This document shows positions 1 through 46,035 of a stretch of 46,035 nt of DNA, piece by piece (the stretch's first letter is position 1; each line of letters starts with the position of its first letter). Below the pieces are notes generated by a model, which was not told the origin of the DNA, did no database searches, and was given only the letters and a program-made list of their open reading frames with translations. A program made the position numbers and the translations under genes. Source of the stretch: Rhodoferax sp. (lineage in GTDB: Bacteria > Pseudomonadota > Gammaproteobacteria > Burkholderiales > Burkholderiaceae_C); contig JAEUOX010000340.1 in the NCBI GenBank assembly GCA_016790475.1, positions 1 to 46,035 on the forward strand. Reading direction: 5' to 3'.

Positions 1-989
<989 letters not shown>

Positions 990-990
<1 letters not shown>

Positions 991-2144
991 TGGTCCGGCG
1001 CCCGTCCGCCCCGCCCCCGCCCGCCGGCCGCGCCGGCGCCGCGGTGACGCTGCGCGACGTCGCGCTGGCCGCCCGCACGACGCCGATGACGGTCTCCAAC
1101 GTGATCAACGGCCGCAAGGGCCAGGTCGGTGCCGAGATGATCGCCCGCGTGCTGGCGGCCTGCGAGCGGCTCGGCTACCGGCCGCATGCCAGCGCCCGGC
1201 AGCTGCGCACGCAGCGCCGCATGACGGTCGGCGTGATCATCGTGGACCCGTCTGCGCACTACCTGTCCGATCCGTTCACGGCGGCGATGCTGGCCGGGCT
1301 CAATGACGTGCTGCAGGTGGCCGGCTATTCGATCATGCTGCAGGGCGCCTCGCCGGCCGATCTGGCCACGCTGCCGCTGCTGCGCCGCATCGAGAGTGAC
1401 GGCATCTGCCTGCTGACCTCCGGCGCCCCGGCACAGCGCCTGGCGATGATCCAGCAGGTGGCGGCGCTGGGCCAGCCGCTGGTGCTGATCCAGGACGAGC
1501 TGCCCGACAGCATCTCCGACGCCTGCGCGCTGCTGCAGGACGACCAGGGCGGCGGTGCCGAGATCGCGCGCCATCTGTTCGGGCAGGCCTGCCGCCAGGC
1601 GGTGATGCTGCTGCCCGCAGTGCCCTGGGCCGCGATGGAGCGGCGCGAGGCCGGCGTGCGCGCGGTGCTCGCCACGATGCCGAAGCCGCCGGCCTTCCAT
1701 GTCGTGCATTGCGGCGACGAGGGTTTCGACGACACCCAGGCCGCGTTCGCGCAGCATGTGGCCCGGCATGGCCTGCCGGACGTCGTCATCGGCGGCAACG
1801 ACCGCATGGCGATCGCTGCGATGAAGTACCTGCAGGCGCAGGGCTGCGCCGTGCCGGCCGATGTGCGCGTGACCGGCTTCAACGGCTTCGACTTCTGGCG
1901 GTATGCCAGCCCGGAGCTGACGACCGTCTTCTCGCCGGCGTTCCAGCTCGGAGAGGAAAGCGCCCGGGCGCTGCTCCGGCGCCTGGAGAGCGGCAGTTTC
2001 CCGGCGCGGCGGCGCGTGCTGCCGGTCGTGTTTGCGCCCACGGTCTCGTCGCAGGCGACAGCGCGCGCTGCGCCGGCCGCGGGCCCGGGCGGGTCGAAGA
2101 GGCACCGAAACGCCGCCAGCGCGCGGCATTTAACCAAGGAGTAG
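990..2144 (+). CDS. LacI family transcriptional regulator
   Basis: 384 residues. The ATG at 990 shares its A with the TGA of the dehydratase gene, so the two are translationally coupled. An N-terminal LacI helix-turn-helix lies at about residues 20-66 (LRDVALAARTTPMTVSNVING, then the hinge-helix region RPHASARQLR). It is followed by a periplasmic-binding-protein-like sugar sensor domain (TVGVIIVDPSAHYLSDPF; DVVIGGNDRMAIAAMKYLQ; VRVTGFNGFDFWRYASPELTTV). It probably controls the dehydratase and the downstream transporter and enzymes in response to a sugar acid or related ligand. The last ~35 residues are low-complexity and basic. The family assignment is firm; target operators were not located. 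Confidence 0.92.
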
Positions 2145-2149
2145 AGCTG

Positions 2150-3736
2150 ATGACGACGATGCGGATCCCGATGAAGAGCCTCGCCCTGGCGAGCACGGCC
2201 GTTGTTCTTGCCGCTGCTGCGGGGCATGCCCAGGCCCAGGCGTTCCGGTGCCCGCGCACCGGCGGCGACCTGATCTATGCGCTGGAGTCCAAGGTGCCGG
2301 GGCTGGACCAGCACACCTCGAACGCCGGTGCCACGCGCAACGTGGCGCTGAACATCTACGAGTCGCTGGTCACCCGCGACGAGGCGATGAACCCGGTGCT
2401 GGAGCTGGCCGAGTCGATGACGGTGAGCCCGGATGGCAAGACCTACACCTTCAAGCTGCGCCAGGGCATCCAGTTCCACAACGGCAAGACGATGACCTCG
2501 GCCGATGTCATGGCCTCCTTCGACCGCTACAAGCGCGTCGGCGTGGACCGCTCGATCCTGGACCCGGTCGACAAGTGGACGACGCCGGACGCCAACACCT
2601 TCGTGATCACGCTGAAGGAGGCACGCCCGCTGTTCATCGAGGCGCTGTCCTCGTTCACGGTGCCGATCGTCATCGTGCCGTCCGAGAACGCGCAGGCACC
2701 GGCCCAGCAGCTGCCGGTCGTCGGCACCGGCCCGTTCAAGCTGGAGGAATTCCGCGCCGACAGCTTCGTGAAGCTGCGCCGCTTCGATGGCTACAAGCCC
2801 GACACCCGGCACAACACGATCACCGGCTACGGCGGCAACAAGCGGGCCTGCGTCGACACCGTCACGTTCCGGATGATGACCGAGCCGGCGGCCCGGACCG
2901 CGGCGCTTGAGGTCGGCGAGATCCATGCTGTCGAGGATGTGCCGGCCGCGTCGCAGAAGCGGCTGCGCGACAACAAGGCGATCAAGCTGGCGCGTCTGGA
3001 GACCTTCTGGATGAACGTGGCCTACCCGAACTTCTCGAACCCGCCGACCGACAACCCCAAGGTGCGCCAGGCGATGCTTGCTGCCATGGACTTCGAAGAG
3101 ATCATGGAGGCCGCCCACGAGGGGCAATACAAGCTCAACCCGGGCTTCCAGTTCCCGGGCCAGCAGTACTACACCGAGGCTGGCAAGGAGTTGCTGAACC
3201 AGAAGAACCGCGCCCGGGCCCGCCAGCTGCTGCAGGAGGGCGGCTACAAGGGCGAGAAGATCGAGCTGCTGACCAACCGCGACTTTCCGGTCATGTACAA
3301 CACCGCGCTGGTCATGGCCGAGCAGCTCAAGGCGGCCGGCATGAATGCCGAACTGGTGGTGCTGGACTGGCCGGCCGCGCTGCAGCGCAGCCAGAAGGAG
3401 ACCACCGGCTGGAACGTGTTCTACACCGGCTGGATCACCGTGATCGCGCTGGGCGGCCCGCAGACGCTGCGCCAGATGGCCGAGCCCAACCCGGTCTACA
3501 AGCCGAAGGACAACAAGGTCGACCCCGGCTACATGGCGGCCTTCAACGAGATCAACACCGCACCGACGCTGCAGGCGCGCCAGGCCGCGTTCGCGAAGGC
3601 CCAGCGCATCGCGATCGACCAGGTCATGGCGATCCCGTTCGGCGTGGCGCCGAAGACGCAGGCGGTGCGGGCCAACGTGGAGGGCTACAAGGCCTACTAC
3701 ACGCCGCGCCTCTCCAACGTCTGGCTGACGAACTGA
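2150..3736 (+). CDS. ABC transporter substrate-binding protein, family 5 (DppA/OppA type)
   Basis: 528 residues. The ATG at 2150 was chosen because AAGGAG (2136-2141) sits 8 bases upstream and the first ~30 residues form a signal peptide (MKSLALASTAVVLAAAAGHAQAQA). Family-5 features follow: GGDLIYALES at the mature start, LNIYESLVTRDEAMNPVLELAE, the TYTFKLRQGIQFHNG segment and VVGTGPFKLEEF. It binds its ligand in the periplasm and delivers it to the permeases encoded next. Family members bind peptides but also opines, glycosides and sugar-acid-like compounds, and the neighbouring dehydratase and enolase-superfamily genes argue for a non-peptide ligand here. It starts 5 bases after the LacI stop, so it may be co-transcribed with the regulator. 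Confidence 0.93.
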   Translation: MTTMRIPMKSLALASTAVVLAAAAGHAQAQAFRCPRTGGDLIYALESKVPGLDQHTSNAGATRNVALNIYESLVTRDEAMNPVLELAESMTVSPDGKTYTFKLRQGIQFHNGKTMTSADVMASFDRYKRVGVDRSILDPVDKWTTPDANTFVITLKEARPLFIEALSSFTVPIVIVPSENAQAPAQQLPVVGTGPFKLEEFRADSFVKLRRFDGYKPDTRHNTITGYGGNKRACVDTVTFRMMTEPAARTAALEVGEIHAVEDVPAASQKRLRDNKAIKLARLETFWMNVAYPNFSNPPTDNPKVRQAMLAAMDFEEIMEAAHEGQYKLNPGFQFPGQQYYTEAGKELLNQKNRARARQLLQEGGYKGEKIELLTNRDFPVMYNTALVMAEQLKAAGMNAELVVLDWPAALQRSQKETTGWNVFYTGWITVIALGGPQTLRQMAEPNPVYKPKDNKVDPGYMAAFNEINTAPTLQARQAAFAKAQRIAIDQVMAIPFGVAPKTQAVRANVEGYKAYYTPRLSNVWLTN

Positions 3737-3779
3737 GCGTGATGCAGCAGGGCCGGCCGCCGCACGGAGATGCACGGGC

Positions 3780-4733
3780 ATGATGGCGTATTGCCTCAAG
3801 CGCCTGCTGCAGTGCATTCCGCTGCTGCTGCTGGTCAGCCTGCTGTCGTTCGGGCTGATCAAGCTGGTGCCGGGGGACCCGGCCGTCGTGATGGGCGGCA
3901 CCAACGCGACGGCCGCCGAAATCGACACCATCCGCAAGAACCTCGGGCTGGACCGCCCCTTCCATGTCCAGATCCTGAGCTTCTACGGCAACCTGGCCCA
4001 GGGGGACCTGGGCCGCTCGCTGATGCTGGGCCAGCCGGTCAAGCAGGCGATCCTGGAGCGCATCCCGGCCACCGTCACGATCGCGCTGTACTCGATGCTG
4101 CTGACGGTGCTGGCCGGCCTGGCGATCGGCGTGCTGGCGGCGCTGCGGCACAAGACCTGGGTCGACCAGACGGTGATGACGGTGGCGCTGATCGGCGTGT
4201 CGCTGCCCAATTTCTGGCTCGGTCTGGTGCTGATCCTGGTGTTCTCGGTGCATCTGGGCTGGCTGCCCACCGGCGGTTATGTCGAGCTTTCGGCCGATCC
4301 GCTCGGCTGGCTGCGCAGCGCGACGCTGCCGGCGCTGTCGCTGGCGATGCTGCAGATCGGCCTGCTGGCGCGCATCACGCGCTCGGCCATGCTGGAGGTG
4401 CTGCGGCAGGACTACATCCGCACCGCGCGCGCCAAGGGGCTGTCGGAGTGGGCGGTGATCGCCCGCCATGCGATGGCCAACGTCGCGATCCCGGTCGTGA
4501 CGGTCGTGGGCCTGATCTTCTCGGTGCTGCTGTCGGGCTCGATCATCGTCGAGACGGTGTTCTCGGTGCCCGGCATGGGCGCGCTGCTGGGCAACGCGAT
4601 CCTGCGTCGGGACTACCCGATGATCCAGGGCGGCCTGCTGTTCGTCGCCACGGCGCTGATGCTGCTGAACATCCTGGTCGATGTGGCCTATGCCTGGTTC
4701 GACCCGCGCGTGCGCGTCGGCGGGGGGCACTGA
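3780..4733 (+). CDS. ABC transporter permease, DppB type
   Basis: 317 residues, inner membrane. The ATG at 3780 is preceded by a GGAG-type ribosome site about 13 bases upstream; a second ATG follows directly. The N-terminus (MMAYCLKRLLQCIPLLLLVSLLSF) is the typical first membrane helix of DppB proteins, followed by the periplasmic loop with KLVPGDPA and then five more hydrophobic segments. The ATPase-contacting EAA loop is visible as LEVLRQDYIRTARAKGLSEWAV near residues 205-226. It forms the translocation pore with the next permease. Separated from the binding-protein gene by 43 bases. Confidence 0.94.
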   Translation: MMAYCLKRLLQCIPLLLLVSLLSFGLIKLVPGDPAVVMGGTNATAAEIDTIRKNLGLDRPFHVQILSFYGNLAQGDLGRSLMLGQPVKQAILERIPATVTIALYSMLLTVLAGLAIGVLAALRHKTWVDQTVMTVALIGVSLPNFWLGLVLILVFSVHLGWLPTGGYVELSADPLGWLRSATLPALSLAMLQIGLLARITRSAMLEVLRQDYIRTARAKGLSEWAVIARHAMANVAIPVVTVVGLIFSVLLSGSIIVETVFSVPGMGALLGNAILRRDYPMIQGGLLFVATALMLLNILVDVAYAWFDPRVRVGGGH

Positions 4734-4734
4734 G

Positions 4735-5606
4735 ATGGCACAGGCAGGCAGGGCGGTGCGTCGTTCGCTGTGGCTGGGCACGCTGGGCCGGCTGCTGCGG
4801 CACCGCGCCTTCGTGATCGGTGCGCTGCTGTTCGGCGCGATGGTGCTGCTGGCGCTGCTCGGCCCCTGGCTGGGCAGCGGCGACCCGAACAAGCTCGCGG
4901 TGCGTTTCCGCTTCCAGCCGCCGTCGATGGACCACCTGCTGGGCACCGACAACCTGGGCCGCTCGATGCTGAGCCGGGTGATCCATGGCGCGCAGCTCAG
5001 CCTGATGATCGGCCTGTGGGTCGTCGTGCTCAACGCGGTGTTCGGCGTGCTGCTGGGCGCGGTGGCCGGCTATTTCTCGCGGCTGGACGGGCCGCTGATG
5101 CGCTTTGCCGACGCGCTGATGGCCTTCCCGTCGGTGCTGCTGGCCATCGGCATCGCTGCCGCGCTGGGGCCGTCGACGTTCACCGTGGTGGTGGCGCTGG
5201 CGGTCGTCTACATCCCGCGCACGGCGCGCATCCTGCGCGCGTCGGTGCTGGTCGTGCGCGAGCTCGACTATGTGCATTCGGCGCGGGTGTCCGGTGCCAC
5301 GCATGCGCACATCCTGTGGCGCCACATCCTGCCCAACAGCATGGCGCCGCTGATCGTGCAGCTCAGCTTCGTGTTCGCCTATGCGGTGCTGTCGGAGGCG
5401 GTGCTGAGCTTCCTGGGGCTCGGCGCCCCGCCGACGCAGCCGAGCTGGGGCATCCTGATCGCCGAGGGCCGCGGCTACATCCGCGAAGCCTGGTGGCTGA
5501 CCTTCATGCCGGGCGCGGCCATTGCGGTGACGGTGCTGGGTGTCAACCTGCTGGGCGACGGGCTGCGCGACGTGCTCGATCCCCGCCTCAAGATCGAGCA
5601 GGGCTG

Positions 5607-5607
<1 letters not shown>
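4735..5607 (+). CDS. ABC transporter permease, DppC type
   Basis: 290 residues. The ATG at 4735 lies 1 base after the TGA of the DppB-type gene. The OppC-type N-terminal region with one membrane helix (AFVIGALLFGAMVLLALLGPW) is followed by HLLGTDNLGRSMLSRVIHGAQ, the hallmark of DppC permeases, then the binding-protein-dependent transport domain. The EAA loop reads RELDYVHSARVSGATHAHILWRH-like near residues 173-195 and the C-terminus NLLGDGLRDVLDPRLK is canonical. It pairs with the preceding permease in the inner membrane. Its TGA overlaps the ATG of the next gene by one base, consistent with one operon. Confidence 0.94.
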
Positions 5608-6595
<988 letters not shown>

Positions 6596-6599
<4 letters not shown>

Positions 6600-7606
6600 G
6601 TGCCGTGGCACCGCTGGTCGTCGTTGAGGGCCTGACCAAGCACTACCCGGTGCGCGAGGGCCTGCTGATCCCGCGCGAGGTCGGGCGCGTGCGCGCGGTG
6701 GACGGCGTGTCCTTCCAGGTTGCCGAGGGCGAGACGCTGGGCCTGGTCGGCGAGTCCGGCTGCGGCAAGTCGACGGTCGCCAAGCTGCTGGTGCGGCTGG
6801 TCGAGCCGACGGCGGGCAGCGTGCGCATCGACGGCGTCGACCTGGCGGCGCTGGACCCGGCGGCGCTGCGCAGTGCGCGCCGCGCGCTGCAGATCGTGTT
6901 CCAGGACCCGCAGGCCTCGCTGAACCCGCGCATGCGGGCCGAGGACATCGTCGTCGAGCCGCTGGTGATCCAGGGTGCGCAGCGCGGGCCGGAGCTGCGC
7001 CGGCGCGCGGCCGAGCTCCTGGAGATGGTCGGCCTGTCGGCCGCGCAGGCCGGCTCCTACCCGCATGAGTTCTCCGGCGGCCAGCGCCAGCGGCTGGGCA
7101 TCGCGCGGGCGATCGCGCCGAACCCGCGCTTCATCGTCTGCGACGAGGCGGTGTCCGCACTCGACGTCTCGGTGCAGGCCCAGATCATCAACCTGCTGCA
7201 GGACCTGCAGCGCGACCTGAGGCTCAGCTACCTGTTCATCTCGCACGACCTGTCGGTCGTCAAGCACATCAGCGACCGCGTCGCGGTGATGTACCTGGGC
7301 AAGATCGTCGAGATCGCCGACAAGCGCAGCCTGTACCGGGCGCCGGTCCACCCCTACACCCGCGCGCTGATCGCGTCGATCCCGGTCGCGCATCCGCGGC
7401 TGCGCCAGCCGCGCACGCGCCTGGCCGGCGACCTGCCCAGCGCACTGGCGCCGCCGCCGGGCTGTGCCTTCCACACCCGCTGCGCGCATGCCGGTGACGC
7501 CTGCCGCAGCCAGGTGCCGCCGCTGCGGCCGCTGGGCCCGCAGCGCCTGGTGGCCTGCCATTTCGCGGAGCGCTTTGCGCCCGCGTCCGATCCACCGCCC
7601 CCCTGA
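6596..7606 (+). CDS. ABC transporter ATP-binding protein, DppF type
   Basis: 336 residues; the ATG at 6596 overlaps the DppD-type stop by 4 bases (ATGA). Motifs: Walker A GESGCGKS, the QDP-type Q-loop [13 protein letters not shown], signature [14 protein letters not shown], Walker [17 protein letters not shown] and switch [13 protein letters not shown]. The C-terminal HPY domain contains [14 protein letters not shown]. Second ATPase subunit of the importer. The stop codon at 7604-7606 overlaps the GAGGAG ribosome site of the downstream dioxygenase gene, so transporter and enzymes are expressed together. Confidence 0.95.
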
Positions 7607-7615
7607 GGAGATGCC

Positions 7616-8509
7616 ATGATCAGCGACGAGGATGTAGCGCGCTACCAGCGCGACGGGTATCTGGTGATTCCGGATGTGTTGTCGGCCCGGGAGGTGGACG
7701 ACCTGCGCCGCGCCACCGAAGCCCAGGTGGAGCGCTCGCGCCAGGCCAGCGCCCACACCGACGTGTTCGACCTGGAGCCGGGCCACAGCGCGAGCCAGCC
7801 CCGGCTGCGGCGCATCAAGTCGCCGCACCTGCAGGATCCGGCGTATGCCCGCATGGTGCGGCACCCCGGCATCGTCGCGGTGCTGTGCAGGCTGTGGGGC
7901 CCGAATGTGCGCTTTGACCAGTCCAAGCTCAACCTGAAGGCGGCCGGCTTCGGCTCGCCGGTGGAGTGGCACCAGGACTGGGCCTTCTACCCGCACACCA
8001 ACGACGACCTGGCGGCGGTCGGCATCATGATCGACGACTTCACGCCGGACAACGGCTCCATGCTCGTGATCCCGGGCAGCCATACCGGGCCCATCTACGA
8101 CCACAACACCAACGGCGTGTTTGTCGGTGGGATCGACCCCTCCACCAGTGGCATCGATTTTTCCAAGGCCGTGATGTGTACCGGACGGGCCGGCTCGATC
8201 ACGGTCCACCATGCGCGGCTGCTGCATGGTTCCTCGGCCAACATCTCCGGCCAGCCGCGGCGCTTCCTGCTGCACCAGTACCGCGCGGGTGATGCCTGGC
8301 CGCTCGTGCACCGGCCCGCCAGCTGGGAGGCCTGGACGTCCCTGCTGGTGGCCGGCGAGGAAACCCTGGAGCCGCGCATGACCGCCGTGCCCGTGCGCCT
8401 GCCCTACCCCGCTTCTGCTGCGCGGCTGGAAACCTTGTACGAGATGCAGCTCGATCTGGGCACGCGGTACTTCAAGCGCGCCGACGAAGCCGCGGGCGCC
8501 GGCGTCTGA
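7616..8509 (+). CDS. Phytanoyl-CoA dioxygenase (PhyH) family protein
   Basis: 297 residues. An Fe(II)/2-oxoglutarate-dependent oxygenase of the PhyH family, which hydroxylates an aliphatic carbon next to a carboxylate or similar group. The iron triad is visible: H119-x-D121 in EWHQDWAFYPH and the distal H204 in HHARLLHGSS. An arginine suited to 2-oxoglutarate binding follows in GQPRRFLLHQY. The N-terminus (YQRDGYLVIPDVLS) is the typical PhyH start. The ATG is preceded by GAGGAG with a 6-base gap. Its place between a transporter and an enolase-superfamily gene suggests it acts on the imported compound or releases its side chain. Substrate unknown; the EctD ectoine hydroxylase belongs to the same family, but no other ectoine genes are near. 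Confidence 0.88.
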   Translation: MISDEDVARYQRDGYLVIPDVLSAREVDDLRRATEAQVERSRQASAHTDVFDLEPGHSASQPRLRRIKSPHLQDPAYARMVRHPGIVAVLCRLWGPNVRFDQSKLNLKAAGFGSPVEWHQDWAFYPHTNDDLAAVGIMIDDFTPDNGSMLVIPGSHTGPIYDHNTNGVFVGGIDPSTSGIDFSKAVMCTGRAGSITVHHARLLHGSSANISGQPRRFLLHQYRAGDAWPLVHRPASWEAWTSLLVAGEETLEPRMTAVPVRLPYPASAARLETLYEMQLDLGTRYFKRADEAAGAGV

Positions 8510-8525
8510 CGGCGGGAGGCCCGCC

Positions 8526-9698
8526 GTGCGCATCACCGCCGTCGATCCCATCCTGCTGCAGGGCAGCCAGACCTACCATGCCTCGGCGAGCGGCACCGAG
8601 GCCACCGACAACGGCGACTGGCAGCTGATCATCAAGGTCTCGACGAACGAAGGCCTGACCGGCTGGGCCGACGTCGAGACGCTCGGCCCGGCCGCGGTGG
8701 CCATCATCGCCGGCCAGGGCATGGCGATCCTGGGCTTCAAGACGCTGGGAGAATTGCTGGTGGGCGAGAACCCGCTGGACACCGAGCGCCTGTGGGACAA
8801 GCTCTACATCGGCAGTGCCTACTACGGCCGGCGCGGCATCGCGATGCAGTGCCTGTCGGCGCTTGACAACGCGTTGTGGTCGATCCGCGCGCAGGCCACC
8901 GGCGTGCCGATCGCGACGCTGCTGGGCGGGCGCCGGCACGACCGGGTGCTGGCCTACGCCTCCACGCTGTTCCGCGAGACACCCGAGGGCATGGCCGACG
9001 CGGCCCGCGCCTATGTGGAGCGCGGTTTCCGGGCCGTGAAGTTCGGCTGGGGCGTGTTCGGGCAGGACCCGGGCCGCGACCGCGAGCTGGTGGCCGCCGC
9101 GCGCGAGGCGCTGGGCCCGGAGCGGCACCTGCTGGTCGACCCCGGCTGGTACCCGGCCGGCTGGACACGGCCCGGCCCGATGCGCAGCCTGCGCGAGAAC
9201 ATCGCGCTCTGCGAATGGCTGGCCGACTACGACGTGGGCTGGGTCGAGGACTTCATCCACCCGGAGCACTTCGCCGAGTACGCGACGGTGCGCGCGCACA
9301 GCCCGGTGCCGGTGGCCGCCGGCGAGCAGGTGGCCACGCACTGGGAGTTCGAGCGCTTCATCGGCGACGGCTGTGTGGACGTGATCCAGCCCGACCTGTC
9401 GCGCTGCGGCGGCCTGACGGTGGCGCGCCGGGTGGCGCAGATGGCCCACGACGCGGGCATCGACCTGGTGCCGCATTCCTGGCTGACGCATCTGCTCACC
9501 GGCTACTCGCTGCAGCTGATCGCCACGCTGCCGCGCGCGCGCTTCGTCGAGTTCAATGTGTCCCAGAGCGCGCTCACGCGTGGCATCGCACCGGCCCGCT
9601 TCACGCTGGAGGCGGACGGCTGCATCGCCATTCCCGACAGCGTGGACATGGGCGTGCGGGTGGACGAGGATTTCATTGCCGCGCACCGCGTCAACTGA
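8526..9698 (+). CDS. Mandelate racemase/muconate lactonizing enzyme family (enolase superfamily)
   Basis: 390 residues, GTG start at 8526 with GGGAGG 6 bases upstream. An N-terminal capping domain (RITAVDPILLQG) is followed by a TIM barrel carrying the three Mg2+ ligands D205 (LLVDPGW), E241 (WVEDF) and E267 (AGEQ), and a general acid/base H317 (LVPHSW). The usual Lys-x-Lys on strand two reads AVKFGWG here, so K172 is present but the second lysine is replaced. The family abstracts the proton alpha to a carboxylate to racemise, epimerise or dehydrate acid sugars and N-acyl amino acids. A dehydratase or cycloisomerase role fits with the upstream sugar-acid dehydratase. Specific substrate not assignable. 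Confidence 0.9.
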   Translation: MRITAVDPILLQGSQTYHASASGTEATDNGDWQLIIKVSTNEGLTGWADVETLGPAAVAIIAGQGMAILGFKTLGELLVGENPLDTERLWDKLYIGSAYYGRRGIAMQCLSALDNALWSIRAQATGVPIATLLGGRRHDRVLAYASTLFRETPEGMADAARAYVERGFRAVKFGWGVFGQDPGRDRELVAAAREALGPERHLLVDPGWYPAGWTRPGPMRSLRENIALCEWLADYDVGWVEDFIHPEHFAEYATVRAHSPVPVAAGEQVATHWEFERFIGDGCVDVIQPDLSRCGGLTVARRVAQMAHDAGIDLVPHSWLTHLLTGYSLQLIATLPRARFVEFNVSQSALTRGIAPARFTLEADGCIAIPDSVDMGVRVDEDFIAAHRVN

Positions 9699-9728
9699 CG
9701 CGCGGCGGCGCACGAACGGAGGCCCCGG

Positions 9729-10772
9729 ATGACGGAACGACAGATCTGCCGACCGCACGAACTCGACCTGCACAGCCCGGGCCGGCGCGACTACTGGGTG
9801 GCGCTGGAGCACGACTCGATCTGGGGCGACCACCTGATCCCGTTGACGGTGTTCGTCGGCCCGCAGGCGCGCGACGGCGAGGGCCTGGTTGCGTTCGGCT
9901 CCAACCACGGCAACGAGTACGAAGGGCCGATGATCCTGCGCCGGATGATGCGCACGCTGGATCCGGCCGACGTGCTGGGCCGCATCATCCTGGTGCCGGT
10001 GCTCAACGTCGCGGCCTTCCGCGCGGCAGCGCGCGATTCCGCGCTGGACGACCATGTCAACCTGAACCGGGCCTTCGTCGACGGTGCCGGCTCGGCGCCG
10101 GGCATCAAGGGCATCACGCATCGCATCGCGGCCTTCGTGCGCGCCAGCCTGTGGCCGCAGGTGCATGTGGTGCTGGACCTGCATGCCGGCGGTCAGGTCG
10201 CGCGCTTCCTGCCGCTGACGAGCTTCCATGCGGTGGACGACCCGCAGCAGATGCGCCGCATCGAGGACACTGCGCGCTGGTTCGGCACGCCGCTGGTCAT
10301 CACCTACCAGAACGAGTCGCCGGGCCTGCTGTCCAGCGAGGCCGAGCGGCTGGGCAAGATCACGGTCGGCTGCGAGCTGGGCTGGGGAGGCGCCGTCAGC
10401 CCGGCCGGCGTGCGCTACGGCTGCCAGGGTGTGCGCGCGGCCGCGATCCACCACGGGCAGCTGCGCGGCAGCGTCGTGCCCTTTGCGCACCATGCGGACG
10501 GGACGCAGGTGCGCGCCGAGATGATCGAGCGCGACTGCTTCACGGTGGCACCGTTCGCCGGCCACTACGAGCCGCTGCTGGAGTGCGGTGCCCGGGTACG
10601 CCGGGGCGACACCGTGGCGTTGCTGCACGACTTTGAGCGCATCGACCTGGAGCCCTGGCCGGTGCGTGCCGGCGTGGACGGCATCGTCATCGCGCAGGCC
10701 TGGGGTGCGCCGGTGCTGCAGGGGCAGCATGTGCTGGTCACCGGGCGGATCGTGCCCTTCGCCGGCGGCTGA
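9729..10772 (+). CDS. Succinylglutamate desuccinylase/aspartoacylase family zinc hydrolase
   Basis: 347 residues, ATG at 9729 with a GGAGG site upstream. Zinc-dependent M14-like deacylase. Zinc ligands are H60 and E63 in GSNHGNEYEG and H152 in VLDLHAGGQ. The C-terminal ~80 residues (GHYEPLLECGARVRRGDTVA then GIVIAQAWGAPVLQGQHVL) form the small beta-barrel domain common in this family. These enzymes remove an N-acyl group from amino acids (AstE, aspartoacylase) or from N-acetyl-diaminobutyrate (DoeB); the NHGNEYEG form looks closest to DoeB-like members. In this operon it would release the acyl or amide part of the imported compound. Substrate unproven. Confidence 0.86.
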   Translation: MTERQICRPHELDLHSPGRRDYWVALEHDSIWGDHLIPLTVFVGPQARDGEGLVAFGSNHGNEYEGPMILRRMMRTLDPADVLGRIILVPVLNVAAFRAAARDSALDDHVNLNRAFVDGAGSAPGIKGITHRIAAFVRASLWPQVHVVLDLHAGGQVARFLPLTSFHAVDDPQQMRRIEDTARWFGTPLVITYQNESPGLLSSEAERLGKITVGCELGWGGAVSPAGVRYGCQGVRAAAIHHGQLRGSVVPFAHHADGTQVRAEMIERDCFTVAPFAGHYEPLLECGARVRRGDTVALLHDFERIDLEPWPVRAGVDGIVIAQAWGAPVLQGQHVLVTGRIVPFAGG

Positions 10773-10811
10773 GGCACACTCGGGCCTTGCACACCTGCTG
10801 AGAACCCTGGC

Positions 10812-11786
10812 ATGACCTCCTCGCTCCCGACCCTGCTGGTGCTGGCCGACGGCACCGAACCCCAGCTGCGCATGCTGGAGCCCTACCGGGACCGCGTGCG
10901 CATCGTCATCGGCCCGACGCTGGCGTCCGTTGCGGATGCCGCACCGGCGGCCGATGCGCTGCTGCTGTGGACCGCCAGCCGGGACCTGGTGCAGCAGGTG
11001 TTCGCGCAGGCCCCGCGTCTGCGCTGGGTGCACTCCCGCTCGGCCGGGCTGGACAGCCTGCTGTTCCCGGCCCTGGTCGACAGCCCGGTGCCGCTGACCA
11101 ACAGCAGCGGCGTCTACAGCCGCTCGCTGGGCGAGTTCGTCGCACTGGGCGTGCTGTTCTTCGCGAAAGATCTGCACCGCATGCAGCGCAACCAGGCCGC
11201 CGGGCGCTGGGCGCCGTTCGACGTGGACATGGCCGAGGGCAAGACCATGGGCATCGTCGGCTACGGCGACATCGGGCGTGCCGCCGCCCGCCTGGCCAAG
11301 GCGCTGGACATGCGGGTGCTGGCGCTGCGCCGCCGACCGGAGCAGTCGCGGGGCGACCCGCTGGTGGACGAGGTGATGGGCAACGAACGGCTGCTCGATC
11401 TGATGGCCCGCTCCGACTACGTCGTCGTCGCTGCGCCGCTGACGCCGGACACCCGCGGCCTGGTCAGCGCGCAGGCCATCGCCGCGATGAAGCCGGACGC
11501 GGTCATGATCAATGTCGGCCGCGGCGCGATCATCGACGAGCCGGCGCTGATCGACGCGCTGCGTCACAAGCGCATCCGCGGTGCCGCGCTGGATGTGTTC
11601 GCCGAGGAGCCGCTGCCCCCGGGCCACCCGATGTACGGGCTGGACAACCTGCTGCTGTCGCCGCATTGCGCCGACCACACCCGGACCTGGATCGACGACG
11701 CGATGGTGTTCTTCACCGGCAACCTGGAGCGCTTCCTGCGCGGGGAGCCGCTGCGCAACGTCGTGGAAAAGCGGCTGGGGTATTGA
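10812..11786 (+). CDS. D-isomer-specific 2-hydroxyacid dehydrogenase
   Basis: 324 residues. NAD(P)-dependent oxidoreductase interconverting 2-keto and D-2-hydroxy acids. The dinucleotide motif is GIVGYGDIGRAAARLAKAL; the catalytic triad is R237 (INVGRGAI), E265/E266 (DVFAEEP) and H285 (SPHCADH). The N-terminal half is a typical split catalytic domain (LRWVHSRSAGLDSLL, with the serine-arginine pair seen in family members acting on glyoxylate or bulky acids). It lies 39 bases after the deacylase gene and probably handles a keto or hydroxy acid released upstream. Exact substrate unknown. Confidence 0.9.
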   Translation: MTSSLPTLLVLADGTEPQLRMLEPYRDRVRIVIGPTLASVADAAPAADALLLWTASRDLVQQVFAQAPRLRWVHSRSAGLDSLLFPALVDSPVPLTNSSGVYSRSLGEFVALGVLFFAKDLHRMQRNQAAGRWAPFDVDMAEGKTMGIVGYGDIGRAAARLAKALDMRVLALRRRPEQSRGDPLVDEVMGNERLLDLMARSDYVVVAAPLTPDTRGLVSAQAIAAMKPDAVMINVGRGAIIDEPALIDALRHKRIRGAALDVFAEEPLPPGHPMYGLDNLLLSPHCADHTRTWIDDAMVFFTGNLERFLRGEPLRNVVEKRLGY

Positions 11787-11823
11787 AGCCCTGCGCGCCA
11801 CCCCTGCACCGGATGCGCCTGCC

Positions 11824-12729
11824 TTGACGCCCGCCCGCGCGCTGAGCGCGACGGCTTTCGTCACGCTGCTGCTGATCGCGCTGATCATGGGGGCCAACCA
11901 TGTGGCCGCCCGCATCGCGTTCAACCATGGCACCGACGTGGCCACCGCGGTGCTGTTCCGCAGCGGTGTCACGGCGCTGGTCGTGGCCCTGCTGGTGCGG
12001 CTGCAGGGTGTGCCGGTGCGGTTCGCGCCGCGCCACCGGCGCATGCTGCCTGCCATCGGCCTGCTGATCGGCTTGCAGAGCCTGTGCCTGTATTCCGCGG
12101 TCGCGCGGCTGCCGGTCGCATTGGCGCTGCTGGCCTTCAACACCTTCCCGATCTTCACGGCCGCCTGGGCCTGGCTGCTCTACAGGGACCGGCCCGCGCC
12201 GGCGCTGCTGCGGGCGATGCCGGTCATCCTGCTGGGCCTCACGCTCGCGCTGGACGTGTCGGGCGCCGCTTCCGGGTTGGGTGCCGCCGGCCAGTGGGGG
12301 CGCATCGGTGCCGGCGTGGCCTTTGCGCTCGCGGCGGCCGCCAGCTTCGGCCTGGCCCTGGTCTGGACCCAGCACGAGGCGGCGGATGTCGACGGCCGGG
12401 TGCGCACCGTGACGACGATGGGGATGTCCTGCCTGGCAGCGCTGCTTGCGGTCGGTGTGCAGGGTGGCCTGCACCTGCCGCAGGCGGCCCAGGGCTGGTG
12501 GGGCCTGGCGGCGCTGACCAGCCTCTATGGCACCGGCTTCACGCTGATGTTCACCGTGCTGCCGCGCCTGGGCGTCGTGGGCAACTCGGCGATCCTGAAC
12601 GTCGAGCCGGTGTTTGCGCTGGTGCTGGCCTGGCTGGTGCTGGGGCAGTCCATCGCGCCGGTGCAGGTGGCCGGGGCGCTGCTGGTCGTGGGGGCGGTGG
12701 TCGTGCTGGGCTTGCGCAAGAGGGGGTGA
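11824..12729 (+). CDS. EamA/DMT family transporter
   Basis: 301 residues from a TTG at 11824. No in-frame ATG or GTG precedes it, and starting at the next ATG would remove the first membrane helix, so TTG is preferred. About ten hydrophobic helices are arranged as two EamA repeats: LLIALIMGANHVAARIAFNHG with DVATAVLFRSGVTALVV in the first, and ILNVEPVFALVLAWLVLGQSI near the C-terminus in the second. Drug/metabolite-type carriers in the inner membrane usually export amino acids or related metabolites. It is the last gene of the rightward catabolic run and may relieve build-up of an intermediate. Family certain, cargo unknown. Confidence 0.88.
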   Translation: MTPARALSATAFVTLLLIALIMGANHVAARIAFNHGTDVATAVLFRSGVTALVVALLVRLQGVPVRFAPRHRRMLPAIGLLIGLQSLCLYSAVARLPVALALLAFNTFPIFTAAWAWLLYRDRPAPALLRAMPVILLGLTLALDVSGAASGLGAAGQWGRIGAGVAFALAAAASFGLALVWTQHEAADVDGRVRTVTTMGMSCLAALLAVGVQGGLHLPQAAQGWWGLAALTSLYGTGFTLMFTVLPRLGVVGNSAILNVEPVFALVLAWLVLGQSIAPVQVAGALLVVGAVVVLGLRKRG

Positions 12730-12816
12730 GCCCGCCTGGCAGCGGCCCCGGGGCGCATCAGGCCGCCATCCGCGCGATCCGGGCCTCGAAAGCCAGCATC
12801 TGCTGTGCCGGCAACT

Positions 12817-13475
12817 GCCTGGTGGCCGCCGGACCAGGCACCAGCCCGGATGCCGCGACGCGCATCGTCACGCAGCGGTTGACGGCGCTACGGGGCGGCG
12901 CGGCCTTCGCCATCGAGAACCGCTCCGGCGCCGCACCCGACGGCTCCACGCTGCTGATGGCGGTGACGGCCGTCTGGGGAGTCAACCCGCATGTCCACAA
13001 GCGGGTCGGCCCGGAGCCGATCAGGGGGCTGGCGCCAGTGGTGCAGATCGACTTCAGCCCCGCGTTCATGGTGCTGCAGGACGCGGTGCCGGCGCGTACG
13101 CTGCCCGAGTTCATCGCCCATGCCAAGGTCCAGCCCGGACGTCTCAACGACGGCTCGGTCGGGCCGGGATCGATCCACCACCTGCTGGCCGAGCGCTTCA
13201 ATGCGCAGGCGGGCGTGCAGATGGTGCATGTGCCTTACAAGGCTGGCACGCAGATCACCGCCGGCCTGATGGGGGGCGAGATTCAGGTCACTTTTGGTGG
13301 CTACGGCACCGTGCTGCCGGCGATCCAGGCGGGCAAGGCGCGGATGGTCGGCGTGGCGACCGAGCAGCGGGACCCGACGCCGGTGTCCACGCCGGAGCAG
13401 CTTGCGCGGGTGGTGCGCAACGACTACGAGCAGTTCGGGCGGATCATCAAGGACATCGGCATCACGCCGGAGTGA
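12817..13475 (+). pseudogene. Decayed Bug/TctC-type tripartite tricarboxylate receptor
   Basis: An open frame with no stop resembles the Bug (TctC) family of periplasmic receptors, but it has no signal peptide and no convincing start. Recognisable pieces are GPGTSPDAATRIVTQRL, FAIENRSGA fused directly to APDGSTLLM (the glycine-rich ~12-residue segment between them is missing), LPEFIAHAKVQPGRLN, VQMVHVPYKAG and QAGKARMVGVATEQRDPTPV. The last is joined directly to STPEQLARVVRNDYEQFGRI, skipping roughly 65 residues of domain 2. About 219 codons remain, against ~300 for a mature receptor. The gaps preserve frame. It begins about 90 bases after the EamA gene and is followed by the truncated SDR one base later. 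The missing pieces are judged from family memory, not an alignment. Confidence 0.75.
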
Positions 13476-13476
13476 G

Positions 13477-14172
13477 ATGGTCGCCCGTGCATTGCCGGCA
13501 GCAACACCCGGCCCGCAACCGCCGCAGGAGGCGGACTTTCCACCGGGCTGTGCCGTCGTGTTCGGCGGAAGTGGTGGCATCGGCGCCGCCATCTGCGAGG
13601 AACTGGCCCGGCGCGGCGTTCCGCTGCTGCTGACCTACCGAGCCCGGCGGGACCGGGCGCAGGCGCTGGCCGACAGCCTGCGTACCGCGTCGGTCGCCGT
13701 TGACATCCACCCGGTCGAGATGACCGAGCGGGCCTCGGTGGCGGCGGTGCGTCAGGCAGCACGGCAGGCCCATGGCCGGGTGCACACGGTCGTTCTGGCC
13801 ACCGGCTCGGACATCTCGATGACCTATGTGGCCGCGATCGACCCGGACGAGTGGCTGCGCACCGTGCATGCGGACCTGACCGGTGCGCTGCACGCCATCG
13901 CCGCGGCCCTGCTGCGCGGCGTCGCACGGGAGGAGGGACGCTTCGGCATCCGCGCCAACACCGTGGCGCCCGGTGTGCTGGACGGCGGGCTGTTCGACCG
14001 GCTGGCGCAGCAACTGGACACGAACTACCTGGCGGCGATCCGGCACAACACCGCGCTGCGGCGCTTCGGGACCCTGCAGGAAGTGGCCCGGGCGGTCGCA
14101 TTTCTGGCCTCGCGCGATGCGAGCTGCATCACCGGGCAGCGGCTGGTGGTGGATGGGGGGTATGCGGTCTGA
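13477..14172 (+). pseudogene. SDR oxidoreductase lacking the catalytic Ser-Tyr-Lys segment
   Basis: 231 residues from ATG 13477. The N-terminal nucleotide-binding motif is intact (VVFGGSGGIGAAICEELARRG), and the C-terminal SDR features are intact (AREEGRFGIRANTVAPGVL, ALRRFGTLQEVARAVAFLAS, ITGQRLVVDGGYAV). The middle jumps from DLTGALHAIAAAL straight into LRGVAREEG. The ~40 residues that normally hold the catalytic serine and the YxxxK motif are absent. The frame is open, so it could still be translated, but an oxidoreductase without the Tyr/Lys pair should be inactive. It was probably once the partner enzyme of the adjacent Bug receptor. The call as pseudogene is inference; a non-catalytic SDR role is possible. 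Confidence 0.72.
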
Positions 14173-14188
14173 GGGTTCCCGCTGCGGG

Positions 14189-14222
14189 CGGGGCGCCACT
14201 CGTTGTCAGGTCAAGCGCCCCG
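14189..14222 (+). terminator. Possible hairpin after the SDR remnant
   Basis: Perfect 8-base arms CGGGGCGC (14189-14196) and GCGCCCCG (14215-14222) enclose an 18-base loop. They lie just after the SDR stop and just before the -35 box of the toxin-antitoxin promoter. There is no T tract after the right arm, so intrinsic termination is uncertain. Confidence 0.3.
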
Positions 14223-14223
14223 A

Positions 14224-14258
14224 TTGACATGCGACCATATGAGATCCAAAATGGTTGC
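14224..14258 (+). promoter_or_regulatory. Promoter with overlapping inverted repeat (operator) of the fitAB-like locus
   Basis: A perfect -35 TTGACA (14224-14229) is followed after exactly 17 bases by CAAAAT (14247-14252, 4 of 6 matches to the -10 consensus). An inverted repeat, GCGACCAT (14231-14238) and ATGGTTGC (14251-14258), 7 of 8 matching, overlaps the spacer and the -10. This is where an autorepressing antitoxin-toxin complex would bind. The local drop in GC stands out against the surroundings. Confidence 0.65.
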
Positions 14259-14279
14259 AATAGTCATCAAGGATCCATT

Positions 14280-14612
14280 ATGGCCAACATTTCCATCAAG
14301 GACGTGCCGGAAGCATGGGCTGAAGCATTGCGCCAACGGGCGGCGCGCAACCATCGATCGCTCCAGGGTGAACTCATGGCTCTGCTTGAGCAGGCCGTTC
14401 TGGGCGACTCCCAGGCCGTGCCTTCCGCGGAGTCGTCGGCCCATCCGTCCGCCAGAGTGGTCGGTTGGGACGCGCGCGCCTATCCCGTCGTCCAACAGGG
14501 CTGGAAAACAGTCGAGCAGGTCGTCGCTGAACTGCGGGCCAAATACCCTGAGCCTGTCACCGACGCCCCGCTGGCGGTAGACATCATCCGTGCCGATCGG
14601 GACGCCCGTTGA
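14280..14612 (+). CDS. FitA-like ribbon-helix-helix antitoxin
   Basis: 110 residues, ATG at 14280. The N-terminus MANISIKDVPEAWAEALRQRA followed by ARNHRSLQGELMALLEQAV is a FitA/Arc-type ribbon-helix-helix DNA-binding fold (residues 1-40): a short beta strand and two helices with the NHRSLQGE segment typical of FitA. The C-terminal half (GWKTVEQVVAELRAKYPEP) would wrap the toxin. It overlaps the toxin gene by 4 bases. It should bind the PIN toxin and repress the promoter at 14224-14258. At 110 residues it is longer than the ~80-residue FitA. Lower-GC codon use than its neighbours suggests horizontal arrival. Confidence 0.85.
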   Translation: MANISIKDVPEAWAEALRQRAARNHRSLQGELMALLEQAVLGDSQAVPSAESSAHPSARVVGWDARAYPVVQQGWKTVEQVVAELRAKYPEPVTDAPLAVDIIRADRDAR

Positions 14613-15040
14613 GCCGCCAGCTGTTCATCGCCGAGCCGCCCGCGCGCTACCAGGTACGGACACCGTTGGTGGTGGACTGCAGCACGCTGGCAGGTCTGGT
14701 GTTCCACGAAGCCTGGCAGGCGCAGGCGGCTGGGCGCATTGCGGGCAAAGCATTGCATGCACCGGCACTGTTGCCTTTTGAGTTGCTCAGCGTCGCCGCC
14801 AAGAAGCAGAAGGCCGGCCGCGCCGACATTGCCGCCGATGGCTTGCGGCTGTTTGGCCAGATGGGCGTGGAGCTCCATCCGGTCGAACCAGCGCCCGTCC
14901 TTGCACTTGCCATGCAGTACCAGCTCTCCACCTATGACGCTGCCTACCTGTGGCTCGCTGCCGAGATGAGGGCACCGCTGGCCACCTTCGATGAAAAGCT
15001 GGCTCGTGCGGGGCAGGCGCATCTGGAGGGGCTTCCATAA
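14609..15040 (+). CDS. PIN-domain ribonuclease toxin (VapC/FitB type)
   Basis: 143 residues from a TTG at 14609 that overlaps the antitoxin stop. The four PIN acidic residues are all present: D23 (VVDCSTL), E58 (PFELLSV), D110 (STYDAAYLWLA) and D128 (ATFDEKL). These coordinate Mg2+/Mn2+ for RNA cleavage, commonly of tRNA in this family. Overlap with the antitoxin and the weak TTG start would keep toxin synthesis below antitoxin. The key residues are intact, so the pair looks functional. Confidence 0.85.
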   Translation: MSRQLFIAEPPARYQVRTPLVVDCSTLAGLVFHEAWQAQAAGRIAGKALHAPALLPFELLSVAAKKQKAGRADIAADGLRLFGQMGVELHPVEPAPVLALAMQYQLSTYDAAYLWLAAEMRAPLATFDEKLARAGQAHLEGLP

Positions 15041-15113
15041 GCCTGTCATCCGGACGCCGGGTCGAGCCCGGGCTGCCGAAGCTTCCTGCGATGGCAGCAA
15101 CGGGCTCAGCAGA

Positions 15114-15150
15114 GCCATCCTGCATGGCGGTCGGCAGATTGCAGGATGGC
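15114..15150 (+). repeat. Perfect 11-base inverted repeat in the 15041-15260 gap
   Basis: GCCATCCTGCA (15114-15124) and TGCAGGATGGC (15140-15150) are exact reverse complements around a 15-base loop. The gap upstream also holds smaller overlapping stems, for example GGCTC/GAGCC around 15101-15116, that would compete with this one. It could end toxin transcription, act in the leader of the glutamine-synthetase-like gene 110 bases downstream, or be an operator. No T tract follows. The rest of the 220-base gap shows nothing else I can assign. Confidence 0.5.
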
Positions 15151-15260
15151 ACCCAATGGACGGCTCCCCGGGCGTTCCGTCACATGCGTCAAAATGCGCG
15201 ACGGCCCCGCGCTACACCCGTTGCAGGCGGCCACCCCCCAACCAGACGAGGTCCCCACCC

Positions 15261-16649
15261 ATGGTCAGCCGCCCCCGCACCGCCGCCCGGCCCCACCCCG
15301 CCGTTGCTGCCATCGAGAAGTCCGACGCCCCCAAGGTCAAGGTGGCTGTCAGCGACATTGACGGCATCCTGCGCGGCAAGTACCTGCACCGCGACAAGTT
15401 CCTCGGGGCGGCCGAGCCCTATCCCAAGGGCGGCTTCGGCTTCTGCGACGTGGTGCTGGGCTGGGACATGATGGATGTCACCTACGACAACACCACCGCG
15501 ACCGGCTGGCAGCACGGCTTCCCGGATGCGCTGGCCCGGCTGGACCTGGACACCGCGCGCCGCGTGCCCTGGGACAACAACGTGCCCTTCTTCCTGGGCG
15601 ACTTCGTCAACGCCGACGGCACGCCGCACGCGCAGTGCCCGCGCCAGGCCCTCAAGCGGGTGCTGAAGCGGGCCGAGAAGATGGGCCTGCAGGTGATGAC
15701 CGGCATGGAGTTCGAGTGGTTCAACTTCCTCGAAACGCCGCACAGCTGGGCCGCCAAGAATGGCGTCGGCGCGCAGCAGCTCACGCCGGGCATGTTCGGC
15801 TATTCGCTGCTGCGCATGAACGAGCACCGCGATTTCTTCAACGCGCTGATGGACGACATGCTGGCCTTCGGCGTGCCGATCGAGGGCCTGCACACCGAGA
15901 CCGGACCGGGCGTCTACGAGGCGGCGATCGGCTTCTCCGAGGCGCTGGAGCAGGCGGACCGCGCGGCGCTGTTCAAGACCGGCACCAAGGAGATCGGCCA
16001 GCGCTTCGGCATCATGCCCAGCTTCATGGCCAAGCCCAACCAGAGCCTGCCGGGCTGCAGCGGGCACATCCACCAGAGCCTGTCGGACGGCAAGACCAAC
16101 CTGTTCTATGACGCGAAGAGCCCGCGCAAGATGAGCAAGCTCTTCGAGAGCTACCTCGCCGGCCAGGTGGCCTGCATGATGGAGTTCGCGCCGATGATCT
16201 GGCCGACGATCAACAGCTACAAGCGGCTGGTCGACGGCTTCTGGGCGCCGGTCAAGCCGACCTGGGGCCTGGACAACCGCACCGCGAGCTTCCGGGTCAT
16301 TGCCGGCAGCCCCAAGGCCACCCGGCTGGAGACCCGCTGCCCCGGCGCCGACGTCAACCCCTACCTGGCGATGGCGGCCGTCATCGCGGCCGGCCTGCAT
16401 GGCGTCGAGAAGGGCCTCAAGCTCACCGCGCCACCGATCACCGGCACGAATGTCGGCGGCGAGCACATCCCGCGCGCACCCCGCACGCTGATCGAGACCA
16501 CCCGGATCTTCCAGCAGTCGACAATCGCCCGGGACTGGCTCGGCGACGGTTTCGTCGACCACTTTGCCGCCACCCGGGACTGGGAATGGCGTCAGTGGCT
16601 CGACGCCGTGACGGACTGGGAAATGAAACGCTACTTCGAAATCATCTGA
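15261..16649 (+). CDS. Glutamine synthetase-like gamma-glutamylamide synthetase (PuuA/GlnA4-like)
   Basis: 462 residues, ATG at 15261. The glutamine synthetase fold is recognised by VAVSDIDGILRGKYL, MTGMEFEWFNF (metal-binding glutamates), LHTETGPGVYEAAI, the active-site PGCSGHIHQSL histidine motif and RVIAGSPKATRLETRCPGADVNPYLAMAA. The adenylylation-loop motif of housekeeping GlnA is absent. This subgroup ligates glutamate to an amine with ATP (putrescine in PuuA, ethanolamine in Streptomyces GlnA4, isopropylamine in IpuC). It leads an operon with an alcohol dehydrogenase, a gamma-glutamyl amidase and an aldehyde dehydrogenase, so it probably makes a gamma-glutamyl amino alcohol. The amine itself is inferred, not shown. 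Confidence 0.88.
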   Translation: MVSRPRTAARPHPAVAAIEKSDAPKVKVAVSDIDGILRGKYLHRDKFLGAAEPYPKGGFGFCDVVLGWDMMDVTYDNTTATGWQHGFPDALARLDLDTARRVPWDNNVPFFLGDFVNADGTPHAQCPRQALKRVLKRAEKMGLQVMTGMEFEWFNFLETPHSWAAKNGVGAQQLTPGMFGYSLLRMNEHRDFFNALMDDMLAFGVPIEGLHTETGPGVYEAAIGFSEALEQADRAALFKTGTKEIGQRFGIMPSFMAKPNQSLPGCSGHIHQSLSDGKTNLFYDAKSPRKMSKLFESYLAGQVACMMEFAPMIWPTINSYKRLVDGFWAPVKPTWGLDNRTASFRVIAGSPKATRLETRCPGADVNPYLAMAAVIAAGLHGVEKGLKLTAPPITGTNVGGEHIPRAPRTLIETTRIFQQSTIARDWLGDGFVDHFAATRDWEWRQWLDAVTDWEMKRYFEII

Positions 16650-16669
16650 CGCTGACCGGACCGAACCCC

Positions 16670-17803
16670 ATGAGCATCCACTCCTTCGCCTTCCCCACCC
16701 CCATCCAGTTCGGCGCCGGCGCGCGCAAGCTGGTGGGCCCGCATCTGCTGGCCGCCGGCTGCAAGCGCCCGCTGATCGTCACCGACCGGGCGCTCGGCGC
16801 GCTGCCGGTGCTGGCCGAGTTCCGCAGCCATCTGGCCGGCCTGGACGTGGCGGTGTTTGCCGGCGTGTTCGGCAATCCGACCTGCAGCCAGGTCATGGAC
16901 GGCGCGGCCGCGTTCAAGGCGCACCTGGCCGACTGCGTGATCGGCTTCGGCGGCGGTGCCGCGCTGGACGTGGCCAAGATCGTCGGCGTGGCCGCCACGC
17001 ACGAGGGCGACATCCTGGAATACGTGTGGGACCACCCGCAGGTGCGCCCGATCGTCAACGCGCTGCCGTACTTTGTCGCGCTGCCCACCACGTCCGGCAC
17101 CGGCTCGGAGGTCGGCCGCTCCAGCGTCGTCAGCGAGAACGACACCCACCTCAAGCGCGTCGTGTTCAGCCCGAAGATCCTGGCGAAGACCGTGTTTGCC
17201 GACCCGGAGCTGACCTTCGGCCTGCCCGCCGCCATCACCGCCGCAACCGGCATGGACGCGCTGACGCACAACGTGGAGTCCTACCTGTCGCCGGCCTACC
17301 ACCCGCTGTGCGACGGCATCGCGCTGGAGGGCACGCGCATCGCCGCCGCCGCGCTGCAGACGGCGGTGCGCGAGCCGCAGAACCTGCAGGCCCGCTCCGA
17401 CATGATGATGGCCTCGATGATGGGCGCGATCGCGTTCCAGAAGGACCTGGGCGCCGTGCACTCCTGCGCCCATGCGCTGGGCGCGGTGTGCGACCTGCAC
17501 CACGGCCTGGCCAACGCGCTGATGATCGACACCGTGCTGGACTGGAACTACAGCGCCGCGCCGAAGAAGTTCGACGAACTGGCCCATGTCTGCGGCGTGG
17601 CCGGCGGCGGCCAGGCCTTCGTGCCCTGGCTGCGCCAGCTCAAGGCCAGCGTCGGCATCACCGGCCGGCTGGCCGCGCACGGCGTCAAGCCGGAGCACCT
17701 GCCGCGCCTGGTGCAGATCGCCACCGCCGACATGTGCCACCAGACCAACCCGCGGCCCTGCACCGCGGCCGACTTCGAGGCGCTGTTCAAGGCGGCGATG
17801 TAA
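16670..17803 (+). CDS. Iron-containing (group III) alcohol dehydrogenase
   Basis: 377 residues, ATG at 16670, 20 bases after the synthetase gene. The N-terminus FPTPIQFGAGARKLVG and the nucleotide-binding GFGGGAALDVAKI are typical of group III dehydrogenases. The metal ligands are D196 and H200 (GMDALTHNVE), H264 (VHSCAHALG) and H278 (DLHHGLANA), almost the same numbering as FucO of E. coli. The PTTSGTGSEV motif is also present. It oxidises an alcohol to an aldehyde with NAD(P). In this operon it occupies the place of the amine oxidase PuuB, implying that the glutamylated substrate carries a hydroxyl group. Confidence 0.92.
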   Translation: MSIHSFAFPTPIQFGAGARKLVGPHLLAAGCKRPLIVTDRALGALPVLAEFRSHLAGLDVAVFAGVFGNPTCSQVMDGAAAFKAHLADCVIGFGGGAALDVAKIVGVAATHEGDILEYVWDHPQVRPIVNALPYFVALPTTSGTGSEVGRSSVVSENDTHLKRVVFSPKILAKTVFADPELTFGLPAAITAATGMDALTHNVESYLSPAYHPLCDGIALEGTRIAAAALQTAVREPQNLQARSDMMMASMMGAIAFQKDLGAVHSCAHALGAVCDLHHGLANALMIDTVLDWNYSAAPKKFDELAHVCGVAGGGQAFVPWLRQLKASVGITGRLAAHGVKPEHLPRLVQIATADMCHQTNPRPCTAADFEALFKAAM

Positions 17804-18595
17804 ATGGCGGCCGCGACCCCTGAGCGCCTGAAGATCGGCGTCAGCGCCTGCTTCTTCTATCCGGACCCGGCGCGCGCCGCGTTCGCGCTGAAGACGCTGC
17901 AGTATGTCGAGCAGTCGGTGCCGCACTGGATCATGTCCGGAGGCGCGTTGCCGGTCATGATCCCGTCGCCCACCGGCGAGACGGCGCGCGGCGACGTCGG
18001 CTTCGACGACTACGCGCAGTGGCTCGACGGCCTGGTGCTGCATGGCGGCGCCGACGTCTGGCCCGGCAGCTATGGCGAGACGCCGATGCAGGAGCGCTGG
18101 AACGGCGACCGCAACCGCGATGCCTACGAGATCGCGCTGGTGCAGGCCTTCGCGAAGGCCGGCAAGCCGGTGTTCGGCATCTGCCGCGGCCTGCAGCTGA
18201 TCAACGTCGCCTTCGGCGGCACGCTGTACCAGGACATCCCGACGCAGCGCCCCGAGGCGCTGGTGCACCGCGACGCGGTGGCCTACGACCGCAACTTCCA
18301 CCAACTGGCGCTGGAGCCCGGCACCCGGCTCGCCACGCTGCTGGCCGGCCAGCCCAGCCGCACGATCAACAGCGTGCACCACCAGGGCGTGAAGGACCTG
18401 GCCGCGAACTTCGTCGTCGAGGCGCGTTGCCCCGACGACGGCATGATCGAGGCGATCCGCCACACCGGCGGCGCCTGGGTGGCCGGCGTGCAGTGGCACC
18501 CGGAATTCCACAAGCCCGAACACGGCACGCTGGACGATGCACCGATCCTGCAAGACTTCCTGAACGCGGCACGCGCCGCACGAACCCCCGCCTGA
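17804..18595 (+). CDS. Gamma-glutamyl amide hydrolase, PuuD-like class I glutamine amidotransferase
   Basis: 263 residues; the ATG directly follows the dehydrogenase stop. Peptidase C26/class I amidotransferase fold with nucleophile C127 in FGICRGLQ and the His-x-Glu dyad H232/E234 in VQWHPEF. The DGLVLHGGADVWPGSYGE segment and NSVHHQG are typical of PuuD. It cleaves the gamma-glutamyl bond, returning glutamate and the oxidised product (GABA in the Puu pathway; glycine if the amine is ethanolamine). All catalytic residues are intact. Confidence 0.9.
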   Translation: MAAATPERLKIGVSACFFYPDPARAAFALKTLQYVEQSVPHWIMSGGALPVMIPSPTGETARGDVGFDDYAQWLDGLVLHGGADVWPGSYGETPMQERWNGDRNRDAYEIALVQAFAKAGKPVFGICRGLQLINVAFGGTLYQDIPTQRPEALVHRDAVAYDRNFHQLALEPGTRLATLLAGQPSRTINSVHHQGVKDLAANFVVEARCPDDGMIEAIRHTGGAWVAGVQWHPEFHKPEHGTLDDAPILQDFLNAARAARTPA

Positions 18596-18597
18596 CC

Positions 18598-19971
18598 ATG
18601 ACCCAACTCGCCATCCACAACCCTGCCACCGGCACCGTCATCACGCATGTCGAGGCCGACGACGCCGCCTCGGTCGCGGCCAAGGCCGCCGCCGCCCGCG
18701 CGGCCCAGCCCGCCTGGGCCGCCCGCCCGATGGCCGAGCGTGTGGCCTGCATCCAGCGCTTCCGCGCCGCACTGGTGGCCCAGATCGACAGCCTGGCGGC
18801 GATCACGACCGCCGAGACCGGCAAGCCGATCAAGCTCTCCCGCAACGAGATCAACGGCCTGCTGCCCCGCATCGACTTCTTCCTGGAGCAGGTGGCACCG
18901 TCCACCAGCACCGAGACGGTGTTCCAGGACGCCGCGATGACCGAGCAGATCCAGCATGTGCCGCTGGGCGTGGTGGTCAACATCTCGGCCTGGAACTACC
19001 CCTGGTTCGTCGGCGGCAACGTGTTCATCCCGGCGCTGCTGACCGGCAATGCCGTGCTGTACAAGCCTTCTGAATACGCGGTGATGACCGGCCAGGCCAT
19101 CGCCCGGCTGATGCACGAGGCCGGCGTGCCGCAGGACATCTTCGTGCTGGTGGTCGGTGCCGGCGAGGTCGGCGCCGCGCTGCAGGCGCAGGACATCGAC
19201 GGCCTGTTCTTCACCGGCTCGCACGCCACCGGCGCCAAGATCGCGCAGGCCATGGGGCAGCGGCTGGTCAAGCTGCAGCTGGAGCTCGGCGGCAAGGACC
19301 CGACCTACGTCTGCGATGACGCCGACCCGAAGCTGGCCGCCGAGTCGCTGGCCGACGGCGCGATGTACAACACCGGCCAGGGCTGCTGCTCGGTCGAGCG
19401 CATCTATGTGCACGAGAAGATCTACGACCAGTTCCTGGCCGCCTTCGTCGACACGGTGCAGGGCTTCAAGGTCGGCGACCCGACGGCCGACGACACCTAC
19501 ATCGGCGCGATCACGCGCAAGCCGCAGGTCGCGGTGCTGGAGGCCCAGGTGGCCGATGCCCGCGCCAAGGGCGCGCGCGTGCTGTGCGGCGGCACCCGCC
19601 TGCCCGGGCCCGGCAACAGCTTCGCGCCGACGGTGATCGCCGACGCCAACCACAGCATGGAAGTCATGCGCGAGGAGAGCTTCGGCCCGATCGTCGGCAT
19701 CCAGAAGGTCGCCAGCGACGCCGAGGCGGTGCGCCTGATGAACGACACCCGCTACGGCCTGACGGCCGGCGCCTACACGCCCGACGAGGCCCGCGCGCGC
19801 AGTGTGCTCGCGCAGGTGCATGCCGGCACCGTCTATTGGAATTGCTGCGACCGCCTGAGCCCGCGCCTGCCCTGGAGCGGTGTGGGGGATTCCGGCATCG
19901 GGCTGACGATGTCGACCTACGGCATCCAGACGTTTACGCGGCCGAAGGCGTGGCACCTGCGCAAGGTTTGA
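18598..19971 (+). CDS. NAD(P)-dependent aldehyde dehydrogenase
   Basis: 457 residues, ATG at 18598 right after the amidase gene. Aldehyde dehydrogenase superfamily: cofactor-site ISAWNYPWFVGGN and FFTGSHATGAKIA, general base E229 in LELGGK, and catalytic C263 in NTGQGCCSVER. A C-terminal PWSGVGDSGIG completes the fold. It should oxidise the gamma-glutamyl aminoaldehyde to the acid before deglutamylation, as PuuC does. Last gene of the four-gene operon; it converges on the leftward toxin-antitoxin remnant 10 bases further. Confidence 0.92.
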   Translation: MTQLAIHNPATGTVITHVEADDAASVAAKAAAARAAQPAWAARPMAERVACIQRFRAALVAQIDSLAAITTAETGKPIKLSRNEINGLLPRIDFFLEQVAPSTSTETVFQDAAMTEQIQHVPLGVVVNISAWNYPWFVGGNVFIPALLTGNAVLYKPSEYAVMTGQAIARLMHEAGVPQDIFVLVVGAGEVGAALQAQDIDGLFFTGSHATGAKIAQAMGQRLVKLQLELGGKDPTYVCDDADPKLAAESLADGAMYNTGQGCCSVERIYVHEKIYDQFLAAFVDTVQGFKVGDPTADDTYIGAITRKPQVAVLEAQVADARAKGARVLCGGTRLPGPGNSFAPTVIADANHSMEVMREESFGPIVGIQKVASDAEAVRLMNDTRYGLTAGAYTPDEARARSVLAQVHAGTVYWNCCDRLSPRLPWSGVGDSGIGLTMSTYGIQTFTRPKAWHLRKV

Positions 19972-19981
19972 GCGGCCCGCG

Positions 19982-20080
19982 TCACAGGATGTCAAAGGCC
20001 CGCCCGTCGGGCAGCCGGTAGCGGGAGAAGTCGCGCCCGTCGGTCGTCATGATGCTGGCCACGCCGGTGTCTGCCGCCAT
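19982..20080 (-). pseudogene. VapC-type PIN toxin reduced to its two ends
   Basis: A 32-residue frame on the minus strand starts MAADTGV, which matches the beginning of PIN toxins including the first catalytic aspartate (D4). It runs straight into ASIMTTDGRDFSRYRLPDGR-AFDIL, which matches their last ~24 residues including the late acidic residues. The ~100 residues between, with the other catalytic acids, are missing but the frame is kept. The antitoxin gene upstream overlaps it. It is certainly not an active nuclease. Identification rests on the short but characteristic ends. Confidence 0.68.
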
Positions 20081-20348
20081 GCTTGGCCCGGAGTTTGCGC
20101 AGGATGGCGTTGCGGGCTTTGTCGGGCTCGTAGGGCTGCTCTGCGTCGGCAAACTCCCGGGCGAGGGCTTGGTATTCGGGCCGTTGCTCTTGCGCCTTGA
20201 GCGCCATCAGGCGCTCGTACGGATTCTTGCGGTCCAGCGCCCGCTCGACCGCGTTCACGATGAATTGCGATTGGGTCAGGCCCTGGCGCCGGGCAGCCTG
20301 CTCCAGCTGGCGCTCCAGCAAGGGATCCATGCGAACGGAAACGGCCAC
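19992..20348 (-). CDS. Ribbon-helix-helix antitoxin of the broken toxin-antitoxin locus
   Basis: 118 residues from a GTG at 20348 with GGAG 7 bases upstream. The N-terminal ~40 residues (VSVRMDPLLERQLEQAARRQ then LTQSQFIVNAVERAL) are a CopG/Arc-type ribbon-helix-helix. The middle (NPYERLMALKAQEQRPEYQA) is typical of antitoxins paired with PIN toxins. The last ~25 residues (GRHRRGQHHDDRRARLLPLP) read through the toxin remnant in another frame and are probably not original. It may survive as a DNA-binding orphan. A lower-GC stretch at about 20350-20420 upstream probably carries its promoter. Confidence 0.7.
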   Translation of the reverse strand: MAVSVRMDPLLERQLEQAARRQGLTQSQFIVNAVERALDRKNPYERLMALKAQEQRPEYQALAREFADAEQPYEPDKARNAILRKLRAKHGGRHRRGQHHDDRRARLLPLPAARRAGL

Positions 20349-20433
20349 GGCTTTCTCCGGCTGTATTACGGTATTTCAGCCTATCCAGCTTCACATCAGG
20401 CAGACTTCGGGTGTCCCCAAAAAGTGTCAGCCC

Positions 20434-21132
20434 ATGCAAGCACCGCTTCATTCCCCCACCCCATCCGCCTGCCCGCGCCTCGCGCTGTTCGACCTGGACC
20501 ACACGCTGCTGCTCGGCGACAGCGACGTGCTGTGGTGTGAGTTCCTGATGGACCAGGGGGTGCTGGACCGCGCGGCCTTCGAGAGCCGCAACCGCGACAT
20601 CGAGGCGCGCTACAAGGCCGGCAGCGTCGACCCGGCGGAGTTCGCCAACTTCTATGTCTCGACGCTGGCCGGCCGCACGCCGGCCCAGTGGGAGCCCCTG
20701 CGCCAGCAGTTCCTGCGCCAGGTGGTGCAGCCGCGTATCCCGCCGGCCGCGCTGGCCCTGGTCCGCAGCCACCAGCAGCAGGGCGACCAGGTTGTGCTGA
20801 CCACCGCCACCAACCACTTCCTGACCGAGTTGACGGCGATCCATCTCGGCATCGGCGAGGTGATCGCGACCGAGCCGGCGCTGCGCGACGGCGTCTTCAC
20901 CGGTGCCACGACCGGCGTGCTGAACATGCGCGAGGGCAAGGTCACCCGGCTGCATGCCTGGCTGGCGGAGCGTGGCCTGGCGCTGGCCGGTTTCGACAGC
21001 ACCGGGTACAGCGATTCGATCAACGACCTGCCGCTGCTGGAGGCGGTCGACACGCCGGTGGCGGTGCATGCCGATGCCCGGCTCGCGGCGATCGCCGCCG
21101 AGCGCGGCTGGAAGTCCCTGCGGCTGGATTGA
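20434..21132 (+). CDS. HAD family IB phosphatase (SerB/CicA-like)
   Basis: 232 residues, ATG at 20434. HAD motif I is LFDLDHTLLLGDS with D20 nucleophile and D22 acid; motif II is the TTAT of VVLTTATNHFLT; the lysine is in MREGKVTRLHAWL; motif IV is YSDSINDLPLLEAV. The helical cap between motifs I and II (MDQGVLDRAAFESRNRD) matches the HAD-IB group that includes phosphoserine phosphatase and related proteins. Cytoplasmic; removes phosphate from a small metabolite. Widely conserved in Burkholderiales as a HAD-IB protein, substrate open. Confidence 0.87.
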   Translation: MQAPLHSPTPSACPRLALFDLDHTLLLGDSDVLWCEFLMDQGVLDRAAFESRNRDIEARYKAGSVDPAEFANFYVSTLAGRTPAQWEPLRQQFLRQVVQPRIPPAALALVRSHQQQGDQVVLTTATNHFLTELTAIHLGIGEVIATEPALRDGVFTGATTGVLNMREGKVTRLHAWLAERGLALAGFDSTGYSDSINDLPLLEAVDTPVAVHADARLAAIAAERGWKSLRLD

Positions 21133-21158
21133 CCTGTCGCGCGCGAGACCGGCTGCGG

Positions 21159-21164
21159 CACAAT
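21159..21164 (+). promoter_or_regulatory. -10 element implying a leaderless lipoprotein mRNA
   Basis: CACAAT at 21159-21164 lies 7 bases before the ATG at 21172. A start about 7 bases downstream of this box would begin the mRNA at the initiation codon itself. A TTGACC exists at 21129-21134, but the 24-base spacing is too long for a normal -35. No ribosome binding site is seen before the ATG. Confidence 0.4.
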
Positions 21165-21171
21165 CGCGCCG

Positions 21172-21582
21172 ATGAAGCTGTCTGTTGCGGCTGCCGTTCT
21201 CACTGCGGGTGTCCTGGGCCTGACCGGTTGCTCGACGCTGCAGAAGTCGCCGCCGCAGGACGGCCTCTACCAGGGCGAACTCTGTACCGCCACGCCCCAG
21301 GGTCCGCTGAACTGCGGCCCGGCCGAGGTCTCGCTGGTGCGCGGGCTGGCCAAGGTGCGCGTCAGCGATTTCGTCTATGACCTGACGCTGGACAACGGAG
21401 ACGTGGACGTGACGCTGGTCCATGTGCGCATGCTGGTCGATGTATTCAGCGCCCGCTACACCTGGGACGGCCCCTACCTGCGCTTCATCGACGAGGAGCG
21501 GCGCACCTTCTACCGGGTGCGCTTTGCCGATCCGCTCGCGCCAGCCCGCCAATCCGGCACGCCGAATGGGGGCATGGGTTGA
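21172..21582 (+). CDS. Small lipoprotein of unknown function
   Basis: 136 residues. The N-terminal signal MKLSVAAAVLTAGVLGLTGC ends in an LTGC lipobox, so the cysteine at position 20 should be lipidated and the protein anchored to a membrane facing the periplasm. The mature part is a small beta-rich domain (DGLYQGELCTATPQ, AKVRVSDFVYDLTL, LVHVRMLVDVFSARYTWDGP) with two further cysteines. I do not recognise a named family. No operon partner: it is 39 bases after the HAD gene and followed by an independent promoter. Confidence 0.8.
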   Translation: MKLSVAAAVLTAGVLGLTGCSTLQKSPPQDGLYQGELCTATPQGPLNCGPAEVSLVRGLAKVRVSDFVYDLTLDNGDVDVTLVHVRMLVDVFSARYTWDGPYLRFIDEERRTFYRVRFADPLAPARQSGTPNGGMG

Positions 21583-21607
21583 CCCGGTGCCGCGGCGTGC
21601 ATAGACT
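21579..21607 (+). promoter_or_regulatory. Sigma-70-type promoter
   Basis: TTGACC (21579-21584, 5 of 6) and TAGACT (21602-21607, 4 of 6) are separated by exactly 17 bases. The -35 box overlaps the lipoprotein stop codon. The predicted start at about 21614 falls one base before an ATG (21615). It would drive the small ORF below and, further on, the rnk-like gene. Confidence 0.6.
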
Positions 21608-21614
21608 GTGCCGC

Positions 21615-21740
21615 ATGGTTCCCGACCGCCGGCCCCTCGCCCTGATCACCGCCGCGCATGCGCGCGGCGGGCGCGTGCTTGCCGTGCAGCGGCTGACGCA
21701 CGGCCTTCTCCCAGCCCGGCGGTCCGCCCTTCTCCCTTAA
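21615..21740 (+). CDS. Possible leaderless small ORF, 41 residues
   Basis: ATG at 21615, TAA at 21738-21740. The product starts MVPDRRPLALITAAHARGGR and is basic (eight arginines), with no membrane helix and no family I recognise. Its only support is position: the ATG coincides with the start site predicted from the promoter at 21579-21607, as expected for a leaderless message. It could be a leader peptide in the 5' region of the rnk-like gene or a chance frame in GC-rich DNA. Confidence 0.3.
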   Translation: MVPDRRPLALITAAHARGGRVLAVQRLTHGLLPARRSALLP

Positions 21741-21747
21741 GCGCAAA

Positions 21748-21802
21748 CCATCGACCGTCGGGCCTCGCCCCGCGCGATGGCGCCCGCCTGTGGTTTCAGG
21801 CG
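21748..21802 (+). other. Two stem-loops in the leader of the rnk-like gene
   Basis: Stem one: CCATCG (21748-21753) with CGATGG (21775-21780). Stem two: CGCCTG (21785-21790) with CAGGCG (21797-21802) around a TGGTTT loop. Both lie between the small ORF and the ATG at 21830. They may only reflect GC-rich sequence, but two adjacent short stems after a promoter suggest a structured leader of about 215 bases. Confidence 0.35.
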
Positions 21803-21829
21803 CGGCGCATTCGATGGAAATGCCTCCCG

Positions 21830-22231
21830 ATGAACCAAGCCGCAAGCCCCGAGCGCCTGCTCACCGAACTCGACCGCACCCGCATCTGCCGCCTGCCCGG
21901 GCGCCGGCTGACACCACCACTGATGGACCTGCTGGACACCGCCGAGGTGCTGGATGCGCGTGACATCCCGGCCGACATCGTCACGATGTTCTCGCAGGTC
22001 GAGATCGAAAACCTCCACGACGGCCAGCGACGCACGCTGACGCTGTGCTACCCCGACCACGCCGAGCCGCATGCCGGCTTCATCTCGGTGCTGTCGCCGG
22101 TCGGCTGTGCGCTGCTGGGGTTGCGTGTCGGTGCCATCGCGCGCTGGCAGCTGCCCGGTGGCGAATCCGGCGCGGCCCGCGTGCGGGCGATCCTGTTCCA
22201 GCCGGAGGCGTCCGGCGACTACACGCTGTGA
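21830..22231 (+). CDS. rnk: Rnk-like nucleoside diphosphate kinase regulator (GreA/GreB C-terminal domain)
   Basis: 133 residues, ATG at 21830. The C-terminal GreA/GreB-type FKBP-like domain is recognised by DIVTMFSQVEIENLHDGQRR, LTLCYPDHAEPHAGFISVLSPVG and LLGLRVGAIARWQLPGG. The N-terminus is too short for the Gre coiled coil, as in Rnk proteins. Rnk binds RNA polymerase and competes with Gre factors; in Pseudomonas and E. coli it influences nucleoside diphosphate kinase levels. No clear Shine-Dalgarno is visible at the usual distance. It faces the M32 carboxypeptidase gene tail to tail. Confidence 0.8.
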   Translation: MNQAASPERLLTELDRTRICRLPGRRLTPPLMDLLDTAEVLDARDIPADIVTMFSQVEIENLHDGQRRTLTLCYPDHAEPHAGFISVLSPVGCALLGLRVGAIARWQLPGGESGAARVRAILFQPEASGDYTL

Positions 22232-22235
22232 GCGT

Positions 22236-22250
22236 GGCGCCGCAGGCGCC
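22236..22250. terminator. Short GC hairpin between convergent genes
   Basis: GGCGCC (22236-22241), a GCA loop, then GGCGCC (22245-22250), sitting exactly between the rnk-like stop (22231) and the carboxypeptidase stop (22251). It may act as a two-way terminator, but there is no T tract on either side. Confidence 0.35.
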
Positions 22251-23786
22251 TCAGTGCGGGGCCGCGGCGTACTTGTCGCGCAGATAGGCGATGTAGGGCC
22301 CGGCCTCCAGCGTGCGCCCGGTGCTGCGCACCAGCATCTCGTCGCGCGTGAAGCGCCGCCCGTGCTGCCAGACCGCGTCCCGCAACTGGCCGGCGAGCGC
22401 CGCATAGTCGCCTCGGGCGATGACCTCATCCAGCCCGGCATCACGCCGGCGCAGGCTGTCCATCAGCTGCGCGGCCGTCACGTTGCCGATCGTGTAGGAC
22501 GGGAAGGACCCGACATACCCGGTGGACCAGTGGATGTCCTGCAGCACGCCTCGGGCGTCGTCGGGCACCGTGACGCCTAGGTCGCGGCGGATCGTCTCGT
22601 TCCAGACGCCGGGCAGGTCGGCCACGCCCAGCGAGCCGTCCATCAGCGCGCATTCCAGCTCGACGCGCAGCATCACGTGCAGGTCGTAGGTGAGCTCGTC
22701 CGCCTCCACGCGGATCAGGCCGGGCTCGGTGTGCGTCACGGCGCGGTAGAAGCCCTCGGCGTCCACATCGGCCAGCTGCGCCGGAAACTGCGCCTGCAGC
22801 CGCGCAAAGTGCAGGCGCCAGAAGTCGCGGCTGCGCACGATGTGGTTCTCCCACAGGCGCGACTGGGACTCGTGCATGCCGAAGCTGGTGCCGCCGACGG
22901 CATACAGGCCGATCAGGTCGGTCGCGAACACGGTGCGCGTGTAGGCCGACGACACGCCCTGCTCATACAGCGCATGGCCAGTCTCGTGCGCGGTGCCGAA
23001 CAGCGAGGCCGGCAGGAAGTTGCGGTTGTAGCGCGTCGTGATCCGCACGTCCTCGCGCGTGAAGGACACCTCGAACGGGTGCACAGTGCTGTCCAGCCGG
23101 CCGCGCTGGAAGTCATAACCCAGCTGTGCGGCCAGCCACCGGCCGAAGGCACGCTGGCCGTCCTCCGGGAAGTCGCGGAACAGGAAGTCGCGCCGGGCCG
23201 GGGGCCGGGCACGCGCCTGCGCGAGGATCGGCAGGATGCCGGCACGCAGCTCCGCAAACAGCCGCCGCAGGCTCTCGGCCGTCTCGCCGGGCTCGTAGGC
23301 GGCCACCATCGCGTCGTACGGATGGCCGCTCCAGCCGACGCAGTCCGCATGCTCGCGCGACAGGGCCATCGTGGACTTCAGGTGCGGCGCGAACAGCGCG
23401 AAATCGCTGCGGGCGCGGGCCTCGATCCAGGCGGCCTGCGCCTCGGTGCGCAGGGCGGCGCGCTGCTGCGTCAGCGCGGCCGGCACGCGGCGATGCAGCT
23501 CCAGCGCTTCGCGGACCTGCGCCACCATTGCTCGGCGCGGGTCCTCGGGCGCGGTCTGCTGCGCAGCGGCCTCGGCGGTGTCGAGCGCACGCGCGGTGTC
23601 GGCGTGCAGCAGCATGTCCAGCGCCACGCGGGTCAGTGTCGCGATCTGCTGTCCGCGGCTGGCGGCGCCACCTGCAGGCATCATCGTGCGGGAGTCCCAC
23701 ACCAGCACCGAGGCGGCGTTGAGCACGTCGTTGATCGCGCCGATGCGCTCGTCGAGCGCGGCGTAGGGGGTCGAGGAAGCGTTCAT
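22251..23786 (-). CDS. M32 family metallocarboxypeptidase (Taq type)
   Basis: 511 residues. Zinc carboxypeptidase with the active-site HExxH in FGTAHETGHALYEQG and the downstream glutamate in MHESQSRLWEN, both diagnostic for M32. Other family features are RDFLFRDFPEDGQRAF and the IRVEADELTYDLHVMLR motif near the C-terminal third. It removes C-terminal residues from peptides in the cytoplasm; full length and all zinc residues are present. It is the last gene of the leftward ABC transporter operon (21 bases after the second ATPase), so it probably trims the imported peptide-like substrate. Confidence 0.93.
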   Translation of the reverse strand: MNASSTPYAALDERIGAINDVLNAASVLVWDSRTMMPAGGAASRGQQIATLTRVALDMLLHADTARALDTAEAAAQQTAPEDPRRAMVAQVREALELHRRVPAALTQQRAALRTEAQAAWIEARARSDFALFAPHLKSTMALSREHADCVGWSGHPYDAMVAAYEPGETAESLRRLFAELRAGILPILAQARARPPARRDFLFRDFPEDGQRAFGRWLAAQLGYDFQRGRLDSTVHPFEVSFTREDVRITTRYNRNFLPASLFGTAHETGHALYEQGVSSAYTRTVFATDLIGLYAVGGTSFGMHESQSRLWENHIVRSRDFWRLHFARLQAQFPAQLADVDAEGFYRAVTHTEPGLIRVEADELTYDLHVMLRVELECALMDGSLGVADLPGVWNETIRRDLGVTVPDDARGVLQDIHWSTGYVGSFPSYTIGNVTAAQLMDSLRRRDAGLDEVIARGDYAALAGQLRDAVWQHGRRFTRDEMLVRSTGRTLEAGPYIAYLRDKYAAAPH

Positions 23787-23807
23787 GGTGATGGTGGGGG
23801 CGATGCG

Positions 23808-24839
23808 TCAGGCGACGCCGCCGGTGTGCAGATGGCAGGCGGCGATGCGCCCGGGCCCGACCGGCGCGAGCACCGGCACCTCGGTGCGGCAGCGTGCGCC
23901 GGCATGCGGGCAGCGGGGATGGAAGTGGCAGCCGGAGGGCGGCTGCAGCGCGGACGGAATCTCGCCGGCGATCGGCTTGAAGGCCTGCCGGCCGACACCG
24001 ACCCGCGGCACGCTCTCGAACAGCGCGCGGGTGTACGGGTGGCTGGGCGCCGCATACAGCTCGGCCGTCGGGGCCAGCTCGACCAGGCGCCCGAGGTACA
24101 TGATGGCGACCCGGTCCGACACATGCCGCACCACGCCGAGGTCATGGCTGATGAAGATCGCCGTCAGGTTCAGGTCGCGGCGCAGGTCCATGAACAGGTT
24201 GAGCACCTGGGCCTGGATTGACACGTCGAGCGACGCGACCGGCTCGTCCAGCACGAGGAGCTCCGGCTTCATCGCGAGGGCGCGCGCAATCGCGATGCGC
24301 TGGCGCTGGCCGCCGGAGAACTGGTGCGGGAAGCGCGCCTGGAAGCTGCCGTCCAGCCCGGCCCGCTGCAGCATGTCCGCCACGTAGGCCGGGGCCTCGG
24401 CGGCGCTGACGATGCCGTGCGCGATCGGGCCCTCGCCGACGGTGTCGCCGACCCGCATGCGCGGGTTCAGGCTGGAGAACGGGTCCTGGTGCACCATCTG
24501 CACCCGGGTGGTCAGCTTGACGGTGCGCCGGCCCTGCGCGCGCGCCACCGGCGCGCCGTCGAACAGCACCGTGCCCTCGCTGGGGGTGTAGATGCCGGCC
24601 ACGATGCGGCCCAGCGTCGACTTGCCGCAGCCGGATTCGCCGACCAGCCCGACGACCTCGCCGCGCCGCACCGGCAGGCTCACATCCGTGACCGCACGCA
24701 CGGTGCGGGCCGCGGCGGTGGCGCCGAGCATCGCACCGATCCGCTCGCCCAGGTTGGGCTGCTTCGTGAAGCGCTTGGAGACCTGCCGGACGTCCAGCAG
24801 GGGGGCTAGCGTGCCGGGGGCGTGATCGGAATGTGGCAT
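23808..24839 (-). CDS. ABC transporter ATP-binding protein, DppF/OppF type
   Basis: 343 residues, ATG at 24839. Walker [11 protein letters not shown]-loop [15 protein letters not shown], signature [15 protein letters not shown], Walker [15 protein letters not shown] and switch [13 protein letters not shown] are all present. The C-terminal HPY domain has [14 protein letters not shown]. Overlaps the preceding ATPase gene by 34 bases. An insertion near residues 28-45 ([19 protein letters not shown]) is longer than in the region 1 paralogue, showing the two transporters are not recent copies. Confidence 0.94.
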
Positions 24840-25816
24840 AGGGCGGTGCGTCCGTCCTCGAATTGCTGGACCGGCACAGGGGTGCTGCAGACCGCCGCCG
24901 CGCGCGGGCAGCGCGGTGCGAAGCTGCAGCCGGTTGGCAGGGCGCTCAGCACCGGTGCCGCACCTGGCACCTGCGGCAGCCGGCTGCCGGGTACGTGTTC
25001 GCTCGGTACCGAGGCCAGCAGGCCGGCGGTGTAGGGGTGGCGGGGTGCGGCGATCACCGCCTCGGCCGGGCCGGTCTCGACGACGCGGCCGGCATACATC
25101 ACGCAGATGTCGTCGGCCAGGCTGGACACCACCGCCAGGTCATGCGTGACCCAGATGAAGGCGGTGCCGGTGTCGGTGGCCAGGCGCCGCACCTCGGCCA
25201 GGATCTGGCTCTGGATCGACACGTCCAGCGCGGTGGTGGGTTCGTCGGCGATGATCACGGCCGGCTTGTGCAGCAGCGCGATCGCGATCGCGACGCGCTG
25301 GCGCATGCCGCCCGACAGCTGGTGCGGGTAGGCGTCGAGCCGCTCCTCGGGGCTGGGGATGCCGACGGTGGCCAGTGCGTCGCAGGCCCGCTGGCGCGCG
25401 ACCTCGGTGGACACCGTGTCGTGGGCCTTGATCGCGGCGACCATCTGCGTCGACACCTTGAGCACCGGGTTCAGCGTCATCATCGGATCCTGGAACACCA
25501 TCGCGATGCGGGCGCCGCGGATCCGGCGCAGCGCGTCGCCACGCAGCTGCGTGATGTCGACGCCGTCGAGCAGCACCTCGCCGCCGGCGATGCGCCCGGG
25601 CGGCTCGATCAGGCCCAGGATCGAGTAGCCGGTGACGCTCTTGCCCGAACCGGATTCCCCGACCAGGCCCAGGATGCGCCCGCGGCCGACTTCGAAGCTC
25701 ACGCCGTCGACCGCGCGCACGGTGCCGGCGCGTACTGCGAACTCGGTGCGCAGGTTGCGGACCTGCAGGACCGGGTCGCTCACGCGAGCACCTTCGGGAG
25801 GCCGTGTGGCGCTCAT
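24806..25816 (-). CDS. ABC transporter ATP-binding protein, DppD/OppD type
   Basis: 336 residues from ATG 25816, overlapping the permease stop by 4 bases. A GTG at 25783 is an alternative start that would begin directly at the conserved [11 protein letters not shown]. Walker [11 protein letters not shown]-loop [15 protein letters not shown], signature [15 protein letters not shown], Walker [15 protein letters not shown] and switch [13 protein letters not shown] are intact. C-terminal cysteines occur in [14 protein letters not shown]. First ATPase of the second importer. Confidence 0.94.
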
Positions 25817-26709
25817 CGGCTGCGCCTCGGGTTGAGCACGTAGCGCACCTGGTCACCGACCAGGTTGATCGCGACGACGGTCAGCATCAGCGCGATGCCG
25901 GGGTACACCGAGATCCAGTAGCGGCCCGACAGCAGGAACTGGAAGCCGTTGGAGATCAGCGAGCCCAGCGAGGGCTGCGTCAGCGGCAGGCCCAGGCCGA
26001 GGAAGGAGAGGGTGGCCTCCAGCGCGATCGAGTTGGCCACCTGCACGGTGGCCACCACCAGCAGTGGCGGCAGCGCGTTCGGCAGCAGGTGGCGGAACAG
26101 CACATGCAGCGCCGGCAGCGGTGTGGCGAGCGCGGCCTCGATGTAGTCCTTGCCGCGTTCGGCACTCGCTGCGCCATGCGCGGTGCGGGCGAAGTAGGCG
26201 TACTGCGCCAGCGCCAGCGCCGCCACCAGCTGCGGCAGGCCCTGCCCGAGCAGCGCCACCAGCACCAGTGCCAGCAGGATCGCCGGCAGCGACAGTTGCA
26301 GATCGATGACGCGCATCAGCAGGGCCTCGATGCGTCCGCCGTGGTAGGCCGCCAGCAGCCCGACGAAGCTGCCCAGCAGCAGCGCGCAGGTACCGGCCAT
26401 CACGCCCACCAGCAGGCTGGTGCGCAGGCCGTACAGGATGGCCGAGAAGATGTCGCGCCCGGCCGCGTCGGTGCCCAGCAGGTGCACATAACCGGCCGGC
26501 CCGGTCTCGCCGGGCTCCAGCCGGGCGGCGCCGAGGTCCAGCGTCGCCTGGTTGTACGGGTCCTGCGGTGAGATCAGCGGCGCGAACAGCGCCATCAGCA
26601 CGACCAGCAGGATGACGCCCAGCGCCACCAGCGCGACCTTGCTCTGCCGGTAGTCGGCCCAGAACTCGGACAGGCGGGCCCAGCGCGCCTCCGGTGCGGC
26701 CGTGGTCAT
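25813..26709 (-). CDS. ABC transporter permease, DppC type
   Basis: 298 residues; the ATG at 26709 overlaps the stop of the DppB-type gene by 4 bases. One N-terminal helix (VALVALGVILLVVLMALFAP) is followed by YVHLLGTDAAGRDIFSAILYG, the DppC hallmark, and the transport domain with EAA-like loop GKDYIEAALATPLPALHVLF. The C-terminus NLVGDQVRYVLNPR is canonical. Inner membrane, second half of the pore. Confidence 0.94.
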   Translation of the reverse strand: MTTAAPEARWARLSEFWADYRQSKVALVALGVILLVVLMALFAPLISPQDPYNQATLDLGAARLEPGETGPAGYVHLLGTDAAGRDIFSAILYGLRTSLLVGVMAGTCALLLGSFVGLLAAYHGGRIEALLMRVIDLQLSLPAILLALVLVALLGQGLPQLVAALALAQYAYFARTAHGAASAERGKDYIEAALATPLPALHVLFRHLLPNALPPLLVVATVQVANSIALEATLSFLGLGLPLTQPSLGSLISNGFQFLLSGRYWISVYPGIALMLTVVAINLVGDQVRYVLNPRRSR

Positions 26710-27680
26710 GCAGCCCCCTTCACGCGGATGCGCGGATCCAGCTGTCCGTAGACCATGTCGACGACGAAGTTGATCAGCACGAACAGGAACACCACCAGTA
26801 TCAGGTAGGCCACCATGACCGGACGGTCCAGCACGGTGATCGAATCAATGATGAGCTTGCCCATGCCGGGCCAGTTGAAGACGGTTTCGGTGACCACCGC
26901 GAAGGCCAGCGTCGAGCCGAACTCCAGCCCGAACACCGTGACGATCGGGATCGAGATGTTCTTGAGCACATGCAGCCCGAGCACCTTGGACTCCGACAGG
27001 CCCTGGGCGCGCGCAAAGCGCACGTAGTCGGCGCTCATGACCTCGACCGTGCCGGCGCGCGCCAGCCGGATCAGCAGCCCGAGCTTGAACAGCGCCAGGT
27101 TGAAGGCCGGCAGGAGCAGGTGGCTCAGGCCCTCCAGCGAGGTGATCGACAGCGGCATGCCCAGCACCGTGCTGACCGGCCCGCGCCCGCCCGAGGGCAG
27201 CCAGCCGAGCTCCACCGCGAAGGTCATGATCAGCAGCAGGCCGACCCAGAAGGTGGGCACGCTGAAGCCCAGCACCGACAGGCCCATGATCAGCTTGGAC
27301 GACACCGCGTCCGGCCGGTAGCCGGCCCAGATGCCGAGCGGGATGCCGACCAGCGTGGCGATCAGCATCGCGCAGACGGCCAGCTCCAGCGTGGCCGGCA
27401 GGCGGTCAAAGATCAGGCCCAGCACCGGCAGCCGGTAGATGAAGGACTCCCCCAGATCGCCGCGCAGCAGGTTGCCCATGAAGATGAAGTACTGCTCGAA
27501 CAGCGGCCGGTCGAAACCGTAGCGCTTGATGAGCGCTGCACGCAGCGCCTGGTCGGAGGCCGGATCGATCATCACGTCGATCGGGTTGCCGATCGCGTAC
27601 ACACCGACGAACACGATCACCGACATCGCCACCATGACGGCGATCGCCTGCAGCAGTCGCTGGATGAAGAAGCCGATCAT
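26706..27680 (-). CDS. ABC transporter permease, DppB type
   Basis: 324 residues, ATG at 27680. The first helix MIGFFIQRLLQAIAVMVAMS and the following VIVFVGVYAIGNPIDVMID are typical of this permease type, and the EAA loop is VEVMSADYVRFARAQGLSES. It is separated from the upstream binding-protein gene by 84 bases holding a strong hairpin, which may lower permease expression relative to the binding protein. The Shine-Dalgarno is weak. Confidence 0.93.
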   Translation of the reverse strand: MIGFFIQRLLQAIAVMVAMSVIVFVGVYAIGNPIDVMIDPASDQALRAALIKRYGFDRPLFEQYFIFMGNLLRGDLGESFIYRLPVLGLIFDRLPATLELAVCAMLIATLVGIPLGIWAGYRPDAVSSKLIMGLSVLGFSVPTFWVGLLLIMTFAVELGWLPSGGRGPVSTVLGMPLSITSLEGLSHLLLPAFNLALFKLGLLIRLARAGTVEVMSADYVRFARAQGLSESKVLGLHVLKNISIPIVTVFGLEFGSTLAFAVVTETVFNWPGMGKLIIDSITVLDRPVMVAYLILVVFLFVLINFVVDMVYGQLDPRIRVKGAA

Positions 27681-27719
27681 GCGTGTCCCGGAATCCGCGG
27701 AATTGTCTTCGAACGAGGG

Positions 27720-27752
27720 CCCTGGCCGGCCGGGAAATCCCGCCGGCCAGGG
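27720..27752 (-). terminator. Strong hairpin between binding-protein and permease genes
   Basis: A perfect 10-base stem, CCCTGGCCGG (27720-27729) with CCGGCCAGGG (27743-27752), continues after one bulged base into CGGGA (27731-27735) with TCCCG (27738-27742) and an AA loop. It starts 13 bases after the binding-protein stop on the minus strand. There is no T tract, so it probably stabilises the upstream message or partly attenuates transcription, a common way to make more binding protein than permease. Confidence 0.65.
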
Positions 27753-27764
27753 CGCGGGGAACGA

Positions 27765-29348
27765 TCAGCGCTTGGGCTTGATCTCGTAGGCCAGGGTTTC
27801 CTGGTCCATGCGGGCGGGGACGGTCAGCATGCCCTTCTTGGCGGCCCAGATCGTCTGCAGCTGCACGGTCGGGATCAGCGCGCGGTCGTTCATCGACAGC
27901 TCGGTGGCCTTCTCGAACAGCGCGCGGCGTTTCGGGTCGTCCATCGTCTTGGCGCCTTCCTGCAGCAGCTTGTCGACTTCGGCGTTCGAGTAGCCCTGCT
28001 TGTTGAAGGCACCCAGGCCCCGCGCCGGGTCGGCGGTGTGCACCAGCGAGCCGTAGGTGTAGCTGGCCTCGCCGGTCAGCGTGCCCCAGCCGCTCATCCA
28101 CAGGCTGTACTCGCCCTTCTGCTGGGCCGGGAAGAACACCGTGCCGTTGAGGGCGTTGGCGTTGATCTTCAGGCCGGCGCGGGCCCACATCTGCGACAGC
28201 GCCTCGCACACCGCCGAGTCCCCCGGCAGCCGGTTGTTGGTGCAGAAGAAGTCCAGTTCGAAGCCCTTCGGATAACCGGCGTCCGCCAGCAGCTTCTTGG
28301 CCTTGTTGACGTCATACGGCCGCTCCGGCAGCTTGGTGCTGCCACCGAAGAAGTTGGACGGCATCAGCTGGTTGGCCGGCTTGCCCAGACCTTCGAGCAC
28401 GACGCGCACCAGGGTCTTGCGGTCGATCGCGAGATCCATGGCTTCCCGCACCTTCGGGTCGCGCAGCGGGTTGGCCGCGATCTCCTTGCCGTCCACCTTG
28501 GCCGGCTTGGGCAGGGTTTCCTTGACGTTGGGCGTGATGTTCAGGATGTAGACGGTGTCGGCGATGAAGGTGTCCACCGACTTGTCCCGCTGCATCGCGG
28601 CGTAGTCGGTCGCGGGTACATAGTTCACCAGGTCGACCTGGCCGGACTTCAGCGCCGCGATGCGCGCCGGGTCACTCGGGATCTCCTTGCGCACGACCTT
28701 CTGCCAGGGCTGCTTCTCGCCCCAGTAGCCGTCAAAGCGCTCCATGACCATGTCGCCCTTCGGCGTCCAGGAAACGAACTTGTATGGGCCGGTGCCGATC
28801 GCCGCCTTGCCGGAGTTGAACTGCTCGTTGCGGGCCTCCATGCCAATCGACTTCGGCACGACGAACAGGCGGATGAAATCGTTGGGCAGCGTCGGGGCCA
28901 CGGCCTTGGTGATCACGTGCAGCGTGTACTTGTCGACGACCTTGGTCTCCTTGACCTGCTTGGTGTAGATCGTCATGCTCATCGGGCCGGTCACGACCGG
29001 GATGCGGTCGATCGAGAACTTCACATCCTCGGCGGTCAGCTCGGAGCCGTCATGGAACTTGACGCCCTGGCGGATCTTGAATTCCCAGGTGGTCTCGTCG
29101 ACCGGCTTCCAGGACACGGCCAGACCCGGCTTGAGGCCGAGCTTGGCGTCGGCCATGACGACCGTGTCGAACACATGGCGCAGCGCCTCGGCCTGGCCGC
29201 CCAGGGTGGACCAGTGCGGATCCATCGAGTCGGGGCCGGCCCGCACGCCGATCGTGAGGGTCTGTGCGGAAACAGTGCCGGCGGCCAGCGCCGAGCCGAG
29301 AAAGAGCGCCGCAGCCAGCCGGGCGCCATGGTGCATTACCAGTTTCAT
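27765..29348 (-). CDS. ABC transporter substrate-binding protein, family 5
   Basis: 527 residues. The ATG at 29348 was chosen because AAGGAG lies just upstream and the first ~29 residues form a signal peptide (LAAALFLGSALAAGTVSAQ). The mature start TLTIGVRAGPDSMDPHWSTL is characteristic of family-5 binding proteins; TTWEFKIRQGVKFHDGSELT and AAIGTGPYKFVSWTPKGD follow. It captures the ligand in the periplasm for the leftward importer. It is transcribed divergently from the GntR-type regulator, which probably controls both directions. The ligand is unknown; neighbouring amidohydrolases suggest a peptide or cyclic amide. Confidence 0.94.
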   Translation of the reverse strand: MKLVMHHGARLAAALFLGSALAAGTVSAQTLTIGVRAGPDSMDPHWSTLGGQAEALRHVFDTVVMADAKLGLKPGLAVSWKPVDETTWEFKIRQGVKFHDGSELTAEDVKFSIDRIPVVTGPMSMTIYTKQVKETKVVDKYTLHVITKAVAPTLPNDFIRLFVVPKSIGMEARNEQFNSGKAAIGTGPYKFVSWTPKGDMVMERFDGYWGEKQPWQKVVRKEIPSDPARIAALKSGQVDLVNYVPATDYAAMQRDKSVDTFIADTVYILNITPNVKETLPKPAKVDGKEIAANPLRDPKVREAMDLAIDRKTLVRVVLEGLGKPANQLMPSNFFGGSTKLPERPYDVNKAKKLLADAGYPKGFELDFFCTNNRLPGDSAVCEALSQMWARAGLKINANALNGTVFFPAQQKGEYSLWMSGWGTLTGEASYTYGSLVHTADPARGLGAFNKQGYSNAEVDKLLQEGAKTMDDPKRRALFEKATELSMNDRALIPTVQLQTIWAAKKGMLTVPARMDQETLAYEIKPKR

Positions 29349-29470
29349 CCAACTCTCCTTGTTGTTACCATGTAGGCGAGATACCGTACCAACACAATAT
29401 AACACGTGAGTAATAGTGGGCCTAGTAGCCCGTAAAAAGGAGACATTCCGTTATACTGTGCTAGTTGATT
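29349..29470. promoter_or_regulatory. Divergent control region between binding protein and GntR-type regulator
   Basis: A 122-base AT-rich island. An inverted repeat GTTGTTAC (29361-29368) with GTACCAAC (29386-29393), 7 of 8 matching across 17 bases, is a candidate operator for the regulator. TATACT (29452-29457) is a good -10 for the rightward gene and predicts a start about 7 bases before its ATG. An AAAAAGGAG at 29434-29442 looks like a ribosome site but no useful start follows it. Leftward, a TATATT-like box lies near 29397-29402 on the minus strand. Confidence 0.55.
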
Positions 29471-30594
29471 ATGACAGATACGCTCGATCCTCGGTCCGCC
29501 GCAGTGCCCCGGTCGCTCCCGCCAGCGGGGCCACCCGCAGAGGCCACCGACGCCGCCGACACGGCCCCCCCGGCCGCCGACAGTGCGCACATCCTGGCGC
29601 AGCTGGCCGGCTCGCTGGACCGCTCGCTGCCGGTGCCGCTGGGCACCCAGCTGCGCGGCCTGATCGAATTCGGCATCGCACTGGGTGAGCTGCCCGCCGG
29701 CCAGCGGCTGCCCTCGGTCCGCGAGCTGGCGGAGCACGCCGGCATCGCCCCGATGACGGTCTCCAGCGTCTACCGCGAACTGCGCCTGTCCGGCCTGATC
29801 GAGACCCGCCCCGGGGCCGGCACCTATGTCGGCGACGGCCACCGCAGCGACGGTCTGCGCTCGTCGGCGATGCGCAAGCTGCAGCGGCGCATCGACCGCC
29901 TGCTGGCCGAGGCGCAGGCGCTGGGGCTGGCGCCCTCGCTGGTCGCCTCGCTGGTCAATGCCCGCGCGTCACGCAGCCGCCCGCCGGTGCAGGGCCTGCG
30001 CATCCTGATGATCGGCAACTTCCTGGACACCACCGAGAAATACGTGGAGCGCATCCGCGGCCACCTGCAGCCCGGCGACACCATTGCCGCGACGACGATG
30101 GATGCCTTCCAGGCCGCGCTGGCGGAGCCCTTCCCGTACGACCTGTGCGTCGCGCTGGCGCATCGGCGCGGCGAGGTCGAGAACCGCGTCCCGGCCGGCG
30201 TGCCGGTGGTCGGCCTGAGCTTCATCCCGGCCGAGGAGACGCGCGCGCTGCTGGCGGCCATCGACCCGATGGCGCGGGTCGGCATCGTCTCGGTGTTCCC
30301 GGAGTTCATGGCCCTGATGAAGCTGGGGGTGGCGCGGTTCACGCCGCATGTCTCCAGTGCCGACATGCGACTGGCCACGGCGCCCGACATCGAGGGCTTC
30401 GTGCAGGGTGTCGATGTGCTGATCTATGCCAGTGGTGCCGGCGCGGTGCTGCGCCATCTGCCCTCGGACCGCCAGGCCATCGAATTCCGCTACGTGCCGG
30501 ACCCGCACGCGATCCAGGAAACGCTGATCCCCGCGATCGAGCGCCTGCGCTCGCCCGGCGCAGCGACCCCCACCACGACAAAGGACGACACCCC

Positions 30595-30598
<4 letters not shown>
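29471..30598 (+). CDS. GntR-type regulator with long uncharacterised effector domain
   Basis: 375 residues, ATG at 29471. After a ~40-residue proline/alanine-rich start, a GntR winged helix occupies about residues 55-120 (LRGLIEFGIALGELPAGQRL, PSVRELAEHAGIAPMTVSSVYREL, GLIETRPGAGTYV). The following ~240 residues are not FCD, UTRA or an aminotransferase domain. They alternate strands and helices (LRILMIGNFLDTTEKYVERI, DLCVALAHRRGEV, GVPVVGLSFIPAEETRALLA, RVGIVSVFPEFMALM, VDVLIYASGAGAVL) like a two-lobed Rossmann-type sensor, loosely recalling the PrpR N-terminal domain. It overlaps the next gene and probably senses the compound handled by the cluster. Confidence 0.85.
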
Positions 30599-31290
<692 letters not shown>

Positions 31291-31303
31291 CGCGGGCGCT
31301 GCG

Positions 31304-32323
31304 ATGACCCACGAGAACACCATCCTGATCTGGGGTGCCGGCGCGATCGGCGGCACGCTGGGCGCCTACTGGGCACGCGCCGGCGAGGACGTGCTGCTGG
31401 TCGACATCGTGCAGGAGCATGTCGATGCGGTCAACCGCGACGGCCTGGCGATCGAAGGGCCGGTCGAGGCCTTCACGCAGCGGCTGCGGGCGGTGCGCCC
31501 GCAGGACGTGACGGGCACCTACCGGCGCATCGTGCTGGCCGTCAAGGCGCACCACACGGCTGATGCGGTGCGCGCGCTGCAGCCTCATCTGGCCGCGGAC
31601 GGCTCGGTGCTGTCGGCGCAGAACGGTCTCAACGAACTGGAGATCGCGCAGGTCATCGGGCGCGAGCGCACGGTGGGCTGCTTTGTCAATTTCGGCGCCG
31701 ACTGGCTGGGCCCCGGCCGCATCCTGTTCGGCAACCGCGCGGCGGTGGCGGTCGGCGAGCTCGACGGCAGCCTGACACCCCGCGTGCAGGACTACCTGCG
31801 CCTGCTGCAGATCTTCGACCCGAACGCGGTCGTCACGCCCAACATCTGGGGCTACCTGTGGGGCAAGCTGGGCTACGGCGCGATCCTGTTCGCGACCGCG
31901 CTGACCAACGAATCCATGTCCGACAACCTGGGCTCGAAGCGGCACTTCCCGGTGTTTCGCGGGCTTGGGCGCGAGGTGATGGCGGTGGCGCGGGCACGCG
32001 GCGTGGAGCCGCTCGGCTTCAATGGTTTCGACCCGGCGGCCTTCATGCCCGAGGCGGACGAAGCCGCCGCACGGCGCTCGGTGGCCGCGATGGAGGAGTT
32101 CAACCGGCACACCGCGAAGACGCACTCCGGCATCTGGCGCGACCTGGCGGTGCGCAAGCGCAAGACCGAGGTCGACGCGCAGATCGCGATCATCGCGCCG
32201 CTGGGCCGTGAAGCCGGTGTGGACACGCCGCTGCTGCAGAAGCTGGTGGCGCTGATCCACGACATCGAGGATGGGCGGCGCGCACAGTCCTGGGAAACGC
32301 TGGACGCGTTGCTGCCGGCATGA
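31304..32323 (+). CDS. Ketopantoate reductase (ApbA/PanE) family protein
   Basis: 339 residues. The N-terminal NADP-binding Rossmann motif is IWGAGAIGGTLGAYWARAG, followed by the LAVKAHHTADAV segment and the LSAQNGLNELEI region where the family's asparagine sits. The helical C-terminal domain begins near WGYLWGKLGYGAILFATALT, which holds the catalytic lysine of the family. It reduces a 2-keto acid or related carbonyl with NADPH. Context in a catabolic operon makes a role other than pantothenate synthesis more likely. The following SDR gene overlaps it by 4 bases. Confidence 0.88.
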   Translation: MTHENTILIWGAGAIGGTLGAYWARAGEDVLLVDIVQEHVDAVNRDGLAIEGPVEAFTQRLRAVRPQDVTGTYRRIVLAVKAHHTADAVRALQPHLAADGSVLSAQNGLNELEIAQVIGRERTVGCFVNFGADWLGPGRILFGNRAAVAVGELDGSLTPRVQDYLRLLQIFDPNAVVTPNIWGYLWGKLGYGAILFATALTNESMSDNLGSKRHFPVFRGLGREVMAVARARGVEPLGFNGFDPAAFMPEADEAAARRSVAAMEEFNRHTAKTHSGIWRDLAVRKRKTEVDAQIAIIAPLGREAGVDTPLLQKLVALIHDIEDGRRAQSWETLDALLPA

Positions 32324-33075
32324 AGCTCGAACTCGCAGGCCGACGGGCCATCGTCACCGGCGCCGCGCAAGGTATCGGCCGCGCGATCGTGCAGGCGCTG
32401 GCGGCCGAAGGCGTGCAGGTGGCTGCGTTCGACATCGACGCAGGCGGCCTGCCGCAGGCCGTGGCGGCGGGTGCGGTGCTGACACACGCGGTCGACCTGG
32501 CCGACCGGTCGGCGGTGCAGGCGGCCGTGCAGCGGGTGGCCGACGCACTGGGCGGCGTCGACATCCTGGTCAACTGCGCCGGCGGCGTGCGCGGTCAGGT
32601 GGGCCGGCCCCTGCAGGAGATCCGCGAGGCCGACTGGCAGGTGCTGTTCGAGGCCAATGTGCATGGCGCGTTCTGGTGTTCGCAGGCGGTGGCGACGCAC
32701 ATGCAGCGCGGTGGTTACGGCCGCATCGTCAACATTGCTTCGGGGGCCGGCCTGCGGCCCAGCCTGACCGGCATCCAGGCCTATACCGCGTCCAAGCATG
32801 CGCTGGTCGGCCTGACGCGGCAGCTCGGGCTGGAGCTCGGCCCCAGCGGCATCACCGTCAACAGCGTGGCGCCGGGCTTCGTGCTGTCGAACCCGGCCAC
32901 GCAGCGGCAGTGGGAGAGTTACGGCCCCGAGGGCCAGCAGCGCCTGATCGAGAGCATCCACACCCGGCGCCTGGGGCGCCCGGAGGACATCGCCGATGCG
33001 GTGGTGTTTCTGGTGTCCGCCGCGGCCAGCTGGATTTCCGGGCAGATACTCTCGGTCGACGGCGGGCGTTCCTAG
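32320..33075 (+). CDS. SDR family NAD(P)-dependent oxidoreductase
   Basis: 251 residues, classical short-chain dehydrogenase. Cofactor motif TGAAQGIGRAIVQALAAEG, aspartate for NAD preference in AFDID, NNAG-equivalent NCAGGV, catalytic serine in NIASGAGL and YTASK (Tyr-x-x-x-Lys). The C-terminal WISGQILSVDGGRS is typical. Unlike the region 2 SDR, the active site is complete. ATG overlaps the preceding stop by 4 bases. Probably oxidises a hydroxyl in the pathway; substrate unknown. Confidence 0.92.
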   Translation: MKLELAGRRAIVTGAAQGIGRAIVQALAAEGVQVAAFDIDAGGLPQAVAAGAVLTHAVDLADRSAVQAAVQRVADALGGVDILVNCAGGVRGQVGRPLQEIREADWQVLFEANVHGAFWCSQAVATHMQRGGYGRIVNIASGAGLRPSLTGIQAYTASKHALVGLTRQLGLELGPSGITVNSVAPGFVLSNPATQRQWESYGPEGQQRLIESIHTRRLGRPEDIADAVVFLVSAAASWISGQILSVDGGRS

Positions 33076-33108
33076 GCCCGTCTCGTGTCATTGCAACTGG
33101 AGACCGCC

Positions 33109-34023
33109 ATGCAGCCTTCCGACCCGGATCAGAACCCGCCACCGCCCTGGGCCTGGAGCGAGGCCGAATGGCGCGCCCGCGTCGCGCAGGTGCGTGCCGG
33201 TCGCCCGATGAAACCCGCGCGCTGGAAGAACGGTGCGCGCTGTGCGGTCGCGCTGTCCTTCGACTCCGACCACGAGACCAACGAACTGCGCGACGGCGGC
33301 AAGTCGATCGGTCGCATGTCGCAGGGCCAGTACGGCAACCGCCAGGGCGTGCCGCGGATCCTGCGCGCGCTGGCGCAGCACCAGGCGCCGGCCACCTTCT
33401 TCGTGCCGGCGGTGTCGGCCCTGCTGTACCCCGACGAGCAGCGGCAGGTGGTGGCCCAGGGCCACGAGATCGGCATCCACGGCTGGATCCACGAGCTCAA
33501 CAGCCTGCTGCCCTATGCGACCGAGCGGGATCTGATGTTCCGCGCAGCCGACACGCTGGAGCAGATCACCGGCGTGCGGCCGGTCGGCATGCGCACGCCC
33601 TCCTGGGACTTCAGCCCGTCCACGCTGCGCATCCAGCGCGAGCTCGGTCTGCTGTACGACTCCTCGCTGATGGCCGACGACGACGCCTACGAGCTGCTGG
33701 AGAACGGCGAGGCCACCGGCATCGTCGAGCTGCCGGTGGAGTGGATCCGGGACGACGCCGTCTACTTCAACATGAACCGGCATTCCGGCCTGCGGCCCTA
33801 CACGCCGCCGGCCGACGTGTTCGACATCTTCGTGCGGGAGTTCGACCGCGCCCACGACGAAGGTGGCCTGTTCCTGCTGACGATGCATCCGCATGTGATC
33901 GGCTACCGTTCGCGCATCTGGATCCTGGAGCAGCTGCTGGCGCATGTCCGGCAGCGCGCCGATGTGTGGATCGCCACCCATGCCGACATCGCCCGCTACC
34001 TGCAGGCGCAATGCCCGGCCTGA
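33109..34023 (+). CDS. Polysaccharide deacetylase (NodB) family hydrolase, PuuE/cyclic-imidase-like
   Basis: 304 residues from ATG 33109, which has CTGGAG 6 bases upstream; an in-frame GTG at 33085 lacks one. NodB-fold carbohydrate-esterase-4-like metal enzyme: the metal/base aspartates are in LSFDSDHETNEL, the two histidines in GHEIGIHGWIHE, and the late histidine in LTMHPHVIGYRSR. There is no signal peptide, so it is cytoplasmic. Cytoplasmic members of this clade open cyclic amides (allantoin in PuuE, cyclic imides) rather than deacetylate polysaccharide. Together with creatininase and isoaspartyl-peptidase genes this points to stepwise amide cleavage. Confidence 0.85.
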   Translation: MQPSDPDQNPPPPWAWSEAEWRARVAQVRAGRPMKPARWKNGARCAVALSFDSDHETNELRDGGKSIGRMSQGQYGNRQGVPRILRALAQHQAPATFFVPAVSALLYPDEQRQVVAQGHEIGIHGWIHELNSLLPYATERDLMFRAADTLEQITGVRPVGMRTPSWDFSPSTLRIQRELGLLYDSSLMADDDAYELLENGEATGIVELPVEWIRDDAVYFNMNRHSGLRPYTPPADVFDIFVREFDRAHDEGGLFLLTMHPHVIGYRSRIWILEQLLAHVRQRADVWIATHADIARYLQAQCPA

Positions 34024-34045
34024 CCTTCTTCATCGTTTTCCCACC

Positions 34046-35011
34046 ATGAGCACTTCCTCCCCCGGCCGCTTCACGCTGGCCATCCACGGCGGCGCTGGCA
34101 CCATCCTGCGCTCCACGATGACGCCCGAGCGCGAGGCGGCCTACCATGCCGGCCTGCGCCGCGCGCTGGCCGCCGGCCATGCCGTGCTCGCTGCCGGTGG
34201 CCCGGCGCTGGACGCCGTCACCGCCGCCGTCATGGCGCTGGAGGACGAGCCGCTCTTCAACGCCGGGCGCGGCGCGGTCTACACCAGTGCCGGCAAGCAG
34301 GAGATGGATGCGGCCGTCATGAACGGGCAGGACCATGCCGCCGGCGCGGTGGCTGGCATCTGCGGCCCGCGCAACCCGGTGTTGGCCGCGCGCGCCGTGA
34401 TGGAGAAGACGGAACACGTGCTGCTGATCGGCAGCGCCGCGATGGACTTCTGCCGCGCGCAGGGGCTGGTGATGGAGGCTCCCGAGTACTTCTTCACCCA
34501 GGCGCGCTGGGACGCCTTGCAGAGCACGCTGGCCATGCGCCGCACCGGCACGCAGGACCAGGATGAATCCCGCAAGCATGGCACCGTCGGCGCTGTCGCG
34601 CGGGATGTGCATGGCCATCTGGCGGCAGCCACGTCCACCGGCGGCATGACGGCGAAGGCACCGGGTCGTGTCGGCGATACGCCGGTCATTGGCGCCGGCA
34701 CCTGGGCGGACGACGCCAGCTGCGCCGTCTCGGGCACCGGCCATGGCGAAGTGTTCATCCGCTTTGCCGCCGCGCAGGAAATCTCGGCCCGCATGCGGCT
34801 CGCCGGCCAGACCCTGGAGCAGGCCGCCCGCGCGGTGGTCATGGACGTGCTGGCCCCCAACGACGGGAGCGGCGGCGTGATCGCGGTGGACAAGGACGGC
34901 GGCTACAGCCTGCCGTTCAACTGCGCGGGCATGTACCGGGGCGTGGTGATGCAGGATGGGGCGCTGCGGACGGCGATCTACGAGGAGGCGCTGCAGGCCC
35001 GCCAGCCCTGA
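34046..35011 (+). CDS. Isoaspartyl peptidase/L-asparaginase (Ntn hydrolase)
   Basis: 321 residues, ATG at 34046. The N-terminus LAIHGGAGTI and the FNAGRGAVYTSAG segment are diagnostic of plant-type asparaginases. Autocleavage should occur before T180 in KHGTVGAVARD, giving alpha and beta subunits with Thr as nucleophile. TSTGGMTAKAPGRVGDTPVIGAG and GTGHGEVFIR complete the active site. It hydrolyses beta-aspartyl dipeptides and asparagine in the cytoplasm. As last gene of the rightward run it may finish degradation of an imported isoaspartyl or similar amide. Confidence 0.93.
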   Translation: MSTSSPGRFTLAIHGGAGTILRSTMTPEREAAYHAGLRRALAAGHAVLAAGGPALDAVTAAVMALEDEPLFNAGRGAVYTSAGKQEMDAAVMNGQDHAAGAVAGICGPRNPVLAARAVMEKTEHVLLIGSAAMDFCRAQGLVMEAPEYFFTQARWDALQSTLAMRRTGTQDQDESRKHGTVGAVARDVHGHLAAATSTGGMTAKAPGRVGDTPVIGAGTWADDASCAVSGTGHGEVFIRFAAAQEISARMRLAGQTLEQAARAVVMDVLAPNDGSGGVIAVDKDGGYSLPFNCAGMYRGVVMQDGALRTAIYEEALQARQP

Positions 35012-35028
35012 GCGCCCTGGCGCTCAGG
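35007..35028. terminator. Hairpin spanning both stop codons of convergent genes
   Basis: Perfect 10-base arms CCTGAGCGCC (35007-35016) and GGCGCTCAGG (35019-35028) with a two-base CT loop. The left arm contains the TGA of the isoaspartyl peptidase gene and the right arm the stop of the leftward redoxin gene. Probably a two-way terminator; no T tract. Confidence 0.6.
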
Positions 35029-35653
35029 CACCTGTCTTGTACTTGATCGAGCAGCCGTAGGGCCGTGTCGTGGCCGGGTTCAGCGGCTGCCCTGCGAGTG
35101 CCTGGCTGACGCCCTGCTTCACATAGTTGACCGCCTTCGGGATGTCGTCGGCGCTGGACGACGGGATGCTGTCGATGCCGCCAGCATAGGCCAGCCGGCC
35201 CTGCGGGTCAACGATGTACAGGTGCGGCGTGGTGCGGGCGCCGTAGGCCCGCCCGACCGTACCTTCCGGGTCCATCAGTGTGCGGGTCGGCGCAGCCTTC
35301 TGCCGGGTCATCCAGCCGGCGAGCTTGTCCGGGGCCAGATAGTCGTAGCTCTGCGCCTCGGTGGAGTTGATCGCCAGCCACACGACGCCCTTGCCGGTGA
35401 CCTCCTTCTGCGTGCCCTGCATGTTGGCGCTCTGGTAGTGCTTGCGCACATACGGGCAGCCGGGGTTGACCCACTCCAGCACGACATGCCGGCCCTTGAA
35501 TTCGCTCAGGCGCACCGTCTTGCCGGCGGTGTCGGTCAGCGTGAAGTCGGGGGCGGGCTGGCCCACCGCCGGGGCGGCCAGGGCCATCGGGAGCGCGGCC
35601 AGGCCGGCACACAGGGCCAGCACGGACCGGGCGAGGGATCGACGCAGCATCAT
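35024..35653 (-). CDS. Exported redoxin (AhpC/TSA-thioredoxin fold) protein
   Basis: 209 residues from the first of two ATGs at 35653, 8 bases after AGGAGG. A signal peptide ends near ALA-AP (residue 27). The redoxin fold is shown by VGQPAPDFTLTDTAGKTVRL, EWVNPGCPYVRKHYQS with C66, and TRTLMDPEGTVGRAYGARTTPHLYIVD. There is no CxxC; instead a second cysteine, C201, lies in the C-terminal PYGCSIKY. This fits a small family of periplasmic redoxins with the NPxCPxV motif. Likely a periplasmic thiol-based oxidoreductase. It stands alone, with ~95 bases before the topoisomerase gene. Confidence 0.85.
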   Translation of the reverse strand: MMLRRSLARSVLALCAGLAALPMALAAPAVGQPAPDFTLTDTAGKTVRLSEFKGRHVVLEWVNPGCPYVRKHYQSANMQGTQKEVTGKGVVWLAINSTEAQSYDYLAPDKLAGWMTRQKAAPTRTLMDPEGTVGRAYGARTTPHLYIVDPQGRLAYAGGIDSIPSSSADDIPKAVNYVKQGVSQALAGQPLNPATTRPYGCSIKYKTGA

Positions 35654-35749
35654 CGGGCAGTCCTCCTGCAAGCGAGGAGCACAGCTTAGCGCGGCCGCAA
35701 TGGGCCGGTGCGGCATGGGGATTGCCGGCCCCGTCCGCGCCAGGCAGCC

Positions 35750-38700
35750 CTATTGCAGGTGCGGCCCGATCAGCCCGGCCAGCTCGAACATCGTGACCTG
35801 CGGCTTGCCGAAGACCTTCTGCAGCTTGGCATCGGCGTTGATCGTGCGCTTGTCGCGCGCGTCCTGCAGGCCCTGCGCCTTGATGTAGTCCCAGAGCTTC
35901 TTGACGACCTCGGTGCGGGCGGTCAGGCCGTCCCCGACGATGGCGGCCAGCGCCGGGCTCGGCGTAAGCGTGCCGGCCTTGGGCGCCTTGGCCGCCCGGG
36001 ATGGCGCCGCCGCCTTCGCAGCGGTCACTTTCCTGGCCGGGGCCTTCTTGGCGGTCGGCTTCTTCGCCGCCACCTTGGCTGCGGCGGCAGCCGGCGCCGC
36101 CTTCTTGGCTGCCGGCGCCGCCGGGCGGGCGGGGGCCGCGGTCTTGCCCGCGGCCGTCTTGCGCGGCGGGAACTTGGACGGCGCGAACTCGAAGCCGACC
36201 TTGCCGGCCTCGGCGTCCCAGGCCAGCATGGCCTTGAAGTTGCGCCGGGTGCGCATCGACACGAACTTGTCCAGCATGTCGGTCTTGCCGGTGGCCAGCA
36301 GCTTGCCGAACTGCTCCCGCGTGACCGGCTGCTGCAGGATCACCTGGCCGGACTTGAAGTCGCAGCTCGGGGTGACCTGCTCCAGCGTCGGCACCGACCG
36401 GGCGCAGACATAGTTCTTGCCGTGCTCGTACACCGCGCCGCCGCACTTCGGGCACGCACCGAGCGATTCCTGGCCGCCAAAGTCGATCAGCTCGCCGGAT
36501 TCCTCGGCCGCCTTGTCGTCGCCGAAGTCGAACTCCAGCTTGTAGTTCTTCGCGTCCTCGTCGTACTTGATGACCATCTCGGCCGTGAAGGGCCAGCCCG
36601 CCTTGGAGCGGAAGCCGTCCAGCGGCCCGATCTTGCGGTCGCGCAGGAACTGCTCGACCTCGGCCACCTCGAAGGTGCGCCCGGCCGGCGTCTTGCCGAA
36701 CGAGAAGCCGCAGCCGTCCTCCGTGCCGGACTTGCCGGTGCAGGCGTAGCGCCGGTAGTTCTCCTTGATGACGCCGCCGCAGTTCGGGCAGGGCGTCTGC
36801 AGCGTCGCGTAGTCGCCCGGGATCGTGTCGCGGTCGTACTCCTTGGCTTTCTTGACCATGCGCTCGGTCATCGCGGCGATCTCGGCCATGAAGCTGTCGC
36901 GGCTCAGCTTGCCGTGCTCCATCTGCGCGAGCTTGTATTCCCATTCGCCGGTCAGCTCCGCGCGGGAGAGCTCCTCGACGCCCAGGCCGCGCAGCAGCGT
37001 CATCAGCTGGAAGGCCTTGGCCGTGGGGATCAGCTCGCGGCCCTCGCGCAGCATGTACTTCTCGTTGATCAGGCCTTCGATGATGCTGGAGCGGGTGGCC
37101 GGTGTGCCCAGCCCCTTCTCGTGCATTGCGGCGCGCAGGTCCTCGTCCTCGATCAGCTTGCCGGCGCCCTCCATCGCGCCGAGCAGCGTGGCCTCGGTGT
37201 AGCGCGCGGGCGGGCGGGTCTGCAGCCCGCGGGTCTCGACCGCGGCGACGCCGACCTTCTCGCCCGGCTTCACCGGCACCAGCATCGCCGGGTTCTTCTC
37301 GTCGCCGTCACGCGTTTCGTCCTGCGCCTCCTTGCCGTAGATGGCCAGCCAGCCCGGCTTCACAAGCACCTTGCCCTCGGTCTTGAAGCTGTGGCCGGCC
37401 GCGACCGAGATGCGGGTCGTGACCTGGTATTCGGCACTCGGGTAGAACACCGCCATGAAGCGCCGCACAACCAGGTCATAGACCTTCTGCTCCGCCTCGC
37501 TCAGGCCCTGGGCCGGCTGCAATGTAGGAATGATCGCGAAGTGGTCGCTTACCTTGGCGTTGTCGAAGATACGCTTGCTGGGCTTGATGTAGTTGCCCTT
37601 CAGTGCCGTCGCCGCGAAGGGGGCCAGATGCTTCATGCCGCTGTCGGCCAGCATCTCGAAGGTCTTCTTGACGACCGGCAGGTAGTCCTCGGGCAGCGCG
37701 CGCGAATCGGTCCGCGGGTAGGTCAGCGCCTTGTGGCGCTCGTACAGGCTTTGCGCGATGGCCAGCGTGGTCTTCGCGCTGAAGCCGAACTTGCCGTTGG
37801 CCTCGCGCTGCAACGAGGTCAGGTCGAACAGCAGCGGGCTGGCCTGCGTCGTGGGCTTGCTTTCCTCGGTGACGGTGGCGGTCTTGCCGCGCACCGCGTC
37901 GGCGATCTTCTGAGCGTCGGCCAGCGTCCAGAGGCGGTCGGCGCGCAGCTCCGCATCCGGCTCCTCGGTGTTGCCGGCGGCCTGGTTGGCCGCCGCCTTC
38001 TTCCAGGTCGGGTCGAACCACTTGCCCGGGTACTCGCCGGCGGCGGCCGCGAAGCTGGCATGGATCTCCCAGTAGTTGCGGCTGACGAACTTGCGGATCT
38101 TCTCCTCGCGCTCGACAACGACCGACAGCGTGGGCGTCTGCACCCGGCCCACGGTGGTCAGGAAGAAGCCGCCGTCGCGCGAGTTGAAAGCCGTCATCGC
38201 CCGCGTGCCGTTGATGCCGACCAGCCAGTCCGCCTCAGAGCGGCAGCGGGCGGCGTCGGCCAGCGGCAGCATCTGCCGATCGGTGCGCAGCGTCTCGAAG
38301 CCCTCGCGGATCGCCTGGGGCGTCATCGACTGCAGCCACAGGCGCTGCACCGGATGCTTGACCTTGCTGTATTGCTGGATCAGCCGGAAGATCAGCTCGC
38401 CCTCACGCCCGGCGTCGCAGGCGTTGATGAAGGCGCCGACATCCTTGCGCTTGGCCAGCCGCACGATCGCGTTGAGCCGGGTCTTGGTCTTGTCGAGCGG
38501 CTTGAGTTCGAAATGGGGCGGGATCACCGGCAGGTGCGCAAAGCTCCACTTGCCGCGCTTGACGTCGAACTCCTCAGGGGCCTGGATCTCGACCAGGTGA
38601 CCGACCGCACTGGTGACAACGTACTTCTCGTTCTCGAAATGCTCTTCCATCTTGTCGAACTTGCCCGCCACCGGCGTGAGCGCACGCACGATGTCCTGCG

Positions 38701-38755
38701 CGACCGACGGCTTCTCGGCGATCACCAGGGTCTTGCTTGAATCTGCTTTTTTCAT
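35750..38755 (-). CDS. topB: DNA topoisomerase III with H1-like linker and C-terminal SWIB domain
   Basis: 1001 residues, ATG at 38755. The N-terminal Toprim domain (KTLVIAEKPSVAQDIV; CDAGREGELIFR) and the type IA core follow, with the catalytic tyrosine near residue 345 in TYPRTDSR and LLFDLTSLQREAN. Two cysteine-rich zinc-finger-like regions come next (CPNCGGVIKENY; CPKCGGAVYEHG). Residues ~863-929 are almost entirely Ala, Lys, Pro and Arg (AAKKAAP, KKPTAKKAPARK). Residues 930-1001 form a SWIB/MDM2 domain (RTEVVKKLWDYIKAQGLQD; INADAKLQKVFG). It relaxes negative supercoils and decatenates DNA; the tail should add DNA or protein contacts. E. coli TopB has 653 residues. A SET methyltransferase gene is transcribed divergently. 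No strong Shine-Dalgarno precedes the ATG. Confidence 0.92.
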   Translation of the reverse strand: MKKADSSKTLVIAEKPSVAQDIVRALTPVAGKFDKMEEHFENEKYVVTSAVGHLVEIQAPEEFDVKRGKWSFAHLPVIPPHFELKPLDKTKTRLNAIVRLAKRKDVGAFINACDAGREGELIFRLIQQYSKVKHPVQRLWLQSMTPQAIREGFETLRTDRQMLPLADAARCRSEADWLVGINGTRAMTAFNSRDGGFFLTTVGRVQTPTLSVVVEREEKIRKFVSRNYWEIHASFAAAAGEYPGKWFDPTWKKAAANQAAGNTEEPDAELRADRLWTLADAQKIADAVRGKTATVTEESKPTTQASPLLFDLTSLQREANGKFGFSAKTTLAIAQSLYERHKALTYPRTDSRALPEDYLPVVKKTFEMLADSGMKHLAPFAATALKGNYIKPSKRIFDNAKVSDHFAIIPTLQPAQGLSEAEQKVYDLVVRRFMAVFYPSAEYQVTTRISVAAGHSFKTEGKVLVKPGWLAIYGKEAQDETRDGDEKNPAMLVPVKPGEKVGVAAVETRGLQTRPPARYTEATLLGAMEGAGKLIEDEDLRAAMHEKGLGTPATRSSIIEGLINEKYMLREGRELIPTAKAFQLMTLLRGLGVEELSRAELTGEWEYKLAQMEHGKLSRDSFMAEIAAMTERMVKKAKEYDRDTIPGDYATLQTPCPNCGGVIKENYRRYACTGKSGTEDGCGFSFGKTPAGRTFEVAEVEQFLRDRKIGPLDGFRSKAGWPFTAEMVIKYDEDAKNYKLEFDFGDDKAAEESGELIDFGGQESLGACPKCGGAVYEHGKNYVCARSVPTLEQVTPSCDFKSGQVILQQPVTREQFGKLLATGKTDMLDKFVSMRTRRNFKAMLAWDAEAGKVGFEFAPSKFPPRKTAAGKTAAPARPAAPAAKKAAPAAAAAKVAAKKPTAKKAPARKVTAAKAAAPSRAAKAPKAGTLTPSPALAAIVGDGLTARTEVVKKLWDYIKAQGLQDARDKRTINADAKLQKVFGKPQVTMFELAGLIGPHLQ

Positions 38756-38766
38756 CTGACTACAAT
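38737..38766 (+). promoter_or_regulatory. Promoter of the SET-domain gene, inside the start of topB
   Basis: TTGAAT (38737-38742) and TACAAT (38761-38766, 5 of 6) with 18 bases between them. The -35 lies within the first codons of the leftward topB gene, so transcription of the two genes must interfere or be co-ordinated. The predicted start at about 38773 leaves an 80-base leader before the GTG. Confidence 0.55.
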
Positions 38767-38775
38767 TCCGCGTCT

Positions 38776-38825
38776 CGCGTGCGCACAGGCGCACACACCC
38801 GGGCGCGCACCCACGCGCGCACCCA
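38776..38825. repeat. Alternating GC/CA low-complexity tract in the SET gene leader
   Basis: About 50 bases of GTGCGCAC- and GCGCGCAC-type units. The last part is a direct repeat of CGCGCACCCA (38804-38813 and 38816-38825, period 12). Long runs of alternating purine and pyrimidine are prone to left-handed DNA under negative supercoiling. It lies between the topoisomerase start and the SET start. Confidence 0.6.
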
Positions 38826-38853
38826 TGAGTTCACGTTACCAAATTTTTCTACC

Positions 38854-39333
38854 GTGTCCAGAAAACCCCCGACCTCCGATGCGCGCCGCATCCAGACCCG
38901 CCGCTCCGGTGTCCACGGCAAGGGGGTGTTTGCACTGTGCGACATCCCGGAGGGCGAGACCATCATTGAATATGTGGGCGCCATCATCAGCTGGAAGGAG
39001 GCGCAGCGTCGCCATCCGCACGATCCGGCCGATCCGAACCACACCTTCTATTTCCATATCGACGAGAACCGTGTCATCGACGCGCTGTACGGCGGCAACT
39101 CCTCGCGCTGGATCAACCACTCCTGCGATCCGAACTGCGAGGCCGACGAACAGGACGGCCGGGTGTTCATCAAGGCGCTGCGCAACATCCGCGCCGGCGA
39201 GGAACTCAACTACGACTACGGCCTGATCATCGACGAGCGCTACACGCCCAAGCTCAAGGCCGAGTACCCCTGCTGGTGCGGCGCCAAGAGCTGCCGCGGC
39301 ACCCTGCTGGCGCCCAAGCGGCGTCACCGCTGA
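38854..39333 (+). CDS. SET-domain protein lysine methyltransferase
   Basis: 159 residues from the GTG at 38854; upstream in-frame codons give only low-complexity repeat-derived residues. A complete minimal SET domain is present: GKGVFALCDIPEGETIIEYVG (residues 22-42, cofactor-binding), RWINHSCDPNCEA (residues 85-97, with N88-H89-S90-C91 of the pseudoknot) and ELNYDYG with the catalytic tyrosines (Y120/Y122). A post-SET zinc motif Cys-x-Cys-x4-Cys is formed by C140, C142 and C147 (CWCGAKSCRG) with C91. It should transfer methyl groups from S-adenosylmethionine to protein lysines. No Shine-Dalgarno is evident. Divergent from topB, whose lysine-rich tail is a plausible substrate (inference). Confidence 0.9.
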   Translation: MSRKPPTSDARRIQTRRSGVHGKGVFALCDIPEGETIIEYVGAIISWKEAQRRHPHDPADPNHTFYFHIDENRVIDALYGGNSSRWINHSCDPNCEADEQDGRVFIKALRNIRAGEELNYDYGLIIDERYTPKLKAEYPCWCGAKSCRGTLLAPKRRHR

Positions 39334-39361
39334 TGGCGGCCCACCGCCGGCCGCGCTGACA

Positions 39362-40177
39362 ATGACCGGGCCCGCACCGGGCGACTGGCCGCTGGAGGCC
39401 CTGCAGGCCCAGGCGCAGCCCCTGTTCCCGGGCCTGCGCGTCGAGGCGGTCGCGCAGATCGACTCCACCAACACCGAGCTGATGCGCCGGGCCCGTGCCG
39501 GCGCCGTGCCCCCGGCGACCCTGCTGGTTGCCGAGACGCAGACGGCCGGCCGCGGGCGCCTGGGCCGCAGCTGGGTCACCGGCAGCGCCGGGCCGGGCCG
39601 CCTGCCGGCCCTGACCTTCTCGCTGGGGGTGGTGCTGGCTCCGCAGGACTGGTCCGGCCTGTCGCTGGCGGTCGGGGTGGCGGTGGCGGGCGCCTTGCAC
39701 CCGGCGCTGCAGATCAAGTGGCCGAACGACCTCTGGCTGCACGAGCGCAAGCTGGCCGGCATCCTGATCGAGACCGCGCAGGTCGGCGGGCAGCGCCTGG
39801 CGGTGATCGGCATCGGCATCAATCTGGAGCCGCCGCCGGCCGACCTGCTGGCCGGCCTGTCGGTGCCCCCCACCGGCCTGCGGGCCGTCTGCCCCGATGA
39901 CAGCGCGCCGCAGGTGCTGCTGCGCGTGCTGCCGGCGCTGCTGGCGGCGTTGCGGCAGTTCGAGGCCGGGGGCCTGGTGCCCTTCCTGGAGGCCTACCGC
40001 GCGCGCGACCTGCTGCAGGGGCGCGCCGTGCTGCTGAGCGACGGCACGCAGGGCACGGCCCACGGCATCGACGCCGGCGGCGGCCTGCTGGTGCATACTC
40101 CGGCCGGCATGCGCACGATCACCAGTTCCGAAGTCAGCGTGCGGCCGGTGGCACCGGCCGCGGGCCGCGGCGCCTGA
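39362..40177 (+). CDS. birA: Biotin--[acetyl-CoA-carboxylase] ligase, no DNA-binding domain
   Basis: 271 residues, ATG at 39362. Class I biotin protein ligase: the biotinyl-AMP loop GRGRLGRSW (residues ~61-70), the catalytic K119 in IKWPNDLWLHERKLAGIL, and the C-terminal SH3-like domain (GRAVLLSDGTQGTAHGIDAG). It joins biotin to the carboxylase carrier protein in the cytoplasm. The winged helix that lets E. coli BirA repress biotin genes is absent, as is usual in this bacterial group. Followed 5 bases later by a small membrane protein gene. Confidence 0.92.
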   Translation: MTGPAPGDWPLEALQAQAQPLFPGLRVEAVAQIDSTNTELMRRARAGAVPPATLLVAETQTAGRGRLGRSWVTGSAGPGRLPALTFSLGVVLAPQDWSGLSLAVGVAVAGALHPALQIKWPNDLWLHERKLAGILIETAQVGGQRLAVIGIGINLEPPPADLLAGLSVPPTGLRAVCPDDSAPQVLLRVLPALLAALRQFEAGGLVPFLEAYRARDLLQGRAVLLSDGTQGTAHGIDAGGGLLVHTPAGMRTITSSEVSVRPVAPAAGRGA

Positions 40178-40182
40178 GCACG

Positions 40183-40593
40183 ATGCTGCGCCTGATCGTC
40201 CTGGGCCTGGTGCTGCTGAATGCGGGTTACTACGCCTGGTCCCACGGCATGCTGCGCAGCTACGGATTTGCGCCGGCCCAACAGGCGGAGCCGCAGCGCG
40301 TCGCCCAGCAGATCCAGCCGCAGCAGCTGCGGGTGCTATCCGGCGACGAAGTGCGCCCCCTGGAGTGCCTGCAGGCCGGGCTGTTCGACGATGCCCAGGC
40401 CGCAGCGCTGCGCCAGCTGGCCCAGAAGGTGCTGCCCGAGGGCAGCTGGACGCTGGAAGACGCCACTGATCCGGCGCGCCCGGATGCGCGTGGCAAGCGT
40501 CTGCGGCTGCCGGTCGTCGACGATGCGCTGCGGGCACGGCTGGACGAGCTCAAGCCGGCGTTGGGCACCCTGGCCCTGGCGCCCTGCAAGTAG
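40183..40593 (+). CDS. Small membrane-anchored protein downstream of birA
   Basis: 136 residues, ATG at 40183. One N-terminal membrane helix (LRLIVLGLVLLNAGYYAW) precedes a ~40-residue Gln/Pro/Ala-rich linker. A C-terminal domain follows (LECLQAGLFDDAQAAALRQL, then LPEGSWTLEDA, and a final cysteine) that has the layout of SPOR-like peptidoglycan-binding domains without a clear match. Two cysteines (CLQ and final CK) could pair in the periplasm. Operon position suggests co-expression with birA. Function not recognised. Confidence 0.72.
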   Translation: MLRLIVLGLVLLNAGYYAWSHGMLRSYGFAPAQQAEPQRVAQQIQPQQLRVLSGDEVRPLECLQAGLFDDAQAAALRQLAQKVLPEGSWTLEDATDPARPDARGKRLRLPVVDDALRARLDELKPALGTLALAPCK

Positions 40594-40602
40594 CACGCCG
40601 CC

Positions 40603-41664
40603 ATGGCCTCCCGCCGTCCCCGCTCCGCGGCTGCCGACCCGCAGCGCACGATCAACCTCGCGCTGCAGGGCGGCGGCGCCCACGGCGCATTCACCTGGGG
40701 CGTGCTGGACCAGCTGCTCGAGGATGGCCGCATCGGCGTCGACGGCATCTCCGGCACCAGCGCCGGCTCGATGAACGCGGTCGTGCTGGCGCACGGTCTG
40801 CTGGACGGCCGCGATGCCGCGCGGCAGGCCCTGCAGGACTTCTGGCGCGCCGTGTCCGACGCCGGGCAGCGCCTGAACCCCTGGCGCTGGTTCGGTCTGC
40901 CGGACCCGATGGCGGGCGACGGCCCCTGGGCCAGCCTGGCCGGGCAGTGGTTCAGCGCGGTGACGCACGCGTTCTCGCCCTACCAGTTCAACCCGCGGCA
41001 GATCAACCCGCTGCGCGAGGTGCTGCTGCAGCGGGTCGACTTCGAGCGGCTGCGCCGGGAGTCGCCGATCGGGCTGTTCCTGGCGGCCACGCATGTGCGC
41101 TCCGGCAAGGCGAAAGTGTTCGGCATCGACGAGGCGATCACGGTCGACATGGTGCTGGCCTCGGCCTGCCTGCCGCAGCTGTTTCCGGCGGTCGAGGTGG
41201 ACGGCGAGTTCTACTGGGACGGCGGCTTCATGGGCAACCCGGTGCTGTACCCGCTGTTCTACGAGACCCGTTCGCGCGACGTGCTGATCGTGCACATCAA
41301 CCCGATCGCCCGGGACGGCCCGCCGCCCCGCACCGCCGAGGCGATCCTGGACCGCGTCAACGAGATCAGCTTCAATTCCTCGCTGGTCAAGGAACTGCGT
41401 GCCGTGGCCTTCGTGCAGAAGCTGATGGATGCCGGCTGGATCCGCCCGGAACACCAGCACAAGCTGCGCTATGTGCTGATGCACTCGCTGCGCGCCGACA
41501 AGGTGCTGTGCGACCTGCCGGTCAACAGCAAGATGCGCAGCGACTGGGCCTTCCTGACGGACCTGCGCGACCGCGGCCGCGCGGCGGCGGCCGAGTGGCT
41601 GGCGCAGAACTACCGCTACCTGGGGCAGCGGTCCTCGGTGGATCTGCGGCAGGAGTTCCTGTAA
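40603..41664 (+). CDS. Patatin-like phospholipase
   Basis: 353 residues, ATG at 40603. Patatin fold: oxyanion glycine loop LQGGGAHGAF (residues 21-30), nucleophile S53 in GTSAG, and dyad aspartate D206 in WDGGFMGNP. There is no signal peptide and no autotransporter domain, so it is probably cytoplasmic or peripheral to the membrane. It hydrolyses acyl ester bonds of phospholipids or related lipids. It lies 9 bases after the membrane protein gene and converges on the exonuclease fusion gene 16 bases away. Confidence 0.92.
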   Translation: MASRRPRSAAADPQRTINLALQGGGAHGAFTWGVLDQLLEDGRIGVDGISGTSAGSMNAVVLAHGLLDGRDAARQALQDFWRAVSDAGQRLNPWRWFGLPDPMAGDGPWASLAGQWFSAVTHAFSPYQFNPRQINPLREVLLQRVDFERLRRESPIGLFLAATHVRSGKAKVFGIDEAITVDMVLASACLPQLFPAVEVDGEFYWDGGFMGNPVLYPLFYETRSRDVLIVHINPIARDGPPPRTAEAILDRVNEISFNSSLVKELRAVAFVQKLMDAGWIRPEHQHKLRYVLMHSLRADKVLCDLPVNSKMRSDWAFLTDLRDRGRAAAAEWLAQNYRYLGQRSSVDLRQEFL

Positions 41665-41680
41665 GAGCGCGCCGGCCGCC

Positions 41681-43846
41681 TCAGTACCCTACGCGCGCCA
41701 GGTAGCTCTCGCGCGACGCCGCGCGGGCCTGCCCCAGCGTGTGGATCCCCTTGTCGGCCAGCAGCGGCAGCAGCTTCAGGAACACCTGCGCCGTCACCGT
41801 CGCGTCGCCCAGCGCGGTATGGCGGCCTTGCACCGCGATGCCCAGGCGCTGCGCGATCGCCTCCAGCGCATGGGATTCCTGGTGCGGATGCACGACGGTG
41901 GACAGCAGCAGCGTGTCGAGCACCGGCTGGTCGAAGCGCAGGCCGGTGCGCTCCTCCTTGAGTTGCAGGAAGCGCATGTCGAAGGCCGCGTTGTGCGCCA
42001 CCAGCACCGTGTCCTGTGCGAAGGCGTGGAAGGCCGGCAGCACCTGGTCGATCGTCGGCTGGCCGGCGACCATGGCCGGCTGGATGCCGTGGATCGGAAT
42101 CGACGCCGGCGAGATCGGGCGCTGCGGGTCCACCAGCTGCTCGAAGCCCTCTTGCGGCAGCAGGCGGCCGTTGACGATGCGGGTTGCGCCGATCTGGATG
42201 ATCTCGTCGCCGGCCGAGGGCTCCAGCCCGGTGGTCTCGGTGTCGAACACGGTGTAGGCCAGGCCGGCGAGCGGGCGCGACTCCAGGTCGCTGCCGGCCG
42301 CGCCGGTCTGGAACAGGTCGAAGTCGTAGTACTCCGGCCGCTCTGCCCCTGCGGAGAGTGCCGGTGCCGCATCGCCATCCGTCGTGTCCTGTCCGCTGGC
42401 CAGCGGTAGCAGGAAGCGGAAGAAGGCCTCGTGCCGGGTGCGCTCGCGCTCGAACCAGAATGCGCCGCCATGGCGGTCCACGATGTCGCGCACGCTCAGC
42501 GGCGTGGCATCGTTGCCGATGCGCATCGGGTCGAGCTCCCAGCTCATCACCGTCTCGGTGCTCATGACCTGTCCGCGCCAGACCAGATCCAGATGCGCAC
42601 GCGGACCGGCACCCGACAGCCGCAGCCCGGTCTGCGTGATGCCGAATTCGTCGGCCAGCCGCGCGGCCAGGTAGGCCAGGGCCTGCATCAGCGAGAAGCT
42701 GTCCACGCGCAGCCACAGCGCGTCGTCCACCGGCGCGGCGTCCACCTGCAGACGGGCCGCGGATTCGATGCGCCGGGCGATCGCGGCCAGCAGGTCCGCA
42801 CCGCGCATGTCCTCCATCGGCCAGCGCGTCTTCAGGCCGGTCGCGGCGGTCTGCGCAAAGTGCTGCACCCGCTCGGTCAGTGCGGCAGTTTCCTCGCGCA
42901 CCACGCCCAGGAAGCGCGCATGCATCGCCGGCTCCAGGTCCGGGTAGCCCAGCATGTCGACGGCCGCCTGCAGATTGGCCAGCGCGCCGCGGCTGCCCTC
43001 GGTCATCGCGTGCAGCAACTGGTCGCGCAGGGCCTCCTGCTCGAATTCGCGCGTGACGTTGTCCAGCATCAGCACGAAGCCGCCCAGCACCGGCCCGGGC
43101 TGGTCCAGTACCGCGGCCATCTGCACGCGCAGCAGCTGTCCGCCGCGGGTCGTGGTGACGAACTGCGCCGACGGCTGCGCCACGCCCCGTGCCAGCCGCT
43201 GGCGGATCGTCTCCAGCGCGTGGTCCACCAGCGGGCGCTCGAACACGGTGTAGATCGAGCGGCCCAGGCCGATCAGGCCGCTGGCGCCTTCGGCCAGCCC
43301 CGGTGTGCCGGACAGCGTGCGGAACTGCAGCCGCGCGCGCTGGTTGTACAGCAGCACCTGGCCGTCCAGGTTGCAGACCACGACGCTCTGCGTGAGCTCG
43401 GCCATCAGGGCCGCGAGGCGGCGGCGCTCCTGGTCGACCTGCCGGCTGGCCGACAGCACCTGCTGCTGCATGTCGTCCTGCAACGCCGTGCGCTGTGCGA
43501 CCAGCGCTGCGATCGCCTGTGCCAGGCTGCGCACGGCGCTGCCGCCGCCATCCGGCAGTGCGGCGTCGGTCCGCTCGGCCAGCTGCACCCGGGTGGCCTC
43601 GTCCAGCCGCGCGACCGCCGCCACATGGTCGCGGAACAGGCGCTGCGCCAGCATCGCCAGCAGCACGCTGACGACCATCCAGGCCATCAGCACCAGGGCC
43701 AGTCGGGACGCCAGCACCTCGGACAGCAGATCGCGCTCGGCAGGCGCCAGCGTCGCCCACACCATGCCGGCGGTCAGCGCGACCCAGGCGCCCAGCAGAA
43801 GCGCCGGCGCCGCGGCCGCCAGCAGGGCCCTGCGCTGCAGGTTCAC
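41681..43846 (-). CDS. Membrane sensor/degenerate kinase fused to DnaQ-type 3'-5' exonuclease
   Basis: 721 residues from a GTG at 43846 (GGAGG 7 bases upstream), overlapping the response regulator stop by 4 bases. Order: two membrane helices (residues ~8-65), a coiled region, a PAS-like domain (TQSVVVCNLDGQVLLYNQRARLQ, residues ~150-270), a helical kinase-like segment with no HExxTP-type phosphoacceptor (LLHAMTEGSRGALANL), and a weak ATPase-like part ending HEAFFRFLLPL. A complete DEDDh exonuclease follows from ~528: D535/E537 (VFDTETTGLEP), D623 (AHNAAFD), H676 and D681 (HTALGD). The nuclease residues are intact while the kinase residues look lost. Output is probably nuclease activity controlled by a membrane signal; this is inferred. 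Confidence 0.85.
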   Translation of the reverse strand: MNLQRRALLAAAAPALLLGAWVALTAGMVWATLAPAERDLLSEVLASRLALVLMAWMVVSVLLAMLAQRLFRDHVAAVARLDEATRVQLAERTDAALPDGGGSAVRSLAQAIAALVAQRTALQDDMQQQVLSASRQVDQERRRLAALMAELTQSVVVCNLDGQVLLYNQRARLQFRTLSGTPGLAEGASGLIGLGRSIYTVFERPLVDHALETIRQRLARGVAQPSAQFVTTTRGGQLLRVQMAAVLDQPGPVLGGFVLMLDNVTREFEQEALRDQLLHAMTEGSRGALANLQAAVDMLGYPDLEPAMHARFLGVVREETAALTERVQHFAQTAATGLKTRWPMEDMRGADLLAAIARRIESAARLQVDAAPVDDALWLRVDSFSLMQALAYLAARLADEFGITQTGLRLSGAGPRAHLDLVWRGQVMSTETVMSWELDPMRIGNDATPLSVRDIVDRHGGAFWFERERTRHEAFFRFLLPLASGQDTTDGDAAPALSAGAERPEYYDFDLFQTGAAGSDLESRPLAGLAYTVFDTETTGLEPSAGDEIIQIGATRIVNGRLLPQEGFEQLVDPQRPISPASIPIHGIQPAMVAGQPTIDQVLPAFHAFAQDTVLVAHNAAFDMRFLQLKEERTGLRFDQPVLDTLLLSTVVHPHQESHALEAIAQRLGIAVQGRHTALGDATVTAQVFLKLLPLLADKGIHTLGQARAASRESYLARVGY

Positions 43847-44217
43847 GGCCGTTCCTCCAGCAGCGACCGCACCCGCGCCACCAGGTCGCGTGTCGAAAAG
43901 GGCTTGGTGACGTAGGCGTTGGCGCCCAGCGCCAGGCCCTTGGCAACATCGGTGTCCCGCCCCTTCGCGGTCAGCATCAGGATGCGCACGCCCTGCAGTC
44001 GGGCCTCGGCGCGCACCTCCTGGCAGACCTCCAGCCCGGTCTTGCGCGGCATCATCACGTCCAGCAGCACCAGGTCCGGCGGGTCGGCCCGGATCGCGTC
44101 CAGCGCCTCCTGGCCGTCGCGCGCGACGCGTACCGTGAAGCCTTCGCGCTGCAACAGGTACTCCAGCGAGATCAGGATGTTGGGCTCGTCGTCGGCGATC
44201 AGGATCGTGGCGGGCAT
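43843..44217 (-). CDS. Receiver-only (CheY-like) response regulator
   Basis: 124 residues, ATG at 44217. Single receiver domain: acidic pocket D9-D10-E11 (IADDEPN), phosphoacceptor D53 (LVLLDVMMP), threonine in LMLTAKG and lysine in YVTKPF. There is no DNA-binding output domain, so it must signal through a protein partner. It sits between a histidine kinase gene and the sensor-exonuclease gene and overlaps the latter, making that fusion the obvious candidate partner. Confidence 0.93.
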   Translation of the reverse strand: MPATILIADDEPNILISLEYLLQREGFTVRVARDGQEALDAIRADPPDLVLLDVMMPRKTGLEVCQEVRAEARLQGVRILMLTAKGRDTDVAKGLALGANAYVTKPFSTRDLVARVRSLLEERP

Positions 44218-44243
44218 GGTGCGGGTGTCTCCAGGGAAAGAGG

Positions 44244-46035
44244 TCAAGCGGTCTGCGGCAGCGGCAGTTCGAACACGAAGCGCGCGCCGCCGTCCGGGGG
44301 CGACTCCAGCCACAGCCGGCCGCCGAAATGCACGACGATCTGGCGGCTGATCGGCAGGCCCAGGCCGGTGCCCTGCGGCCGGTGGGCGGCATCACCGCCC
44401 TGGCGGAACTTCTCGAAGATCAGGCTACGCTGGGTCGGCGGAACACCGGGCCCGTTGTCCTGCACCGCGACGCGCACCACGCCCGGCAGCGCCTGCAGCG
44501 TCACGTCGACCCGGCCCTCCTGCGGCGGAAGGAACTTGGCGGCATTGGAGAGCAGGTTGAGCAGGACCTGCGTCAGCCGGTCCGGGTCGGCCAGCAGCAC
44601 GACGGGCTGCTCCGGCACGGCCAGCGTGATGCGGCCGCCGCGCTCGCGGACCATCTCGCCGGTGGTCTGCACCGCCTGTGCCAGCAGGGCTGCCAGGTCG
44701 ACCGGGCTGCTGTGCCACTCGCCGTGGCCGGATTCGATCTTGGCCATGTCCAGCACCTGGTTCACCAGGCGGCTCAGGCGCTCGGTCTCGCTGACGATGA
44801 TGCCCAGGAACTGCTGGCGCTGCGGGCCGGGCATGTCCGGGTCGTCGGCCATCAGCTCGGCCAGCGCCCGGATCGAGGTCAGCGGCGTGCGCAGCTCGTG
44901 CGTCACCGAGGACATGAAGTCGTCCTTCAGGCGGTCGAGCTCCTGCAGGCGCTCGTTGGCGGCGCGCAGCTCGGCGGTCGCGGCCTCGAGCGCGCGCGAC
45001 TTCTCCTCGAGCTTGTGCGAGTAGGCGCGGACCTGCGAGGCCTCGTCGAGGATGTCCATGACCTCGCCGAGCCCGAGCGGCTCCGCCTGCACCACGGTCG
45101 ACACCATCACCCGCGCCGAGGCGCTGCCGATGGCGCCGGCGAGAAGGGTCTCGGCGAAGTGGACCAGCTCGGGATCGGCCTTGAGCTCGGAGACCCGCTG
45201 CAGGCCATGCGAGCGCGCGTAGGCGCCGAAGGCCTCCTCGGTGCGGCGCTGGCCGAGGAAGCGCGCCACCAGCGGCACCAGCTCGCCGGCCTCGGCGCCG
45301 GTGCGCCAGAAGCTGGCCGGCGGCGCGTCGCCACGCCGGAACACATCGACGAAGAGCGCGCCCTGGGTGGCCTCCGGTCCGGTCGGCACGCGCAGCATCG
45401 ACACCGCGACGTAGCAGCCGATGTTGGCGAGCAGGCTCCAGAACAGCGCGTGGCTGATGTTGTCCAGGCCGGTGAGCCCGAAGAGCTGCTCGGGCCTGAG
45501 CCAGCCTAGGCCGAGCACGCCGTGCTCGAGGAAGCCCGGATCGAGCCAGCCCGACTTGGCGAACGACGGCAGCAGCAGCGTGTAGACCCACACCGCGAAG
45601 CCCGCGAGCAGGCCGGCGAGCGCGCCCTCGCGGGTGCCGCCACGCCAATACATGCCGCCGATCACCACCGGGGCGAACTGCGCCACCGCGGCGAAGCTGA
45701 TGAGGCCGATGCTGACCAGCGCGTAGGCCTCGCCGGCGAGGCGGAAGTAGAGATAGCCGAGCAGCAGCAGCACCACGATCGCGCCGCGGCGGATGCCGAG
45801 CAGGAGCCCGGTGAGGTCGCGCTCGCGCGCGAGGTCGAGCCGCCGGCTGCGCAACAGCATCGGCATCACGAGGTCGTTGCACACCATCGTGGACAGCGCG
45901 ATCGCCTCCACGATCACCATGCCGGTGGCTGCGGACAGGCCGCCGATGAACACGAGCAAGGCGAGCGCATTCTGCCCATGTGCGAGCGGCAGGGTCAGCA
46001 CGAAGGTGTCCGGGTCCACCGTGCCGCTGCCAAAA
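44244..46035 (-). CDS. Sodium:solute symporter-histidine kinase fusion (CbrA-like), N-terminus outside window
   Basis: About 597 residues visible; the frame stays open to the window edge, so the start lies beyond it. The first ~230 residues are membrane helices of a solute:sodium symporter (FIGGLSAATGMVIVEAIALS; FAAVAQFAPVVIGGMYWRGG). A linker and coiled coil (ELRAANERLQELDRLKDDFM) lead to a standard kinase: H-box SSVTHELRTPLTS, N-box LLNLLSNAAKF, G1 VQDNGPGVP and G2 GTGLGLPIS. The overall layout is that of CbrA, a carbon/nitrogen-use sensor. Kinase residues are intact. It should phosphorylate the receiver encoded 26 bases downstream. Confidence 0.92.
   Translation of the reverse strand, partial: FGSGTVDPDTFVLTLPLAHGQNALALLVFIGGLSAATGMVIVEAIALSTMVCNDLVMPMLLRSRRLDLARERDLTGLLLGIRRGAIVVLLLLGYLYFRLAGEAYALVSIGLISFAAVAQFAPVVIGGMYWRGGTREGALAGLLAGFAVWVYTLLLPSFAKSGWLDPGFLEHGVLGLGWLRPEQLFGLTGLDNISHALFWSLLANIGCYVAVSMLRVPTGPEATQGALFVDVFRRGDAPPASFWRTGAEAGELVPLVARFLGQRRTEEAFGAYARSHGLQRVSELKADPELVHFAETLLAGAIGSASARVMVSTVVQAEPLGLGEVMDILDEASQVRAYSHKLEEKSRALEAATAELRAANERLQELDRLKDDFMSSVTHELRTPLTSIRALAELMADDPDMPGPQRQQFLGIIVSETERLSRLVNQVLDMAKIESGHGEWHSSPVDLAALLAQAVQTTGEMVRERGGRITLAVPEQPVVLLADPDRLTQVLLNLLSNAAKFLPPQEGRVDVTLQALPGVVRVAVQDNGPGVPPTQRSLIFEKFRQGGDAAHRPQGTGLGLPISRQIVVHFGGRLWLESPPDGGARFVFELPLPQTA

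Follow-up and report, generated by a model that had tools for sequence, protein, structure and literature searches.

We analysed a 46,035-nucleotide stretch of Rhodoferax sp. DNA (the window), in which a SET-domain gene and topB lie back to back and a biotin ligase gene follows SET. The features of the locus are listed below, with the strand where one applies.

35750–38755, minus: topB, DNA topoisomerase III with a Lys/Ala/Pro linker and a C-terminal SWIB domain (PRK14724, PF01131, PF13342, PF02201)
35756–35965, minus: SWIB domain of TopB (PF02201, 86–90.7 bits; 90.7 in the whole-genome search)
35969–36178, minus: TopB linker with SKFPPRKTAAGK and APARKVTAAK islands (ORF residues 873–942)
38737–38766, plus: predicted SET promoter, TTGAAT-18-TACAAT (one sigma-70-like match)
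38756–38853: divergent intergenic region common to topB and SET, 98 bp (from the gene starts)
38776–38822: alternating purine-pyrimidine (CG/CA) tract, predicted to be Z-DNA-prone (longest unbroken run here 12 bp)
38830–38848: conserved TTCA..TACCAAATTTTT element just 5' of the SET start (in 66/78 loci)
38854–39333, plus: SET-domain lysine methyltransferase gene (SET and post-SET, 159 aa; GTG start; PF00856)
39362–40177, plus: birA-type biotin ligase, the next gene 3' of SET (PF03099, TIGR00121)

An earlier note on this DNA described an intact SET plus post-SET protein, encoded back to back with a topoisomerase that has a lysine-rich tail, and both parts of this description held. TopB, on the opposite strand and with its start set at ATG 38755, passed the PRK14724 model (1937.4 bits; equivalog cut-off 1088), and its tail is the Lys/Ala/Pro linker listed above. 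The SET protein covered the whole of the PF00856 profile (93.2 bits; cut-off 22.4) and a Pfam search found no second domain in it. The key motif residues are invariant in 40 aligned SET sequences with 77–90% identity to the window's protein: H20, G21 and G23 (HGxG); N87, H88 and C90 (NHxC); E115, E116, L117, Y119, D120 and Y121 (EExLxYDY-type); and C139, C141 and C146 (CxCx4C). We take these to be the SAM-binding motif, the pseudoknot, the motif with the catalytic Tyr and the post-SET zinc motif, respectively. An AlphaFold2 model from the 40-row family alignment was too poor for use (mean pLDDT 60.6).

The open reading frame that the earlier note assigned to SET began at TTG 38737, within topB, but that start is purely mechanical. 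SET very probably starts at GTG 38854, because relatives retain a GTG (ATG in some lineages) at the matching site and because there is an in-frame stop between the topB start and SET in 26 of 77 loci (from the best 80 of 568 relatives). With this start, topB and SET would therefore not overlap. The SET protein queries used below began at 38857 (38824 for the search that gave the 568 relatives) rather than at the GTG.

Conservation of the topB–SET pair

Whether the two genes stay adjacent in related genomes had been posed as a check on the pairing, and the adjacency proved to be nearly constant. In the locus set, i.e. the best 80 of the 568 SET relatives (titled Rhodoferax, Ramlibacter, Curvibacter, Polaromonas, Comamonadaceae or Burkholderiaceae bacteria, and unnamed beta- or other proteobacteria), topB was divergent beside SET in 77 loci and birA was next in 77; all six misses were contig edges. 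We also searched 37 whole genomes of the family (our own and 23 others, plus 13 more). SET was present in 37/37, with birA beside it in 37/37, and a divergent, adjoining topB was found in 35 of the 36 testable genomes; the locus in G005 stops at a contig edge and falls outside the 36. In the sole exception (G023) a stretch of 100 N immediately precedes SET, so that its lack of an adjacent topB may be a scaffold gap. In one genome (G008) topB lies about 0.6 kb from SET. Our own assembly has a single SET match, the one at the topB locus; elsewhere in the family a genome may have as many as three. Second copies in two family members (L216, L217) are beside a GlmS-like gene (SIS and GATase), not topB.

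One explanation of the pair is that the neighbours are enzyme and substrate, with SET specifically methylating the TopB linker and so coupling methylation to topology. Besides the constancy of the divergent pair, the linker itself gives some encouragement to this idea. PRKT islands are retained in family TopB linkers that are otherwise variable, and RK[ST] occurred in 31 of 34 parsed linkers at 1.47 per linker (0.10 when shuffled), a count for which 35 of 112 sources were parsed and linkers were cut at 120 aa, many reaching into SWIB. Moreover, among the matches listed, open frames of >900 aa with SWIB were found only in the family that has SET beside topB.

Several results argue against such specificity. 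Since birA is as constant a neighbour as topB, adjacency by itself means little and proves no module. Within the locus set, the TopB C-terminus carried SWIB in 62/62 cases, and in further family TopBs SWIB was present in 17/22 and absent in five (G011, G013, G017, G019, G269). All five SWIB-less TopBs adjoin SET, and the SET proteins of these genomes branch deep in the family (the branching is partly weakly supported); the topB–SET adjacency is thus most simply older than the TopB–SWIB fusion. Beyond the family, TopB tails are rich in lysine whether SET is present or absent, and RK[STQV] in these tails was not linked to SET (13/41 with SET, 5/22 without; p = 0.56). That comparison, drawn from 80 genomes of which three had no topB match, leaves out eight visibly misparsed rows (G247, G274, G300, G082, G248, G134, G119, G389); no tail could be parsed in four genomes (G345, G177, G290, G144), and two were matched but left out (G076, G235). 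In the raw rows the motif counts were 13/42 and 5/29 (p = 0.27), and the lysine count, for which there are raw rows only, was 14 with SET and 10 without (p = 0.04). Given the equal adjacency of birA, the probable age of the adjacency and a tail motif unlinked to SET, methylation specific to TopB is not favoured over methylation of SWIB, H1-like or HU proteins. We consider a dedicated TopB enzyme unlikely; at least two other candidate substrates stand beside the linker.

The shared intergenic region

The SET promoter had been placed inside the first topB codons, which is half right for the prediction made here. The only sigma-70-like match has its −35 (TTGAAT, 38737–38742) within topB, but its −10 (TACAAT, 38761–38766), 18 bp further on, lies outside. 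Of 78 loci, our own among them, 77 retain TACAAT. We found no conserved −35 at a matching distance in these loci, the best −35 matches being scattered and mostly 3 or 4 of 6.

The gap is also unusually rich in alternating purine-pyrimidine sequence. Across 77 loci, 30% of gap bases lie in alternating runs of at least 8, compared with 12.9% after dinucleotide shuffling and 3.0% in segments of equal length from the remainder of each locus, which are mostly coding. Only 15 of 3366 such segments matched the alternation value of the gap, and 71 of the 77 gaps exceeded every segment. A further 22 family gaps, deep-branching members included, all had alternating runs (15–39 bp), and 20 of them had TACAAT. 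In G009 and G010, the complete genomes with fully listed tract matches among 12 searched, the gap tract is the longest perfect alternating tract of the genome (32 and 28 bp, followed by 22 bp). Between close pairs of gaps, the ratio of transitions to transversions was 2.2:1 within the tract and 0.7:1 outside, whilst divergence was 15.5% within and 12.3% outside (1189 non-independent pairs of 95 gaps, with the tract called from either member). Alternation is thus kept while the sequence drifts, as would be expected if Z-DNA propensity matters, and CpG mutation bias could be part of the cause of the transition excess. An RNA hairpin in place of Z-DNA is not favoured because the fold z-scores were inconsistent across five stretches (−2.5, −1.9, −0.4, −0.9 and −1.6).

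A predicted Z-DNA-prone tract in the topB–SET gap across the family is new here. Within the family SET would be expressed from the divergent region that it shares with topB, and through the tract the pair could respond to negative supercoiling.

SET in other families

A SET relative (E <= 1e-6) was found in 101 of 399 genomes of the order (own included), of which 83 (own excluded) reached 128 bits. The SET tree mostly tracks family lines: its 93 rows in 18 label groups require 18 changes, with a minimum of 17. A phage or plasmid origin was considered and rejected. The SET protein had no match in the phage collection, and the 50 plasmid records that matched it, mostly Paraburkholderia (29) and Caballeronia (12), were all <60% identical.

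The family that hosts SET is mostly free-living. The protein could nonetheless be secreted as an effector and methylate eukaryotic histones, the role reported for NUE, RomA/LegAS4 and BtSET. It belongs to the same SET superfamily and matches the AnkI/LegAS4 profile NF043024, albeit weakly (42.2 bits, below the equivalog cut-off of 550), and a Burkholderia SET protein is called an effector in the cited part of PMC3980110. We find this highly improbable: the gene is in every family genome searched and is inherited mainly along family lines, and the protein has housekeeping genes as neighbours and a single Pfam domain.

We examined 80 SET neighbourhoods, 77 of which lay outside f1 or were second copies. 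In one small-genome genus (f32/g59) SET directly follows gyrB in the order dnaA-dnaN-gyrB (8 loci). In f6 it directly follows gyrB in two of three loci and is then followed by a convergent topB; the third locus starts at a contig edge and has topB too. In f20 topB is one gene from SET in 3 loci, and in one f39 locus (L193) SET lies between dnaE and a nuclease plus UvrD helicase pair that resembles AddAB. Some of the proteins behind these DNA-metabolism neighbours were chosen for annotation because they were already suspected, at one locus per case, and Pfam confirmed the adjacent gyrB at one locus each in g59 and f6. In L202 and L209 (both f6) gyrB, SET and convergent topB are consecutive, with dprA after topB in L202.

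A gyrB or topB gene beside SET in several families might look like independent linkage to topoisomerases. We downgraded these cases to shared regional synteny, because in 19 of the 23 genomes that have both on one contig the distance between SET and topB is at most 35 kb. The 23 come from a topB search of 45 SET genomes, 43 of which matched; two of the remaining distances are 88 and 134 kb and two exceed 1.8 Mb (three distances assume a circular record). Outside the family, then, only loose regional SET–topB synteny remains, and it looks like an old regional block.

These data can also be read neutrally. The pair would be part of an inherited ancestral block with no functional tie, and SET would modify an unrelated protein, e.g. 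a ribosomal protein or translation factor. The constancy of birA and the loose proximity of SET and topB elsewhere agree with this, as does the metabolic character of 11 of the 20 annotated neighbour clusters (e.g. ilvD, acs, a TPP enzyme). It leaves unexplained the conserved tract as well as the family-level co-distribution with SWIB, the fusions of SET to lysine-rich tails and the proximity to HU genes in f57 described below, and we think it rather unlikely.

H1-like tails as candidate substrates of SET

Across the order, SWIB was present in 143 of 399 genomes: in 65 of 83 with SET and 77 of 315 others (odds ratio 11, with genome-level p-values that ignore phylogeny). With families as the unit (50 family labels assumed), 13 of 14 SET families and 8 of 36 others had SWIB (p = 6e-6); when distant SETs were counted the figures were 17/18 and 4/32. 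SWIB as a universal partner of SET was rejected, as the association fails outside the order: SWIB was found there in 0/9 genomes with strong SET orthologs, 4/20 with weaker ones and 2/51 without a SET match.

Our own genome has a stand-alone SWIB protein (L234; contig C310, 192–1046, plus; PF02201) with a long AAPAKK-repeat tail, so that the TopB linker is not the only K/A/P sequence attached to SWIB in this host. Of 19 stand-alone SWIB proteins read by eye, our own included, 15 had a clear K/A/P tail and four a short one; three of the four read from SET-less genomes had a K/A/P tail. In SET genomes without SWIB, HC2-like matches (E <= 1e-5) were found in 16/18. By family, however, the link of HC2 to SET is weak (13/14 vs 21/36, p = 0.02), and HC2 matches are of low complexity, 43 of 144 genomes having none above cut-off. 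Our own genome also encodes an H1-like protein with a visible K/A/P repeat (L235; contig C85, 876–1112, minus), which is cut by the contig end and scored 23.5 bits for HC2, below the cut-off of 40. A SWIB or HC2 match was also present in 137 of 315 SET-less genomes, and H1-like tails are common without SET.

In some lineages the tail is on SET itself. Lysine-rich tails of 62–82 aa are fused to SET in 4/5 f13 loci, and with one f47 locus these N-terminal tails span 54–82 aa; tails in f20, f39 and f4 are weaker or shorter. A lenient rule picked out 10 distinct loci among 219 matched, duplicates included. Outside the order, in f57, an H1-tailed HU-family gene lies 1.4–5.5 kb from SET in 6/6 loci (five by rule and a sixth by eye, four of them from one genus), and PF00216 was confirmed in 3/3 of these genes tested. 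In one f57 locus (L285), the divergent neighbour of SET is an Rrf2 regulator, with sufB next.

The earlier note had linked SET and TopB in a possible bacterial chromatin module. Our data suggest a broader version of this idea, supported by the SWIB co-distribution, the SET–tail fusions and the H1-tailed HU genes, in which TopB is not the particular target. SET is a real, conserved enzyme and probably endogenous, and its links to H1-like tails are good, if circumstantial. The reading that we prefer, and to which we give an even chance, is that SET is an endogenous, mainly vertically inherited methyltransferase that acts on H1-like Lys/Ala/Pro tails of the bacterium's own nucleoid and DNA-topology proteins. 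Here the candidate substrates would be the stand-alone SWIB protein L234, the H1-like protein L235 and the TopB–SWIB linker. The methylation itself, its substrates and any control by supercoiling are what we infer from the genes and their distribution.

Known systems offer partial precedents. The earlier note took it as known that the chlamydial SET protein NUE methylates histone-like proteins, and this is contradicted by the cited part of PMC2904774: there NUE methylated H2B, H3, H4 and itself, whereas Hc1 stayed unmethylated at every concentration tried. Among precedents for an endogenous H1-like substrate, the best is cpnSET of Chlamydia pneumoniae, which by description (Murata 2007, as cited in the portion of PMC3980110 used here) binds Hc1/Hc2 and methylates Hc1; Hc1 methylation was not reproduced for its C. 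trachomatis homologue NUE in that part of PMC2904774. The same portion of PMC3980110 describes Go1-SET of Methanosarcina mazei, a prokaryotic SET protein that methylates its own chromosomal protein in vitro, but this enzyme is archaeal and its substrate is MC1-alpha rather than an H1-like tail. A chromatin-modifying complex of SET, SWIB and TopA–SWIB has been proposed for Chlamydiae (PMC6426960, in the part cited). That system, as described there, and ours both have SET, stand-alone SWIB and a type IA topoisomerase fused to SWIB; H1-like proteins may be a further common feature, our own candidate being L235 with its HC2 score under the cut-off. Since SWIB is fused to topoisomerase III here and to topoisomerase I in Chlamydiae, our set resembles the chlamydial one but is not a member of it by that feature. 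Here, moreover, SET and topB are transcribed away from each other across a common, tract-bearing gap.

The SET domain of KMT2A/MLL1 is part of a multi-domain eukaryotic H3K4 methyltransferase. Such KMT2A/MLL1 SET domains are the best solved relatives of our protein (E 1e-26) and the closest solved SET plus post-SET sequence (PDB 7u5v), albeit eukaryotic. Bnr1 of Burkholderia cenocepacia, a proposed DNA mimic, pulls down the H1-like HctB, and a Bnr1 mutant has altered supercoiling (both from the cited part of PMC9060813). Among the matches listed from the open-licence literature, no title was on the topB–SET pair, and no paper in that literature contained both 'topoisomerase III' and 'SWIB'.

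The most far-reaching reading is a chromatin-like circuit, in which the Z-DNA-prone tract of the shared promoter region would act as a supercoiling sensor that balances TopB–SWIB and SET, and SET would methylate the RK[ST] sites in the TopB tail and related lysines of SWIB and so tune the DNA binding of both. We regard the full circuit as speculative and distinctly improbable; if true, bacterial nucleoid proteins would carry a lysine-methylation code in the style of histone tails, and this code would be coupled to DNA topology. Bacterial SET enzymes have mostly been discussed as weapons against host chromatin. For the one described here, distribution, fusion and neighbourhood all provide links to H1-like tails on the cell's own DNA-binding proteins, and with candidate substrates and sites named, the question of whether bacterial SET enzymes modify bacterial chromatin can be put to a direct test in harmless organisms.

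Two other genes in the window, both 3' of birA, are recorded here. A 904-aa ORF (41681–44395, minus) has a C-terminal DnaQ-type exonuclease domain and a middle region that by eye appears membrane-anchored and sensor-like. A patatin-like phospholipase gene (40603–41664, plus) matched a CBASS lipase model with 33.7 bits, far under the cut-off of 200.
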